A DNA stretch of 64,000 nucleotides. Source: Nakazawaea peltata. Its lineage: Eukaryota > Ascomycota > Pichiomycetes > Alaninales > Pachysolenaceae. Made by a program: the position numbers and the translations under genes. This document shows positions 1 to 64,000 of the stretch, one piece after another (position 1 is the stretch's first letter; the number at the start of each line of letters is the position of its first letter). Location: the NCBI GenBank assembly GCA_001599355.1, contig BCGQ01000005.1, positions 748,222-812,221 of the forward strand, read 5' to 3'. Under the pieces are notes generated by a model, which saw only the letters and a list, made by a program, of their open reading frames with translations, made no database searches and was not told the DNA's origin.

Positions 1-1239
1 ACATTTGGGAAAGGCTCAAAGATGGCTAATGGCGCGGGTATCAAGGGAACATAGAATATCAGAGAGGCATTAACGAATTGAAGATATTTCCCCGGAATCA
101 TTTAATGTCAATCATGTCAGAACTTTTAAAATCTCCATCTTCATCTTCATAATCCCCATATCCCCGTTAAAGTTACATTACAAAATGATAATTTCCAAAT
201 TCCGTATTGGTATCACCTGTGAGACAATTAGTTCATTAGGGAGTATTTCTTTTTAATTTTGTGTGTTTCCCCTCCAAGGTTCTAAAAACCCACTCTTTGT
301 GTTATAAATTATTTGCAAAGTCGATATCATTTTGTTTATACTTTACCCCCATTCAATTCGGAATAAATCTGGAGAAAGTTTAAAGGAAGTCAACCGGGAT
401 TGGATCCGGAGATATTTTTTGGCACTATTTTGTTCCTATCCTTAATTTTCTCTTATCAAGGCCGACCCCCCAGTTCCGCAGTCCCCTAGTCCCAAGTTCC
501 AAGCCCTCAGAACCCATCTCCAAGCAGAGCCCATCTCATCCACTCCAAGACAATTCGTGTTACTAATTAATCCACCCTTCCAGTATAGCTCAGTCTGCAA
601 GAAAATATTCCACCCTGCCCCCTGTTATCCCCCTATTGTGGTCTCTTCAGATATTCACCATTTTCTAAGCAAAAAAGAAAAATAAAGCCGAAACCATACA
701 AAAAGCTTGGTCAGCCAAACGCACGATAGGTTAAAATAGTAGTGAGAAGATTTCAAGTTACAAGGATCCCTCAGTCATCACTACAAGTCAGATAAATTAA
801 ATGGCCATTTCCCCACAACTCGTCGTCGTCCTCCCCATATTAAAATCACCTGTAATATTCATCGAGCTTCAGGAGCAAGAGAAAAATCCGCACCCTTGGC
901 ACCTTGTTGAAGATCTTCACGATTTTTTCCTTATTTGTCAAGTCCGATTTTTAGAGATTTGAATTTATCAAGGAGACAGAGTTGGGAATTGAGATAGGAA
1001 AGATCATTGAAATAAAATACGCGGGTTCTCGAAGCTTCACACGCGGGTATAGCACAAGACCCCGGGTCCTACAAGAAACGATAAAAAAAGGGGGTAAACT
1101 GAATTTCAACTTTATTAAAGACGACCCAAATTGACATTTTTAGCCCCTATTGGCTCTCTGTGTTAATACGCCGTTGTACTTTGAATTGGATTTAGGACCA
1201 GTTACTGCCTTTAAATATCTCATTGTTTGAAGCTTTTAC
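1..1239. other. Intergenic region upstream of the Con7-like gene
   Basis: I see no credible gene here. The stretch is AT-rich with short C-rich patches and ends at the start codon of the zinc-finger gene, so it probably holds that gene's promoter and the end of an unseen neighbour. A TATA-like TTTAAATA lies about 30 bases before the ATG. The 12-mer AAAATACGCGGG (1014-1025) recurs exactly just upstream of MUP1 (4482-4493), and a second ACGCGGGT sits at 1041-1048. Confidence 0.6.
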
Positions 1240-2508
1240 ATGAGTCTGCAAGATTACCATCCAAATCTGACGAGCCCTCAAAATCCGACACCAGCACCAG
1301 TGACAGGACATCACTATTATCCTCAACAAATTCATTCGACCGGATCTACTGCTTCAGAGACCATCCCCTCGCTTTCCAAGAATACAGCAATACTACAGAA
1401 CACATTTACAACATTAGAATCAAATGAAGATATATCGAGGCCCATTTTTACAAAGCCTATTTTTAAAAGAGAGTCTATGGAAAACGAGGAAGCCAATAGA
1501 TTCGCAATTCCGCCCTCGCATCTCCAGATATCACAATCTCTGAGGCAGTCCAGTCAGCAGAATCAAATATATTTACCACAAGAGGACCCCAATAATAGTA
1601 ATCCAGGAGTTGTGCTACCTCATACTGTGCTACACCAGCATGTGCCCACGTTTTATACATCCCAACCACATCAAGATGAGACAACTCCTGTTTATGTCCC
1701 TAATAGTGCCCAAGTCATTAATCCGGTCCCACAATTTTATGCCCCTAGTTATTCGGTAGGACCATGGCAAGTTACACCTTCTCAGACTGGCCCAATTGCT
1801 CCAGGATATTATCAAATTGCACCTGGACAGCAGCCATTGCAAAGTCCCCCATCTCCTACTAGGAATTCTATTGGTAGTGCGAATGTGTCTGGATTTGGAC
1901 CTCCTCTGTATTCGGTGGATCAACCACAGATATTCCAAATTCTGCATGCGGGACCTGATCCTGGCTCACTTGGAGGATTCAATGTGATTTCTCAGCAGCA
2001 GTACCCACCACCACCACCACCGCTGCCCCAGCAGCTGCAAATGCCACCTCAACAAGGACCCCAATCACAACCACACGTGGCACAACAAATTTCATTTCCT
2101 ATGATGGGGATTACCCCACAATCTACAATGATTCAAGGAGTTTATTCTATGGTTCCACCCTCTCAGAAATTATCGGGGTCACTGTCTGTTCAAGGTTTAA
2201 TGCTGCCACCAGGGTATATGCCAATGCCCCCACAGTCTCAGGTGCCACTTCAAGGGCAAGGTAGATCGATCTCTATGCCACTGATCGTATCTCAGCTTCC
2301 CGTGAAATCAAAGAGGACAAGAAGAAAGAGGAATGAGGTTGAGAGATTGTATTTTTGTAATTATAAGGATTGTATGAAGGGTTATGGATCATTGAGTCAC
2401 TTAAATGGGCATATAGTGAAGCATGGCCATGGAAGAAGGAGACATCCAGAGGAGTTTTATCAATTAAGAAAGTATCTTAGAGAAAGAGAAGACAAGAAGT
2501 CGATATGA
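1240..2508 (+). CDS. Con7/Scp3-like C2H2 zinc-finger transcription factor
   Basis: This encodes a 422-residue protein whose first 340 residues are low-complexity and rich in Gln, Pro, Ser and Tyr, with a short polyproline run near residue 255. A basic patch (KSKRTRRKRNEVERL, about 356-370) leads into one C2H2 finger spaced C-x4-C-x12-H-x3-H (about 373-396). The finger is followed by a charged tail with a PEEF motif. The arrangement of ERLYFCN, YGSLSHLNGH and the HPEEF tail matches the Con7 (Magnaporthe) and Scp3 (fission yeast) finger family, which are nuclear DNA-binding proteins. The target genes cannot be told from sequence. The ATG at 1240 begins MSLQDYHP. Family assignment is fairly sure; orthology to a named yeast gene is not. 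Confidence 0.75.
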   Translation: MSLQDYHPNLTSPQNPTPAPVTGHHYYPQQIHSTGSTASETIPSLSKNTAILQNTFTTLESNEDISRPIFTKPIFKRESMENEEANRFAIPPSHLQISQSLRQSSQQNQIYLPQEDPNNSNPGVVLPHTVLHQHVPTFYTSQPHQDETTPVYVPNSAQVINPVPQFYAPSYSVGPWQVTPSQTGPIAPGYYQIAPGQQPLQSPPSPTRNSIGSANVSGFGPPLYSVDQPQIFQILHAGPDPGSLGGFNVISQQQYPPPPPPLPQQLQMPPQQGPQSQPHVAQQISFPMMGITPQSTMIQGVYSMVPPSQKLSGSLSVQGLMLPPGYMPMPPQSQVPLQGQGRSISMPLIVSQLPVKSKRTRRKRNEVERLYFCNYKDCMKGYGSLSHLNGHIVKHGHGRRRHPEEFYQLRKYLREREDKKSI

Positions 2509-4558
2509 TGTGAGAGAGACCTTATCACTACTCACTTTCAGTTCCAATCATTTATGTTTCGAATTTCTTGAATCGTTAAGCCAATTTTTACCACAAGCTG
2601 GTATAGATGTTAATTGCCCGTTGAAAAGTTTTCGTGTCTAATTATATAATGATATGACCTTGTTAATCAAGGTCCAGCTTTATTTTAAATTATATCCAGT
2701 GTAAGATTAAATTGACCCATAGATTTCGTTTCCACCTGCAGTAAAAAATCCGCCATGAAAATTTCCAACGGGTTTTCCTAACTATGGCAGTTGGGGCAGA
2801 TACTTAAACTTTAAAGATCACCAATCCAATAGAAAAGATCCACTGCCCGGCGCTTAGTTTGTATAGAGTTTTTGTTTTTTTTTTGGAGCCCCAAAACTTT
2901 ATCTTGGTGGGGGATGGTACTCGGTACTTTACCGGGCGTGTGCATCGGTACGTGTTAGCAACACTAAGAATATTCAATAGTAGTATCTTCAAGGCATGAT
3001 GGTAGCTGTTTTAGAAAACAAAAAACCCAACATGAAACTGGGGTCCGGCTCTTAAGAGACGGAGAACAACAGAGTTTGTCCCGATTTCCCGATTCGTAGC
3101 ATAGTAGAGGTTTGCAGGGCCTTTTTGGGCGTTGATAAAACCGAGCGGGAAAAGCGAGGGTGGGCAAAAGGGCGCGGGCAAGGTGGTTTTATGCATGCAA
3201 AGTCATGCGTCATGCACGATCTAGAACGATTGACACAGATTACCAAGCAAAAAAATTCTTTTGGATGGTGCGGGAAGTTTATGCATTTTGGAATATGTTT
3301 TTCCCTGCCCTCCGCCTTGGCAAGCAAACATGCCCCCGGTACTTGGTGATGTAACTGGGCGAGAAGCGAGGGGAGTTAAAGATCTAAGCTTTGTACGTCA
3401 GGTTAAGGAATCGTGGGGAACTCGGAAAGAAGAAGTATCGAATCATGTAATCTGAATGGCGGCCAGCGAATCCGCAAATCTTTGAATCTGAAAAGCGAGG
3501 GGACGGGGTAAACTGTAATAATACTGCTTTCAGGGTCGGACAAAAAGTTGTTGCAGATTGTTCCTTCCGGGATGTCAAGAGGAGGAGATTTTAATCCGGA
3601 TCAAGTTCCGAGCAATGCAACATTTGTTGCGCTCTTGCAGGTGACAGCGCCACCTGACCTGACACTCTGATCCTCAAGGTCTCGTATTTTATGTAAGTGA
3701 GGCTTTTCTCTTTTTTCTATTTATTTTTTGTCATGTTGTTGCTCGACTAATCCTTGTCAAGAATGTTGAGCAAATGCCGTGTTAGTGTGATAATGTTCCT
3801 ATTGTTGGTATTATTATTTATGTATATTTAACCTCTAGCGGTGCCAGCTTATCTGACGCAACATGCATATGTATTGCTTCAGGTGTCGGGAAAAGGTTCT
3901 CTATCCTGACACTTTCGCTTACTCAACATTGTATGTTATTAGAGTGGTCTTATGTAAGGTATGTTGCAGAGTTGAGGTTGACGGAATATTGGGGCTCGTG
4001 ATTGCTAAGAAGAAGGAATCTAGAGAGGTTATGTCATCCCCAACCTGATACAAGTTGATTAGAGAAGCAATTTTACAAAAGTGTCCCATCTTAATTCCTC
4101 TCTGATTCATCTCTTAATCCTCCCCAAATATAAATTATATACCATATAAATTTCAGTTTTGCATTGTACTTGGAAATACGTGAGTGTAATTCAAAATAAT
4201 TAACTCTCTCTTTAATGAATAGGAGAAAACTCGTATTATGTGAAAACAACAATCTCAAAAATATAATTGCTCCTCTCTGGTCCCTGCAACTCCCTCTCTA
4301 GGCTCCCTCGTTAACCCCTCTCCAAGCCTTTAACTCTCCACGATTTGACCTCGACAATTTTTCCGCTCACCTCACCCCCCTCGCCCCCCTTTAAACCAAA
4401 ATTTGTAATCCGCTCACCGGATCATCGCCATTCCTCTCCCGTCCCCGATAAGCTCCCCCGTCAAGCAGCACACTAGAAAAAAAAATACGCGGGAACTGAT
4501 TGGAAACAGCAGGCGATAAGAAGACAGAGAGGGAGCGGCGACGCGAGAAGGTGATAAC
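2509..4558. other. 2-kb intergenic region between the Con7-like gene and MUP1
   Basis: No gene is supportable in this unusually long gap. The middle (about 2820-3690) looks more GC-rich than the flanks and holds several short overlapping open frames on both strands, which is expected of GC-rich non-coding DNA. AAGCGAGGG occurs three times (3152-3160, 3364-3372, 3493-3501). The last 300 bases before MUP1 are C/T-rich on the sense strand. A long promoter or a non-coding transcript is possible, but nothing here proves either. Confidence 0.5.
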
Positions 4559-6244
4559 ATGACAAAAATGGATACGGATGATAAGAATGTGGTTCCACTA
4601 GTGAGTGAGATTGTCCTTGATGATGAATCGCGAGGCGAAATCCACTCCTCGTTGCTCCCACAGGCCAGCCTGGGCCGTCTTGGTCTCAGCGCTACAAACA
4701 GCGGGCTGTCAATTCCTCTTGCCTCGATGTCAACTAGGGAACTTCATGATATGCTGTTTTTACAAGAGACTACCGATTTACCGCAAGGAAGACATCTTGG
4801 TGTATTTGCCGTGACTGTGAATTTCGTCAGCCGGATCTTGGGATCGGGAATCTTTGCGGTCCCGGCCTTGATTTACCGTGACTGTGGAGGTTCTCCAGCT
4901 CTCTTTTTTGGTGTCTGGTTTATTGCTGCTACTTTGGCATTTGCTGGTGTTTACGTCTACTTGGAGATGGGAAGTTTGATCCTGAGAAACGGAGGTACCA
5001 AGACATTCCTTGAGTTCATTTTTTATAAACCCAAAATGCTCACTACCGTTTTAGTAGGAATTTACTCGGTCTTATTTGGGTTCCTTGTATCGAATTCGCT
5101 TGTATTTGGTCAGTACTTCTTATATGCCACTGGAGTCACCGATAAGCTGGAAATTGACAAAATTGCAGGGTATGTCGCCTTTGCTCTTGTACTCGTGAGT
5201 TTTATCATCCATTCACTGTCGGTAAAGAATGGAACAATGTTACAGAACATTTTGGGAGCCATGAAATTGGTGTTGATTATCTCTATGGCCATTGCAGGTG
5301 TAGGAGTGGTGTTCATTCCTAATAATATCGAGAACCAATTGGCATTGCATTCATTCTTCCTGCCTAAGCAAGATGTTACTGTGGCTGGATTAACCTCACT
5401 GTTGTTCAAAGGATTCTTTGCCATGGCCGGTTGGAATGGAGTCCATATTTTGCTGGGAGAAATCGCTGACCCTGTCAGAACTTTGAAAATAGCCGGTCCA
5501 TTGTCATTACTGATCATCTCTGTATGTTATTTCTTCATTAATTTGGCATATTTGGTGGTGATCCCAAGTGATGAGTTGATGTCTTCAGGTGAACTTGTGG
5601 GAAGTTTATTATTTGAGAAAATCTTCGGAGAATATATAGGTCGTAAGTTCCTCACTCTCAGTGTCGCTCTTAGTGCTGGAGGAAACGTATTCGTAGCCAT
5701 GTACTCTTGTGGACGTATGAACCAGGAAGTGTTCAGAGAGGGATTCTTACCATTTTCGAGGTTGTTTTCCTCCAATAAACCATTTGGAACCCCCATGTAT
5801 CCGATGCTTATCTGTTGCGCCATCACTTCCGCTTTCTTACTCGCTCCAGCTAGAGGCAACTTATATAATTACATTGTAAATTTGGAGAGTTATCCTGGCC
5901 AATTGGCTATTATGCTCGTGGCAATTGGAACCTTCATATTAAGATCGAGATATCCTCATTTACAGGCTCCTATCAGAGCTTCATTGTTCATGACATCTCT
6001 TTTGATTTTATTCTCTATTTTGGTCTTACTTGGACCTTTCTTCCCGACTAAGGGCTCTTCTATATCTTACGATGGGTATCCTAATTATGGGTTGACCACA
6101 TGTTTGTTTTTGTCTGTTTGTGGATTGTATTGGTATTGTAAATTTAGGTTGTTGCCGTATGTCTTTGGGTATCAACTTGTACAGAGTGAAGAGGAGTTGG
6201 ACGATGGGCTTATTATTAAAAAATGGGAGAAGGAGTATAATTAG
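4559..6244 (+). CDS. MUP1: High-affinity methionine permease, Mup1-like
   Basis: This is a 561-residue APC-superfamily amino-acid permease of the fungal Mup1/Mup3 branch. A cytosolic N-terminal tail of about 75 residues precedes roughly 12 membrane segments. The first segment starts at LGVFAVTVNFVSRILGSG (about 79-96), which carries the substrate-binding glycine motif SRILGSGIFAVP typical of the family. HILLGEIADPVRTL (about 298-311) matches the conserved loop after TM6. S. cerevisiae Mup1 takes up methionine and cysteine at the plasma membrane and is removed by ubiquitin signals in its tail; the Lys-containing acidic N-terminus here fits that. The ATG at 4559 is used, and a second in-frame ATG lies three codons later. 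I saw no clear Met4/Cbf1 or Met31 site nearby. Mup1 versus Mup3 cannot be settled from sequence alone. Confidence 0.85.
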   Translation: MTKMDTDDKNVVPLVSEIVLDDESRGEIHSSLLPQASLGRLGLSATNSGLSIPLASMSTRELHDMLFLQETTDLPQGRHLGVFAVTVNFVSRILGSGIFAVPALIYRDCGGSPALFFGVWFIAATLAFAGVYVYLEMGSLILRNGGTKTFLEFIFYKPKMLTTVLVGIYSVLFGFLVSNSLVFGQYFLYATGVTDKLEIDKIAGYVAFALVLVSFIIHSLSVKNGTMLQNILGAMKLVLIISMAIAGVGVVFIPNNIENQLALHSFFLPKQDVTVAGLTSLLFKGFFAMAGWNGVHILLGEIADPVRTLKIAGPLSLLIISVCYFFINLAYLVVIPSDELMSSGELVGSLLFEKIFGEYIGRKFLTLSVALSAGGNVFVAMYSCGRMNQEVFREGFLPFSRLFSSNKPFGTPMYPMLICCAITSAFLLAPARGNLYNYIVNLESYPGQLAIMLVAIGTFILRSRYPHLQAPIRASLFMTSLLILFSILVLLGPFFPTKGSSISYDGYPNYGLTTCLFLSVCGLYWYCKFRLLPYVFGYQLVQSEEELDDGLIIKKWEKEYN

Positions 6245-6810
6245 TAGGTTAGGGGGTGTATGTAGGAATGGTTTGGAGAATCGAAGATGATATTAATAGA
6301 GTTAATTTAGTATTGTGAGTTTTATGAGTCGTAGAACCGAGTAGATACAAAAGAACTGACCTTCAATATTCAATTGAAAGTTGTAAATTGGGGGTGATGG
6401 TAAAAGTCGTTTACAACTCAAATTTCCAAATTAGGATAAGTAAGAGAATGAAGGGGGGTTAAACGACTGCCAATGGTAGACTTGAGGGGAGATAGAATTG
6501 AATAATGAAGAGGTATTAGAAGTGGAGTAGATTATAGTGGACCTGGAGAATAGCTTGAGATGACAAGGGGGTCAGTAGAGAATTTAGGAATTTGTAGTGG
6601 TTGTCGTGGTAGAGAGGGGTCTATGGGGGGACTGGCCTGGGGGGTTACTAGAGAAAGATGGAGGAGATATGGGCAAACAGAGGACAGGCACTGAGAATAC
6701 ACACCAAAGACAGGTTCAAAACTTGGAAATGCAATCAAAACAACCCAACAAACCTACAATCTCTTACTCATAGAATATTATTCAAAGATTTATTTAACTT
6801 CAAACATCGT
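6245..6810. other. Convergent 3' region between MUP1 and the ABC transporter gene
   Basis: This gap lies between two converging genes and contains no supportable gene. It is AT-rich near both stop codons. The middle (about 6540-6670) has purine/G-rich runs such as GGGGGGACTGG and GGGGGG. It presumably holds the two transcript ends. Confidence 0.5.
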
Positions 6811-9800
6811 TTATTTATTCCCCGACTTCTTCAGTACAAATGCCTCTTTAGCTAAGTTGATCAAAACATCCAATTCTCCAGAATTCTCACACATATCATG
6901 GAATAACGATTCCTTGTTGATAATCAAAGAATATGGATCACTAAACTCAACAACCTTACCAGCATCCATGACCAAAATCTTATCATAATCAATGATAGAT
7001 CTCAATCTATGAGCAATGGTCAAGATGGTACTTCCACTGAACTCATCTCTGATGGTTTGTTGGATCTTGGCATCTGACAGGTAGTCAATAGAAGCTGTGG
7101 CCTCATCTAACAAGATAACCTTTGGAGCCTTCAATAAAGATCTAGCCAAACACATCAATTGACGTTGACCTTGAGATAAGTTGGATCCTCCTTCGGCTAC
7201 ATGAGAGTTCAAGTCCAAGAATTTGTTCACATTCTCAGATTCTTCAGTAGTTGTCTTGGTATTCAATTGGATAGCTTCCAATTCTTCCAGGGAAATCAAG
7301 TTGACTCTCTTCAAGGCAACATAGATTTCGTAGTCAGAATATTGGTCGAACATATCCAAGTTAGATCTGACGGTACCGGTGAACAAGGTTGGATCTTGTG
7401 GAATAATAGTGATACCTTGACGTAAAGTGGTCAATCCGATCTTGGTGATATCTACACCATCAATATGAATAGATCCGGTCTCTGGGTCCAAGAATCTGAA
7501 GAATGCTGTGATAATAGTCGATTTACCAGCACCAGTTCTACCTACGATACCGATTTTCTCGGTTGGCTTTACGTTGAAGCTGACATTCTTGATGACCAAA
7601 GGCAACTCTGGAGCATATCTCAAAGATACATCCTTGACCTCGATGGCACCCAGTTGAGGCCATGATGATGGAGGTTCATTCTCAGGAACAATGGCAGGAG
7701 GTTCTTGTTCGATACGCATATATTCTTGGACTCTCTCAGCTGAGTTCATGTTCATCTCAACATTAGCATAAAGACGGACAATCCATAAAGCGGAGTCAGA
7801 GAAGGCAATAGCATAAGACAATGACAAACCAGCAAGACCAGCATCAAGTTTATCGACTGCCAGTAAGACGAAGACAGCGGCAAAGAAAGTGACCAAAGAC
7901 CCGACAAAATCAACACGCCACGATAACCATCTGTTGGAAACCCACAAGTAGAAGAATGGTCTACTGTTGTCGTCGATCTTGTTCAAGTTTTGGATCATGA
8001 ATCTACGCTCATCTCCATAGGCACGGATAGTTGGAACACCGACCAAAGTCTCGGTGAAATGTTGATGAATAGGCGATCTGGTGATGGAATCGTAACGTTT
8101 TAATTCTCTCGACAGAGCAAGGTAGTAAACACCAACTAAGTAGTACAAGAACATGACAATAAAGGCAAAGAAAATGAACATCGGAGTGATCAGACAAATC
8201 AAAAGGATGACAGCAATACACTGGACACCACACATAAGGAATCCCTCAGCACAAATGGCCAATTCTTGGTCAATAGACTCGATATCTCTGGAGAATCTGT
8301 TCATGATACGTCCAATTGGAGTCGAATCGAAGAATCTCAACTTGGCTCTCAAGATTCTGAACAACATTCTCTCAAAGATAGTTCTAGAAGCGTAGATACC
8401 ACCGAAGAAAGTGATTAAGATTCTGAGACAAGAAGTCAACGAGAAGAAGAACCCAATGATAGAGTAAATGACAATGTAATAAACGGTAGTGTGTTCATGA
8501 GCCTTCAAAATACGGAAAGAGTTTCCTCCTAAAGGTCTGTGCCAATCAAGACCAGTCATGAAATTCTGGACAGCCTTGAGTGGTTGATATCCAAAGACAC
8601 TAGTAGCTACGGCAGTCTGGATTTGAGCCTCGGCTTCACTGGCCAACGACCATTCTCTTAACCACCAAGATTGGTACATGTAAATAAGTTGAGAACCGAT
8701 CATCGAGATGAAGAACAGAGCCCAGATATACTTGTTACCAAAGTCCTTTGCATACTCAGTGTAGACAGACAATTTGACAGTACCATCAGACTTGGTCTCC
8801 TCTTGAATCAATTTACTCTTTGGACCATCGGCCTTCTTCAGCAGTTCTTGTTCTAATTCTTCTTCCTTGACGATTTGTTTCAATTTCGATTCGATTTTGT
8901 CGGCCTTCTTTTGAAGTTCTTTTGGATCTTTACTCTTCTTGAGCAATTCAGCAGAAGAGTTGGTTCTAGAAATGACACTAGTTCTAACCAAATCGTCATC
9001 TCCCAAATCTCCCAGTTCCAAAAGTTTCATTGGTAAACCTTGGTTCTTAACACGACCATTGTCCATGACAACGACCCACTCGGCTTCAGTGACAGTCAAA
9101 GCGACATTATGAGAGACCAAGATACAGGTACGATCCTTCATCAAGTCACCAGTAATACAGTTCTCGTAAATCCACAAAGCAGTGTGAGAGTCAACAGCAC
9201 TAAGACAGTCATCCAACAAGACATGACGAGCACTCGAGTAAAGAGCACGAGCCAAAGAAACTCTCTGTTTTTGACCTCCAGACAATGTGATACCCTTCTC
9301 TCCAACCTCGGTCTCGTCTCCGTTGTCCAAGATTTGAAGATCACGTTCCAATCCACAGGCCTTGATAACGGCCTTGTATCTTTGTTCGTTGAAAGGAGCA
9401 GCAAATACAATGTTGTTCTTGATAGTATCGTTCAATAACCAAGCGGCTTGAGAACAGTAAGCTACAGCCTCAGTCAAACCAGTGGAAGGATCAGGAATCA
9501 AGTCATCTCTTGGCTCAGTTCCTGGCAAGAAAACATGTCCATTCAACAACTCCATCTCTCCCAATAAGGCCAAAAGTAACGAGGTCTTACCTGAACCGGT
9601 GGCTCCGATAATAACGTTCAATTTACCCACTTTGAAATCGATATTAAGATCTCTCAACTTGAAATCCGAGGCCTCTTTAGACCAAGCGAAACTGGCGTTC
9701 TCAAATCCAATCAATGGAGAGTTAGGACCCCTTGGATGGCTTAATTGTTCATATTTAGTAGTATCTTCCTCGTCCAAGAAATCTTGAATACGGTCAATAC

Positions 9801-11757
9801 TGACCTTGGATTGAATAACAAGAGCTGTCATATCAGCCAATTGATCCAATGGGTTACGTAACAAATTGAACAAAGACAAGGCAGTGAAGGCAACTGGGGC
9901 AGTCAAAGTGTTTCCATCAACAACAATGTAACAGTAGAAAGAAATCAAGGTGATCAAAGTAGGAGAAAGGAACCAAATAATGGCAGAACAAGCCCAAACG
10001 ATACATCTCATCTTCAACTTATTCAACTCTTCCTCTCTTACCTTGATGATTCCTTCGGCAAACTTGTCTTCCCATCCGAAGAATTTGATGATTCTAATAC
10101 TTTGGAAAGCCTCGTTCAATTTCTGGATTCTCTTGTCGGTAATCTTAAGCATTTCTCTTTGGTATCCACCCAAGAATTTGGACATCTTATAATTGACTGG
10201 TAACAACAGGAAAAGAACCAGATATCCAGCTACAGCTGACCATCCTAAAAGGTCAAACAACAAATAAGTAGAGATGATGATCATCAAGAAAGCACTGAGG
10301 AAATAGTGCAAATAACCCGAGATTTCCGACACTTTGAAAGCATCTACGGCCATCAAATTGATGATAGAACCCAAATCGGCACTTTCCTTCTTCTCTTCAC
10401 CATCTTTGTCGGTCTTCTTATCGTCTTCACCTTCAGATTCGGACTCTTCCTCGGATTTCTTAACTTGCTCAATGCTAATTCTTCTTCTTAAAGCCTTAGC
10501 ATAAACTTCTCCAATGATAATGGCCTTCAATCTGACACATAATCTTCTTCCTAAGAACAAAGATCTACCGTTACAACAGGAGTCGACGAGTCTGAATCCC
10601 AATAACAAAAATACGAATAACCAAGCCAAAGATTTTGGTGTGGACTCCTGGTCTTCTACGTACTCTAAAATTTTCTTCAATAAAATCGATGGGGCAAATA
10701 CCAAGAACGAATCAATTGTAGTCCACATGAATTGAACCAGAATGATGTATCTGAAATACTTGATCAATCTACCCATGAATTTGTAAGAGGATTTCATGTT
10801 CTCGAACTGTTGGACAATGCTGAAGGAGTGGTCATCTCCTCTCAAACCCCAAATCTTGTCCTGGGTCAAATTGTCATTGTACGAGAAGGTGATCAACTTG
10901 TTGATCCATTGGTAGGTCATCAAGTCCAATAAAGAAGATTTAGGTTCCGGGGATGGGATACCTCCGGTAGAGGTGACATAGATCTTAGCAGGCTTGTCTC
11001 CGATCTCGGCAGTGTAAATGATGATGGTCAAGCCGATAACCGAGAGAGAGCTCAAAATATAGTACCATCTGATTTGAACCGAGCCGACATTGTCAATTAA
11101 AGCCGATCTCAAGAGGAAAAGGGCAGGGAAAAAATTGGCCGTATAAAGAAAGACCGATTGTTTCCACAAATTGGGCAAATATTGCGTGCCCAGTTTGTCT
11201 AAAGACATAAGGCGCACGGTGGAAATGAAAAGGGCATAAACCCAAATGGAAAGCTTGATGAAGGGCAAGAAAGGAATGGCCTGGTACTCGGCGGCTAATG
11301 ATGGAACGAAGATGGGGCCGGCACTAAGACAGACGTTGAAGATGATCAACACCTCTTCCAAGGCGACTCTTAATCTTTCGCCAAATGAACGGTATTCCAA
11401 CAGATAATGACCATGGTCGGACCCGTCATCGTTCTTATGGACCAATTTTCTGATATCGAAATGGCGCTCGGTGATAGTTGGTTCATCTTCACCTAATTTG
11501 ATAGCGCCGTAGGAATGGTTACCTACAGTGGAGACGGAGGTGACCGAGGTCAATAAATCGGTGGTTTCTCCTTGTTCTTCCAAAACACGATACTTCTGTG
11601 ACGTATTTCTGATAAGGTATCTGGCAATCACGTAAAGAAACGAGATGGCGGCGACGGCCCCTGGGGCGGCAAGCTCCAACAGGAGGTGCCTACCGCAAGG
11701 GGTGAAGTCGTCGTATTCGAACCATTCGGACACGGGACACGTGAGATTATACGACAT
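6811..11757 (-). CDS. ABCC-type full-length ABC transporter, Ybt1/Vmr1 family (vacuolar)
   Basis: This 1648-residue protein has the ABCC layout: an extra N-terminal membrane domain, then TMD1-NBD1-TMD2-NBD2. NBD1 has Walker A GATGSGKTS (about 716), signature LSGGQKQR (about 822) and LLDDCLSAVD (about 845), with Asp replacing the catalytic Glu as is usual in ABCC NBD1. NBD2 has GRTGAGKST (about 1404), LSQGQRQL (about 1528) and a full LLDEATASID (about 1545). Strings such as AWLLNDTIKNNIVF and SHTALWIYENCITG match S. cerevisiae Vmr1/Ybt1. Those proteins sit in the vacuole membrane and pump bile acids, phosphatidylcholine, metals or drugs inward. A Lys/Glu-rich linker follows NBD1. The ATG at 11757 opens with a short lumenal CPVSEWFEYDDFTPC, like Vmr1's EVDDFT. 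The substrate cannot be inferred. Confidence 0.88.
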   Translation of the reverse strand: MSYNLTCPVSEWFEYDDFTPCGRHLLLELAAPGAVAAISFLYVIARYLIRNTSQKYRVLEEQGETTDLLTSVTSVSTVGNHSYGAIKLGEDEPTITERHFDIRKLVHKNDDGSDHGHYLLEYRSFGERLRVALEEVLIIFNVCLSAGPIFVPSLAAEYQAIPFLPFIKLSIWVYALFISTVRLMSLDKLGTQYLPNLWKQSVFLYTANFFPALFLLRSALIDNVGSVQIRWYYILSSLSVIGLTIIIYTAEIGDKPAKIYVTSTGGIPSPEPKSSLLDLMTYQWINKLITFSYNDNLTQDKIWGLRGDDHSFSIVQQFENMKSSYKFMGRLIKYFRYIILVQFMWTTIDSFLVFAPSILLKKILEYVEDQESTPKSLAWLFVFLLLGFRLVDSCCNGRSLFLGRRLCVRLKAIIIGEVYAKALRRRISIEQVKKSEEESESEGEDDKKTDKDGEEKKESADLGSIINLMAVDAFKVSEISGYLHYFLSAFLMIIISTYLLFDLLGWSAVAGYLVLFLLLPVNYKMSKFLGGYQREMLKITDKRIQKLNEAFQSIRIIKFFGWEDKFAEGIIKVREEELNKLKMRCIVWACSAIIWFLSPTLITLISFYCYIVVDGNTLTAPVAFTALSLFNLLRNPLDQLADMTALVIQSKVSIDRIQDFLDEEDTTKYEQLSHPRGPNSPLIGFENASFAWSKEASDFKLRDLNIDFKVGKLNVIIGATGSGKTSLLLALLGEMELLNGHVFLPGTEPRDDLIPDPSTGLTEAVAYCSQAAWLLNDTIKNNIVFAAPFNEQRYKAVIKACGLERDLQILDNGDETEVGEKGITLSGGQKQRVSLARALYSSARHVLLDDCLSAVDSHTALWIYENCITGDLMKDRTCILVSHNVALTVTEAEWVVVMDNGRVKNQGLPMKLLELGDLGDDDLVRTSVISRTNSSAELLKKSKDPKELQKKADKIESKLKQIVKEEELEQELLKKADGPKSKLIQEETKSDGTVKLSVYTEYAKDFGNKYIWALFFISMIGSQLIYMYQSWWLREWSLASEAEAQIQTAVATSVFGYQPLKAVQNFMTGLDWHRPLGGNSFRILKAHEHTTVYYIVIYSIIGFFFSLTSCLRILITFFGGIYASRTIFERMLFRILRAKLRFFDSTPIGRIMNRFSRDIESIDQELAICAEGFLMCGVQCIAVILLICLITPMFIFFAFIVMFLYYLVGVYYLALSRELKRYDSITRSPIHQHFTETLVGVPTIRAYGDERRFMIQNLNKIDDNSRPFFYLWVSNRWLSWRVDFVGSLVTFFAAVFVLLAVDKLDAGLAGLSLSYAIAFSDSALWIVRLYANVEMNMNSAERVQEYMRIEQEPPAIVPENEPPSSWPQLGAIEVKDVSLRYAPELPLVIKNVSFNVKPTEKIGIVGRTGAGKSTIITAFFRFLDPETGSIHIDGVDITKIGLTTLRQGITIIPQDPTLFTGTVRSNLDMFDQYSDYEIYVALKRVNLISLEELEAIQLNTKTTTEESENVNKFLDLNSHVAEGGSNLSQGQRQLMCLARSLLKAPKVILLDEATASIDYLSDAKIQQTIRDEFSGSTILTIAHRLRSIIDYDKILVMDAGKVVEFSDPYSLIINKESLFHDMCENSGELDVLINLAKEAFVLKKSGNK

Positions 11758-12874
11758 CTCCAGCAGTTTCGACCAATTAAGTAAATACCTTTGATAAACT
11801 ATCGATTAGAGTTTAGGAGGGTGAAAAGAAAAGCGTTTGGGATCTTTATATGAGAAAAATACAGAGCGAAATTTTGCAGTAAAAGTTTGCCGTATGGGGC
11901 AGAAGGGGTGCAGGGGCAGAAGATAGGGGGATGGGAGAGGAGTTGGGAGAAGGGGGGAGACGACGAAAAACGCGACAGGTGTTGGTGACACCATGGACTA
12001 CAATACGGTCAGACGAGTTAGGACACTATGACACGTCTCCCATATCCATCTATCCATCTAGACCTCCACAGTTATCTATAGTGGCGAATCTATTGATAGG
12101 GCACTTGAGCCGTACGCGCAGCCGAGGATGTTTTTCCGGGGGGCACAAAACGTTAGAGGTTAAGGTGAAGGGTGAGGTGAAGGGTAAAGTTAAGGGTAAG
12201 GTGAGTAGAAAGGAAAGAGATTAAATGAAGGTACGGGATTACTCATGGGATGATGTGATATGATGAGATATTATAACGTGATACATCGGTTTAATGAAGG
12301 GACTAAACTTAATTTCACCCACTCAACTCCCCTCGCTTGTTTCGTACTCGTTCTGCCCCAGGCTTATCCCTCTTTTCTGTCTCGGCCTCAACTACCGAAA
12401 AGGGCAAATCTGTAGGAGATAAGGAAAAAAAAATCCACACGACCGTTTAGGTAGTTTTCAAAGTTCTTAATAGTCAAAATGAGATGGAGAGTTCGGACGA
12501 ACTCGAGACAGAAAAAAACGTCAAATTTGACCTTATCACAGTGCTGCGGACATCCTAAGGGCAGATCCTGCTGCTTTTTGGAGCCGTTCCGTCACATGGC
12601 TTCGAGCGCGAACGATGACTCATCTTTCAAAAACTACATACTAAATAAAATTGTAAAATGCTCACTAAAAGCTTCCTTTTAAATTGATAATTTGCTCATC
12701 GTACTACAGCCTTGACTCGATGGGGCCAAGTTAAGGTCTATTTCGAGAAGGACATATTAAGAGCTTAAATTTACAATCTCTAATTCCATTTTGTTTATTT
12801 TTCAATATATAAAGTGGAGGTTATTACCGTATAATGATGATGTGATTAAAAAGATAAAGTCATAACGAAGAAGT
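11758..12874. other. Intergenic region upstream of the ABC transporter gene, downstream of RPL2
   Basis: I see no gene here. The part next to the ABC gene (about 11810-11980) is purine-rich on the + strand, so pyrimidine-rich on that gene's sense strand. An imperfect 12-bp tandem repeat of four units sits at 12159-12206. Short open frames in the region have no recognisable domain. No pleiotropic drug response element (TCCGCGGA type) was seen. Confidence 0.5.
12159..12206. repeat. 12-bp imperfect tandem repeat, four units
   Basis: Units read GTTAAGGTGAAG, GGTGAGGTGAAG, GGTAAAGTTAAG and GGTAAGGTGAGT. The 12-bp period keeps frame, so any open frame across it gives a Val-Lys-Gly-rich repeat, but nothing shows it is translated. 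It lies about 400 bases upstream of the ABC transporter start codon. Confidence 0.85.
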
Positions 12875-13904
12875 TTACTCTTGAGCAGTGTCCTTACCAG
12901 TCTTTCTACCAGTTCTTCTAGCAGCAATAAGACCAATCTTTTGACCAGCAACAGCACCTCTGGAAATAGTAGAAGCCTTACCAATATGTTGATGGTTACC
13001 ACCACCGTGAGGGTGATCAACTGGGTTCATGGCAACACCTCTAGTCTTTGGCCAAGAGTTTCTCTTAACTCTGTATTTGTGGAAGGCTCTACCAGCCTTC
13101 AACAATGGCTTGTCAATTCTACCACCACCGGCAACGACACCGATGACACCTCTGGCGTCGGATCTGATGACCTTCTTGGCACCAGATGGCAACTTAACTC
13201 TGGTCTTACCTTCATCTGGGTTGTGTCCAATAATGATAACGTAGTTACCAGAAGTTCTACCTAAAGCACCTCTGTCTCCTGGCTTCTCNTCAACGTTAGA
13301 GACGATGGTACCTTCTGGCATNGANCCCAAAGGCAAAACGTTACCAACGTTCAAAGAGGCCTTCTTACCGGCGTAGATGAATTGACCAGTGTAGACACCT
13401 TCGTTGGCAATGAAAGTCTCCTCACGTAACTTGTACTTGTATGGGTCACGGAAGGCAACCTTAGCCAATGGGGCACCTCTTCCTGGGTCGTGGATGATGC
13501 TCTTGACAACACCACGGATGTAACCGTGACGTTCAGCGTAGTCGAGGGTTCTCAACTTAGCAGCACCTTTTCTCAATCTGGTGTGAGAGGTGAAGATAGA
13601 ACCAGCACCTTTTCTTTGGTTACGAATAACTCTACCTGTAAATATATGTTAGTAATCTTGGTGCTTTCTCGGATAATAATGATAATATCAGTACTGGTCT
13701 GGAGTTCATGGGTCCTAGTGATCTTTTACATCCTCAAAAAATGTGTCCACGCTCCTTCACATCTTCAACACCCTTGATGATCCCTCATTCTCTTCATTTA
13801 ACGCCCTTTGATTATCTACATTCTTCATGGTCTATATCCCTTGTATCACATTCTCATTCTCTCCTGAACCACTGACTTATCCTCTACTACTCAAACATAC
13901 CCAT
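12875..13904 (-). CDS. RPL2: 60S ribosomal protein uL2 (Rpl2), spliced
   Basis: Ribosomal protein L2 lies near the peptidyl-transferase centre of the large subunit. Exon 1 is only ATGG (13901-13904). The intron is 13636-13900 (265 nt) with donor GTATGT, branch point TACTAAC at 13648-13654 and acceptor ACAG. Exon 2 is 12875-13635. Joined, it encodes 254 residues, the same length as S. cerevisiae Rpl2, starting [16 protein letters not shown]. The universally conserved [17 protein letters not shown] block is present near residues 205-220. Three N bases (13289, 13322, 13325) each fall on a third codon position: two codons are Gly (GGN) and Ser (TCN), and one is Glu or Asp (GAN; family consensus Glu). 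The promoter shares two exact motifs with RPL8. Confidence 0.97.
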
Positions 13905-13992
13905 TGTTGATTATAGTTTCTTGGTCTTGAATGGATAAAACCTTCGAATTATTATCAATAAATTAAGTATATTAAGAAAAAAAAACACAGAG

Positions 13993-14017
13993 AAAAAATT
14001 TTTCACCAAAAAATTTT
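13993..14017 (-). promoter_or_regulatory. A/T-mirror (RRPE-like) elements upstream of RPL2
   Basis: Two copies of an A6T4-5 element lie 89-113 bases upstream of the RPL2 start codon. The first sits in AGAGAAAAAATTTTTC, a 16-mer found exactly again upstream of RPL8. It resembles the ribosomal RNA processing element (GAAAAATTTT, bound by Stb3 in S. cerevisiae). A nucleosome-repelling poly(dA:dT) tract is the simpler alternative. Confidence 0.55.
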
Positions 14018-14147
14018 CCTCACTATGTGGAAGAGGGGGATGGTAGTGTATTGGAAAGGGAATTTCCGTTTTGGGCGAAATGAGAAAAGTGGTTAGAGCC
14101 AGGAGGGAAAAAACAGGTCACAACTACAAGATCCCAAAAGAGTAATT

Positions 14148-14160
14148 GGTGTTACGATGT
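14148..14160 (-). promoter_or_regulatory. 13-mer shared by the RPL2 and RPL8 promoters (RPL2 copy)
   Basis: GGTGTTACGATGT lies 244 bases upstream of the RPL2 ATG and is matched exactly upstream of RPL8 (18551-18563), in the same orientation relative to the gene. It is not a recognisable Rap1, Tbf1 or Homol-D site. A partial echo (GGTGTTATG) follows at 14166-14174. Confidence 0.55.
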
Positions 14161-14359
14161 TATGTGGTGTTATGCCGTCGTACATATTTAAAAGGGGATA
14201 CATCATACAAAGTAGGGGGGAATGAACAAAATCATCAAGACGTAAATATTTTGGGGGGAGTAGGTAGGATTATGGAAAGTGATTCTCTGGGTGATGAGAT
14301 CTAATGAAATAAGGAGAGTAACGGGAGCTTGAAGATATGGTTCTCTTGTGACTTTGCAA

Positions 14360-15347
14360 TTAAGCTTCAACAGCCTTTGTTTCAGGACCTTCACCATTGG
14401 ATTCTGGCAATTCTGTAGATCTTGTTTCTATCAGAACTGAAAGTGTGATGGCTTGATTACTGATTTCTTTACCGTTGAATTTCTCAATAGCTTCAAGTTG
14501 TTTCTCTTCTGATGCAAACTTAATGAAACCGATACCTTTGTTTCTAATTGGCACATTCTTCTTCTTTAAAGTGCGGTAGACCGAAGGTGATAAACTTCTA
14601 CGAGGAACAACCACTTTCAATGGTTCCAACTCTGTAAAGAATTCTCTGACTTGCTTGGCAGTCACATTTTCTTCCAAATTTTCTATGAAAACGGTATCTT
14701 TAGAAGGGATTCCTTGACTTAATGGAACTTTTTGAACCTTTGGCTTTGAGGAAACTTCCTTTTTAGCCTTTGTCTTCTGTTTCCTCGAAGGTTTATTGTT
14801 TTCTTTTACCTCTTCTTCTTCTACGGAGGCATTATTGGATTCTGGTGATTGCGATTCATCAGATGAGGCGCTATTAGGGGCCGAAGTTTCTTCAGTATTC
14901 TTGGCTACTTTCTTCTTCTTGACCAAAGCTGGTCTCTTCGGCCTGAGAGAAGGCGGCAATGATTGCTTCGCAAATAATTTCCTCCCCTTCCATTCTTGAC
15001 CATCAAGTTCTTCAAGAGCCTTCTTTGCTTCATCAACGGTCTTGAAAGTGACTAAAGCCTTACCAGAACTGACTTCTACGACACCTGAATGTCCTCTTCT
15101 TCTTGTCAATCTCTTTGGGAGTTCAATGGTTTCACTGATTGTATGTTAGTACTATGGGAAACTGGGGCATAAAAGGGGGTCACTCCACCTGTAAAGGGGT
15201 CACGTATGAAGGACGAAATACTTACACTTGATAATCCTCCAAAAAACTAGATAATTCGTCCACTGTAGCAGTGTATGAAACGTTTCCGAGCAAGATTTGC
15301 TCTTCAATGACCTTTTCTTCCTGAGTTGGCTGCGGCTCGGTAGACAT
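14360..15347 (-). CDS. Two-RRM RNA-binding protein, Sbp1/Rnp1-like, spliced
   Basis: Exon 1 is 15226-15347 (start MSTEPQPTQEEKV). The intron is 15135-15225 (91 nt) with donor GTAAGT, a TACTAAC branch point and acceptor TCAG. Exon 2 is 14360-15134. The joined product is 298 residues. RRM1 (about 18-100) begins ILLGNVSYTATVDEL and is only completed by the splice. A Lys/Ser/Glu-rich linker follows, then RRM2 (about 185-280) with TVFIENLEENVTAKQVREFF and GIGFIKFAS. The VPLSQGIPSKDTVFIENL entry into RRM2 resembles Sbp1 (IPLDQMERSKDTLYINNV), a yeast translation repressor and decapping activator in the nucleolus and cytoplasm. Unlike Sbp1 there is no RGG block between the RRMs, so it may be closer to Rnp1. 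The exact orthologue is uncertain. Confidence 0.8.
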
Positions 15348-16304
15348 TGTAACGGCGCTTAGCGGGGTGTCAAATATGATAAGTTGTGGGGCAGTTTATT
15401 TGTGATAGTGGCAATTGAACAGATGTGAGGGTGATTTCCAACTGTTCTGCTCTGTATGTTCTCTATGTAATTGATATCAGTACCTCTTGGTCCTCTTAAG
15501 TTGTGTTGGTTATCGAAGACGTGTTGATCGGAGCTTGTTGTGGCAAAGAAACCGAGTGACACACGACCCTGACAGGTTTTCTTCGAAGGTTCTTTGCGCG
15601 GGGATACTTTAAATGGAAGGTTCCTAAAGGGGAAAGAAAGATGGAGAGGGAAGAGAGGGAGAGAATTAGTAGGGAAAGAGAAGGGAAAAAAAGGAAAGGA
15701 CTAGTAGAGGAAAACAGAAGGGAAAAATAGAACGGAAAATAGTAGGAAAAACAGTAGGGAAGATTGGTAAGGAATTCGTAGGAAAGTTAAGTGGAGAAGA
15801 GATCTATAGAAGGGCCGACAAATGGTGTGAATATAAACTAAAATCTAACAAATATCTGCTCATCCCCCTTAAGTCTGATTCTCCTTTCTATCACACCCGA
15901 TTCTTTCACCCTCTACCCCTCTTCTATCCCCTCTCCCTACCCTTCTATCCCCTTCTCCTCCCTATAACCCCCTGTCCTACCTATTCTTTTCCTTCCTCTG
16001 CCACACCCTCCCCCTTTTCCACGTGTCAATAACCAGCCAATAATCTAGCCAATAACATTTTATTTTATTCAAAAAAATTTTTTTTACTCCTTACAAATCT
16101 CCCTATTATGCGTAAACAGTAAGGAAAATTACTATGCGCATTACCTCTCTCACTACCAATTTACTACTGTACTTTTTTTCATGTCTTCAACTTCCGTCCT
16201 GTTTTTCTCTCATTCTTTTAAATCAATATAAACTTTGGCTGTCCGCGAGTTCAAGTTTTGGTTAGATTATTATTGTAGTCCCATTTCAAAGTCAAGTGTT
16301 CAAT
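15348..16304. other. Divergent promoter region between the RRM-protein gene and QCR6
   Basis: There is no gene here. The + strand is almost purely purine at about 15617-15800 and almost purely pyrimidine at about 15866-16020, so each flanking gene has a pyrimidine-rich sense strand upstream. On the QCR6 side follow CACGTG (16020-16025), two CCAAT boxes (16037-16041, 16049-16053) and an A/T-mirror tract near 16066-16082. Confidence 0.6.
16020..16053 (+). promoter_or_regulatory. CACGTG and paired CCAAT boxes upstream of QCR6
   Basis: CACGTG (E-box, the Cbf1-type core) at 16020-16025 is followed by CCAAT at 16037-16041 and 16049-16053, 12 bases apart. They lie about 250-285 bases upstream of the QCR6 start codon. 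CCAAT is the binding core of the Hap2/3/4/5 complex that drives respiratory genes in yeast, which fits a cytochrome bc1 subunit. Binding is inferred. Confidence 0.6.
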
Positions 16305-16403
16305 ATGTCTGCTATTTTGCGTGAATTGATAGAATCCTTCGTTCCAACCGTTGCTTACGCCGAGGAACCAGAAGAAGAAGAAGTTGCTGAAGAGCCAGCC
16401 GCT

Positions 16404-16435
<32 letters not shown>

Positions 16436-16688
16436 AGATGAAGATGATGAAGATGAAGAGGAGGAAGAAGACCAATTTGATAAGTTAAAGAAGGAGTGTG
16501 CTGAGACAAAGCTGTGTGCTCACTACGTACACCACTATGCTGAGTGTGTCGAGAGAGTAACCGCTGCTCAAGAACTGCCTGACTACGACGAACAACCACG
16601 TAAGGAGGACTGTGTCGAAGAGTTCTTCCACTTGCAACATTGTCTTAACGACTGTGCTGCTCCAAAGTTGTTCTACAAGTTGAAATAA
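16305..16688 (+). CDS. QCR6: Cytochrome bc1 complex subunit 6 (hinge protein)
   Basis: This encodes a 127-residue acidic subunit of respiratory complex III that sits beside cytochrome c1 on the intermembrane-space side and helps electron transfer to cytochrome c. The N-terminus (MSAILRELIESFVPTV) is a short targeting-like segment. An almost continuous Glu/Asp run follows (about 22-62), then the conserved cysteine domain with KEDCVEEFFHLQHCLND (about 103-119) and a LFYKLK end, matching S. cerevisiae Qcr6 closely. The first ATG of the frame at 16305 is the start. Upstream CCAAT boxes suggest Hap-complex control. Confidence 0.95.
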
Positions 16689-17435
16689 GCATCTTTGAGG
16701 GTATCATATTATTATTTTTTTATTTTTATTACCATTTACAACCACCAGCATTAGCCAGTGGGCCGCCGCTTTTTGACATCTCAATTGTCAATGGACTCAT
16801 CATCAACATTATTACACCTCAAAAACCCTAAAAAAACATCAAGTGACAGATCATTCTTGGTCTTTGTCAATAATTTATTATTCAGTTTTTACAGCAAAAG
16901 TCATTCAACATCAAAATTGAATAAAAAAGCAATATTATATGGTACGGGAGTTTCAATTATCTCATGAACATAGTTGTATTGAACCTTACTGACCATGTTA
17001 TCATAATATTTATAAAAACTGCCAACTTCCTATATATATATCTACGTTAAATAAACAGATAGTCTTTTAGAGTCAAATTTGCAGTAGGATGTTCATTTGA
17101 GTATTAGGAGTAGGATTTTGGTAATATTGGTTCTACTTTTGGTATGTCCTGCCCCTACCTCTTTGTCATCTCCGCTGCTCCCACTACTCCCGCTACTCCT
17201 CACCCCCTACGTCACCCCCTAGTCCCTTCCACCTACTCCACCTTCTCCCTCCCCATCCCTTCCCTAATTTTCCCTCCGAGGCTCGATTAACATTAGCTTC
17301 GCTCAGATTGGCTACAAGCGATTTTAGCTAAGAAAAGCAGAAACTTATCGAGAATCTTGAGCATAATACGAAACTACACCCGAGCAATTTATAGATTATT
17401 GTGTTTTTCTATTTCCTTATACATTACAGTGTAAT
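16689..17435. other. Convergent 3' region between QCR6 and RPL8
   Basis: There is no gene here. AT-rich DNA follows QCR6, including AACCCTAA at 16824-16831. A C/T-rich tract of about 140 bases (17140-17280) is followed by the AT-rich 3' flank of RPL8. A small open frame at 16758-16967 has low complexity and no conserved feature. Confidence 0.5.
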
Positions 17436-18420
17436 TTACTCAGAAGCGGCCTTGACAGCGTTGGCAGCAGCCTTAGCTCTCTTTTCCAACTTGGCTTGAG
17501 CCTTGGCACCGACGATACCACCACCCCAGTGTCTTCTGGAGTCCTCGTACTTGTCAGCGAAGTTAGCGTTGATAGTAGAAACCAACTTGGCCAAAGCAGC
17601 CTCATCTTCTGGCTTAACCTCGGTCAAGGCAGCGACAGAAGAGGTCTTCTTGTGGACTAAAGTACCCAATCTAGCCTTACCCTTGATAATGGCGTATGGG
17701 ACACCCATCTTTCTACACAAAGCTGGCAAGAAGACGACCAATTCAATTGGGTCAACGTCGTTGGCGATCAAAACCAACTTAGCCTTCTTGTTCTCAACCA
17801 AGGAGACAACGTGGTTCAAACCGTACTTGACAACGTATGGCTTAGAGGAAACATCCTCCTTGGCCTTACCTTCGGCAATAGCAGCGGCTTCCTTGGTCAA
17901 TCTCTCCTTCTTCTCAGCAGCAGTCTCTGGTCTGTACTTGTTGAACAACTTGAAAGACTCAGCGGCGGTGTTTCTGTCCAAAGTTTGGGAGAATTGAGCA
18001 ATAGATGGAGGAACCTTCAATCTCAAAGACAAGATCTTCTTTTGTCTTTGCAATCTGACGTATTCTGGCCATTTGACAAATCTGGACAAGTTTCTCTTTG
18101 GTTGAATAGATTGACCAATACCAAAGTTCTTTGGAGTGGATTCGGTCAATGGGTTGGAGGAGGAGGCCTTGCTAGTCTTAGCGGCCAATGGAGCTGGAGC
18201 TACCTTCTTACCTTTTGGAGCCTGTTGAAGTAAATAGTTAGTATTTTGAGATCTTTAATCATATTTCGTGCTAAAGGGGTTACTTCCAAAGGCATCTGGT
18301 TCCTTCAAGGGGTAAATCTACATGGATTCCACCAAGGTGACCCAGATTTTCAAGTACCGCCCATATTCACACGGGTCCAAAGGTTGATATACCTTCGTTC
18401 TTAACGTCTTTACTTACCAT
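17436..18420 (-). CDS. RPL8: 60S ribosomal protein eL8 (Rpl8, L7Ae family), spliced
   Basis: Exon 1 is just the ATG (18418-18420). The intron is 18222-18417 (196 nt) with donor GTAAGT, branch point TACTAAC at 18237-18243 and acceptor CAACAG. Exon 2 is 17436-18221, giving 262 residues that start [12 protein letters not shown]. The L7Ae RNA-binding core spans about 120-215 ([29 protein letters not shown]). The family's [12 protein letters not shown] signature is at about 236-247. The protein binds 25S rRNA in the large subunit. Its promoter has a Tbf1-like palindrome and two motifs identical to ones upstream of RPL2, implying shared ribosomal-protein control. Confidence 0.96.
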
Positions 18421-18492
18421 TTTTGATGTTTATTCAATGAATATCCTTCTTAGATCCTTCTTACAATCGAATATTAAAGCTTTTTTTAAGAG

Positions 18493-18503
18493 AAAAAATT
18501 TTT
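18493..18503 (-). promoter_or_regulatory. A/T-mirror (RRPE-like) element upstream of RPL8
   Basis: This A6T5 element lies 73-83 bases upstream of the RPL8 ATG, within AGAGAAAAAATTTTTC (from 18489), identical to the RPL2 promoter copy. See the RPL2 element for interpretation. Confidence 0.55.
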
Positions 18504-18550
18504 CCCTCTAAGTGAAAAAGATGAAAAAGTCAAGGAAGCGCAGAGGAGGT

Positions 18551-18563
18551 GGTGTTACGATGT
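18551..18563 (-). promoter_or_regulatory. 13-mer shared by the RPL2 and RPL8 promoters (RPL8 copy)
   Basis: GGTGTTACGATGT lies 131 bases upstream of the RPL8 ATG, an exact match to 14148-14160. In both promoters it is distal to the A/T-mirror element and in the same orientation. The factor is unknown. Confidence 0.55.
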
Positions 18564-18603
18564 GAAATATGAGATGATGGAAAAAAAAGGGGGTTCGCGC
18601 ACT

Positions 18604-18624
18604 GTTAGGGCATCAAGCCCTAAC
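18604..18624. promoter_or_regulatory. Tbf1-like palindrome upstream of RPL8
   Basis: Perfect 8-bp inverted arms GTTAGGGC and GCCCTAAC are separated by 5 bases. The right arm includes AGCCCTAA, matching the Tbf1 consensus ARCCCTAA. Tbf1 is the main ribosomal-protein gene activator in several yeasts that do not use Rap1 for this. It sits about 184 bases upstream of the RPL8 ATG and just past the CWH41 stop codon. Confidence 0.6.
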
Positions 18625-18640
18625 TAACCCCCCGGATTTA

Positions 18641-21055
18641 TTAAATAGTTTCAGGCATCTTCATGATCAAGAGAACTAAGGAAGTCCAACCGAGGAAGTG
18701 ACGAGTACGTGTTCCTTTCCCATCTACTTCTTGATATTGTTCCCAAGCATATCCTGTCCTTTGCCATTCGTTAAAAATATTAGATACCAAATTATATCTT
18801 AACTGTCTATAAGTATCTGTAATCAAAGATCTGATCTTTGGGTTTGTATCAGGATGAGTACCGTAATATTGCAAGCCCTCTAAAACCAAATAATTCATAT
18901 TAATCCAGATGTTTCCTCTCCAGTAATCTTCACCTGAATGGAAGAGTTCACTCGATTTAGAAAGAGATCTAATACCATAGTCACTCCACAATTCTTGAGG
19001 ATCTCTGATCATTTTGACAATATGATAAAGCTTATCAGAATCTGGAGCTACGAATTTATGGACAAATGGGAAGAGGGATACATATCCCTTGTGACATACA
19101 AATACATCTTCTTCGTCATCATCGATACTGACGTCACAATAACATTTATCCTTCTCTGACCAATGTAAATCGTCCATATTTTGGACAATTTGCTTCTCAA
19201 TTTCGGAATATTTGACTACATCATCCTTCTTATTTAATAACTCTGCCATCTGCTTCATTGATCTCGTCATTACACCCATCCATGAAATCAAATCTACGTG
19301 AAGTTCGGCAGTATCTGGCTCTTCTGCTCTTGGATAGTCATCTAATCCACTAGCAAGACAATGGGTCTTAGTGCTACCTCTCCATCTATAGGCCTCTCTA
19401 GGATAAGTTGGATGTCTGTCCATCTCACTTAATAAACCAACCTGAGTACGTCTAAACCATTCATAATGCTTTTGCAATTGGGGATATATATGCTCGGCAT
19501 ATTGGAAGAGCAAATGGGGGTTATTCATATAAGCGTCACTCAACTCTTGGTCACCTCCAAAACCACCGTACTCGATTTGGTCGTCATTTTCCCAATTGAG
19601 ATCCAGACCAGAGTTCCTTTGCTCTTTTGCAGCCTCTAAAAGCTTGATAAATGCAAGAGTCATAGTTGGGGGGTTAGCAATTTCAGGACTTTGCACTTGG
19701 AATCCTTCAGGCACTTTACTTCTGGCCTCTGGACCCAAGATCTGTTCTCTGGCTATCCAACCGTCATCATCGATGAGGTTAAACCAACTGGTCAAGATAT
19801 CCAACAGAAGTGACGAGTCATATTCTACAATAGATAATAATTGAAATCCTTCATCCCAATAAAATCCTCTTGGGAAGAAAGGTCTACTAGGAATGGAGCT
19901 AAATAATTCGGTAGGAGGTTCGATCTCACCTTCTAAGTCGAGCAGCTGGAAAGTTATTTCATCGAGTTTCGATTCTCTGTCGACCAAAGTATCTCCATAG
20001 AAGTATCCAATGCCTCCTAATAAATTTGATAAGAAATCTTTGGCGAAAACTTGGTGTTTCTGGTCATTGAACGGTGGTTGCAATTCGAATTTCTCGGCAA
20101 ATCTCTCGTTGAACTTATGGAGAGTCTTCTTAAGATGATTATCAAAGTTATTTTCATCAATTTGAGTCTCTGAAAGTTCCTTGTTGAACGTGACATAAAA
20201 TTCAAAACCACCTTGGAAAGTTTTTTGAATAAAATGAAGGTTTCCACTGAAATCATTAGTGTTTCTCATACTAAACAATTGTTCTGGGGGTATCATCTGG
20301 ACATTCTCATACTCTACAGTCAACTCCTGGATCGACTCCTGTAACAAGGTCATGAATATATCTCTGGCCATCCAGACTTTATCATCTGGCACATGTAAAG
20401 AAATATAGTGGGTTTTTGAGGGGTCTAAATTGGGTTTGAATAATCCTGAACGAGCAGACGAAGGTTTCTTGTTCTTAGCCAGTCCTTCAGTGATTCTAAC
20501 GTTGAAAGCTCCACCCAATTGCTCAGAAAACCCAACTAAATCAACATCTCCATCTACAATATCCGAGGACATAGGGCTTGTTAACAGACCCTCACCTTCC
20601 AAGCCAGAGTAAAATATCAAGCTCGTTTTCACGTTCTCATAGCCCTTATGAGGCACACCTTTGATTTTGGCAGCCCAATTCTCCGATTCCGTCTTGACAA
20701 AGTCAATCTCAATATCAATATGACAAGTGTTATCTTTGATGATCTCTTTCCCTCCAGTACGAGGGTCGTATTCGACCCATCCAAAGGCACTCAAGTCATC
20801 ACGCTGGTCACACAGGTGCCTCATGCTTCCAATTCCACTGTAGTCATCCACATTGAACCACATCAACCCTGAAAGTAGCGAATGTGGGAGTCTTGGCCTC
20901 ACCCCAAAGTATAAGTTGGATCTGTAAGGTCCCCATAACAAGGACGAGTTAAGCAGGGCCTTGATCTCGGTAGCGGGGTCGGGGAAGCACGCTGAAAAGT
21001 TGCTGAGAAGAATTGCCAGGAGGACAAATATGATTCTAGCACTTACTTTGATCAT
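18641..21055 (-). CDS. CWH41: Mannosyl-oligosaccharide glucosidase (glucosidase I, GH63)
   Basis: This is an 804-residue type II membrane enzyme of the ER. It removes the outermost alpha-1,2-linked glucose from the N-glycan Glc3Man9GlcNAc2, the first trimming step of glycoprotein quality control. A signal anchor lies at about residues 6-23. The N-terminal beta domain carries RPRLPHSLLSGLMWF (about 53-67). The GH63 (alpha/alpha)6 domain includes SRPFFPRGFYWDEGFQLL (about 390-407) and the active-site block HCLASGLDDYPRAEEPD (about 562-578). GH63 acidic catalytic residues are expected there and near the C-terminal EDYWRGNIWINMNYL. Length is close to S. cerevisiae Cwh41 (833). The ATG at 21055 gives the signal anchor. 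No intron is apparent. Confidence 0.93.
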   Translation of the reverse strand: MIKVSARIIFVLLAILLSNFSACFPDPATEIKALLNSSLLWGPYRSNLYFGVRPRLPHSLLSGLMWFNVDDYSGIGSMRHLCDQRDDLSAFGWVEYDPRTGGKEIIKDNTCHIDIEIDFVKTESENWAAKIKGVPHKGYENVKTSLIFYSGLEGEGLLTSPMSSDIVDGDVDLVGFSEQLGGAFNVRITEGLAKNKKPSSARSGLFKPNLDPSKTHYISLHVPDDKVWMARDIFMTLLQESIQELTVEYENVQMIPPEQLFSMRNTNDFSGNLHFIQKTFQGGFEFYVTFNKELSETQIDENNFDNHLKKTLHKFNERFAEKFELQPPFNDQKHQVFAKDFLSNLLGGIGYFYGDTLVDRESKLDEITFQLLDLEGEIEPPTELFSSIPSRPFFPRGFYWDEGFQLLSIVEYDSSLLLDILTSWFNLIDDDGWIAREQILGPEARSKVPEGFQVQSPEIANPPTMTLAFIKLLEAAKEQRNSGLDLNWENDDQIEYGGFGGDQELSDAYMNNPHLLFQYAEHIYPQLQKHYEWFRRTQVGLLSEMDRHPTYPREAYRWRGSTKTHCLASGLDDYPRAEEPDTAELHVDLISWMGVMTRSMKQMAELLNKKDDVVKYSEIEKQIVQNMDDLHWSEKDKCYCDVSIDDDEEDVFVCHKGYVSLFPFVHKFVAPDSDKLYHIVKMIRDPQELWSDYGIRSLSKSSELFHSGEDYWRGNIWINMNYLVLEGLQYYGTHPDTNPKIRSLITDTYRQLRYNLVSNIFNEWQRTGYAWEQYQEVDGKGTRTRHFLGWTSLVLLIMKMPETI

Positions 21056-21300
21056 CGTTGTTGGTGTTTTGATGACTTTTCAATCGATGAATTTAGTTGA
21101 TTCTCATTGAATAAGAGGGCGAAGTAGGGGCAGATAAAGCCCCACATTTCGACAAGGGTTGCCCATTTGCCCTTCAAAGAAGGGCACAACGTTTACTTAG
21201 CAAATTACAATTTATCTACAAGATGTGTTTTATATGTGAGTAGCAAATTACGAAAAGTCATTCAAATTGGGGGTGATTCATTAGTTTAATATAATACAAG

Positions 21301-23664
21301 TCAAGCAAAACCTCCAAGTCTCTTCTTTTTCTTCTTCTTAGCAGGACGTCCTCCATAAGCACCTCTTTCCACTTGTGTTGCGGGGAATTCTTGAGAAGCC
21401 GTCGGCTGTGATGACATATCTGAGAGCTGAGAACCCCCCAAATCTGGAAGTTGAGATGCAAAAGGTTGAGAAACACGAATTGAGGGTAATGCAGATTGAG
21501 ACCAGGTAGGTTGGGAAGGCTGAGATGAAATTTCGATCTGTGAGGAAATTCCAGCTTCCAGATCTTCCCATTGCTCGAGAATATTTTGGATATCAGTTGG
21601 GAAAGCAGATGAGATGAGCTTCTCAGTCTCTGATTTGGCCAAGCTTTGGTTCTCAGGAATCCAGAAGTTGATTGACGAGAGTGCTAATTGTATTGCCGAG
21701 TTCATAGCATACTGATGACCAACTTGGGGGCTATGAAGACATATTATATATTCATAGCAGCTTTTTACGGGTTCATCAGTATCTAAATCCTCTATGGTTT
21801 GATTGACCTCAAATAAGAATCCTTGATTGGTGTAGAAGTTCATGAGATTCTTCAACAGCTTATCAAGATCTGTCAGCTCTTGGATTTTGCAAGCAATATC
21901 TACTCCTATCCAAAGATTTCCCACGCTTTCGAATCCCTGATCAATACAAGAATCTAAATAAGAAATTACTTTTTCTACCCATTTCTTCACGGTCGACGAA
22001 AAAACGGATTCAGTTATCACACCAAGAGCTCCAGAACTATCAATATCATATTCTTCCACTTCCTCCAAGATATCATCTTCTAAAGACAATTTTTCAACCA
22101 ATTGGTGGATTCCTTCTTCATTTTGATAAATTTTGACAACTTTTTGTAACAGATCACGACGAAGTCCTTCATCCGGAGGATCTGAAGTAATTGCTAATGG
22201 AGAAAAGAATCTTGCAACCACTTCAGAATCACAAGAGCACTGTAATAACATTACTTCACAATCATTCAAGGCTCCATTTCCGTAAGCTTCATCTTTCAAA
22301 GCAAGCCACTTCTTGGTGAAGCTTTCTAAATCAGATTTTACATAAGAAACAAATATATAATCTTTAATAGATCCCTGACCATCGAAATTCAATATTATAG
22401 GGTCTCCTAGACATGTGTAGAAACCCTGTTGAGGCCAGAATTGGACTTGAAGGGCTAACTTTGTAAGCTCTGAGTACATTAAACAGTTGTAAACAGGTTT
22501 CCCACCACCGTTAATTCTACAAAGGTCGACGGCCAGGAATTTTAGGGTTGGATCGGAGTCATCCCAGAAATGTTTCCATGAGATGATCTTCTTCATGAAA
22601 TGACCATGATTTTTCAATAAAATCAACTCTCGGGATGTCAATAGAAGTGAATGTTCACTACTGAGGTGGATGAAATCCCTCACCTTTGAGAAGCCCTGTA
22701 ATACGACCATATTTGTGTGGGCCATCGTGGTCAAATCGATTATTTTGATCATAGAACGGTCTATTAACACAAGGGAGTTACTTGTATCGCCCCATTGGAC
22801 AATTTTGAACCCTGAAAGTTCAGAAGGATTGGCCATTTTGATGGGGGTTTCAAATTTCCGTCTACAGATGGTTTTACGACCTACTTGAATATTCCATAGA
22901 AGGCATGATCCCCGGATATCACAGACAGCAAATTCATGATAATCCCAAGGATTGAAGCAGATGTCACCTATCTTCTTGGAGTATTTGACCTCGTCAATCC
23001 AGCTGAGACGTAGGCTTCCTGTGGAAGAATCGGCTGAAACTTTCATTATATAAATTGAGATGTCGGATCGTACTAGAAAAAAAGGAGCCAGGACTAAAAT
23101 AGAAGACTCTGGAACATTACAAAACACCACTTGTTTCAACGAAGCGGGAAATGAAATGGAAACAGTATGACCAAGAGTGACATCAATTGGAATAGCTGGA
23201 TCTTGATCATTTGAAGGTCGTTTAAAGGCCAAAATTGATACTGACAATGTACTATTTGTGGGTCCACTAGTCTGTGCTATTACTTTAACGATACCTTTAC
23301 CCATTCGTACTCGACCAACAGCGGTTTTATTCTTGAAACATGGATCATAAACACTTTCTTCACTATATACAGCGGATTCTTCGAGGGCATCTTTGATGAT
23401 TTCCGAGGGTATGAAGTCGGGAGTTGAGTCTTGGAATTCTGTATCAGTATTTGACCCATTCTCAAGCCTCAAAACAGTCTCTGTCTCGTATTTAGTCAAC
23501 ACTTTCCTCGCTGACAGTTGTTCATTCAAGCTGATCCGCGGCTCTCTCAGCTTTGCAAAGACAAAAGGGCGGGCAGAATTGGCCCCATTTCCCTGTAAAA
23601 CAATACTTCCTTCACCTCCATAACCGATTTGAGCCCCAATACGAGGGTTAACAGGCCATGACAT
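21301..23664 (-). CDS. RRN6: RNA polymerase I initiation factor, Rrn6-like (core factor)
   Basis: This 787-residue protein begins MSWPVNPRIGAQIGYGGEG. Its first 350 residues read as beta-propeller (WD-like) repeats, for example SILVLAPFFLVRSDISIYI and KIGDICFNPWDYHEFAVCD. A helical region follows. It ends in a Ser/Gln-rich tail and a basic GGRPAKKKKKKRLGGFA terminus, a feature of Rrn6/TAF1C-type proteins. Rrn6 acts with Rrn7 and Rrn11 in the core factor that positions Pol I on the rDNA promoter. The assignment rests on architecture and the C-terminal signature, so it is good but not certain. A telomere-like AACCCTAA (23856-23863) lies about 190 bases upstream. Confidence 0.75.
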   Translation of the reverse strand: MSWPVNPRIGAQIGYGGEGSIVLQGNGANSARPFVFAKLREPRISLNEQLSARKVLTKYETETVLRLENGSNTDTEFQDSTPDFIPSEIIKDALEESAVYSEESVYDPCFKNKTAVGRVRMGKGIVKVIAQTSGPTNSTLSVSILAFKRPSNDQDPAIPIDVTLGHTVSISFPASLKQVVFCNVPESSILVLAPFFLVRSDISIYIMKVSADSSTGSLRLSWIDEVKYSKKIGDICFNPWDYHEFAVCDIRGSCLLWNIQVGRKTICRRKFETPIKMANPSELSGFKIVQWGDTSNSLVLIDRSMIKIIDLTTMAHTNMVVLQGFSKVRDFIHLSSEHSLLLTSRELILLKNHGHFMKKIISWKHFWDDSDPTLKFLAVDLCRINGGGKPVYNCLMYSELTKLALQVQFWPQQGFYTCLGDPIILNFDGQGSIKDYIFVSYVKSDLESFTKKWLALKDEAYGNGALNDCEVMLLQCSCDSEVVARFFSPLAITSDPPDEGLRRDLLQKVVKIYQNEEGIHQLVEKLSLEDDILEEVEEYDIDSSGALGVITESVFSSTVKKWVEKVISYLDSCIDQGFESVGNLWIGVDIACKIQELTDLDKLLKNLMNFYTNQGFLFEVNQTIEDLDTDEPVKSCYEYIICLHSPQVGHQYAMNSAIQLALSSINFWIPENQSLAKSETEKLISSAFPTDIQNILEQWEDLEAGISSQIEISSQPSQPTWSQSALPSIRVSQPFASQLPDLGGSQLSDMSSQPTASQEFPATQVERGAYGGRPAKKKKKKRLGGFA

Positions 23665-23866
23665 CGAGGTCCAGGGGTATAGTGTATCTTAGAGGTGTCT
23701 AGTGTATTCTACTGTTAACTACTGAAGAGATCTTTGTATAAAAAGTCGTGTATTAAAAGTTAAATCCTCGAGGCATCTCTGCGCGGGCAAAAAAAATTGT
23801 GCCCTGAAAATTTGCCCCGATGGTTTTTTCCCTCGCTTAAATAAAGTCGTGCATAAACCCTAAACC

Positions 23867-25978
23867 TTATTCGTCCTTGATCAAAGCATCTTCGAATCTC
23901 AAATCCCAACCAATCTTTGGACCCAACTTAGGAAGGACCTCGGCAACACTTTGAACATCCTTATCACCTCTACCGGAAATGGTGATGACCAAATGTTGAT
24001 CCTTGGACATTGTCTTGGCCAATTGAACGGCTCCGTAAACAGCATGAGAACTTTCTAAAGCTGGAATGATACCTTCCAATTGAGATAAGAGCTTGAAACC
24101 TTCCAAAGCTTGAGCATCATCGGCAGCAATGAACTCGACTCTTCCACTGTCCTTCCATGAAGCTAATTCTGGACCAACACCAGGGTAATCCAAACCAGCA
24201 GAGACGGAATGAGTGTCGTGAACTTGACCGTCATTGTCTTGCAAGACGTAGGTTCTGACACCGTGGAAAACACCTGGACGTCCAACGGTCAAAGTGGCAG
24301 AATGTCTTTCGGTGTTGACACCGTCACCTCCGGCTTCGACACCCAATAATTTAACTGACAAGTCCTTCTCGAATGGAGAGAAAGTACCGGTGGAATTGGA
24401 ACCTCCTCCGACACAGGCGACGATGGCATCTGGTAACAGACCGTTATTCAGGGCCAGGAATTGCTCCTTGATTTCGTTACCAATCACACTTTGGAAAGTA
24501 CGTACCAAAGTAGGGTATGGGTGGGGTCCGATGGCCGATCCGACAACGTAGTGGGTGTTTTCCAAGTGAGAAACCCAGAAACGGAAAGCCTCAGAGGTGG
24601 CATCTCTCAAAGTTTGAGTACCGTTGGTAACGGCGACAACCTTGGCTCCTAAGATCTTCATTCTGAACACATTCAAAGCTTGACGTCTGACATCTTCAGC
24701 TCCCATGAAAACGGTACATCCCAAACCGAACTTGGCACAAGCGGTGGCAGTGGCAACACCGTGTTGACCAGCTCCGGTCTCGGCAATGATCTCGGTCTTT
24801 CCTAATCTCTTAGCGATCAAGACTTGAGCCAAAGCATTGTTGATCTTGTGGGAACCAGTGTGGTTTAAGTCCTCTCTTTTCAACCAGATTTGAGCACCAC
24901 CAGCATACTCAGATAATCTCTCGGCTTTGTGGAAGGAAGAAGGACGTCCAATGTATTGGTACAAAGACTTGAACTCGGCCCAGAACTCTGGGTCGGCAGT
25001 GGCAGACTCGAAAGCACGCTCCAACTCTCTAAGACAAGCATGAAGAGCTTCAGGAACATATTGACCACCGAATTCTCCGAATCTTGGGTTATATTTATGA
25101 GACTCGTTGAAATCTGGCTCGACGAGCTTCTTAGCAGCGACTTCTGGAGCTTCTAATGGGGCAGAAGAAGCGGTGAAAGACTCATCTTTACCCAAGATTT
25201 CTCTGGCGTATTTCTTGATGGCTTCACGACGTTGACCGGCTGGGGTCTCAGCAAGAAGAGTCACGACTTTACTTCCGATAACTACACCTTCAGCGGCAGA
25301 AGCAGCAGTGAGGAAATGCTCTCTGGTACTAATACCGAAACCAACGGCCAATGGAGTGTCTTTGGAGAATTTTCTGATGTGAGAGGTCAAAGAAGTGATG
25401 GAATCGGAGAAAGTTCCGGTGGCACCAGTGGTTCCCATACGAGAGACGACATAGATGAACGAATCGGCAATGTCCGATAACACTTGTAATCTCTCATCAG
25501 TAGTAGAAGGAGCGACTAATGGAATATAAGACATACCGATTTGGGCACAGTGAGATCTGAATTTGACGGCCTCTTCTGGGGGCAAATCAACTACGATGAA
25601 ACCGTTGGCTCCAGCGTCATAAGAAGCTTGGATCATCTTTTGTTCGCCGTAACGTAAAATTGGGTTATAGTAACCCATAAGAATAATTGGGACGGTGACT
25701 CCGGCGGCTCTGGCCTTGGCTACCAATTGAAGACACAATTCGACGGTGACGCCGTTGTCCAAAGCGGCGGTGTTGGCCTCTTGGATAGTTGGACCATCGG
25801 CGATTGGGTCGGAGAATGGTACTCCCAATTCGATGATATCTACACCACCTTCTTGCATTCCTTGCAAGATTGGGACGGTGTCTTCGATGGTTGGGAAACC
25901 GGCGGTGATGAAGGTGACGAGGGCATTACGACCTTCCTTTTTGCACCTGGCAAAGGTTTCTCTTAAGTTCAGGGACAT
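23867..25978 (-). CDS. TRP5: Tryptophan synthase, fused alpha-beta
   Basis: This is a 703-residue bifunctional enzyme for the last two steps of tryptophan synthesis. The alpha domain (about 1-250) cleaves indole-glycerol phosphate and shows the catalytic segment [20 protein letters not shown] (about 50-69, with the Glu and Asp). A linker of about 40 residues leads to the beta domain (about 300-700), which joins indole to serine with PLP. The PLP lysine is Lys378 in [15 protein letters not shown], and [10 protein letters not shown] holds the PLP phosphate loop. Alpha-beta fusion in one chain is the fungal form. Two perfect Gcn4-type TGAGTCA sites lie 94 and 240 bases upstream, consistent with general amino-acid control. 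Confidence 0.98.
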
Positions 25979-26071
25979 TATCTGTGTGATGTGGGGGTGA
26001 TTTGACCTGAAAGAATGGGGGGTTTTTCGGGGTTTATATGAGCTGGCGGGTAAATCGATTGGGGGTTTGGA

Positions 26072-26078
26072 TGAGTCA
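26072..26078. promoter_or_regulatory. Gcn4-type site, proximal, TRP5 promoter
   Basis: TGAGTCA, a perfect Gcn4/AP-1 core, lies 94 bases upstream of the TRP5 ATG. Gcn4 activates amino-acid biosynthesis genes including TRP5 in S. cerevisiae. Binding here is inferred. Confidence 0.7.
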
Positions 26079-26217
26079 AAGAATCGTTGGAGGTGGAAAA
26101 TTTTTTTTGCCTTTTTGGGATAGGGCAGGGGCAGATTGGAGATAAGGGAAAGTACGGGGGTCGAGGGCCGGTTTGAGGCAGATTATTGAAGGGACCAGGT
26201 GGGGGATCAGATGGGGA

Positions 26218-26224
26218 TGAGTCA
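26218..26224. promoter_or_regulatory. Gcn4-type site, distal, TRP5 promoter
   Basis: This is a second perfect TGAGTCA, 240 bases upstream of the TRP5 ATG. One-mismatch relatives follow (a TGAATCA near 26247 and a CGAGTCA near 26306). Confidence 0.65.
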
Positions 26225-26723
26225 GAGGGGGGATCAAATAGTGGGATGAATCAGCGAGTGGGATGGGAGGTATTGGGAGGGCTAGAGCTGAGAGAACCGA
26301 GAGAGACGAGTCAAGGAATTGGAGTTGTTCATCTCATTGCTAGACCAAGTTAGACTCGATATCTTCCTGAGCATTTTATGAAACACATGTTTATTATCGT
26401 TTGCCCTTTAAATTTGCCCTATATATTGGGCAAAAGATACGCTCAACTGTTGTGTCGCTTAGATTGCGCCCGCCGTATCTACCAAGATTTGCCCAAATAT
26501 GCCCAAATATGCCCAGATTACACCCATACTGCCAGGACTTGCCCAGACTGCCCGGACTCCTGCCGGATCCCCACACCTTCCTTCCGATCTGCTTACCATT
26601 GGTCTGAACAGGTGACTGATCTGAGATTTCTGTGCATTCTGAACTACTTTCTCTCACTCACTACTCTCATTATATCCCTATCTCATACTATCTTACATTA
26701 CTATTTATTCTATCATTACATAC

Positions 26724-27353
26724 TCATAACAATATAGGCTCACTAGCTGAAGCCCCCATATGAGACGGTGTAGTACCCCCCGTTTTAGCTCCGCCTCGGC
26801 TATTTTGTCGTCCAGTAGTTGAGGTCGGTGTAGCCGCTCCTCCACGTCCACGTCTAACATTTGTTCCCCTACGAGCAGCACCTCCTCGTCCTCCTCTAGC
26901 AGCTCCAACCGCAGTACTCAGACCAACTCCATTCCCACCTCCTTGAAGCAATGCTTGATTATTAGCAAACACAGGCTTATCTGCAACAACAACCCGCCTT
27001 ACAACATTGTTCAATGACTTGTTATCTTTACCCAACTCCTTCTTACAGAATATCACAAGTGGTTGGATCTTTTTGTATCTCTCAATATACCCATATATCT
27101 CATCTCTTAAAGTGCTGACTTTCTGCTGAATATCTGCAAGACACTCGGGCAGTGTCCTCAGCTCCCCATCTTCGTTCAATGTCGCCAATACCCTCATCAA
27201 TGAGATCATTTTATACCTCAATGTCGAAATTTTATTCTTTAAAAGTTGAAGCTCCGTCGTGAGGTCCTCAATTTTGTACTTCCGTAAATGCAAATCGGCA
27301 ATACTGATTGCCTCTGTGATTGTCAGGAGCTGTTGAGTCGGTTTCTCGCTCAT
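26724..27353 (-). CDS. Unrecognised coiled-coil protein with Arg/Gly-rich tail
   Basis: This encodes 209 residues starting MSEKPTQQLLTITEAIS; the first in-frame ATG is at 27353. Residues about 10-110 are predicted helical coiled coil (IEDLTTELQLLKNKISTLRY and PECLADIQQKVSTLRDEIYG). A short hydrophobic motif IQPLVIFCKKEL follows. The C-terminal 70 residues are Gly/Arg/Ala-rich with RGG-like steps (GGRGGAARRG, RRGRGG), typical of RNA- or DNA-contacting tails. I do not recognise the family. The helical region loosely recalls small Mediator subunits such as Med9, but the match is too weak to name it. Open frame, coding-like composition and tight spacing to both neighbours support a real gene. Confidence 0.6.
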   Translation of the reverse strand: MSEKPTQQLLTITEAISIADLHLRKYKIEDLTTELQLLKNKISTLRYKMISLMRVLATLNEDGELRTLPECLADIQQKVSTLRDEIYGYIERYKKIQPLVIFCKKELGKDNKSLNNVVRRVVVADKPVFANNQALLQGGGNGVGLSTAVGAARGGRGGAARRGTNVRRGRGGAATPTSTTGRQNSRGGAKTGGTTPSHMGASASEPILL

Positions 27354-27539
27354 TTCGTCCACGTTTATCCAGGGTGTACGCTCTTCTATACTTAACCGCC
27401 GTTAAAATAAGGGTGTTTAAACTGAGATTTATTAGGTGAGGGATAATTAGACGTCTGTGCACGACTATCTACAGAACAATTTGTTTAATTTTGTGCATAA
27501 ATACACTACTTTTATACATATTGATATTTAATACACGAC

Positions 27540-28606
27540 TTATCTGCCTCTAGATCTGATGGTGATGGAGGTGTCGGTTGGTTCGGTAAGGGACCATGAA
27601 AGAGAGTAGGTGGATTTGAGAGTCATCCATGGATGTCCTGTTATGGTCTCGAGATCTTTTCTCGAAAAAACAAAATAAGAAACTCCCAAATCTGCCAAAT
27701 ATCGTCCCAATATCTTCTTTTCACCTAGACTCATCAATTTGTAGAAGCCTATATTGTAGCGGAGTTGTGATCTGAGGGAATTCCAAGAGATGAAATCCTG
27801 CCGTACCCAACTGTTCAAGATCTCTCTTGTCATATGCAGTGTTGGAATGTGTTTATCAAGTAAAAGGTACAGTTTAAGTGGCTCATTATTGAAATGAGAA
27901 GTATGAAGTATGAGATAAGTAGCACATTCTTGAAGTTCTTGTGGAGTCAAGAGCAGTTGAGCAGGGCCGAGCAAATAATTTAAACATGGAAGATAGGCTT
28001 GATAGTTGGCCATCTTTGTAGCTATGCGGACACAGAATAAGAACACTTTTTTACTGAAATCATCCGGTTCTAGAGCTAGTAATGATTCTCTTAACTTTCC
28101 TGATAAGATTGGTGTTAGTAGATGAGATAAAGCGCGATTCAATGGGTCAATTGAAACCAAAATTAGAGTTAGTACTTACTTAACGACATGAAAATCCAAT
28201 CCATATCATAAACAGGTTTATCTGATTCCCTGGAGTATCCTTTATTTGCGTCTTTACCACGCTTCGATTCCTCTAATTCCTCTTTGAACGTGTCAGCTTC
28301 GGTTTTACTGCTTGAACAGAGCCGAAAGAACTCCAATCTGATCTGTTCAAAGTACAGATGACGTTTAGAGGGACTATTTTGTAACTGAGATTCTTCTCCT
28401 CGACTCACTAACCCATACTGTTGTTGTGGGGCCAGACTGAATCGCATCATCCGTGCCAGTTTCTTCGAGGGATCTTCCTCCTTCAGGTTATTAGGGGATA
28501 AATGGCGGCTGGAGTGAGCTGGAAAGCCGCCTTCAGAGCGGCTTTGGCCAGATCTAGGTCCATCTTTGTTCATCCGATGTGGCGGACGGTACTTCTGTCT
28601 GTCCAT
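27540..28606 (-). CDS. Unrecognised helical-repeat protein, spliced
   Basis: Exon 1 is 28180-28606 (start MDRQKYRPPHRM). The intron is 28100-28179 (80 nt) with donor GTAAGT, branch point TACTAAC and acceptor ATCAG. Exon 2 is 27540-28099. The joined frame encodes 328 residues with no stop. The N-terminal 85 residues are basic and Ser-rich. From about 90 on (YFEQIRLEFFRLC) the chain looks all-helical, with segments such as KKVFLFCVRIATKMANYQAYLPCLNYLL, and ends in strands (GVSYFVFSRKDLETITGHPW). That layout recalls PCI-type scaffolds (helical repeats then winged helix), but I cannot name it. GCGATGAGCT (28862-28871) about 255 bases upstream matches the PAC element of ribosome-biogenesis genes. 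A second TACTAAC overlaps the donor. Confidence 0.65.
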
Positions 28607-28861
28607 TTATCTATGAATTAGTTTCGTTATGTCAAATTAACCGCCGATTCATTTTGAGCCGGCTGATTTGGTGTAGATTTTTCTTAACTATGGAGCCAAT
28701 TGGGGGTGCAGGAAGTGACGGGGTCGAATTAGAAAAATTATGGTAGAGGGGATAATTTTTTAAGAAGATATTTGGCATTAATATGGTGATATGAGTCGGT
28801 CATGAGGTCCATATCAAGGCACCTGCCGTTGGTTAGCCCAAGTATTTAGTCAACAGTTGAA

Positions 28862-28871
28862 GCGATGAGCT
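28862..28871 (-). promoter_or_regulatory. PAC-like element
   Basis: GCGATGAGCT matches the core of the polymerase A and C (PAC) box, bound by Dot6/Tod6 in S. cerevisiae and enriched upstream of ribosome-biogenesis genes. It lies about 255 bases upstream of the unknown spliced gene. A single ten-base match can occur by chance. Confidence 0.4.
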
Positions 28872-28883
28872 CTCGGAGTCCTT

Positions 28884-28987
28884 AGCATTTTACAGTTTTT
28901 GAAGGTTCAGCTCATTAATGAGCATTTTACAGTTTTCAAACTCAGTGAGTAGAGGTCTCCATCTCAATGAGCATTTTACAACTTTTA
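28884..28987. repeat. Three dispersed copies of AGCATTTTACA + T-rich tail
   Basis: Copies start at 28884, 28921 and 28970 and read AGCATTTTACAGTTTT, AGCATTTTACAGTTTT and AGCATTTTACAACTTT. Copies 2 and 3 are preceded by AATG. Spacings are 37 and 49 bases. Confidence 0.8.
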
Positions 28988-29249
28988 TTCTCAATTAAAT
29001 CACCCCCAAATGGGGATACATTGAAATGGATTTCATTAAATTAAGAAGATATTGGTATATTTGGGAGGTTTAGTATCAGTCATATCAAAGCCCTTGCTAT
29101 TTCAAGCATTGAGCTCAAATTTCAGCAACCTTTCTCCGGTAATTCCCCCAATATTTCCCCAATTTATTACCCTAACCCCCCAAGATGAAAAAAGGTCAGT
29201 CCATCACTACATCATCTACATCAAATATCTCATAACTCTTGAATAAATA

Positions 29250-30953
29250 TTATACAACCTTAGGAATCACCGTATAACGACGGGTCTCCTGTTGGTATTG
29301 TCTGTAATTAAGCCATAAAACAAACATAAATCCCACTACAGCGAGTGAAGACGTCAATGAGAATACCTGATTATAACAAAGACGGCTCAAATCACATATT
29401 TTGATCTCACTGAGATCTTTACTATGTCCATCATTAAATTTCTCTGGAAGAGGAACCGATGAGACATGAGAATCGTATTCACGGCCAAATTTCTTATTAA
29501 GAAGGTAATTGGATACGATGGGAGCCATTCCTACTACACCGTAATTGAATGAGAAGTGGCTCATTCCAAATTTATCCCCAACGAGAGTCGGATAAACACT
29601 GTAATTGAAGCCGTAAAAGAAGCCCATTACAAGCGAAGAAAGCCATAAAGCTGAGGCCAGTTCATTCGAGTAGAGGAAGAGCTGTACAGCTGAGAGACAT
29701 GCTGTAGATACGATGAGAAGATAAGACCGTGAGCGATGGAATGAAGAAGTCACAATATCTCCACAAACTCCAGCCCCAATTCTTCCCATAGAATTAGAAA
29801 GTGAAAGAACAGTGACTTGGAACAGTTGGTTCTGCTGTAAAACCAACTCGTACAGCTCCAAATTCTCGAATGAGAAGATGTAGTCATGACCTCCTACGAG
29901 AGCTTTAACTATATAACCGATCGAATAGATGTACATTTGCCCCATTCCAGCGAAGATCATCAAGACGATAAATAAGATATCGAAATCGAGACTTTTTATT
30001 AAACGAAGGCCTGTGATGTCGGTGTTTTCGGGGGAAGGAGTTATCTTTGGGGACAGCAGATAACTGGCCGAAGGTCCAATACGAGGTGACAGTACGACTG
30101 AAGGAGTTAAGCTCCTCACAGGAGTCATAGCTCTCATTTCTCCCAATTCGATCGATTGAGATTCTACGGACGTATTTACAGCATGTATTGAGGCATGATG
30201 ATGTAAATCATGGCTACAAAGGAATGGCATACATGCCAGTGAGATCACAAAGCATGAAACCCATAAGAATCTCAAGAACCCAGAGGTATCACCAGGGTAA
30301 AAAGAGGATCCAACGACGGAATAAAATGAAGCACTTAACCCAAGCAGAGAAATGGGTAAAGAAGTTGCGAAACCACGAATTGAGGGGAAATTCACAGCAC
30401 ATTTCTTGATACAGCAACTACTGACAAAAGTAGACCCTGTCCCTATTAAAAACATGAGCAGAGATGACAAGCTGGCATTACTAACAACGTTGTCATATTG
30501 GTATTGGAGTCCCCAGTAGCCTGCGACAAGGCAAAAGCTTCCAATTAGAAGTGAGGGAAGGTACCCGTACCTGTCAATGATCAATCCGACTGGTGGGCCC
30601 ACAATAAACGATCCAATTGACCCCACCATCACAATACTTGAGGCATCTGACGTGGTATAGTTTAATCTTAAGGCAAATTGGGGGCTGAACGCTGAATAAA
30701 GGTATAACGTTCCGGTTATCAATGCTGAAACGGGGATGATATTGATGGAGGAAGGTACTGAGATGCTGGGTAGTCTTTCTTAGGCTCCCAAGGGCTCTAT
30801 ACTCCTCCGTATCATCATCAGTTTGTTAGTATTTTGATCAAATCGGCCAACTTGAGCGGGGATCAGAGATTAGTCCGGTGAAATTTGGAGGTTTCACTTA
30901 CCCAAAAACGTAGATGACAAGAGAATCAGCACTCTCCTGAATACCAGCACCAT
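29250..30953 (-). CDS. MCH1: Mch1-like major-facilitator (monocarboxylate-type) transporter, spliced
   Basis: Exon 1 is 30902-30953 (MVLVFRRVLILLSSTFL). The intron is 30758-30901 (144 nt) with donor GTAAGT and TACTAAC at 30825-30831. The acceptor is placed at CTCAG ending at 30758 because nearer AGs meet an in-frame stop. Exon 2 is 29250-30757. The joined protein is 519 residues and the splice completes TM1 (into SSINIIPVSALITGTLYLYSAFSPQ). About 12 membrane segments are visible, with a long cytosolic loop (about 205-265). GLIIDRYGYLPSLLIGS is the MFS TM2-3 loop. Mch1 is a vacuolar-membrane MFS protein of the nodulin-like group, named for resemblance to monocarboxylate transporters; its substrate is unknown. 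The 70-base branch-to-acceptor distance makes the splice model the least sure part. Confidence 0.78.
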
Positions 30954-31098
30954 TATGACTCGTTTATTGGAGAGATTTGCCTGTAATTGGGAGGTGATGT
31001 GGTGTTAAATTTGAGTTTGGGGTTGTTAGTGGGGCTGAGACGCGGTGGGGCAGAGCAAAAAATTGGTTGAGGGCGCGCGCTCGCCATGATTTTGAGCT

Positions 31099-31142
31099 AG
31101 TGTTTGGCTGGTGTTTGGCTGAGCGTTGGCTGAGCGTTGGCT
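31099..31142. repeat. 11-bp tandem repeat, four units, upstream of FMT1
   Basis: Units are AGTGTTTGGCT, GGTGTTTGGCT, GAGCGTTGGCT and GAGCGTTGGCT, with a partial fifth (GAGCGCAG). The array sits 77-120 bases before the FMT1 ATG in the short divergent promoter shared with MCH1. Confidence 0.85.
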
Positions 31143-31218
31143 GAGCGCAGACTCATCGCTCAACAAATACGCGGCGAGTAAACCTCCCCTTACCCTCCCT
31201 CCAGCCTCACTAGCCTCA

Positions 31219-32286
31219 ATGTCAAGAATTCCACTTCGAATCGGCTTCTTCGGTTCAGATTCCTTCAGTATTCATTCTCTTTCGAGACTCGTCGGTCTCC
31301 AAAAGGCTCGACCTGACCTCATCGACTCCATAGAGCTCATCACAAGACCTCCCAAGCGCTTCAGAAAGCAGCTAGTGGATGTCCCGATAGCTCAGCTGTT
31401 CCCGGACTTGCCAATAAGACGAGCCGATACTCGAAATGAGTTACTAGCCTTGGTTCCGGGGGCTCCCTTCAATTTAATCGTAGCAGTTTCGTATGGGAAG
31501 TTGATCCCTCTGGAATTGATCGAGTGTCTGAAATTTGGTGGGCTCAATGTTCACCCTTCGATTCTTCCTCGATATTCTGGAGCATCTCCCCTTCAATATT
31601 CCTTAATAAATGATGACAAGGAGGTGGGTGTGAGTGTTCAGACACTACATCCGACGAGATTTGACGAGGGCGAGATTCTTCTGCAGATTAGGGGTGTTTC
31701 TGTAGTTGATTCTGACGATTATAAAAGTTTGAGTGATAAATTGGGGGCGATTGGGGGTAATTTACTTGTAGATGTAATTGAGAGGGGGTTGTATGAGGAT
31801 GTAGGGCAGGGAGAGTCATCTAAGTGCGAGCTTCCGGGTACCCCAGGAACTTCAGACTCTCCAGATATCCAATACTCATATGCCCCCAAAATTAAACTGG
31901 CCGAATTTCAAGCCTTGTGGAATTCGTCTTCTGCTAGACAATTATTCAATAGATATCGAGCTCTCGGCTCTTTGTATAGTTATGTGTATTATGACGTGTA
32001 TAGTCGTCTGCAGAAGAAGCAATTGACCGGATATAAGAGGGTGATATTGGGGGATATCAAGGTTATTCAAGATTTGGAAGTAATTTCCGTAGCGGAGTCG
32101 CTTGAGAAGCCAGGTGATTTCGGGCTAGACCAAAATTCGGGTAGATTAGTAGTATTAACCATAGATGGTATGATCAGTGTAGGTAGTTTACATATGGAGA
32201 CTTTCAAGAAGGAGGATCTGGGCAAGTTCATGAGCAGTTTAAAAAAGAGAACAGGAAATAGTAGAGGTAGATTTGAAATGAGGTGA
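31219..32286 (+). CDS. FMT1: Mitochondrial methionyl-tRNA formyltransferase
   Basis: This 355-residue enzyme adds a formyl group from 10-formyl-tetrahydrofolate to the methionine on initiator tRNA in mitochondria. The formyltransferase fold opens IGFFGSDSFSIHSL. The catalytic Asn-x-His is Asn110/His112 in GLNVHPSILPRYSGASP, and the partner Asp is in HPTRFDEGEILLQ. The C-terminal tRNA-binding domain spans about 220-350. The only in-frame ATG is 31219, which leaves almost no targeting presequence (MSRIPLRIGFF). The frame stays open upstream to 31123 without an ATG, so a near-cognate start that adds a presequence is conceivable. S. cerevisiae Fmt1 has a longer N-terminus. Confidence 0.9.
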   Translation: MSRIPLRIGFFGSDSFSIHSLSRLVGLQKARPDLIDSIELITRPPKRFRKQLVDVPIAQLFPDLPIRRADTRNELLALVPGAPFNLIVAVSYGKLIPLELIECLKFGGLNVHPSILPRYSGASPLQYSLINDDKEVGVSVQTLHPTRFDEGEILLQIRGVSVVDSDDYKSLSDKLGAIGGNLLVDVIERGLYEDVGQGESSKCELPGTPGTSDSPDIQYSYAPKIKLAEFQALWNSSSARQLFNRYRALGSLYSYVYYDVYSRLQKKQLTGYKRVILGDIKVIQDLEVISVAESLEKPGDFGLDQNSGRLVVLTIDGMISVGSLHMETFKKEDLGKFMSSLKKRTGNSRGRFEMR

Positions 32287-32901
32287 TTGAGAGGAGTGCA
32301 CTACACTACGTTATCCTGCTGCCTGTTGCTAACTGCCACTCATTATTACTCCATCCTATTACAGAGTAGTGGTCGAATCCAAGTTTGTGATCCCAAAGAA
32401 TAATCTAATATAACAATAACTGTACATAGAATTAATATGAAAAACTATCTAAGTTTACACCATCTAAGATTACACTATATTATAACCAAATGTAGTCGGT
32501 AGATCGTTGTTGACCTCTCACTGGTGATCCAGCTCCTTCCACTCACTATATCTCTTGGAATCTCCCTAGCCCTACCCTGTTATATTTTTATTTTGGGGAT
32601 ACTTTTGAAGATCTTGGGGGTAATTTTCATATTGAAGTTAATCATACTCAACATAGTTGTTGTCCAGGTTTATAATCGCAAGTTGGACTCTACTAATACA
32701 ATTCCTATAACTACACTCGTCTATCTAAATTATTAAATTAATTAATACTAATCTACCTCTTAAAAATCTACTGAATTATCTCATATCAGTAAGTCATAGG
32801 GTGAGGGTGAGGGTGATGGCTGGGTTGTTGCCGGGGCTACTGGGTCGGTGCCGGGTCTGCTGGCTAAGTGACTGATATTCACCGGTCATTCGCTTTTCTC
32901 A
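32287..32901. other. Convergent 3' region between FMT1 and VPS13
   Basis: There is no gene here. It is AT-rich with a short G-rich run near 32795-32870 (GTGAGGGTGAGGGTGATGG and CCGGG repeats). It presumably carries both transcript ends. Confidence 0.5.
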
Positions 32902-35900
32902 TCATAACACCACCTGACAATGCTTATTATACTCCCTAACAGCTATCTCAATCTTAGAGTACAAAAATCTACGACTACTCAGCTCTCCCAAAGGAATAAA
33001 TGGCCCGTCACTCATCATACCTCCCCTCTTAACCCCAATCTTAATCCCGGTATTCTCTAAACTAATACTCCGGATCTCTCCGTACTCAATTCTCCATTTA
33101 CTTTGCAACGTCACGATCGAACACATCAATATATACTTGAATGAAACAATCACAACATACTCATCTCCAGGAAGAACTACATGAGCAAGATACTCATCGC
33201 CAAAAAACAGACCAGCGTCTACAACTTTCAACCAGTACTGTCCTTGGGCTTCTCTCTCATCGAATGGCCTGATGATTCGGTCATGTCCGATATAACGAGG
33301 TAATCTAACCTTATCAATGCCCAGCTTATCTAAAGCAGTAGTAGTGTTACGAATCCCCTCACTCACATTATTGGCCAAATCGAAGAATCCAATGGCCGTC
33401 TTAGTAGGAAGTCCTACAATTCCCTTACCAAGACCTTTGAAGAATCCTCCAGCTCCGCCTTCCTTCGATCCTTGAATAGGAGCCAAAGCTATCCCCGTAA
33501 TTCCAGAAGATATACTATCGACAAACGATGTGGCCCCGTTAGAGAAACTATATATCAGTTGTTTAGGTTTATTACGTCTCAATTTCAGTCTACGACGTTC
33601 TTGGAACTCTTTATCCAACGTAGCTGCTGTCAATCCCTTCAGCATTGACCCAGTGAACTTAGCAAAACTATCACTGAACCCATAAACCGATTTTTTGAGG
33701 AAACTAAGACCTCCCTTGGCCAAACCGATTCCCAACTCTTGAGGACGATCATTCATAATGAACCCTTGGTATGGCTCATAGAAGATATCCATGAATCCAG
33801 AACTGATATTATTAAATAAACCTACAGGATTACCTAAGAAGTCGGCAGATCCCAAGATCTTGTGGACTTGGAATAAGAACAGCTGGCCATAATGCAGTTG
33901 GACCATCTGGACTAAAAGAGGGATAGGAACTTTGACATTCTCCACGAACAAAGCATTAAGTCTGACCGGAGCATCATTGATGTTTCCGATGGCCATAGTT
34001 AACACGTTAAGGAAGAACATTACCGGGTTAGACGAGCTCTGCTTGTCTTCGGCTCCTAACCTATCAGTTCTTACAAAGGACAAGTTCATCTGCATAGGTT
34101 GAAGATGAAGCAGCTCAAAGTACACATCTGGAGATGAAATTGACATCGTAGGTTCAGGAACTTCCAACGATTCATCCCAGAGCTTATCTACAGTCTGCTC
34201 ATTCCAACTAGCACCAGGAACTTGGGCGAAATCAAGAACTGCAAGTAAGAAATCTTCATCAATTTCCACAGACATCTCTTGGAGTAATATAGTAGCATAC
34301 TTAATATACTGAACTCCATGAGAATCGTCCTTGACTCGGGAAATGGCTCCACTCAATGTTGGATGTTTCAGCATCTCCGCCTCATTCTGTGGGAGAACCG
34401 TCGGGTATAAAACCATCGGGAAAAATCCTCCAAAGAGTTGATTATCGATTTGGATCCACTTCAACTTCACACTCAAGTTCTGGTAGATCTCAGATTCGTT
34501 GTACCGAAGCTCTATACCTTTTACAGTTATATAACAAAGTTCTTGGAGCTCCATATTAATCAATGAGAGTCCAATACCTTCCAAACGGACTACAAATTGG
34601 GAATAATAATGTTCGGAGTCGTCTGGGGTTTCAAAAGCGTCACGAGAAGATCCGGAACGAGACTCAGATACTCCGCTTGACGACCCAAGAAGAGATGTCT
34701 GAGATCCAGATCCTCCGATCATGGCCCCAGAAGCCCCTCCTGCTCCTTCTTTACCCCTCAATTTATACATACTCTTCGAACTATCATAATTGGTAATAAC
34801 CAACGTCTGTGTAGGACCATCAGCCACGACATTCAAGTCCAAAATAGCTGCTGGACGAGTCTCGGTGGCTGCTAACCTCATCGGACGCAAATTACCAATT
34901 TCTGCTAGCTGAACATGCCTTTCTCGTCCATGAGATCTGATTACAAGTTCCTTCAACACCGCAGCAGGATAATCCCAAGCATACGGCATCACACTACGAG
35001 CCGGAAGGCGATAATATATAGGTTTAAATACTCCTTGGACCTTTCTTTGTCCATTCTCATCCATATCCGGGTCACTTTGGTAGAAAATCACCTCCTCATT
35101 CGAGAAATTCGATATAGAGAACGGCCATTGACCCTTAGCGTCCATCACATTGATGAACAAGGTGGCATTCTCCATCACGACACTCACCTTTAACAAGACA
35201 TGGCCCACTCCTTGCTTTAGGATCTTCAAATGAACCTGTCCGATGTCGGCAATGTTGAATGGAGAACTCCACTGAGATTGAGCCCCAAAGAACTTAAGCA
35301 TCAACTGTTTACAAGCACTACGTCTCAAATTATATAACGGAAGCAGTTGCCCAGCCTCAAGAACGGTCTCTCTGCTGGATCCAACCTCCATGAGTCTCAC
35401 CAGTTCTTCAAGACAATTCCTAAGAACGAACCTTGGAGCAAATGTCACAACTTTGGTAAGTTTATACCTTCCTTGACCTTCAGTAATATGCATTCCAATA
35501 CTCATTTCGGTCGTTCGAGTCATTGAGGTTCCGGAACCTCCAGCAGGAACTGCCAACTCCACTGCTTGTCCAATAGCATCTAAACCTATTGGTTTCGTGG
35601 GTCCACTGGCTCCAACTCTCAATATAGCTCTATTGGAACGGTCAGGTTTCTCGAATGAGAACATATTAGGTTTCTTAGTGGTGACTACTTCCCTTCCTTG
35701 GTCGTCTACGGTCTCTTCACTATCGGTTCCACTCGATTGCATCACATTATACTTCTCAGACAAGGTCAAGTCGGCTCCTGTACGGTTGACAATCAAATAA
35801 GGTGCATAGACACTGACTTTAAGACCTGCTCCAGAGTTTTGCGATCGAGTGTAATGAAGGTTGAGGAACAACTTCTGCCCATTAGCATGCTTGAGAAAGA

Positions 35901-38900
35901 TTCTCGAATCCGGAGAGAAGTCGGAGCGACGAGGAGCATTGATAATTGCAAACTCGCTCTTTCCAAACCCACTTCCTTCTGGTTGCAAGCTGAGTAACAA
36001 AAGATTCTCCAATTTGACTACATGAGTTGGACTGACACTGCCACTTTTGACATAATTCTGCCAGTCCTTCTTACGGCCTTTATCATAAATTCTATACGAG
36101 ACATCGAAGGGAAGAAGGTTCTCGATTTCGATAGGAGACGAGATAATCATGGTCATGTGAGGGTACACCAGAGTGAGAGGTTCAGATGAGTCGAAACGAG
36201 CTCCAACTTGGAAGAAGAATTCTGTCTGGTCTGAGAGATCCATTGGGAGACACACCATGGAAACTGAGCTAGCTCCGTTACCGGCACCTGTACCGGCAGT
36301 TGGTCCAGAAGCCTTACCCATCAATTCTCTCCAATTCACCCGATTATGTGACCATCTATATTCCTGTTCAAGTTGTGGTCTCAAAGCAAATGATCCAGAG
36401 TACACAGAATCGATTGGGACGGCTCTCTCTTCACCAGGACCAATCACTATCATGTCCTTATCCTCAGTTTCATCCACTTTCAAACAAACAGGAACAATTG
36501 TCTCATTCTTCACGGTGATAGTCGACCTCAATACCACTCTCTTTACCTTATCCTCTCCCAAAGTGACCTCACAACACATCCGGTTATGAACTCCCTCAAT
36601 AGGTGGCTCCAATACAAACAATTCCTCCCCTTCTCCCTTCACTGAGACTCTCTCTACAGTGGAGTAGGGACTCTTAACCATTTGTACAGCCAATAGACCA
36701 CCATCTCTATCCATCAGAAGACTTTCTCTGACGGTTCTCCAGTCTTCAAAATGCCAAGGGATGTCCTCGCCATCCCCGATCACCTTCAGACTACTTGGAT
36801 CCCCGTCTATCCATACCTTCACATCATAACCGGTTTGGTTACTGATCCGATACGGAGTTTTCTCGTCTCTTGACTTCAACTCTTCTTCCTCGGCCGATAA
36901 AAGTCCAAACATATGCGAAATCAAGGCAATTGACCGGGCAGAAACCGATACTTGAGCAAGTTGTTGGGAAATCACTTCAAGTGCAAGAGTCTTACCACCT
37001 TCCAGTTCCTCCTCAGTCCTTCTCACTCTCAATTCTACTCCCCAAGGCTCAACCAAAGGTTCCCAACTGGAAGTCGAATAGTTGAACACGTTCATAGAAG
37101 ACTTGATCTCGGTCCTGGCACTCAAGTCAGTCGACCAGTTCCGCAGTTCCACTGAGAACAGTCCAACATTCATATCAACCACAGGAAGCTCATAAACATC
37201 TCCAATAAGAACGAGACGGAACCCTTGGATATCGGCAATGAGATTCTCGTCTCTCACCACGACAGCCGGCTGGGTTTGATTATGAGATACCCTGGAAACA
37301 CTCGAAACATTCGAGATGATAGTTGGGGCATATTGAGTGATTTTACGCTTGAATTCTTTAGTGAAAGTGTAAGGTTCGGCCTCGTCAGAGTCAGCTTGAG
37401 CTCCATTGTCTCCAGCTCCTCCATTTTCCCCAGCTGCCACCTCGTACATCTTCCCCAGCTTGTCAACGATCCTCATAATAAGCTGGACATCTCTCAAACT
37501 CAATCTCATAAGCAATGGGTCTACCGACAGCTCGATCTGAGTGAGCAAAGTCGACTCATCGGAGCCTCTAGAGTCAATTGTGAACGACAGAGAGAAATCG
37601 TCGATAATCCTGAGTCGATTATCTTCAAATTGGTCCATCTTACACAAATAAACCCCAATCTTATGAGCTGAGAGTGACATGATGTTCTGGGAAGTGACAA
37701 GAAGTTGCTCGGCCTTGAAAACAATGGCCTCTGAGTCAATAGCTGAAGGGTCAGCGACTAAGATGGCAGAAGAATTAACGATATTCACAGTAAATCCAAA
37801 TGATGGCCCAGAATTACCTCTACCGTCATTCTTCCCACCACTTCTAACCACCTCAGATCCACTCCGAGCTCTGTTACTTTTCGCACCTTCAATTTTACTG
37901 GTTCCTACGTCTACAGTTCCTACATCTACGGCTACAGCACCCCCCTCACCTATCACGTTCTCATTCTTTCCAACCTCCTCCCAAACTACCATCACAAATG
38001 ACCTCAATGCAAACAAATAATCCAAAGCTAAGATCATCTTAGGGCTATCCACCGATAACATCGCATAGCTGTGTCTCTTGTCACCCTCTCCCTCAGAATA
38101 CACAGACAGCATGAACTGGTTCGAGTCATGTTCAATCTCAGGGATGATCTCCCCGAATTTGTTATCTTTGGAGGCTCTAATATCTTCTACTACGAAGGAT
38201 TTGATATGGAGTTCGGCTTTGTAGTTGCCGTCTTGACGTAATTCGAGAGAAACACCAGCACCATTAAGTGAGAATCTGGAGAGTCCACGATCCGAGATGT
38301 CCAGGATATTAGAAGTGTCATTATAAAGAGTCATAGCAAGACGGGAAGCATCAAAAGAGAGTGACACCTTGATATGATCCGAAGGGATTTCTTCTGGAGT
38401 TTCAGGTGTCTGAACAAGATTAGAATTCGATGTTTCTCCGATCATTTCAACCTTATCCACTTCCATCAGATCGTCTCCCTCTTCTAATCCATTTTCTTCT
38501 CCTTCTCCACTGAATACTCTGCCTACACTTCTCATCAGCTCCATCAAATAAGCAGCCTGAAGTTCACTCAACGATATATCACTACCGTCGAGACTACCTT
38601 CGACCACCATTGTTGGCTGTCCCTCTACATAGCGATCTAAATACTCTACTCCAAAGGCCAAATTCAAGTCACTGATGATCTCAGACCTCTGTTCTACGTC
38701 TCCGTCGAATCTCATTACAGAAACTATACGAGTGGACCGGATTCCCAGCTCTAACATATTGACCAACCCTGAACCTCTTGGGTCAAACCTGTTAGAAACG
38801 TAAAACTCACCTAAATTGATCGTCATCTCATCATAAACCTGCCTTTCGGCATCTACGACTCTTGGGACTACTACAATTGGGGTTTCTACGACCACGTCAA

Positions 38901-41900
38901 AGTGCATCAGACCCGGATCTTCGATACTGTTGGTCAGTTGGTTCAATGCTGCTTGTCTGGCACTGTCATAAACTCCCTTCATCTGCTGGAATCTGCTCAA
39001 AAATCCAAAGATTTGAGAGAACAGTCCCTCGATGAAGTTCACCTTGACAGACCCGGCTCTCATACGGAACAGAGAGCTATATAGGTGCTGATTGGTGGCC
39101 TTATCGAAAGTTTCATACGCGAACTCCACTAAATCGTCACCGGCAATGCTTACAAGTTGTCTCATTTGAGACTGAACCGGTGTAGATTCGTTGATCTCGT
39201 CGTGTAAAGTGAAGGCTCCGAGCCTCATCTCGACTCTCATCTTTTCAGGCACTAAAAAGACATCTACGTCGGCTCTGGAGAGCCTAAGAGTGGCCAACTT
39301 GATCCCGTCATCGTTAAGAACCATCATTATGCCCTCCATTTTGACTCTCACATCGATTTTCTGAGGAGATTCAGCTAAATCGTCGTCAGAATTATGTCTA
39401 AGCAGGTCAGCAGCTGTTTCTGGAGGATTAGGATCGGTAAAAGTCGCTAAAATGAAGTCAAGAAGCGTCAAAAGAGACTTTCTCGTCACTATACACTTAA
39501 TTGCAGCTACACTTATATCTATATCCTGGTCAAAAACCTCGATTTCGTCACCTTCGAACTCAACTACCCGTCGAGTTCTTTTATAGTGAAGATCAAGAAG
39601 CTGTTGGGACTTTTTACGAGGCGATTGGGACCCAAGACGACTCACATCGGTGGAAATAAGACGCAGGAACTCAGGATTGGAGCTGGTCTCGATATGATCC
39701 TCAATCGAGATATCTCCGAGGCACAAATCCAAGTCCATATCACCTGAAGTTTTACGGAACAAAAGGCTCAATTTACTACCTACAAGATCCACAAGTGGCT
39801 GCCAATCGTTCTCGTGCGGGTCAAGACATCTCGAGAGCGACAATTTGATCTCCAGAACATCAAATTTGAACTGGAAGAGGGTCTGGGAAGATAATTCCGC
39901 ATTTGGAGGCAGAGAGTCAGAATTCTGAGCACTCTTTCGACTCTCGGTCTCCGAATCTGACTCAATTTCAAGCAGAGAATCATTATGAGGTGACTGTAAT
40001 GATCTGAAAAGAGTTCCAGGAGCAGAAGATCCGTCCCTAGCAGTACTGTCGTTGTCCTCAAAGTTAGGAATAGCCTTCTCGATCAATTCCATCATAACTT
40101 TGTACTGATAATCGTTCAAAGCAGCCCGGAATCGGTCAATACTGGCTCCTACCTTGAATCTAGGAAGCTCCACAGCACTAGGAACAATGGACATCTCTAA
40201 GACGAATTTTATACTAAGATTATCTAAGATTAAGGCCGGCTTTTCAGCCTCAGAATGCAATTGCTCAATGGTAGACTTGATATCGGGTCCAATTAAGATC
40301 TGAGCATCGTCAAGATGGACATTGAATTTATCGTAAAGAAGAGAACTGAGAGATCCAAGTGGAGAAGAGGAGTCAGTTGGTGTTATGATGTTGGACTCGC
40401 TCAGCCCGCTCAGCCCGCTCTGCTCACTCGACGCGTTCGTGTCTTGCGCGCCATTCGCCCCACGCCCCTCCAGCGCATCTCGATCGGCTAAATCACTCAC
40501 TACGCTTATATGACCAGCATCTAAAATAGCCACCGGAGAAGCCCAATCACTCGGATCAAGGGGGAGGATAATTAAAGGCAGTTGCAAATCCAATTTACAG
40601 TTAATCGTAGAATGTTGCTCGAGAGCATGTTGTAATCCAAGTCTAGTCTGATTCGTCAACCCCTCCAACGTAGACTCCGCCGCATTTAATATCAGCCCTA
40701 CAGTATCAAGATGTATTTGAGGGGGTCTAAAGAATCTCGCCACATCCTCAATAAACCGAGGGTTATGAAAAATAGTCATCGATCTCAATTTAGCTGAAAG
40801 AGCCGAGTCCGCGCACTCATCAAGAGGGTTCTGCTCAAAGGCCACTTGGAAAAAAGGTTCCGAATTGCCGTGAGGGTGCGGGTACCCGAAGGAAGACGGC
40901 AGTTTCCTTTGTTTGCGAACGGGACTCTGCTCATCCAGTTTATGTTCGTCGATCATGTTGACGTCCACGTCCATTTCTTCCTCTTCTTCCTGGGGCTCCT
41001 CATGGACTCCCGAATGCATTTGCTCAACACTCACAATGTGCCTGTACAAGGTCGAGTCGGTCCCGTCTTCCACCTTGAACTCTTGCAATTGGAAACACAG
41101 AAGGAACGAATCGGGTCTTTGGAAGAATTGTAATGTACATCCTTCACTTACCACTTCGGCCAAGTTTTTATCTTGACCAGTCCTGCGAATAGCAAAGGAT
41201 CCCTTCTTCAAGACGGCGGAAACCTCCAATTTCACAGTATCACGAGGCATATTGATAGCTTCTTCGATCGCTTTTTGATCATCATACTCAATAGCTTCGT
41301 AAAACTCTTTCCTTTGCTCTTCAGTCATCTGGATTTCTCCATCTGGAGCTTCTTGATCGCCTTCTTTGGCATGCACACCCCAACCCCAAGAAGAAAACCA
41401 TCCATTTTGTTGTTGTTGCTGCTTCAGAGGAGCCGTAACAATGCTCTCCTTCTTGGTCTGGCTCCTGGCCAATGATCTGTAAAATCTGATATCATCGAAG
41501 GCGAGTTCCAGTTCCAACTGGTCCAATTCAGCTTGTTTCTCTGCAGATAATGGGTTGGTGGACGTAATTTTACTCTTCCAAAGCAGAATGTATGCTAATC
41601 TCTGATCTCTACGAGTCTTGAAATGTTCCCAACTCCATTTATAGTTACGTTCATGTACTTCGGAGAGCACACTTTGGGCCAGGTATCGGAACCATTCTCT
41701 AGGCAGTTCTTTGACCGATTTCTGGGGTCTGAACCGACGGAATTGACGAGTTTTCATGTACCAATGGAACTTGGATGCGGTCCAAAGCACATCTCGGTAC
41801 TGATGACTATCTAAATCTACACTGAACTCCTCAAAAAAGAGCTCGGTCTTAAGGTGAGGATCTTCGGCTGTGGCCCCCAGCTTATTCAAAGTAAGATGAC

Positions 41901-42687
41901 CAGTTCCCGACACAGGCTTCAACAAGAACTGAGCCGAAGAATTGTTAGGATCCGAATGATCGGCTATCGATTTCTCGAACCGACTGAGTAACTCGTCCCC
42001 ATCTTCACTGTATATAGTCTCCAATTGAGTATTCCAATAAACTTCAAAAGAGCTCAATTTGAGCAACTTGTTGGTCTTTGAAGCCTGGCCAGAAATGAAA
42101 GTAGGGAGCCATGACTCATCTGTAGATACCAGAGATAACTCCTCTAATGTGAAACCAACCGAATATGGATATTCCGTGAACACCGACTCGTCTTCGTACC
42201 TCACATGAATGTTTTTAATTGTGACTTGTAAATTATCGACGATTTTGGTGATCAAATTCTCGGTGAAAGTCATATTTTTGGCCTCGTCAGCATCATTGCC
42301 ATCATTACCATCAGGATTGGCCTTAGCCATAAGCTCTAAATCCTCAAGTTTCCGCTTTTTCACCGCCAATTCTCTCTCCTTCTCCTCTACTTCATCATAT
42401 TCTGAGACGATAATGGGTGATGCAAGGAGATACAAGTCCTCAATGATCACTTTAACGGGCTTGGATTTCAAGTTCGACCATGGGATCTGAAGTGTCAATT
42501 GTCCAAGATGTCCAAATTTCACATCCAATGGCAATTTCAACCGATCAAGTGACTCTTTCTTCAATCTTAAGTTCTTCAACTTGACATCTCCGCTCCAGAT
42601 ACCGATATTCAATTGTTTTGGGTCGAAATTTTCCACATATGACCCAAGAATTCGGTTCAAGAGACCGGCTACAAGTGATTCCAACAT
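32902..42687 (-). CDS. VPS13: Vps13 bridge-type lipid-transfer protein
   Basis: This single 3261-residue frame is close in length to S. cerevisiae Vps13 (3144). The chorein/Vps13 N-terminal domain opens MLESLVAGLLNRILGSYVENF, the hallmark of the family. A long array of repeating beta-groove segments follows, then the VAB adaptor-binding region (about 1850-2450). The ATG2_C/DH-like region contains KGLTAATLDKEFQERRRLKL and helical stretches such as SFVDSISSGITGIALAPIQG. A PH-like end finishes at REYNKHCQVVL. The family moves bulk phospholipid between membranes at contact sites (ER-mitochondria, vacuole, endosome, prospore membrane). Acidic and Ser-rich insertions interrupt the groove at about 560-590, 730-760 and 1615-1660. 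TGACTCA lies 15 bases before the ATG, probably by chance. Confidence 0.96.
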   Translation of the reverse strand: MLESLVAGLLNRILGSYVENFDPKQLNIGIWSGDVKLKNLRLKKESLDRLKLPLDVKFGHLGQLTLQIPWSNLKSKPVKVIIEDLYLLASPIIVSEYDEVEEKERELAVKKRKLEDLELMAKANPDGNDGNDADEAKNMTFTENLITKIVDNLQVTIKNIHVRYEDESVFTEYPYSVGFTLEELSLVSTDESWLPTFISGQASKTNKLLKLSSFEVYWNTQLETIYSEDGDELLSRFEKSIADHSDPNNSSAQFLLKPVSGTGHLTLNKLGATAEDPHLKTELFFEEFSVDLDSHQYRDVLWTASKFHWYMKTRQFRRFRPQKSVKELPREWFRYLAQSVLSEVHERNYKWSWEHFKTRRDQRLAYILLWKSKITSTNPLSAEKQAELDQLELELAFDDIRFYRSLARSQTKKESIVTAPLKQQQQQNGWFSSWGWGVHAKEGDQEAPDGEIQMTEEQRKEFYEAIEYDDQKAIEEAINMPRDTVKLEVSAVLKKGSFAIRRTGQDKNLAEVVSEGCTLQFFQRPDSFLLCFQLQEFKVEDGTDSTLYRHIVSVEQMHSGVHEEPQEEEEEMDVDVNMIDEHKLDEQSPVRKQRKLPSSFGYPHPHGNSEPFFQVAFEQNPLDECADSALSAKLRSMTIFHNPRFIEDVARFFRPPQIHLDTVGLILNAAESTLEGLTNQTRLGLQHALEQHSTINCKLDLQLPLIILPLDPSDWASPVAILDAGHISVVSDLADRDALEGRGANGAQDTNASSEQSGLSGLSESNIITPTDSSSPLGSLSSLLYDKFNVHLDDAQILIGPDIKSTIEQLHSEAEKPALILDNLSIKFVLEMSIVPSAVELPRFKVGASIDRFRAALNDYQYKVMMELIEKAIPNFEDNDSTARDGSSAPGTLFRSLQSPHNDSLLEIESDSETESRKSAQNSDSLPPNAELSSQTLFQFKFDVLEIKLSLSRCLDPHENDWQPLVDLVGSKLSLLFRKTSGDMDLDLCLGDISIEDHIETSSNPEFLRLISTDVSRLGSQSPRKKSQQLLDLHYKRTRRVVEFEGDEIEVFDQDIDISVAAIKCIVTRKSLLTLLDFILATFTDPNPPETAADLLRHNSDDDLAESPQKIDVRVKMEGIMMVLNDDGIKLATLRLSRADVDVFLVPEKMRVEMRLGAFTLHDEINESTPVQSQMRQLVSIAGDDLVEFAYETFDKATNQHLYSSLFRMRAGSVKVNFIEGLFSQIFGFLSRFQQMKGVYDSARQAALNQLTNSIEDPGLMHFDVVVETPIVVVPRVVDAERQVYDEMTINLGEFYVSNRFDPRGSGLVNMLELGIRSTRIVSVMRFDGDVEQRSEIISDLNLAFGVEYLDRYVEGQPTMVVEGSLDGSDISLSELQAAYLMELMRSVGRVFSGEGEENGLEEGDDLMEVDKVEMIGETSNSNLVQTPETPEEIPSDHIKVSLSFDASRLAMTLYNDTSNILDISDRGLSRFSLNGAGVSLELRQDGNYKAELHIKSFVVEDIRASKDNKFGEIIPEIEHDSNQFMLSVYSEGEGDKRHSYAMLSVDSPKMILALDYLFALRSFVMVVWEEVGKNENVIGEGGAVAVDVGTVDVGTSKIEGAKSNRARSGSEVVRSGGKNDGRGNSGPSFGFTVNIVNSSAILVADPSAIDSEAIVFKAEQLLVTSQNIMSLSAHKIGVYLCKMDQFEDNRLRIIDDFSLSFTIDSRGSDESTLLTQIELSVDPLLMRLSLRDVQLIMRIVDKLGKMYEVAAGENGGAGDNGAQADSDEAEPYTFTKEFKRKITQYAPTIISNVSSVSRVSHNQTQPAVVVRDENLIADIQGFRLVLIGDVYELPVVDMNVGLFSVELRNWSTDLSARTEIKSSMNVFNYSTSSWEPLVEPWGVELRVRRTEEELEGGKTLALEVISQQLAQVSVSARSIALISHMFGLLSAEEEELKSRDEKTPYRISNQTGYDVKVWIDGDPSSLKVIGDGEDIPWHFEDWRTVRESLLMDRDGGLLAVQMVKSPYSTVERVSVKGEGEELFVLEPPIEGVHNRMCCEVTLGEDKVKRVVLRSTITVKNETIVPVCLKVDETEDKDMIVIGPGEERAVPIDSVYSGSFALRPQLEQEYRWSHNRVNWRELMGKASGPTAGTGAGNGASSVSMVCLPMDLSDQTEFFFQVGARFDSSEPLTLVYPHMTMIISSPIEIENLLPFDVSYRIYDKGRKKDWQNYVKSGSVSPTHVVKLENLLLLSLQPEGSGFGKSEFAIINAPRRSDFSPDSRIFLKHANGQKLFLNLHYTRSQNSGAGLKVSVYAPYLIVNRTGADLTLSEKYNVMQSSGTDSEETVDDQGREVVTTKKPNMFSFEKPDRSNRAILRVGASGPTKPIGLDAIGQAVELAVPAGGSGTSMTRTTEMSIGMHITEGQGRYKLTKVVTFAPRFVLRNCLEELVRLMEVGSSRETVLEAGQLLPLYNLRRSACKQLMLKFFGAQSQWSSPFNIADIGQVHLKILKQGVGHVLLKVSVVMENATLFINVMDAKGQWPFSISNFSNEEVIFYQSDPDMDENGQRKVQGVFKPIYYRLPARSVMPYAWDYPAAVLKELVIRSHGRERHVQLAEIGNLRPMRLAATETRPAAILDLNVVADGPTQTLVITNYDSSKSMYKLRGKEGAGGASGAMIGGSGSQTSLLGSSSGVSESRSGSSRDAFETPDDSEHYYSQFVVRLEGIGLSLINMELQELCYITVKGIELRYNESEIYQNLSVKLKWIQIDNQLFGGFFPMVLYPTVLPQNEAEMLKHPTLSGAISRVKDDSHGVQYIKYATILLQEMSVEIDEDFLLAVLDFAQVPGASWNEQTVDKLWDESLEVPEPTMSISSPDVYFELLHLQPMQMNLSFVRTDRLGAEDKQSSSNPVMFFLNVLTMAIGNINDAPVRLNALFVENVKVPIPLLVQMVQLHYGQLFLFQVHKILGSADFLGNPVGLFNNISSGFMDIFYEPYQGFIMNDRPQELGIGLAKGGLSFLKKSVYGFSDSFAKFTGSMLKGLTAATLDKEFQERRRLKLRRNKPKQLIYSFSNGATSFVDSISSGITGIALAPIQGSKEGGAGGFFKGLGKGIVGLPTKTAIGFFDLANNVSEGIRNTTTALDKLGIDKVRLPRYIGHDRIIRPFDEREAQGQYWLKVVDAGLFFGDEYLAHVVLPGDEYVVIVSFKYILMCSIVTLQSKWRIEYGEIRSISLENTGIKIGVKRGGMMSDGPFIPLGELSSRRFLYSKIEIAVREYNKHCQVVL

Positions 42688-43056
42688 CTTAGAACTTCAA
42701 TTGACTCAATTATCACCTACAATTCGGTCTTGATATCGGGCTAGATATATCTCTTCTCGATGCTCCGCCCAGATTTTTTGTTTTCCCTACCGCGCTCCTG
42801 CCGCTTCCCCAGCTAGTCTCGGCCCAAAATCTTAGTCGATCCCTGTAAAAAAGTTGCTGGACGGTACCATCTGGTTGCTTTTTTCGTAGATTGCTGAGAT
42901 GAGTCTGGTGATCAACTTTGAGTTTTGCACGACTTCAAAGGAAAATTGGGAAACCCTACACGACTATAAAGGGGGTAATCTCACTAACCCCTCAGATTTA
43001 CGTTTCTACATCTCGAATATTCCTAACATGTATTTACATTCCCTAATTAGCCCTAT
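42688..43056. other. VPS13 promoter and PSG1 3' flank
   Basis: There is no gene in this 369-base gap. It holds the VPS13 promoter (both flanking genes run minus) and the 3' flank of PSG1. It contains TTTTTTGTTTTCCC-type runs and no recognisable element beyond the TGACTCA at 42702-42708. Confidence 0.5.
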
Positions 43057-44199
43057 CTAATCACGTCCAAATGGATTCTCGGTACTCATAGTCTCGGTAT
43101 TGAGTGTCGATACCCCCTCATGAGTATTAATGGAGTTAATATCAGTCTCATTCTCACTGTCAGCGGCATGCTCGGTCTGGACAGTAGTACTGGTACGTTG
43201 CAGTTTTGATGTACGCTCACCATAACCAGATCTACGCTTTAATCTGATGTGGTTTCCGAAAATTCCTTCGGAATCACCACCCTTCTGTTGCTTTCTCAAA
43301 TAGTATACTACTCCGAAGGCTACGAAGATCATCACCACTACAGGAACAACTACGGCAGGAGCGATGATCTTAACCTTCGAAGAAGAAGAAGACGAGCTTC
43401 CTTTGCTAGTTGAGTCTACTCCATTATCAGAAGGAACTCTGCTAATAGTGGTCTTGGCATCAGATTTAGACTTGATAACTCTAAGCTTAGGACCAGTCTT
43501 AGTTCCAACATGCTTGGCATCAGATCCAGGCGATACTAAAGGTGTGATGGTCAAATAGAAATAGCCATCGGTGTCACTCATTTTATAACTCGACAATACC
43601 TCTAATGGATAGTATCCGTTGTTGTTGTTGATATAATCAGATGTGAAAATAGGATCTTGGTCATCCTTGATTGGATAAGAGATCATCTGTAATCTAACTC
43701 TGGTGATATCAGTAGATCCCCAATATGTAGGATCCCAAGTGATCCAATAAGTCTCACCGACCAAAAATTCTGCACCTGCTTTGAGACAGAATGGATAACT
43801 GGAGTCATCATCGTCTGGAACTCTGTCTCCGAAACATCTCAACACCGGTGGGACTCCCGTAGCTTCTGGGTAGTCGGATTCTGTAGGAGTTGGGGAAGCA
43901 GAAGTAGTCGATGATCCGGAAACGGTAGGAGTCACTCCATATGGAATACCAGAACTATCCAAAGATACCCATGGAGTAGCAGAACTTGTGATCGGAGAAG
44001 CCGAGATTGTCACTCCATCAAGAACTGTAGGAGTCACTTTAAAAGCCACCCCACTAGATGTAGAAGTCCATATAGAATCGGTCAATACCAGCTGGTCTCT
44101 ACGGACAAGTTTTGGGCCATCTGTAATGGTAGCAGGTGCACCTTGAACTCCCAAAGCACCCAAAACAGCTGCTAATACGATATTTTTATTGAAAATCAT
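43057..44199 (-). CDS. PSG1: Psg1-like single-pass secretory membrane protein
   Basis: This encodes 380 residues. A signal peptide (about 1-20, MIFNKNIVLAAVLGALGVQG) is followed by a Kex2-type dibasic site (KLVRR-D, about 30-35). A Ser/Thr-rich segment (about 40-110) leads to a conserved cysteine-containing domain (VLRCFGDRVPDDDDSSYPFCLKAG, WITWDPTYWG). A transmembrane segment (about 278-300) and an 80-residue cytosolic tail follow. This matches S. cerevisiae Psg1 (YKL077W, 392 residues), a Kex2-processed protein that stabilises the proton pump Pma1 in the Golgi. The Kex2 site and single TM are visible; the Pma1 role is carried over from the orthologue. Confidence 0.8.
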   Translation of the reverse strand: MIFNKNIVLAAVLGALGVQGAPATITDGPKLVRRDQLVLTDSIWTSTSSGVAFKVTPTVLDGVTISASPITSSATPWVSLDSSGIPYGVTPTVSGSSTTSASPTPTESDYPEATGVPPVLRCFGDRVPDDDDSSYPFCLKAGAEFLVGETYWITWDPTYWGSTDITRVRLQMISYPIKDDQDPIFTSDYINNNNGYYPLEVLSSYKMSDTDGYFYLTITPLVSPGSDAKHVGTKTGPKLRVIKSKSDAKTTISRVPSDNGVDSTSKGSSSSSSSKVKIIAPAVVVPVVVMIFVAFGVVYYLRKQQKGGDSEGIFGNHIRLKRRSGYGERTSKLQRTSTTVQTEHAADSENETDINSINTHEGVSTLNTETMSTENPFGRD

Positions 44200-45094
44200 C
44201 TCAAATACTACGTAGATACTACTTTTAGCTCAACGTCAGTGGACGATGGCCTCATTATATACCCCCTATTTAAAAAAAAATGCCAATCCTTCGGAACCAT
44301 TCTGAATCGTGGGCGTATCCCAACTTTCTTACCTCCCACAGTAGTCTTGATCAGCTCTCTAAATTGCTGACATCCGCTTCTTCCACTATTACTCCATTCT
44401 CCGAACGACTGTCGGAATCTCCGAACATTGCTCTATCGCCGTGTCCCCATCACCGCATCTACTCCGCTCGCTCAAATCCCCGATAATTCCCAGTAGGTTA
44501 CGGCCACTGAAGAAAAACTGAGAGTGTAGCGATGAGGATGGACTCGGCGGAGACGAACTGAACTAAAAGCGTAAATGAGGTGCAGACAAAGTGTCTCCGA
44601 TGGGGGCTAGGACTATTGAATGATCTGCTCAGAAAATAAGAATATCATTATTCGGTGGTTATTTAGAATATATGAGATATAGATGATGCGCAGGGGGAGG
44701 GGGTAAAGAGGGTGACAGTGGAGAGAGAGGGAAGGGTGAAATTGAAGATGGGGATAATCAAGACAAGGAGGAACAAGAAGGTTGTAAATCGTCTTGGCCA
44801 ATACCTATCGTAAGGATAATAGTAAAGATATTTAGTTGAAACTTATCCAATACCCCTTAAATAAACCGTACACAGAACTGTACTCACCACCCCCTTAAAA
44901 ATTATCATTTAGAAAAGAATACCGAATGTGAACCTATCCCTTTAATATAGCCCCTTTAATATAGCCCCCTCAGTTGAGCCCCTCAATTTACCCCTTAAGA
45001 AAATCAAATCTCACCCCTTAACTGCCCCTTGTTCCCCACAAAAAAACTCTACATTGTCTACACTACCTCTCATTCTATCTCCATTAAACTATAC
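44200..45094. other. PSG1 promoter and 3' flank of the aldolase-like gene
   Basis: There is no gene here. The PSG1-proximal half is mixed. The distal part (about 44935-45070) is C-rich with a 14-bp tandem (TTTAATATAGCCCC twice, 44941-44968) and several CCCCTTAA or CCCCTCAA words, whose complements hold the stress-element core AGGGG. Confidence 0.5.
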
Positions 45095-45991
45095 CTAATT
45101 CTTATAGCTTGGATCCAAGTAAGCCTCATATTGAACATCATTTTGTTGATCAGCGTAAAGTGATTCAGGGTCAGCGTTCATATGATAAGTATAAGCGGCT
45201 TCCTCGTGACCGATGATTTGCTTTATGTATCCGTTACCGGCACAAGCAGCATCGACAGCCAATTGCAGTTGGCAGGCTCTCTCAGTCAAAGAGAAAAGGT
45301 AAGCAGCCTCATCGACGGTTTGACCACAGGTGAGTAAACCATGGTTCTTCAAGATAGCTACTCTTCCCTTCTCTCCAAGAGCCCTGGCAATCAGTTCACC
45401 TTCTTCGGCCTCAAGAGCGACACCACCAAAATCATTGTAGACCGCCTGGGTACCATACAAGGTACAAGCGTCTTGGTTGATCATCTCTAATGGCTTGCCA
45501 AAAGCAGCCCAGGACTTACCGTAGATGGAATGAGCGTGACAAGCAGCATTGATGTCAGGTCTGGCCTCGTGAAGCAGCGAATGAATAGCAAATCCGGCAG
45601 CGTTGACTGGGGTCATGGATCCACCAATGACATTACCCTTCTTGTCAACCTGGACCAAGTCAGAAGCCTTGATCAACCCGAAATGCATACCCAACGGATT
45701 GATCCAGAAAGTGTCTGGGTCGACCGGGTCTCTGACAGAAATGTGTCCAGCACCACCTTCGGTGTAACCTTTTCTGGCAAAGATACGGTAAGCAGCAGCT
45801 GTATGTTCCAAAACCCATTGTCTCTTTTTGTATGGATCATCAAATTCCGGGATTTGGTGAGGGTGCAGACCTCCCTTAGAAATGTTATGGGATCCCTGCT
45901 CAGTAATTTTGTACCCTCTACCAGTAGTGGCAGAAACACTCTTAGGTGGGTTTGGGGCAGTAGTAGTGGTGGCAGTAGTAACCGAAGACAT
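45095..45991 (-). CDS. Class II aldolase/adducin-family protein
   Basis: This 298-residue protein has the class II aldolase/adducin fold from about residue 55. The metal-binding histidines are visible as HAH in INAACHAHSIYG (about 160) and as His in AILKNHGLLTCG (about 222). An Asp/Glu patch (GGAGHISVRDP, about 85) completes the usual Zn2+ site. Bacterial relatives include L-fuculose-phosphate and L-ribulose-phosphate enzymes; fungal relatives are mostly uncharacterised and cytosolic. The reaction is not known. The N-terminal 35 residues are Ser/Thr/Ala-rich and not conserved in the family. The start is the first in-frame ATG (45991). It diverges from SEC22 across 454 bases. Confidence 0.85.
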   Translation of the reverse strand: MSSVTTATTTTAPNPPKSVSATTGRGYKITEQGSHNISKGGLHPHQIPEFDDPYKKRQWVLEHTAAAYRIFARKGYTEGGAGHISVRDPVDPDTFWINPLGMHFGLIKASDLVQVDKKGNVIGGSMTPVNAAGFAIHSLLHEARPDINAACHAHSIYGKSWAAFGKPLEMINQDACTLYGTQAVYNDFGGVALEAEEGELIARALGEKGRVAILKNHGLLTCGQTVDEAAYLFSLTERACQLQLAVDAACAGNGYIKQIIGHEEAAYTYHMNADPESLYADQQNDVQYEAYLDPSYKN

Positions 45992-46445
45992 CTTCACAAA
46001 TAAATAAATAACTTAAGTGGACTTTAAAGTTCAAAAACTATCCAATTTACGGGCTTCCCAAACTCTTATATATATAGTTCTAAGCCGGCACGATGCTTCA
46101 AAATACTCCGTCTGCTTCTCCTCCTCTTTTGTTAGTAAAACTTTTTCTTATCGAAGCGCATATTTCCTTATTGGGAATGAGGAGTGAGAAATGCCACTTA
46201 ACAGCTTAATTAGGGAATAAGCGCGGCGCAACTATTAGCCCATCTCATCCGACAATCCAGAGCAATTTACAAATCCAACTCGGGACCCCAACCCACCATC
46301 TCAGCAAGTTACGGCTTTTACCATTAGCAATTTACAAATTACCCGCCCTAACCAAAGGCGAAAATCTGAAAAGGCCTCGCTGTAAAGTTTTAGATCTCAC
46401 TAGCAAGATAAACACGTAGATTAACACGGTATATACATAATAATA
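45992..46445. other. Divergent promoter, aldolase-like gene and SEC22
   Basis: There is no gene here. It contains a TATA-like TATATATAG near 46071 on the aldolase side, CGCCCTAA (46344-46351, close to a Tbf1 core) about 95 bases before SEC22, and three repeats of CAATTTACAAAT-type words (about 46264, 46329). Confidence 0.5.
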
Positions 46446-47146
46446 ATGGTCAGATCTACAGTTATTTTCCGTAATGATGGTATGTTGTTTTGAATCCCGG
46501 AGTTTGTTTCTCGAAATACTAACTATTTTTAGGTCTTCCGTTGTGTGGAAGTGTCGATGAGGACGAGTCGTCTCAGCTTCTGGCCCAAAAGAAGCAGATC
46601 AAGGTGCTTGTCTCGAAAATAGGAGCATCTTCGGCTCCAAAGCTGTCGATTGAGTCTGGAGATTTCACTATACACTACATGACAGTGGATTCGATCGTGT
46701 ATTTTGTGATTTGTGACCTGTCGTTCCCACGTAAATTGCTGTTTTCGTATTTGGCAGAGGTATCTACAGAGTTCAATAACTCGCATGGAGCTGATCTGTT
46801 AAAACCATCCACTAGACCATACCAATTCTTATCCTTTGACTCCTTTTTATCGAAAACCAAGAAGATTTACCAAGATTCCAGACTGCAGTCCAACTTGGAC
46901 AGATTAAACTACGAGTTAGAAGACGTGAAGAAAATCATGACTAAAAATATCGAAGACTTGTTATATAGAGGAGACTCATTGGATCAAATGAGTGATCTCA
47001 GTTTCAAATTGCGGGATGAGTCCAAGAAATACAGAAAGGCCACACAAAAAATCAATTTTGATCTTTTGCTTAGACAATATGCCCCTGTCGCATTCGTGTC
47101 ATTACTCTTTGTATTCTTAATTTGGTACATTTTCTTAAGACGTTGA
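46446..47146 (+). CDS. SEC22: R-SNARE Sec22, spliced
   Basis: Exon 1 is 46446-46479 (MVRSTVIFRND). The intron is 46480-46532 (53 nt) with donor GTATGT, branch point TACTAAC at 46517-46523 and acceptor TTTTTAG. Exon 2 is 46533-47146. The joined product is 215 residues (S. cerevisiae 214). A longin domain spans about 1-120. The R-SNARE motif spans about 125-185 and contains KNIEDLLYRGDSLDQMSD with the zero-layer Arg. A C-terminal membrane anchor (VAFVSLLFVFLIWYIFL) ends two residues before the stop. Sec22 drives ER-Golgi vesicle fusion in both directions. Its last 12 bases overlap the 3' end of the convergent DCS1-type gene. Confidence 0.97.
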
Positions 47147-48025
47147 GTCTAATTTACCAATCCCCAATTTCCACAAATCGTGGTTTTCCCCAATCGCATA
47201 TGTAATGTTTTTTGAAGCGTAACCTTTGTTCCCGAAAAATTGTAAGTTGTCTATTATTTCATCTAACAAGATCAGTTTCCCTGCAGCAATACCAAATCCA
47301 AGTCCCGGATGCGCAACATTCACTACATGGATGTGGAAATGGTAATATGAAGGTTGGTAGTGCACGAACAATTTGAGCTCATCTTGCAGAATCTTGTATT
47401 TTGCACTGGTCTCACGTTTCAAAGTAGCACTCAACGACTTCAAATACTCAATGTGACTCTGATTCAAATCTCTCACAGATGAGATATCCTCTCTCTTTAC
47501 AATACATACAAGATATAATGACTCCATCGTAGTTTCATCCCATTTCATATCTGGAAGTAAGACAAAATCTTCATCTTTGTATACGATCTTATCAGCCTCG
47601 TAATTATTGAATAAGATGTTTCTAACCCATTGGATTCTATCACCCTTCATTGTAGCAATGTAAGGCTTCACTATCTTCTCGTACATCTCCGGAGTCTCTG
47701 TCACCATGTGGGTCTTTTGAGTATCATATTTACTGATATGCTTAGCAGTTGCAGGGTAAATAAGATTGATTTTACTTGATGGTGCCTTCTCAACAGAAGC
47801 TTTCAATACATTCATACCCCAATAATAAATATCATTACCGTTGATTTGGGAGATTTCCGTCACATTCTCCAAGAAACTCTCACCATCAAAATGGGTCTTC
47901 TCTAAGGAGATGACGGCATTTTGGTCATCGATGGTACCTAACGCGGCTATTGTTTTGGTCTGTGGATCAGACGAAAGGATACGTTCAAACTTGAACTTTG
48001 GAAATAACTCTTCTAATCTAGACAT
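47135..48025 (-). CDS. DCS1: Scavenger mRNA-decapping enzyme (DcpS/Dcs1-type HIT protein)
   Basis: This 296-residue pyrophosphatase hydrolyses the m7GpppN cap left after 3'-to-5' mRNA decay. The C-terminal HIT domain carries the catalytic triad as HFHIHVVN (about 226-233), preceded by HYQPSYY. The central KHISKYDTQKTHMVTETPEMY and RIQWVRNIL segments are the N-terminal and hinge regions of the DcpS dimer. S. cerevisiae has two paralogues, catalytic Dcs1 and inactive Dcs2; the intact HxHxH favours the active form. The start is the first in-frame ATG at 48025. Convergent overlap with SEC22 coding sequence is 12 bases. Confidence 0.92.
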   Translation of the reverse strand: MSRLEELFPKFKFERILSSDPQTKTIAALGTIDDQNAVISLEKTHFDGESFLENVTEISQINGNDIYYWGMNVLKASVEKAPSSKINLIYPATAKHISKYDTQKTHMVTETPEMYEKIVKPYIATMKGDRIQWVRNILFNNYEADKIVYKDEDFVLLPDMKWDETTMESLYLVCIVKREDISSVRDLNQSHIEYLKSLSATLKRETSAKYKILQDELKLFVHYQPSYYHFHIHVVNVAHPGLGFGIAAGKLILLDEIIDNLQFFGNKGYASKNITYAIGENHDLWKLGIGKLDSTS

Positions 48026-48253
48026 CTCAATTGTCACTTCTACCTACTCCTGGTGAATAGTCAACTCCCTTCATCTTCTATACGAGGATTAGACTTTTGC
48101 GCACTACCATTAAGAGATCTTAATTTAACCGGAAAATGATATTGTGCTCAGTAAATTTCAATTAATCGAAAATACACGACCTATATCTATCGAAACCTTC
48201 TGTTAGTTTGAAGAGTTATCGTTAGGTCAAATAGCACTCACTCAGACATCGGA

Positions 48254-49129
48254 ATGAATAATATGAACTCGCCACTTCTTCGGACCGAGTCTTCAGTTCG
48301 TATGGGACCAACTCCCTCATCCAATTCACCTCTGCAATTCCCCCTGCAATCACCAAGCATTGGGACGCCTTATGTGGCTTCGACAACGGCTAATACGCCT
48401 GCTATTTCTCAATATCTGCAACAGCTGCTGCTGAGGAGGTATGCGAACGATGATATAGCGGTATTTCAACAGTTGGAAACGCTTGAACTGCTCTTGTCGG
48501 ATGTCGGAAAGTCGATCAGTGGGTTCAAGAGCCCCGAATTCTCCAAAATCGAACAGTTGGTAAAGACAGTGGGAAATATAGACGACATAGTGGGTCAAAT
48601 TAAAGATTCTACACAATTACAAAGGGACAAATCATTGAAAATCAACCAAACAAACATAGAATTGAGTCAGCTATTGAAAGATATCCTCTTGGAATTGAAG
48701 CAATACCGCAAAATGCTCTTGGATTTGCCCAAACTGGATTTGGTGTCTGGAGTGGAGCATGAAAAGACGGTGGTGAGTGCTGAAATGTTACTTGAATATG
48801 CTTTGAAATTATCCAAATTCTCAAAAATTCCTCGTAGCGTCGATATGAACATCACCCCTGCCAATTTCGTTTGGCCAGGTGAAGATTCCTTGAGAAGAGG
48901 AGTCTTAGCGATGGTATCGAATGACCCAGCTAAGTTCGTCGATTTGGAAGGTGAAACCGATGCCACTGCTGGCCTGCTGGGCCTGCTGGACACTAAGGAG
49001 GATGTAGACCACCATGACTCCGATGGTGACGACTTTAATGACTTTGAAGATGTCGATGTAGGTGTTAAGAAGAACGAAACTTCAAATGCTGTCGATGGAT
49101 TAGACCTTTTCGACTCCGACGACGAGTAA
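48254..49129 (+). CDS. MED4: Mediator complex subunit 4
   Basis: This 291-residue protein opens with a Pro/Ser/Thr-rich tail (about 1-50). A coiled-coil region (about 60-165) follows. The Med4 hallmark block is at about 175-220: EMLLEYALKLSKFSKIP, then ITPANFVWPGEDSLRRGVLA. The C-terminus is very acidic (DSDGDDFNDFEDVDVG, DLFDSDDE). Med4 pairs with Med9 in the Mediator middle module, bridging activators and RNA polymerase II. The ATG at 48254 starts MNNMNSPLL; a second ATG is three codons on. The divergent gap to the DCS1-type gene is 228 bases. Confidence 0.9.
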   Translation: MNNMNSPLLRTESSVRMGPTPSSNSPLQFPLQSPSIGTPYVASTTANTPAISQYLQQLLLRRYANDDIAVFQQLETLELLLSDVGKSISGFKSPEFSKIEQLVKTVGNIDDIVGQIKDSTQLQRDKSLKINQTNIELSQLLKDILLELKQYRKMLLDLPKLDLVSGVEHEKTVVSAEMLLEYALKLSKFSKIPRSVDMNITPANFVWPGEDSLRRGVLAMVSNDPAKFVDLEGETDATAGLLGLLDTKEDVDHHDSDGDDFNDFEDVDVGVKKNETSNAVDGLDLFDSDDE

Positions 49130-49162
49130 GATAGTTCTGAAGTGATATATTACTTTTATTTA

Positions 49163-50980
49163 TCATCTCAACGGTAATTCCTGCAACTCGTTGAGACATT
49201 TCTCTAATAATTCGCCATAAACCTGGCCATATTTGTGTTTGTCAGTAAACCAATCTTGGAACGTCTCACTCATCAAGTATTTGACCTTGTTGAAGAGTTT
49301 GAACTCAAATTTGATACAATTCTTGATTAAGAGAATCTTGTATAAGTTCTTGTTCAACTCCAAAATCTGTAAATTGATATAATTGTTCAACTTATCAAAG
49401 TCGGATCCTCTAATATCTGGTTTACGAAGCCATGACTGAAGCTTTTCATTTGCTTTAGTGATCCTTTGAATAATCACCAGATTGGATTTCTCACTTGTAA
49501 CTTTATATAAAACAAGTCTATCCAACATACAATTGAATGCAAGAAGATAATCGTAGAATTTCTTGAAATTTTCCAAATGGGTCGAGCTAAGAGCTCCAAT
49601 CTCATCGTTCTCCTTCTCTCTTTTCTTCAGAAAATACGTTGAAATCTTTGAGATTGTCGTGTTAATGATCCCCAAATTCTGACTTTCTTCCCTTTCAAAC
49701 AGGAAGAGGGGTGATTGTTGACTGATATCTACCAATTTATCCATTTGGAAGATCTTTGGATCGTTTGCTAAGAAATTCTTCAAAATGACTTCGAATCTTT
49801 GTTCATCCATAGCCATTGCCAACTTTCTCTTCTCGAAACGTTCTACTAATAGTGTTAATTTCCCCCAAAGTTCGATACTCTTACCCAAATTTTGGTTCAA
49901 TTTGTGGAAATTCGAAACGAAATTGGCCTGTTGAAGATCATTCTCTTCCCATATATTTTCAATATGCTTAAATACCAGGTTATTGGCTTTGATGATCTGT
50001 TCGGCAGAGTCAGATTCTTCAACTTCCTCATATTCTTCCTTAGGGGCATTATTATATCTCAACCGATATTTAATAGGCAACACAAATTTGACTCCATCGA
50101 ATTCATCCCCCATATCAATCTTAGCAAACTTCTTCCAATTACTGAAATCATTTGGAACGGTCAAGAACATAATTACCAAGTTCTCCTTGTTCAAAATTGG
50201 ATGCTTAATCAACTGGTTCAAGAACCTTTGCAATCCACGTCTTCTATTTTGTAAGAAAATCGTATTATTAGACGTAGTATTACCTACTTTTTCACGTTAG
50301 TAAATGACAACCTCTGAAATGGGTCTCTAGAACTAGATCAACATACCGTTAAATTTCTTAGGAGGCAATTCTGGGACTGCTCTGAAAGGATATTTCTTCA
50401 ATAGCACCTCATATAACCAATAAAAGTCACTGTATCTACGTATAGCCTTGATATCTCCCTTGGAATTCCTTGCCGCATTCTTCGAATCTCCAAGGAAAGT
50501 GATATTATGAGTGATCAAATAGTTGATATGTTTGAAGACCAACCCTTCTTTCTCGGGGATCTCTTTGACTCTGATGAAAGACTTGTCAGATGAGTTATGG
50601 AACCCCAAAGGATCATATGAATTGGTCAATTCAATGTCCCAAATATTGTTATTCAATTCCTCGTCTTCATCATGAGTAGCATAGCCTGTAGAATGAGTAT
50701 CTATTTCGGCGGTGAGTTCGGAATTGGCAAGAATCTGATCTTCTAACACTTCCGATCTTGAGAGACCTCCATGAGCTCCCAAGGGATCTTCATTCCCAAA
50801 TATATTGGTCTCTGCCGTCTGTGTCTGTCCATTGTTGTTATCTGAGTCGTCATCACTTAGTTGCGTGGACCAAGGATGAGAGTCGGCATCGATTCTGAGC
50901 GAATTAAGTCTCGGTTCAGGGAGTTTCCAAGGATCCTCTTCGAGCTGAGGATCGGTGCTACCGAAAATACTACGCTCCAT
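49163..50980 (-). CDS. MVP1: Sorting nexin Mvp1 (SNX8-type), spliced
   Basis: Exon 1 is 50347-50980. The intron is 50284-50346 (63 nt) with donor GTATGT, a TACTAAC branch point and acceptor AGTAG. Exon 2 is 49163-50283. The joined protein is 584 residues. The N-terminal 130 residues are acidic and Ser-rich. A PX domain (about 145-265) includes RRYSDFYWLYEVLLKKYPFRAVPELPPKKF and, past the splice, RRRGLQRFLNQLIKHP; the intron falls in the lipid-contacting Pro-rich loop. A BAR-like helical region fills about 320-584. Mvp1 forms endosomal tubules for retromer-independent recycling and vacuolar sorting. S. cerevisiae Mvp1 has 511 residues; the extra length here is mainly N-terminal. Confidence 0.92.
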
Positions 50981-51163
50981 CCTCCAATGCCAATACCTCT
51001 TGAGCTTCGTTGTTGCTTCTAACTGAAGAGGATTTGAAAGGCAAGAATTAGATTTATTTATGTGCGCACACAGGGCATAAATTGCTAAATTATACAGCTT
51101 TATATAAAATTTCTGTAGATTTTCCGTGTTTTTCTGCCGATTTTGCCCTTTTTCTTGCCCTCT

Positions 51164-51838
51164 CTAGTCAACTATGCTTCTCTTCCTTAGCTCCACGGCT
51201 CTCTTCTCGAACAGCTTAAGCATAATCTCACTTATCTTCTTTGCAAACATCAGTGACACTTGGTTATAAAGCTGACTCTTGAAACTGTACTTCAAATTCA
51301 ACCTTACTTCGCATTGTTTCTCGTTTAATTTGACGATATTCCACTCAGAGTAAAGCTCATCGAATAGGGTGTCGGTGATCGATTTAGACTATTAAGAATT
51401 GGTCAGTAAATGTCATTTCAAGGGGAAATATCTGCTTATACTTACTATCACTTGATCTGGAATTGTACAAATCAAATCACAAGTGAATTCTTCATCGAAA
51501 TTCTGGAATCCTACACGGAATCCTCCTCTGTTGGGTTGCCCTGTCTTCTCATCGTAAGAATCTATAAAACTTCTAGTACAATAAGGAATGAATTCCTCGT
51601 ATTTGGTGACATCCTTGATAATATCGTAGATCAATGCTTGAGGATGATTGAACTTTTTCTCTATTAAGTACTCTTGGTCATATTTAAAATCCGACTCTGT
51701 ACGTTTCCTTGTATTTAACCCCGGAATATTCAAAAAAGTTCTCGACAATTGAGGTAAAGAAGTACATCCAAGTCTTGCACCGACACTTCTTGTCTCCACG
51801 ACTCTCAAATGACTGCCAAATATCAACCCATACATCAT
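51164..51838 (-). CDS. COQ10: Coenzyme Q-binding protein Coq10, spliced
   Basis: Exon 1 is 51446-51838. The intron is 51389-51445 (57 nt) with donor GTAAGT and acceptor AATAG; the only branch-point candidate is the variant TACTGAC. Exon 2 is 51164-51388 and encodes the last 74 residues (SKSITDTLFDELYSEWNIV onward). The product is 205 residues (S. cerevisiae 207). A START/polyketide-cyclase fold follows a mitochondrial N-terminus. Family motifs visible are YDIIKDVTKYEEFIPYC, GFRVGFQNFDEEFTC and the tail KKISEIMLKLFEKRA. Coq10 binds ubiquinone in the inner mitochondrial membrane and supports its synthesis and respiratory use. Two ATGs (51838, 51835) are possible starts. Confidence 0.93.
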
Positions 51839-52081
51839 TCTAACTCTATTATCAGTTTCTAAAACACTCTATATACACGGATATCCTTCTTAGATGTAAT
51901 TTCCCCAACTTATTCGACCTGGTCCCCAACAACTCTTCTCCTTTCCTCCCTCCCCAATGGGATTTTTTTCCTTCTGCCCATCGCCCACCCAAGATCGAGC
52001 CCAAAAAATTTTTTATTTAGAAGGACCCTTTTCATAAGTTCTTGTGGAAGGTGTTGATCAGCAATTGGAAAGCACCACAAG

Positions 52082-53908
52082 ATGCGCTACATCCAGGAAC
52101 AGATTGCCGCATTATCCGAGGTATCGGGTCTCGACGAGAACTCGTTGAAGACATTGATATGCTTATTCACCTCGTTCCCATTGAATGCCATCTTTAAGAG
52201 AATCCCCGACTCAAAGTATGCTTTGAAGAACTTCTATATCATTGGGGTTTGTACGTTCTACATCACTGGTATTTTGGAGTTATACAGTGGTCTCCGTACT
52301 TTGATGCTATCATCAATGTTCACTTTCTTGATCACCAAGTACTACAAGTCTCCATTGATGCCTTGGATCAACCTTTTGTTCTTGATGGGTCATCTTGCTA
52401 CTAACCATGCAATTGCTCAGTTCTTCAATGAGTATGATTCTTCAAAGATTGATATCACAGGTGCCCAGATGGTCTTAGTTATGAAATTGTCTGCTTTTGG
52501 TTGGTCTATTCATGATGGTCGCACTTATCACAAGAACAGAGATCTTTTCGAGAAGAACTTGAACACTTATCAAAAATCCAGAGCCATCTTGAAGCAACCA
52601 AATTTCATCAGTTTCATCAGTTACTGTTTCTACTATCCTGCTTTGTTGACAGGTCCAGCCTTTGACTATGCGGATTTCAGAAAATTCATCGTTACCGACT
52701 TATTCGATGATGTCCCAGAGTCCAAGAAACCTGGAAGACGTAGAAAGAGACTGATCCCAAAAAGTGGAAGAGTTGCTTTGAGAAAGGTTCTCCAAGGATT
52801 GGGTTGGGCTGCTTTAATGTTTGTCTTACAATCACATGTCTCTCCTGACTACTTCTTCACCGATGAATATCATAACAGATCCTTCTTGTTCAAGGTATAC
52901 TACTTGTGGATTACTGGTCTTCTTTACAGATTGAAATACTATACTGTTTGGTTGATTGCCGAGGGAAGTTGTATCTTGGCCGGTATTGGATATAATGGAT
53001 ATGATGAAAAGAATGACAAGTTCTATTGGAACAGAGTTCAAAATATTGATCCATATCTGTTCGAGACCAGTCAGAATATTCATACTGGTTTGGAAGCCTG
53101 GAATATGAATACCAACAAATGGTTGAAAAATTACATTTATCTCAGAACTGTTACCAAGAGAGACCCAGTAACCAACAAACCTCAACCAGGATTCATTTCC
53201 ACTTTCCTTACTTTTGCTACATCTGCTTTCTGGCACGGCACCAGACCTGGATATTACTTGAGTTTCATCACCGGAGCTTTCTTGCAAAGTTGCGGAAAGA
53301 TTTACAGAAAGAATTTCAGACCCATATTCATCAGTCCAAAGGGAACAACTGTCTCTCCTTACAAGAAGTTGTATGATTTAGTTTGTTTCATTGTCACTCA
53401 ATGTGCCTTTGCCTATATGGTACAACCATTCGTGATCTTGGATTTTGGAAGATCTTTACATGTCTGGAAACAAGAATACTTCTACGTTCACATTCTTGTT
53501 TTGGTGACTATTTTCGCATTTGACGGTCCATACGCCAAATTGATCAAGTCATTCATGAAGAAATTCCACTTGCAAGATGTTGCCGAGGAGAAGAAAGAAC
53601 CTGTTGTTGCCCCAGTCTCTCCACTTCTCAAGCACCCTCAAGTCAATGCCTCTAAAGAATCCATTCCTGAATTTGATGATCCTGAAGAGTTAATTGCCAC
53701 CAACGATGATCCAACTCTCGGATTACCAAGTACCGGTATCAGTGAAATTAGAAAGGAGTTCAACGAGGATATGGAAACTTTGGGAAAGACCAGAAGAGAC
53801 TCTTTCTTGGATGATGATGAAAAGGCCAGGATCAGAAAGCTGTTCCAAAAGATGGGTGAAGATATGAAAACATATGTTGGATCTCCAGAGCCTGTGAAGA
53901 GAGAATGA
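52082..53908 (+). CDS. ALE1: Lysophospholipid acyltransferase Ale1 (MBOAT)
   Basis: This 608-residue membrane-bound O-acyltransferase re-acylates lysophospholipids (the Lands cycle) in the ER. About 8-11 membrane segments run from residue 20 to 490. The conserved MBOAT residues are visible: Asn in GLEAWNMNTNKWLKNYIYLR (about 338-357) and the catalytic His385 in FATSAFWHGTRPGYYLSF. KLSAFGWSIHDGRT (about 137-150) is an Ale1/LPCAT motif. The cytosolic C-terminal 110 residues are charged and poorly conserved. Length matches S. cerevisiae Ale1 (619). The ATG at 52082 begins MRYIQEQI. Confidence 0.94.
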   Translation: MRYIQEQIAALSEVSGLDENSLKTLICLFTSFPLNAIFKRIPDSKYALKNFYIIGVCTFYITGILELYSGLRTLMLSSMFTFLITKYYKSPLMPWINLLFLMGHLATNHAIAQFFNEYDSSKIDITGAQMVLVMKLSAFGWSIHDGRTYHKNRDLFEKNLNTYQKSRAILKQPNFISFISYCFYYPALLTGPAFDYADFRKFIVTDLFDDVPESKKPGRRRKRLIPKSGRVALRKVLQGLGWAALMFVLQSHVSPDYFFTDEYHNRSFLFKVYYLWITGLLYRLKYYTVWLIAEGSCILAGIGYNGYDEKNDKFYWNRVQNIDPYLFETSQNIHTGLEAWNMNTNKWLKNYIYLRTVTKRDPVTNKPQPGFISTFLTFATSAFWHGTRPGYYLSFITGAFLQSCGKIYRKNFRPIFISPKGTTVSPYKKLYDLVCFIVTQCAFAYMVQPFVILDFGRSLHVWKQEYFYVHILVLVTIFAFDGPYAKLIKSFMKKFHLQDVAEEKKEPVVAPVSPLLKHPQVNASKESIPEFDDPEELIATNDDPTLGLPSTGISEIRKEFNEDMETLGKTRRDSFLDDDEKARIRKLFQKMGEDMKTYVGSPEPVKRE

Positions 53909-53992
53909 ATATAATAATACATTTATATAGCTTTATTGATGTAGAAATTGGGGGTTTATATATTGTGAGGGAGACGTAAAGGGGTAAAGGGG

Positions 53993-54086
53993 AAAAGGGG
54001 CTAAATGGCGCATAAAATGTTCCATGAGATTCTAAAAGGGGCTAAAAACTAAAGATAAAGGGGTAAATGGGCTAAAAGGGGCTAAA
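53993..54086. repeat. AAAAGGGGCTAAA, three exact copies at 40-41 base spacing
   Basis: Copies are at 53993-54005, 54034-54046 and 54074-54086 in the convergent 3' gap between ALE1 and RCL1. Related AAAGGGGTAAA words lie at about 53978 and 54057. The regular spacing suggests a decayed 40-bp tandem repeat. Confidence 0.8.
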
Positions 54087-54195
54087 ACGAAAGAGTAAAG
54101 GATAGGAATCACATGCTTAAAGAGGGGAACGTTTCCATGGTAACACCTAAAGGTCATCTACATTCCATCATATTCAAAGATATATTATGCTATAT

Positions 54196-55299
54196 TTAAC
54201 TAACCTTCTTAGAAGTATTGGTGAATCCAACACCCTTGACAGTGGCCAACAATCCATTTTCATCTCCGTCTTCGGTGTCCTTGAAATAAACCTCGGTACC
54301 AAACACCAGTTTAATATCCCTTAACAGATAAACCAACGACTCATCGATTTGGGATTTATGCAATCTTAATCTTCCAATATCCTCCTTTCCAATACACATG
54401 TAAACCAAAGCAATCAACAATTGGTTCCGAGCACAACACAGACTGTTTTGAACTTCTTCCATCAACTTGACACAACAGTTCATAGCAACATCTTCAGGTA
54501 ACTCACCAGCTAAACCGATTTCCTCGGTGACAAATCTCCAATTATGTTTCTTACTTTCGGCCACCAATGCAATACCGAAACCTGGACTCTTACCGGAGTT
54601 TTCTCCCCTCCAGACATCTGCTGTGATATTAACCTCACAGCCTAAAGTCTTGAAATACGACCTCAGTTGGTCGATCATTCTGTTGGCTATGGAAGGTGAC
54701 ACTCTTGTACAGTACGATATTCCTCTGATAGCACTAATATGTGGGATGTCCAAAGCATGCAAAGTAAGCGGGGAAGATAACAAAGTATTACACATCAAAT
54801 GCACTTCTCCTCCACCTAATGGAGGGGCACCCCTTTTCAAAGTATGAATAGTGCACTCTCTGACACCAAACTTCTCCAACATTGGAAGAATCCCCCATTT
54901 TAATGCCTCAACACCTGCATCAGTCTTGGATGATGTGATACCCTTGAATATAATACTGAACTTCTTCTTACTGAATGGTGCCAAATATAACATCGACTCA
55001 AGGAAGTACCCTACAGGTTTGGAGTCTGGACAGTTATGAACCAAATTTCCTCCTATTATGATACCCGGTCTGAATATGATAGTAGTACCAGTATAAGAGA
55101 TCTCGATGGAAGAACCATTTGTCACACTCTCCAATAACCTCAAGAATGAGACTTCATAATCTTTTAAACCTGGATTCAAGTCATCGGACCGGATCTTTTC
55201 GATCTTAATTGCTTTTCCAGAAAGTGTAGCCAACACCAACCTTAATCTAAAGTTACGATGACCTTGGAACGTCACTATTCCATTTCCTTGTCTTGACAT
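54196..55299 (-). CDS. RCL1: Rcl1, RNA 3'-phosphate-cyclase-like ribosome biogenesis factor
   Basis: The 367 residues equal the length of S. cerevisiae Rcl1. The fold is that of RNA 3'-terminal phosphate cyclases, with family segments FQGHRNFRLRLVLATLSGKAIKI (about 9-31), IIIGGNLVHNCPDSKPVGYFLE (about 75-96) and KRGAPPLGGGEVHL (about 150-163). Rcl1 lacks cyclase activity; with the GTPase Bms1 it is needed for pre-18S rRNA cleavage at A2 in the nucleolus. The divergent promoter shared with TAF4 holds a pair of inverted RRPE-like elements, as expected for a ribosome-biogenesis gene. Confidence 0.95.
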   Translation of the reverse strand: MSRQGNGIVTFQGHRNFRLRLVLATLSGKAIKIEKIRSDDLNPGLKDYEVSFLRLLESVTNGSSIEISYTGTTIIFRPGIIIGGNLVHNCPDSKPVGYFLESMLYLAPFSKKKFSIIFKGITSSKTDAGVEALKWGILPMLEKFGVRECTIHTLKRGAPPLGGGEVHLMCNTLLSSPLTLHALDIPHISAIRGISYCTRVSPSIANRMIDQLRSYFKTLGCEVNITADVWRGENSGKSPGFGIALVAESKKHNWRFVTEEIGLAGELPEDVAMNCCVKLMEEVQNSLCCARNQLLIALVYMCIGKEDIGRLRLHKSQIDESLVYLLRDIKLVFGTEVYFKDTEDGDENGLLATVKGVGFTNTSKKVS

Positions 55300-55370
55300 C
55301 TCTCCGCTGATCCGATATAATCCTATTTACTCAAGGTCTTCTCCTTCCCTCTTCTGTATCTTCTCCTTCT

Positions 55371-55408
55371 GGAGAAAAAAATTTTTATGTAGGTAAAATT
55401 TTTTCTCC
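55371..55408. promoter_or_regulatory. Inverted pair of RRPE-like elements, RCL1/TAF4 promoter
   Basis: GGAGAAAAAAATTTTT (55371-55386) and AAAATTTTTTCTCC (55395-55408) are near-perfect inverted copies of GGAGAAAAAATTTT separated by 8 bases, 72-109 bases upstream of the RCL1 ATG. They resemble the GAAAAATTTT element of ribosome-biogenesis genes and the elements before RPL2 and RPL8 here. Confidence 0.6.
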
Positions 55409-55570
55409 AAATCGCGAAAAACTGAGCGAAAAATGGAGAAAAATCGTGAGCGAGGGGAAGAGAACAAAAAGACAAAGACACACCAGTTGTTGAAGGCAAT
55501 AAGGCAACGACAAGGGAGCATTGTGGGCAGCATATATCGTGATAGATAAGACAATCGATACTGTTGCAAC

Positions 55571-56923
55571 ATGGACCCTGCTTTAAACGATATCGATCTC
55601 GATATCGACATCAATAATATGACTTTGCCCGACACCAACGGTAATGATTTTACAGTGCCGGATATCGATTTGGACAACCTTCTTCTGACTGGCGATGATA
55701 TGGTACTGGAAGGTCTGTCGGGTGGCAATATTGACAATTTGGATGATACTTTGAACGCAGTATTTGATGATTTGCCTTTACCGGATGGTGCGAGCGATTT
55801 ATCCTTACCGCCATCTAATGGAGCTTCGGCGGTTAATTCGGTACTGCCTTCGACAGTGGGTACACCAGGTGAATCTGGAGTACAAATGAAGAGGAAACCG
55901 TCTGCACTGAGTTTACAATCGACTATTAAGACCCAAAAGCCTAAGAAACTGAAGCCTCCTACTAAGAAAGAATTAAAAGCTGCGGCTGTAGCGGCTGGAG
56001 CTTCTGGAACAGCAACTCCTGCTGGGTTTGCTACTCCTAGTGGCCTTGGTTCCGTGTCTACGACATCTTTGACCGGTTTAGCTACACCTCAGACATCTAC
56101 ATTCCGTGCTATGCCTCAACCTCCTCAACAAACTCTGCCACAACCACCCAAAGAGAAGGGAGAAGACCCAGATAAATTGAGTGATGCTGTTTTCGCTGCG
56201 GGAATCGATTTAAAAGCTGAAGAATCTTTACTTCTGATTGCTAACCAAAACAAGATCAATACTATGACGACACTGGGTGGTATGACACCTCAGAAATTAC
56301 TGGACCTCAAGCAATGTGGTGGATTTATGAACAGAGTAATCCGTGCGAACTCTCTCAGGCAATTGGATGTATCACGAGTTGAGATTGTAGAACTTATGCT
56401 GTTGGCATGCGATGATTTCATGAAGGATATCATAACTAATTCTGTAGTATATTCACGTCATAGAAGAAGACCTATAAAATCTAAGGTTAAATCGTCATCT
56501 ACTCAGAGAAGTGAGATTTCCAGAGCCTTGAGAGATTTGGCAGTTAAAGAGAAAGAGGCGGAAGAAAAAAGAATGAAGAAGAGAATTGCGTTAGGAATGG
56601 ATTCGGGTGATGATAAGGGCGAGAAAGCGGGTGTGGAGGAAAGTTTACACCGTGCGGCCAATGCGACTGCAGCAATGATGATGGCTGGACCGAAGAAGAA
56701 AAAATATAGTTGGATGACAGGGTCTTCAAACTCGTCCTCGGGAGCTCCAGATGAGACTAGTGGATCTTCTAATGCGGCTGTAGCTCTGAGGGGTGATACT
56801 GGTATCAGATATAGAGAAGCTAGAGAGGAGCCGGGTATTGTATTGAGGGATGTTGTTGCTGCTTTGGAGTCTAAACGTATTGGTGTTGATCGGACACTTA
56901 CTAAGGCATATTCAAAATTGTAA
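55571..56923 (+). CDS. TAF4: TFIID subunit 4 (Taf4)
   Basis: This is a 450-residue component of general transcription factor TFIID; Taf4 pairs with Taf12 through a histone-like fold and stabilises the complex. The N-terminal 90 residues are Asp/Leu-rich (LDIDINNMTLPD). An Ala/Thr/Pro-rich linker follows. The conserved C-terminal TAF4 domain starts near 200: DKLSDAVFAAGIDLKAEESLL, then RVEIVELMLLACDDFMKDII and VVYSRHRRRP. The terminal YREAREEPGIVLRDVVAALE and VDRTLTKAYSKL match Taf4 ends in yeasts. A KKKKYSWM segment precedes a Ser-rich spacer. Both ends are clear and no intron is apparent. Confidence 0.9.
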   Translation: MDPALNDIDLDIDINNMTLPDTNGNDFTVPDIDLDNLLLTGDDMVLEGLSGGNIDNLDDTLNAVFDDLPLPDGASDLSLPPSNGASAVNSVLPSTVGTPGESGVQMKRKPSALSLQSTIKTQKPKKLKPPTKKELKAAAVAAGASGTATPAGFATPSGLGSVSTTSLTGLATPQTSTFRAMPQPPQQTLPQPPKEKGEDPDKLSDAVFAAGIDLKAEESLLLIANQNKINTMTTLGGMTPQKLLDLKQCGGFMNRVIRANSLRQLDVSRVEIVELMLLACDDFMKDIITNSVVYSRHRRRPIKSKVKSSSTQRSEISRALRDLAVKEKEAEEKRMKKRIALGMDSGDDKGEKAGVEESLHRAANATAAMMMAGPKKKKYSWMTGSSNSSSGAPDETSGSSNAAVALRGDTGIRYREAREEPGIVLRDVVAALESKRIGVDRTLTKAYSKL

Positions 56924-57247
56924 ATTAGTTATGAATGATGAGATGTAGGAGAGTAGATCAAGTAATTATAGGGATGAGCAGTTGGAGTATCAGGTAGATC
57001 GAGTCTCAGTAGGCGAAGGACCGGCCCATAGATCATCTCAGTAAGATCAAATCTGCAGATGAAATTATTTCCTAATATAGTAATTCCCTCTAAAGTAATC
57101 AAAATCCATTCTTAGAATTCCCCCATTAAGTACCTTCCTCTTTAAGTAATTACCCTTTGTTTACCCACGCGAAAACAAATCATTTCAAATCTAAACCAAA
57201 ACAAGCCCAATCACTTCACTACAACTCCTCACCTAAAAAGGTTAACA
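56924..57247. other. Intergenic gap between TAF4 and YCS4
   Basis: This is a 324-base tandem gap holding the TAF4 3' end and YCS4 promoter. It is AT-rich and C/A-rich on the sense strand before YCS4. I see no recognisable element. Confidence 0.5.
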
Positions 57248-60200
57248 ATGGATTTCAATCTTTCTGAGTCTCTCACAGCGTTTCAAGATGCTGATAAAGC
57301 ATCCTTTGAAGTCTCAGATCCAGAAAGATACCTCCAAACAGTAACCGACGCCCTCGCGGTATCGTGTGAATCAATTGGAAGAGATGAGATCTTCGAGAGT
57401 ATTCAAGACTTAGTTCATTGTTTTCCGAAGCTTAACGCGAAAACTCAAAGGGCGCTTGGGTATTTGATCTCGTCTTCGACTATGAATATCGCCCAAAACG
57501 CCATTCACCTCCTTGAAGATGGTGATCATGACACTTTCCCAGCCTATAAAAAATACTTGGAATTGTATGGCTACTTGGTGTATTGTTATCTTGACTATTT
57601 ACGTGAACAAGACTATAGTGTGATGAGCAAGACCAAGAAACAGATTGACAAGAAGTCCTTGGAGAGTTTCCAGAATCATTGTCTGCAAATTGAAACCGCC
57701 ATGGAGGCCATCTCTAAAGTGTTCCAAATCAAGCTCTCCAGGTTCTTCGTCACCACTCCAGAACGTGATTTGTTCGTCAGTTTGTTCACTAGACCTATCT
57801 GGGGATTAATGGAGAGTAAAGAAAGAATGAGAGCTCCAGGTGTCAAACTCTTGATGTTCAAATGTATTTGTGAGCTGGTCAAATTCCATGGCCATGCTTC
57901 AGTTGCCCAAAGCTCGATCGTATCCAATTTGACCTTTTTTGAGCATCTTAATAGTCCATTAGCTGAGTTGCTCGCCTCTTTAGCCGATAATTATGATTAT
58001 AGTCAGTTGACAGATGAGGTTCTCCGTGAACTTTCTAATAAAGATTTCGATCCAAATGATGCTACAGGTCCTAAATCCGTGGCTACTTTCTTGTCGAAAT
58101 TATCAGAATTACAACCTAGGATCGTTATGAAACAGATGACTCTTATTGCTCAATTCTTGGATAATGGTTCCTCTTCATTAAGATGTGCTGTCATCGAAGT
58201 ATGTGGAAATATCGTTCTCAATATGTGTAATGAGGATGAATTATTTGAGATTCATAAGAACAATTTGGATAAATTGATTGCTTTGTTAGAGCAAAGATTG
58301 TTAGATCAAAGTCATTATGCCAGAGCTAAATCATTACAGTCGTTGATCTCATTATGTGACTCTAAAAGATCTATTTTGAAACAACATCGGGCTGTTTTCA
58401 CTGAGTTGGCAGTAAGATCTCTTGAAGACAAGAGTTCTCACGTTAGAAGATACGCTATTAAGCTTTTGAGTAAATTGATATTGACACATCCATTCTCTCT
58501 GATGCATGGATCTCAATTGAATAGTGTAGTATGGGGGAAGAGATTGGAGGAGGCTGAATTGCAATTGGAGGAATTGGATCCTAGTTATAAAGAGATGAGA
58601 AGGTTACAGGCGGAGCAGGAGAGAAATGTAGATGAGATGGACATTGATGAAGAGGTTGAGGGCGCTGAGCCTGAGGCTGATGAAGAAGGCGAAGTCGATG
58701 CTGCGGAAACTGATGCTGCCGATGCCGATGCTGATGATGCCGATGCCGATGCTGATGCTGAACCTGAACTATCTCTTCTCCAATCTGACCTGATCCATAA
58801 AGACCAAGAAACCTTAAACAACATCGCCAAACTCAAATTGACCATCCAATACTACATCGAAGCTATCACCTTCATTACCGAAGTTGAAAAAGGTGTCAAA
58901 ATAGCATCACAATTGTTATACTCCAAGAACAAAACAGATGTCATCGAGACTATGGAATTCTTTGTCATTGCTGATGCTTTCGATATCCAAGGGAAAGATC
59001 TCGGTATCCGTCGTATGCTTCATCTTGTTTGGATGAAGAATGGTAATGATGAAGGTGATAATATCCCAAAGAAATTAGTCGAGTGTTACTGCCAATTGTT
59101 CTTGACGGCCCCATCAAATGTTTCAATGGAACAGTCAGCTGCTTACGTAGCCAAGAATTTATGTAAGTTGACGTTTGATTCCTCAGTTGCTGAGCTCGCC
59201 TCCTTAGAAAGATTAGTAGGAATGATGTATGAAGACGACTTGATCAATGAGCTTGTGGTGAAAGTTTTATGGCAAATTTATAGTTTCGAATGCCCTTCAG
59301 ATGCTGATGACCATTCTAAAGCTCAACATTCCAAACAGAGACTCGGTTCAATCATCATTTTAGGTATGGTTGGATTAGCTGATCATGAAGTGATCATGAA
59401 AGGGTTAGATTTACTTCTTAACGTAGGTTTAGGAGCTGTTGGACGTGAGAATTTGATTCTTAATCGTTATTCATGTATCGCTTTACAAAGGATTGTACCA
59501 TCATCCAAACTGAAAGCCAGCTTGGAAACAGTAAAAATCCCTAGAGAAAAAGATATTCTCGATAAATTATCACTGGTTACCTTATTTTATACGGAAGATA
59601 ACGAATGGTATGGAATTTCTGAAGAAGCAATTAATGCTATTTACCGAATTTCTGAACATCCAGATCAATTATGCACTCAAATTATTAAACAAAAAACTTC
59701 CGAAGTGTTTTCTCCATCTGATAGCTCCACGGAGAAATCTGACGTTGCCCAATTGTCTCAACTCCTCTTTATAGTAGGTCATGTTGCTATTAAAACTTTA
59801 GTCCATTTAGAGAAATTAGAGGCTGAATTCAAGAACAAAAAACATCTTGCAGAACAAGCCAAGAATAATAATGACGAAAAAGATAAGGGAGCAGAACAAA
59901 AGAATGAGTTAGAAATGATTGGGGGTACTTCGGAAGATGATTTTGCCGATGCAGTTCATATCATCAAAGAACAAGAGTTATTATACAGTGAGAACTCATT
60001 ACTTTCGAGATTCAAAGACGTAGTCAAAGTGATTTGTTCCAATAACGTTCAATATGATGACCCAATTTTGCAGAGATCTGCTACTCTTTGTTTATCAAAA
60101 TTGATGTTAATCTCATCAAGATATTGTGAAGAAAATTTACCACTTTTGATCACGATAATGGAAAAATCAAAAGATCCAATCATCAGAAGTAATGCCGTTT

Positions 60201-60739
60201 TGGCTCTTGGAGATATGGCAGTAGTATTTAATAATTTAGTAGATGCAAACACCGACTATTTGTACCGTCGTCTCAATGATGACAATATAATGGTACAAAG
60301 AACCTGTTTAATGACTATTACTTTCTTGATTTTGGCAGGCCAAGTCAAGGTCAAGGGACAATTATCTCAAATGGCTAAATGTTTGGAACATAAAGATCAA
60401 AATATCAGTGATATGTGTAAAATGTTCTTTACCGAATTGGCTACTAAAGATAATGCTATTTATAACTCTTTCATCGATTTGTTCTCTGGATTATCGAATG
60501 ATGATGAGTTGCAAGAGGCTCAATTCAATAGAATTGTCAAGTTTGTCGTAGGATTTATCGAGAGTGATAAGCATGTCAAACAATTGACTTCGAAATTGTT
60601 ACAAAGATTGACCAATTCTAAGAACGAGAAGGAATGGAATAATGTTGCTTTTGTATTGAATACTTTACCTATTAAGGATGAGTTACTGGAGGAAGTGAAG
60701 GGTGTTCTTGAGGAAGGATTTAAGATGGTTAGTGTTTGA
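57248..60739 (+). CDS. YCS4: Condensin subunit Ycs4 (Cnd1/CAP-D2)
   Basis: This 1163-residue HEAT-repeat subunit (S. cerevisiae 1176) belongs to condensin, which compacts mitotic chromosomes and rDNA. The N-terminal Cnd1 region spans about 60-170. HEAT repeats follow, for example FLSKLSELQPRIVMKQMTLIAQFLDNGSSSLRCAVIEVCGNIV (about 284-326) and SSHVRRYAIKLLSKLI. The conserved late block is IMEKSKDPIIRSNAVLALGDMAV (about 970-992) with DNIMVQRTCLMTITFLILAGQVKVKGQL. An acidic Ala-Asp repeat (about 489-505) encoded by a GATGCC/GATGCT microsatellite interrupts the middle. Codons favour TTG/TTA and AGA as in its neighbours. Confidence 0.93.
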   Translation: MDFNLSESLTAFQDADKASFEVSDPERYLQTVTDALAVSCESIGRDEIFESIQDLVHCFPKLNAKTQRALGYLISSSTMNIAQNAIHLLEDGDHDTFPAYKKYLELYGYLVYCYLDYLREQDYSVMSKTKKQIDKKSLESFQNHCLQIETAMEAISKVFQIKLSRFFVTTPERDLFVSLFTRPIWGLMESKERMRAPGVKLLMFKCICELVKFHGHASVAQSSIVSNLTFFEHLNSPLAELLASLADNYDYSQLTDEVLRELSNKDFDPNDATGPKSVATFLSKLSELQPRIVMKQMTLIAQFLDNGSSSLRCAVIEVCGNIVLNMCNEDELFEIHKNNLDKLIALLEQRLLDQSHYARAKSLQSLISLCDSKRSILKQHRAVFTELAVRSLEDKSSHVRRYAIKLLSKLILTHPFSLMHGSQLNSVVWGKRLEEAELQLEELDPSYKEMRRLQAEQERNVDEMDIDEEVEGAEPEADEEGEVDAAETDAADADADDADADADAEPELSLLQSDLIHKDQETLNNIAKLKLTIQYYIEAITFITEVEKGVKIASQLLYSKNKTDVIETMEFFVIADAFDIQGKDLGIRRMLHLVWMKNGNDEGDNIPKKLVECYCQLFLTAPSNVSMEQSAAYVAKNLCKLTFDSSVAELASLERLVGMMYEDDLINELVVKVLWQIYSFECPSDADDHSKAQHSKQRLGSIIILGMVGLADHEVIMKGLDLLLNVGLGAVGRENLILNRYSCIALQRIVPSSKLKASLETVKIPREKDILDKLSLVTLFYTEDNEWYGISEEAINAIYRISEHPDQLCTQIIKQKTSEVFSPSDSSTEKSDVAQLSQLLFIVGHVAIKTLVHLEKLEAEFKNKKHLAEQAKNNNDEKDKGAEQKNELEMIGGTSEDDFADAVHIIKEQELLYSENSLLSRFKDVVKVICSNNVQYDDPILQRSATLCLSKLMLISSRYCEENLPLLITIMEKSKDPIIRSNAVLALGDMAVVFNNLVDANTDYLYRRLNDDNIMVQRTCLMTITFLILAGQVKVKGQLSQMAKCLEHKDQNISDMCKMFFTELATKDNAIYNSFIDLFSGLSNDDELQEAQFNRIVKFVVGFIESDKHVKQLTSKLLQRLTNSKNEKEWNNVAFVLNTLPIKDELLEEVKGVLEEGFKMVSV

Positions 60740-61153
60740 GTAGAGTAATATAGTTTATGAAGTGTATTAGGGATACAGTGATAGTAATCAGCTTTTAGTA
60801 GGATGCTCTTAGCGTATGAGTATTCAGGTAGTAAATGACTCATCGTAGTTAGCCGTAGTAATATTGACTCACTGTAGTTAATCATTGTTGTAGTGACTCA
60901 TTGCTTTGACTCATTCACTACACTTACCGTCTCTACCATTGCCCACCTTCTCCAAATCATACCATTTAACCCCCGGATACTACTCATCTGCATCTTCCCC
61001 TTCATTTTTCCACAGTAATTCCTAGGAAGAAGGGTGAAAATATCCGATGAAAAATCGTCTGATAAGAAACGCAGATAAGACCTTTATAAATAGGGAAGTA
61101 GAGTAGATTGTAAAAAACCACCCACCCAATAATCATCTACACTATCAATTGAA
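60740..61153. other. Promoter of the D-amino-acid oxidase gene
   Basis: There is no gene here. It contains the four-site Gcn4-type array listed separately, then a C/T-rich stretch (about 60905-61015) and a TATA-like TTTATAAATA (61082-61091) about 65 bases before the ATG. Confidence 0.55.
60836..60913. promoter_or_regulatory. Array of four perfect Gcn4-type TGACTCA sites
   Basis: TGACTCA occurs at 60836-60842, 60865-60871, 60894-60900 and 60907-60913, spaced 29, 29 and 13 bases, 241-318 bases upstream of the D-amino-acid oxidase ATG. The first two 29-base units are alike beyond the core (both carry GTAGTTA about 10-16 bases in), so the array looks like a decayed tandem repeat. TGACTCA is the exact Gcn4/AP-1 core. 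Confidence 0.75.
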
Positions 61154-62191
61154 ATGTCCGAAACTCACGTCGTTATCGGTGCCGGTATTGTCGGTTTATA
61201 CACGGTCTACTCCCTTGTAGAGAAGGGAGTTCCAGCCTCCAAAATCACAGTCAAAGCTCAGTATCTCCCAATGGATCACTCCACTTATTACACTTCACCA
61301 TGGGCTGGAGGAAACTTCTCGTGTATTTCTCCATCTGATGAAGCTGCTTTGAGACATGACAAGTTCACCTACACTTCGTTATCACAAATCTATCGGAAAT
61401 TGGGACTGGATCCAGAGAATGGTCTCACCATGTACCCAAGTACCGAGTATTGGGACTTTGACCCAGAACCACTGAAGATCGCGTCTCTTAAGAGTTATCT
61501 TCATGATTTCAAAGAGATTCCAAAGGAAGAGTTGCTTGAAGGAACTAAATATGGAGTCAACTACATGACATGGAATTTCAACTGCCCAATCTTTTTATCC
61601 AACTTCAAGAAATACTTGGAATCATTAGGAGTGACATTCCAAAGAGTCACCTTAACTCATATCTCTCAACTGTTCAAGAGTTCTAATACCAAATATGTGT
61701 TCAATTGTACTGGTATTGGGGCCCGTAAGTTAGGTGGTGTAGAAGATACCAAAATGTACCCTACCCGTGGACAAGTGGTGGTGATCAGAGCTCCTCATGT
61801 CAGATATAATATGATTAGATGGGGAACAGATTACGCCACCTATATCATTCCTAGACCAGGTAGAGCCAATGAGCTTGTCTTAGGAGGTTTCATTCAGAAG
61901 GATAACTGGACTGGAGACACTTTCAACTATGAAACCGATGATATCTTGAAGAGAACTACTGAGCTTTTGCCTCAAATCTTAGACAAACCATTAGAGATAA
62001 TTAGAGTGGCTGCTGGGTTGAGACCTTCAAGACATGGTGGTGTTAGAATTGAGAAAGAGATTGTAGAGGATGGTAAGGTTGTGATTCATAACTACGGAGC
62101 TTCGGGCTACGGGTATCAGGCAGGATTTGGTATGGCTAATGATGCTACAGATTTACTTCTTAGTGAGATTTCTATGAGACTGAAATTGTAA
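61154..62191 (+). CDS. D-amino-acid oxidase / D-aspartate oxidase family flavoenzyme
   Basis: This 345-residue FAD enzyme oxidises D-amino acids to 2-oxo acids, ammonia and hydrogen peroxide. The dinucleotide-binding motif is VVIGAGIVGLYTVYSL (Gly9, Gly11, Gly14). SPWAGGNF (about 53-60) is the family's FAD loop. RPSRHGGVRIE (about 292-302) holds the substrate carboxylate-binding Arg, and HNYGASGYGYQAGFG (about 313-327) is the DAO C-terminal signature. D-amino-acid versus D-aspartate preference cannot be told. Yeast DAOs are usually peroxisomal with a C-terminal SKL-like signal; this one ends LKL, a poor match. Four upstream TGACTCA sites suggest control by amino-acid supply. The ATG at 61154 is the first in frame. 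Confidence 0.9.
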   Translation: MSETHVVIGAGIVGLYTVYSLVEKGVPASKITVKAQYLPMDHSTYYTSPWAGGNFSCISPSDEAALRHDKFTYTSLSQIYRKLGLDPENGLTMYPSTEYWDFDPEPLKIASLKSYLHDFKEIPKEELLEGTKYGVNYMTWNFNCPIFLSNFKKYLESLGVTFQRVTLTHISQLFKSSNTKYVFNCTGIGARKLGGVEDTKMYPTRGQVVVIRAPHVRYNMIRWGTDYATYIIPRPGRANELVLGGFIQKDNWTGDTFNYETDDILKRTTELLPQILDKPLEIIRVAAGLRPSRHGGVRIEKEIVEDGKVVIHNYGASGYGYQAGFGMANDATDLLLSEISMRLKL

Positions 62192-62418
62192 GCAGATAGA
62201 CAGGCAAACATACACGCAATGGTATTTTTCGTGACATGAATAAACTTTTTCTTCGTTGTGAAGTCATTCTAATTGATCTTGTAAGGAAGGAAGTGACGCA
62301 ATCGACGCACCACAACAATAATATTTTCTTTAATTGTGTAATATTCTAATTGATAATTGATAATTGATAATTTGTAATTTCTAGTTCTGTGTGCGTTAAT
62401 TGATAAGGTGATACGGTA

Positions 62419-62457
62419 GGGTATAGGGGTAGGGGTAGGGGTAAGGGTAGGGATGGG
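62419..62457 (+). repeat. Telomere-like G-rich tandem (GGGGTA)n
   Basis: Seven G-runs (three or four Gs each) with 2-4 base loops form a GGGGTA-type tandem: 62419, 62426, 62432, 62438, 62445, 62450 and 62455. This satisfies the standard G-quadruplex pattern and resembles interstitial telomere-like DNA. Confidence 0.8.
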
Positions 62458-62659
62458 AAAATAAATGAAAGGGGTGGAGGGCTGGAGGGCTGGAGGGATG
62501 GTGATAGTGATCTATATATTCGTATCTACAATTGATGGTAATACAATAATAAGATTAGTAGTAAAGGTCTTACAGAGGCACCAATATTTCTTTACCCGTG
62601 CCACCCCACATCCACTCCTTCTTAATCCCACCCACCATTTAATCCCACCTCTTTTTCTT

Positions 62660-62885
62660 GTTTCACCCCTTTTAGATTTTTTATCCTTTTTACCTTTTTC
62701 TCTCTTCTCACCTTTTCACCCCTTTTCTCCTTCTGCTTTACCCTTTTCTCCTTTTCTGCTTGCCTCTCCTTTCTCCTTTCTCCTTTCTCCTTTTTCCTTT
62801 TTCCTTCCCCTTCTACCTCTCCTTTTCCCTACATTTTCGTTCCTTTTCTTCCCCCTTTAATTTCCGTCTCCAAATTTTCCCTCTC
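62660..62885 (+). repeat. Polypyrimidine tract upstream of SOG2
   Basis: About 225 bases of C/T-rich sequence with few purines on the sense strand, including four perfect CTCCTTT units (62766-62793) and variant TTTTTCC repeats. It ends about 150 bases before the SOG2 ATG. Confidence 0.75.
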
Positions 62886-63031
62886 TTCTCTCCGGATCGT
62901 GCAAAAATCAAATTTTTTAAATCGATCCATCTCTCAATTCACAAATCAACACTTCAATCATAGAGCGCTGGACGCCATACTGAGATCCAAATCTCCACCC
63001 TTCCACATTACACTGTCATTGGATCGTGATA

Positions 63032-64000
63032 ATGTCGCTCAATACCGCTAATTCCGGCGCTAACTCAAGCGCCATAACTAGCGCCAATACCGCCATCACC
63101 GCCCCTACAAACGTGCCCAAACAATCTTCACGTACCAAATTACTTCATCACGTCACCGAAGAACTCTCAAAAATAGAGTCCCTCCCGATAGATGAGCGCG
63201 AGCTCAACTTGCTGGACATGAACATAGTCTCAATACCACTGGAAGTAATAGAACTTCTCAGAGATAACGTATCGAAGCTTTTATTACACAGTAATTTGAT
63301 CCCTCAGATCCCCAATTTCTTCAACCAATTGACCACTTTGAAGTATCTCGACTTGCATGCGAATAGACTCACCGAGTTCCCGCAACTGATCTGCCATCTT
63401 ACCGGCTTGGAAGTATTGGATCTTAGTGGGAATCAGATCAAAAAACTCTCCCTCAATTTGGGTAATATGACAAATTTACAGCTCTTGAACATCAAAGATA
63501 ACAAAATTGAGTACTTGCCATCTTCAATTTTGGAGCTCTCCAATTTGAAAGTGTTAGAATTGGGTGAAAATCCATTGATTCAGCCCTCTTTACAACAAAT
63601 TTCAGAATTTAAGAAGAGTTCTAAAGATTGGATCGAGAAATTGAAGATTTATTTGCATGAAAACGGGAAAAGTATAGACAAGAAGATTCAGGAGGTTGAT
63701 CGTAATAACTCTGTCGATCACCATATCTCCAGTAAAGCTGCTAAACGGATGGGTTTCATCGTCAATAAGAAACCTTCACAGGGATCCATTCCTTCTACTG
63801 AGGAAGAGATCCGGTCACTGCTGCAATTGCAGATGGAAAACAACAACAAAAACTTACACCAACATTCCTTATCACAGCCAGATTTAATGAAGCCCAATAA
63901 TACTTCACCAATCACACCTTTAACTGGTACCAGACTGAGATCAAGAGCTCTGACTGTATCACTCAGAGAAGGAGCTCAAAGTGCGGCCGATATTCCCGTC
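63032..64000 (+). CDS. SOG2: Leucine-rich-repeat protein, Sog2-like (RAM network), 5' part only
   Basis: The frame opens at ATG 63032 (MSLNTANSGANSSAITS) and stays open for 323 codons to the window edge, with no stop. After a Ser/Ala/Asn-rich start, a tandem of leucine-rich repeats spans about 65-200 (LNLLDMNIVSIP, LKYLDLHANRLTEFP, LEVLDLSGNQIKKL, LQLLNIKDNKIEYLP, LKVLELGENPL). Then come SSKAAKRMGFIVNKKPSQGS and a Ser/Asn-rich region. LRR plus an MGF-type motif fits Sog2, which works with Mob2, Cbk1, Kic1, Hym1 and Tao3 in the RAM pathway for polarised growth and daughter-cell separation. Without the C-terminal half the name is tentative. CTG sits at a consensus LRR leucine (LLDMN). Confidence 0.7.
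   Translation, partial: MSLNTANSGANSSAITSANTAITAPTNVPKQSSRTKLLHHVTEELSKIESLPIDERELNLLDMNIVSIPLEVIELLRDNVSKLLLHSNLIPQIPNFFNQLTTLKYLDLHANRLTEFPQLICHLTGLEVLDLSGNQIKKLSLNLGNMTNLQLLNIKDNKIEYLPSSILELSNLKVLELGENPLIQPSLQQISEFKKSSKDWIEKLKIYLHENGKSIDKKIQEVDRNNSVDHHISSKAAKRMGFIVNKKPSQGSIPSTEEEIRSLLQLQMENNNKNLHQHSLSQPDLMKPNNTSPITPLTGTRLRSRALTVSLREGAQSAADIPV

Follow-up and report, generated by a model that had tools for sequence, protein, structure and literature searches.

The oxidase gene and its upstream region

Within the window, the 64,000-nucleotide stretch of Nakazawaea peltata DNA analyzed here (C5:748222-812221, in a genome of 11.6 Mb), an intergenic region of 414 bp (60740-61153) separates the gene for condensin subunit 1 (Cnd1) from that for a flavoenzyme of the D-amino-acid oxidase (DAO) family (Table 1). 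The region contains four copies of TGACTCA, all on the plus strand at spacings of 29, 29 and 13 bp and spanning positions -318 to -241 relative to the oxidase ATG at 61154. A preliminary description had reported four copies in 78 bases, 241-318 bases 5' of the gene, and all of the positions and spacings were reproduced. Because the Cnd1 gene is also on the plus strand, the promoter is not common to the two genes, and the array lies in the 5' region of the oxidase and the 3' region of Cnd1. For the same reason the oxidase is the sole neighbor with a 5' end facing the intergenic region, though not the only downstream gene as had been claimed, with a second plus-strand frame present at 63032. The sites are placed before a TATA box, in an ordinary upstream position.

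Table 1. Features of the oxidase locus, in window coordinates; offsets are relative to the oxidase ATG
Feature	Position	Strand	Remarks
Condensin subunit 1 (Cnd1), upstream neighbor	57248..60739	+	ends 96 bases before site 1
Gcn4-type site 1, TGACTCA	60836..60842	+	-318
Gcn4-type site 2, TGACTCA	60865..60871	+	-289
Gcn4-type site 3, TGACTCA	60894..60900	+	-260
Gcn4-type site 4, TGACTCA	60907..60913	+	-247
Degenerate 29-bp direct duplication, copies 1 and 2	60836..60893	+	20/29 identical
GATAAG, candidate nitrogen-catabolite GATA site	61061..61066	+	-93
GATAAG	61074..61079	+	-80
TATAAA box	61085..61090	+	-69
DAO-family flavoenzyme, 345 aa	61154..62191	+	PF01266, E 5.7e-28

Immediately 5' of the TATAAA, two copies of GATAAG, the nitrogen-catabolite GATA motif, occur in the same direction 13 bp apart; these sites were absent from the earlier account of the locus. 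GATAAG/CTTATC pairs within 30 bp were found upstream of two of 46 control genes, which are neighbors in one stretch and neither of which has a TGASTCA. Based on the motif pair, a second input reporting nitrogen quality is plausible, while a study in Cryptococcus describes DAO expression without a clear relation to GAT1 deletion (PMC4489021), a result that counts against the GATA part of the explanation.

The oxidase is 56-67% identical to eight aligned relatives, with Kuraishia capsulata (66%) and Pachysolen tannophilus (67%) the best-scoring named relatives among the matches listed, and the source names of these proteins are mixed, several being called D-aspartate oxidase and others D-amino-acid oxidase. 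The catalytic residues Arg290 (13 of 13 alignment rows) and Tyr230 (12 of 13) align with Arg278 and Tyr223 of human D-aspartate oxidase. The oxidase Arg222 aligns with Arg216 of the human enzyme, the residue described in PMC8260693 as binding the side-chain carboxylate; of the nine close-clade rows, made up of the query and eight of 120 listed relatives, eight have an arginine at this position, and all four distant paralogues lack it, one having a lysine instead. The gate arginine (human Arg237) is not kept, with Ile247 at the aligned position, and among solved structures the D-amino-acid oxidases 7ct4 and 1c0i match best, with the D-aspartate oxidases 9vpf and 6rkf ranked behind. For Candida boidinii, PMC8708985 reports an activity towards acidic D-amino acids that increases when the yeast is grown on them. 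The evidence is mixed, and the oxidase may prefer acidic D-amino acids in the manner of a D-aspartate oxidase, such that the initial assignment as a D-amino-acid oxidase holds for the family (PF01266 and the catalytic Arg and Tyr) and the enzyme is perhaps of the D-aspartate type, with Arg222 kept and the gate arginine replaced. The protein terminates in -RLKL, perhaps a candidate peroxisomal signal.

Five further DAO-like matches, with 30-34% identity, occur in the genome. The array is not common to these genes: among the four with a placeable start, three lack TGASTCA and the fourth has just one copy, at -418. In a paralogue frame at C11:171735-172784, a single TGA lies close to the start and there is no in-frame ATG upstream, as would result from an intron, a pseudogene or a sequence error. 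Scans of two contig collections (genomic and viral) found no locus homologous to the oxidase.

Clustering and origin of the sites

The window as a whole is not enriched in TGASTCA (13 found, 13.1 expected from the shuffle mean), and the observation thus rests on the clustering of the sites. Genome-wide there are 1837 occurrences in 11,631,020 bp, or one per 6.3 kb, compared to 1340 for a reversed control pattern, an excess of only 1.37-fold. Four sites in 78 bp have a Poisson expectation of 0.0004 per genome, a value to be read with the four copies being partly duplicates and hence not four independent events; of 20,000 simulated (first-order Markov) versions of the 414-bp intergenic region, 44 contained two sites, a single one contained three and none reached four. 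On these figures the cluster exceeds chance expectation.

When the genome was searched for at least three TGASTCA with successive gaps of ≤30 bp, two places were found (three overlapping matches), the oxidase array and one inside an open reading frame on contig C1, leaving the oxidase array as the single match to this rule that does not fall within a reading frame; the reversed control had one match. The orientations of the site triples were covered by two genome-wide searches and these pattern counts are possibly lower bounds. Same-direction pairs with gaps of ≤30 bp were at the level of chance (14, against 11 for the control), with three of the 14 belonging to the oxidase array and two to the coding triple, and no general excess of paired sites was seen. 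Given the 1.37-fold excess, the chance-level pairs and the single reversed triple, most of the copies of the core in the genome are probably inert.

The array had been viewed as a 29-bp repeat built by tandem duplication, which is apparent for the first two copies and not for the remainder. Outside of the core, copies 1 and 2 match at 13 of 22 positions (shuffle P 0.003, uncorrected), while copy 3 matches copy 1 at six and copy 2 at nine of the 22 (P 0.12 for copies 2 and 3). Site 4 follows site 3 by 13 bp, out of the 29-bp register, and Tandem Repeats Finder listed a 16-bp period at 60873-60903 and no 29-bp period. These comparisons are better accounted for by a single old duplication, together with two further sites that arose in some other way, than by a 29-bp array. 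A dispersed-repeat origin was not supported, as the 414-bp intergenic region matches only itself in the genome, and helical phasing was dropped on arithmetic, with 29 and 13 bp not being whole turns.

The apparent duplication of copies 1 and 2 also raises the alternative that the array arose incidentally through local duplication in a degenerate intergenic region, with sites that are rarely or never occupied and a gene controlled through substrate induction or GATA factors alone. Same-direction pairs at the level of chance genome-wide and the occurrence of one reversed triple are compatible with such an origin, and PMC8708985 and PMC4489021 describe the known fungal DAO genes as responding to D-amino acids, a published control by substrate induction that counts against the Gcn4 explanation. 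However, nine and 16 of the 22 non-core positions distinguish copy 1 from copies 2 and 3, respectively, yet all four of the 7-mers are perfect, a pattern consistent with, but no proof of, selection on the core. Site 4 outside of the 29-bp register and the typical position of the array upstream of the TATA box also stand against such an origin, and we consider it unlikely.

General amino acid control in the genome

The genome possesses a Gcn4 homologue of 287 aa on contig C2, the bZIP region of which is 71% identical to an S. cerevisiae query. There are 10 ATGs in the 1100 bp upstream of this gene, and the last four open upstream reading frames (uORFs) of 3, 3, 4 and 8 codons at -342, -235, -123 and -94, within 350 bp of its own ATG, a layout of short uORFs like that of GCN4 translational control. 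The same upstream region has a TGAGTCA at -644. A Gcn2-like gene is also present, with its C-terminal domain at C1:898548-899336 (one PF12745 match, E 3.0e-74) and an RWD domain in the N-terminal frame. A tight pair of TGACTCA (C1:903832-903855) lies ~220-240 bp upstream of the Gcn2-like gene and ~500 bp before a divergent frame, and, based on this pair, Gcn4 may exert feedback on its own activating kinase.

Using fragments of E. coli enzymes, amino-acid-biosynthesis genes were located and their upstream DNA then fetched; the S. cerevisiae gene names used here are presumed labels, assigned via the query fragment. Control genes were mechanical ORFs of at least 150 aa from the window and ten 6-kb stretches, with the oxidase and TRP5 left out. 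A TGASTCA was present within 600 bp upstream of nine of 18 amino-acid genes, compared to four of 45 controls (Fisher P 7.5e-4), and without TRP5, which had been noticed before the test, of eight of 17 (P 0.002). The nine with a site are the LEU1-, HIS4-, ARG3-, ARG4-, HIS1-, TRP3-, MET6-, HIS5- and TRP5-like genes, and the exact core is absent from the other nine promoters, a point against the Gcn4 explanation; Pfam was run on eight of the 18 genes, all site-bearing (seven and TRP5), and on none of the nine site-free ones. The oxidase promoter has four sites, while the biosynthetic maximum is two, in the homologues of HIS4 and TRP5, and none of the controls exceeds a single site. The TRP5-like gene (23867-25978, minus strand), with TGAGTCA at 26072-26078 and 26218-26224 in its promoter, serves as an internal positive control within the window.

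A second DAHP-synthase-like gene and an ADE5,7-like gene (both with no in-frame ATG found) and an ARG1-like locus were dropped before the counts. The ARG1-like locus, on C1, has 4002 N in a 4.5-kb stretch, no ATG and a frame reported as 21742 aa, and its promoter could not be scored. Queries of the genome with asd, argB and thrB fragments gave no matches, and the URA2-, CHA1-, ABZ1-, IDH- and PDC-like matches were placed in neither gene set. One of these, a PALP-family, PLP-dependent deaminase-like gene with a weak match to the threonine-deaminase fragment, which we take to be CHA1-like, combines a TGACTCA at -255 with three GATAAG-type sites (-208, -198 and -41), similar to the combination at the oxidase.

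Bas1 is a Myb factor that recognizes the core TGACTC and regulates purine, histidine and one-carbon genes. All four oxidase sites contain this sequence in one direction, and Myb proteins with neighboring repeats are present in the genome, such that the array could be bound by Bas1, either alone or jointly with Gcn4. The Bas1 and Gcn4 motifs overlap, as noted in PMC3936720 and PMC551538. Within 600 bp, the promoters of the ADE4-like, ADE17-like and one SHM-like gene possess three, two and three copies of TGACTC, with each set including a pair 16-24 bp apart and all eight copies followed by T, C or G, a pattern that from its sequence looks Bas1-like and distinct from the Gcn4-type core. TGACTC is followed by A in four of four cases at the oxidase (copies that are not independent of each other), in 11 of 20 in the amino-acid promoters and in two of 12 in the five purine/one-carbon promoters scored. 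The contrast in the final A between the oxidase and the purine/one-carbon set favors Gcn4 over Bas1, none of the Myb matches in the genome was recognized as a Bas1 orthologue, and a role for Bas1 at the array is improbable.

Another bZIP factor of the Yap type, which has the motif TTASTAA, could use the sites for an oxidative-stress response, as the enzyme makes hydrogen peroxide, and a second bZIP-type frame with a weak match to the Gcn4 query (E 0.003) exists in the genome. Against this, the 414-bp intergenic region has no TTASTAA and it is for the exact TGASTCA core that the biosynthetic promoters of this genome are enriched, making a Yap-type reading very improbable.

Proposed regulation and comparison with known systems

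We interpret the four TGACTCA copies as an upstream activating region for Gcn4, the binding of which would place the oxidase under general amino acid control, and assign this reading a probability of about 0.7. The same reading had been offered in the preliminary description and is strengthened by the Gcn4 homologue, the Gcn2-like gene, the enrichment of the core in amino-acid promoters and the position before the TATA box; its accompanying details fared less well, with the duplication restricted to copies 1 and 2 and the substrate type less certain. The sites and their clustering, the Gcn4- and Gcn2-like genes, the short uORFs and the enrichment of the core are read from the DNA itself; the transcript ends, Gcn4 binding, induction, the substrate, the GATA input and the physiological purpose are inferred, and the course of events could be as follows. 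A shortage of amino acids would lead to uncharged tRNA and the phosphorylation of eIF2 by Gcn2, allowing the translation of the GCN4 mRNA with its short uORFs. Gcn4 dimers on the four sites would then bring transcription factors and polymerase machinery to the TATA box, and the oxidase would convert D-amino acids, perhaps acidic ones, to a keto acid and ammonium for use in amino-acid synthesis, with the GATAAG pair adjoining the TATA box possibly adding a check on nitrogen-source quality. In synthetic promoters of S. cerevisiae, more sites result in a higher median Gcn4 occupancy, and Gcn4 sites activate strongly in amino-acid starvation and repress weakly in glucose, according to PMC3936720.

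A larger interpretation is possible, though tentative and rather doubtful as a whole: in this yeast lineage, the promoter with the densest Gcn4 sites in the genome would belong to an oxidase of D-amino acids (perhaps acidic ones), with general control wired strongly to the salvage, and perhaps the detoxification, of D-aspartate and D-glutamate, the GATAAG sites gating by nitrogen quality and D-amino-acid stress being sensed indirectly through Gcn2. If the Gcn4 reading is true, the Gcn4 regulon gains an enzyme that oxidizes D-amino acids and the starvation pathway is tied to the use of mirror-image amino acids, with starvation switching on their salvage, in a simple case of regulatory rewiring. 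Among the papers listed by searches of the open-license PMC literature, none connected Gcn4 with a gene for a D-amino-acid oxidase; in those of the listed papers that were consulted, the two terms occurred in unrelated places.

The arrangement at the oxidase resembles that of the general-control elements of HIS4, ARG and TRP genes in S. cerevisiae, with the exact TGASTCA core within ~400 bp of the ATG, several copies and a TATA promoter; HIS4 of S. cerevisiae has a multi-copy TGACTC structure. The Gcn4 site TGACTCA is listed with a window of 0-400 in PMC551538. Whereas the S. cerevisiae general-control genes are biosynthetic, the target here is an enzyme that oxidizes D-amino acids, and none of the 18 biosynthetic promoters scored in its own genome has as many sites.

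The DAO and D-aspartate oxidase genes of other yeasts (Candida boidinii, Cryptococcus humicola, C. neoformans and C. gattii) belong to the same family (PF01266), with a C. boidinii protein 64% identical to the oxidase, but differ in control, which is published for them as D-amino-acid induction (PMC8708985 and PMC4489021), while Gcn4-type sites are found here. A further parallel is lysine biosynthesis in Candida albicans, for which PMC4863609 describes a rewiring of Gcn4 control demonstrated by ChIP and expression. In both cases one yeast lineage would have strengthened Gcn4 control of a pathway, though the C. albicans example concerns biosynthesis and draws on ChIP and expression, whereas the oxidase is a catabolic gene known from sequence alone. 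The regulatory device, several Gcn4 sites before a TATA promoter, is of an ordinary and known type; it is the target that is unexpected.
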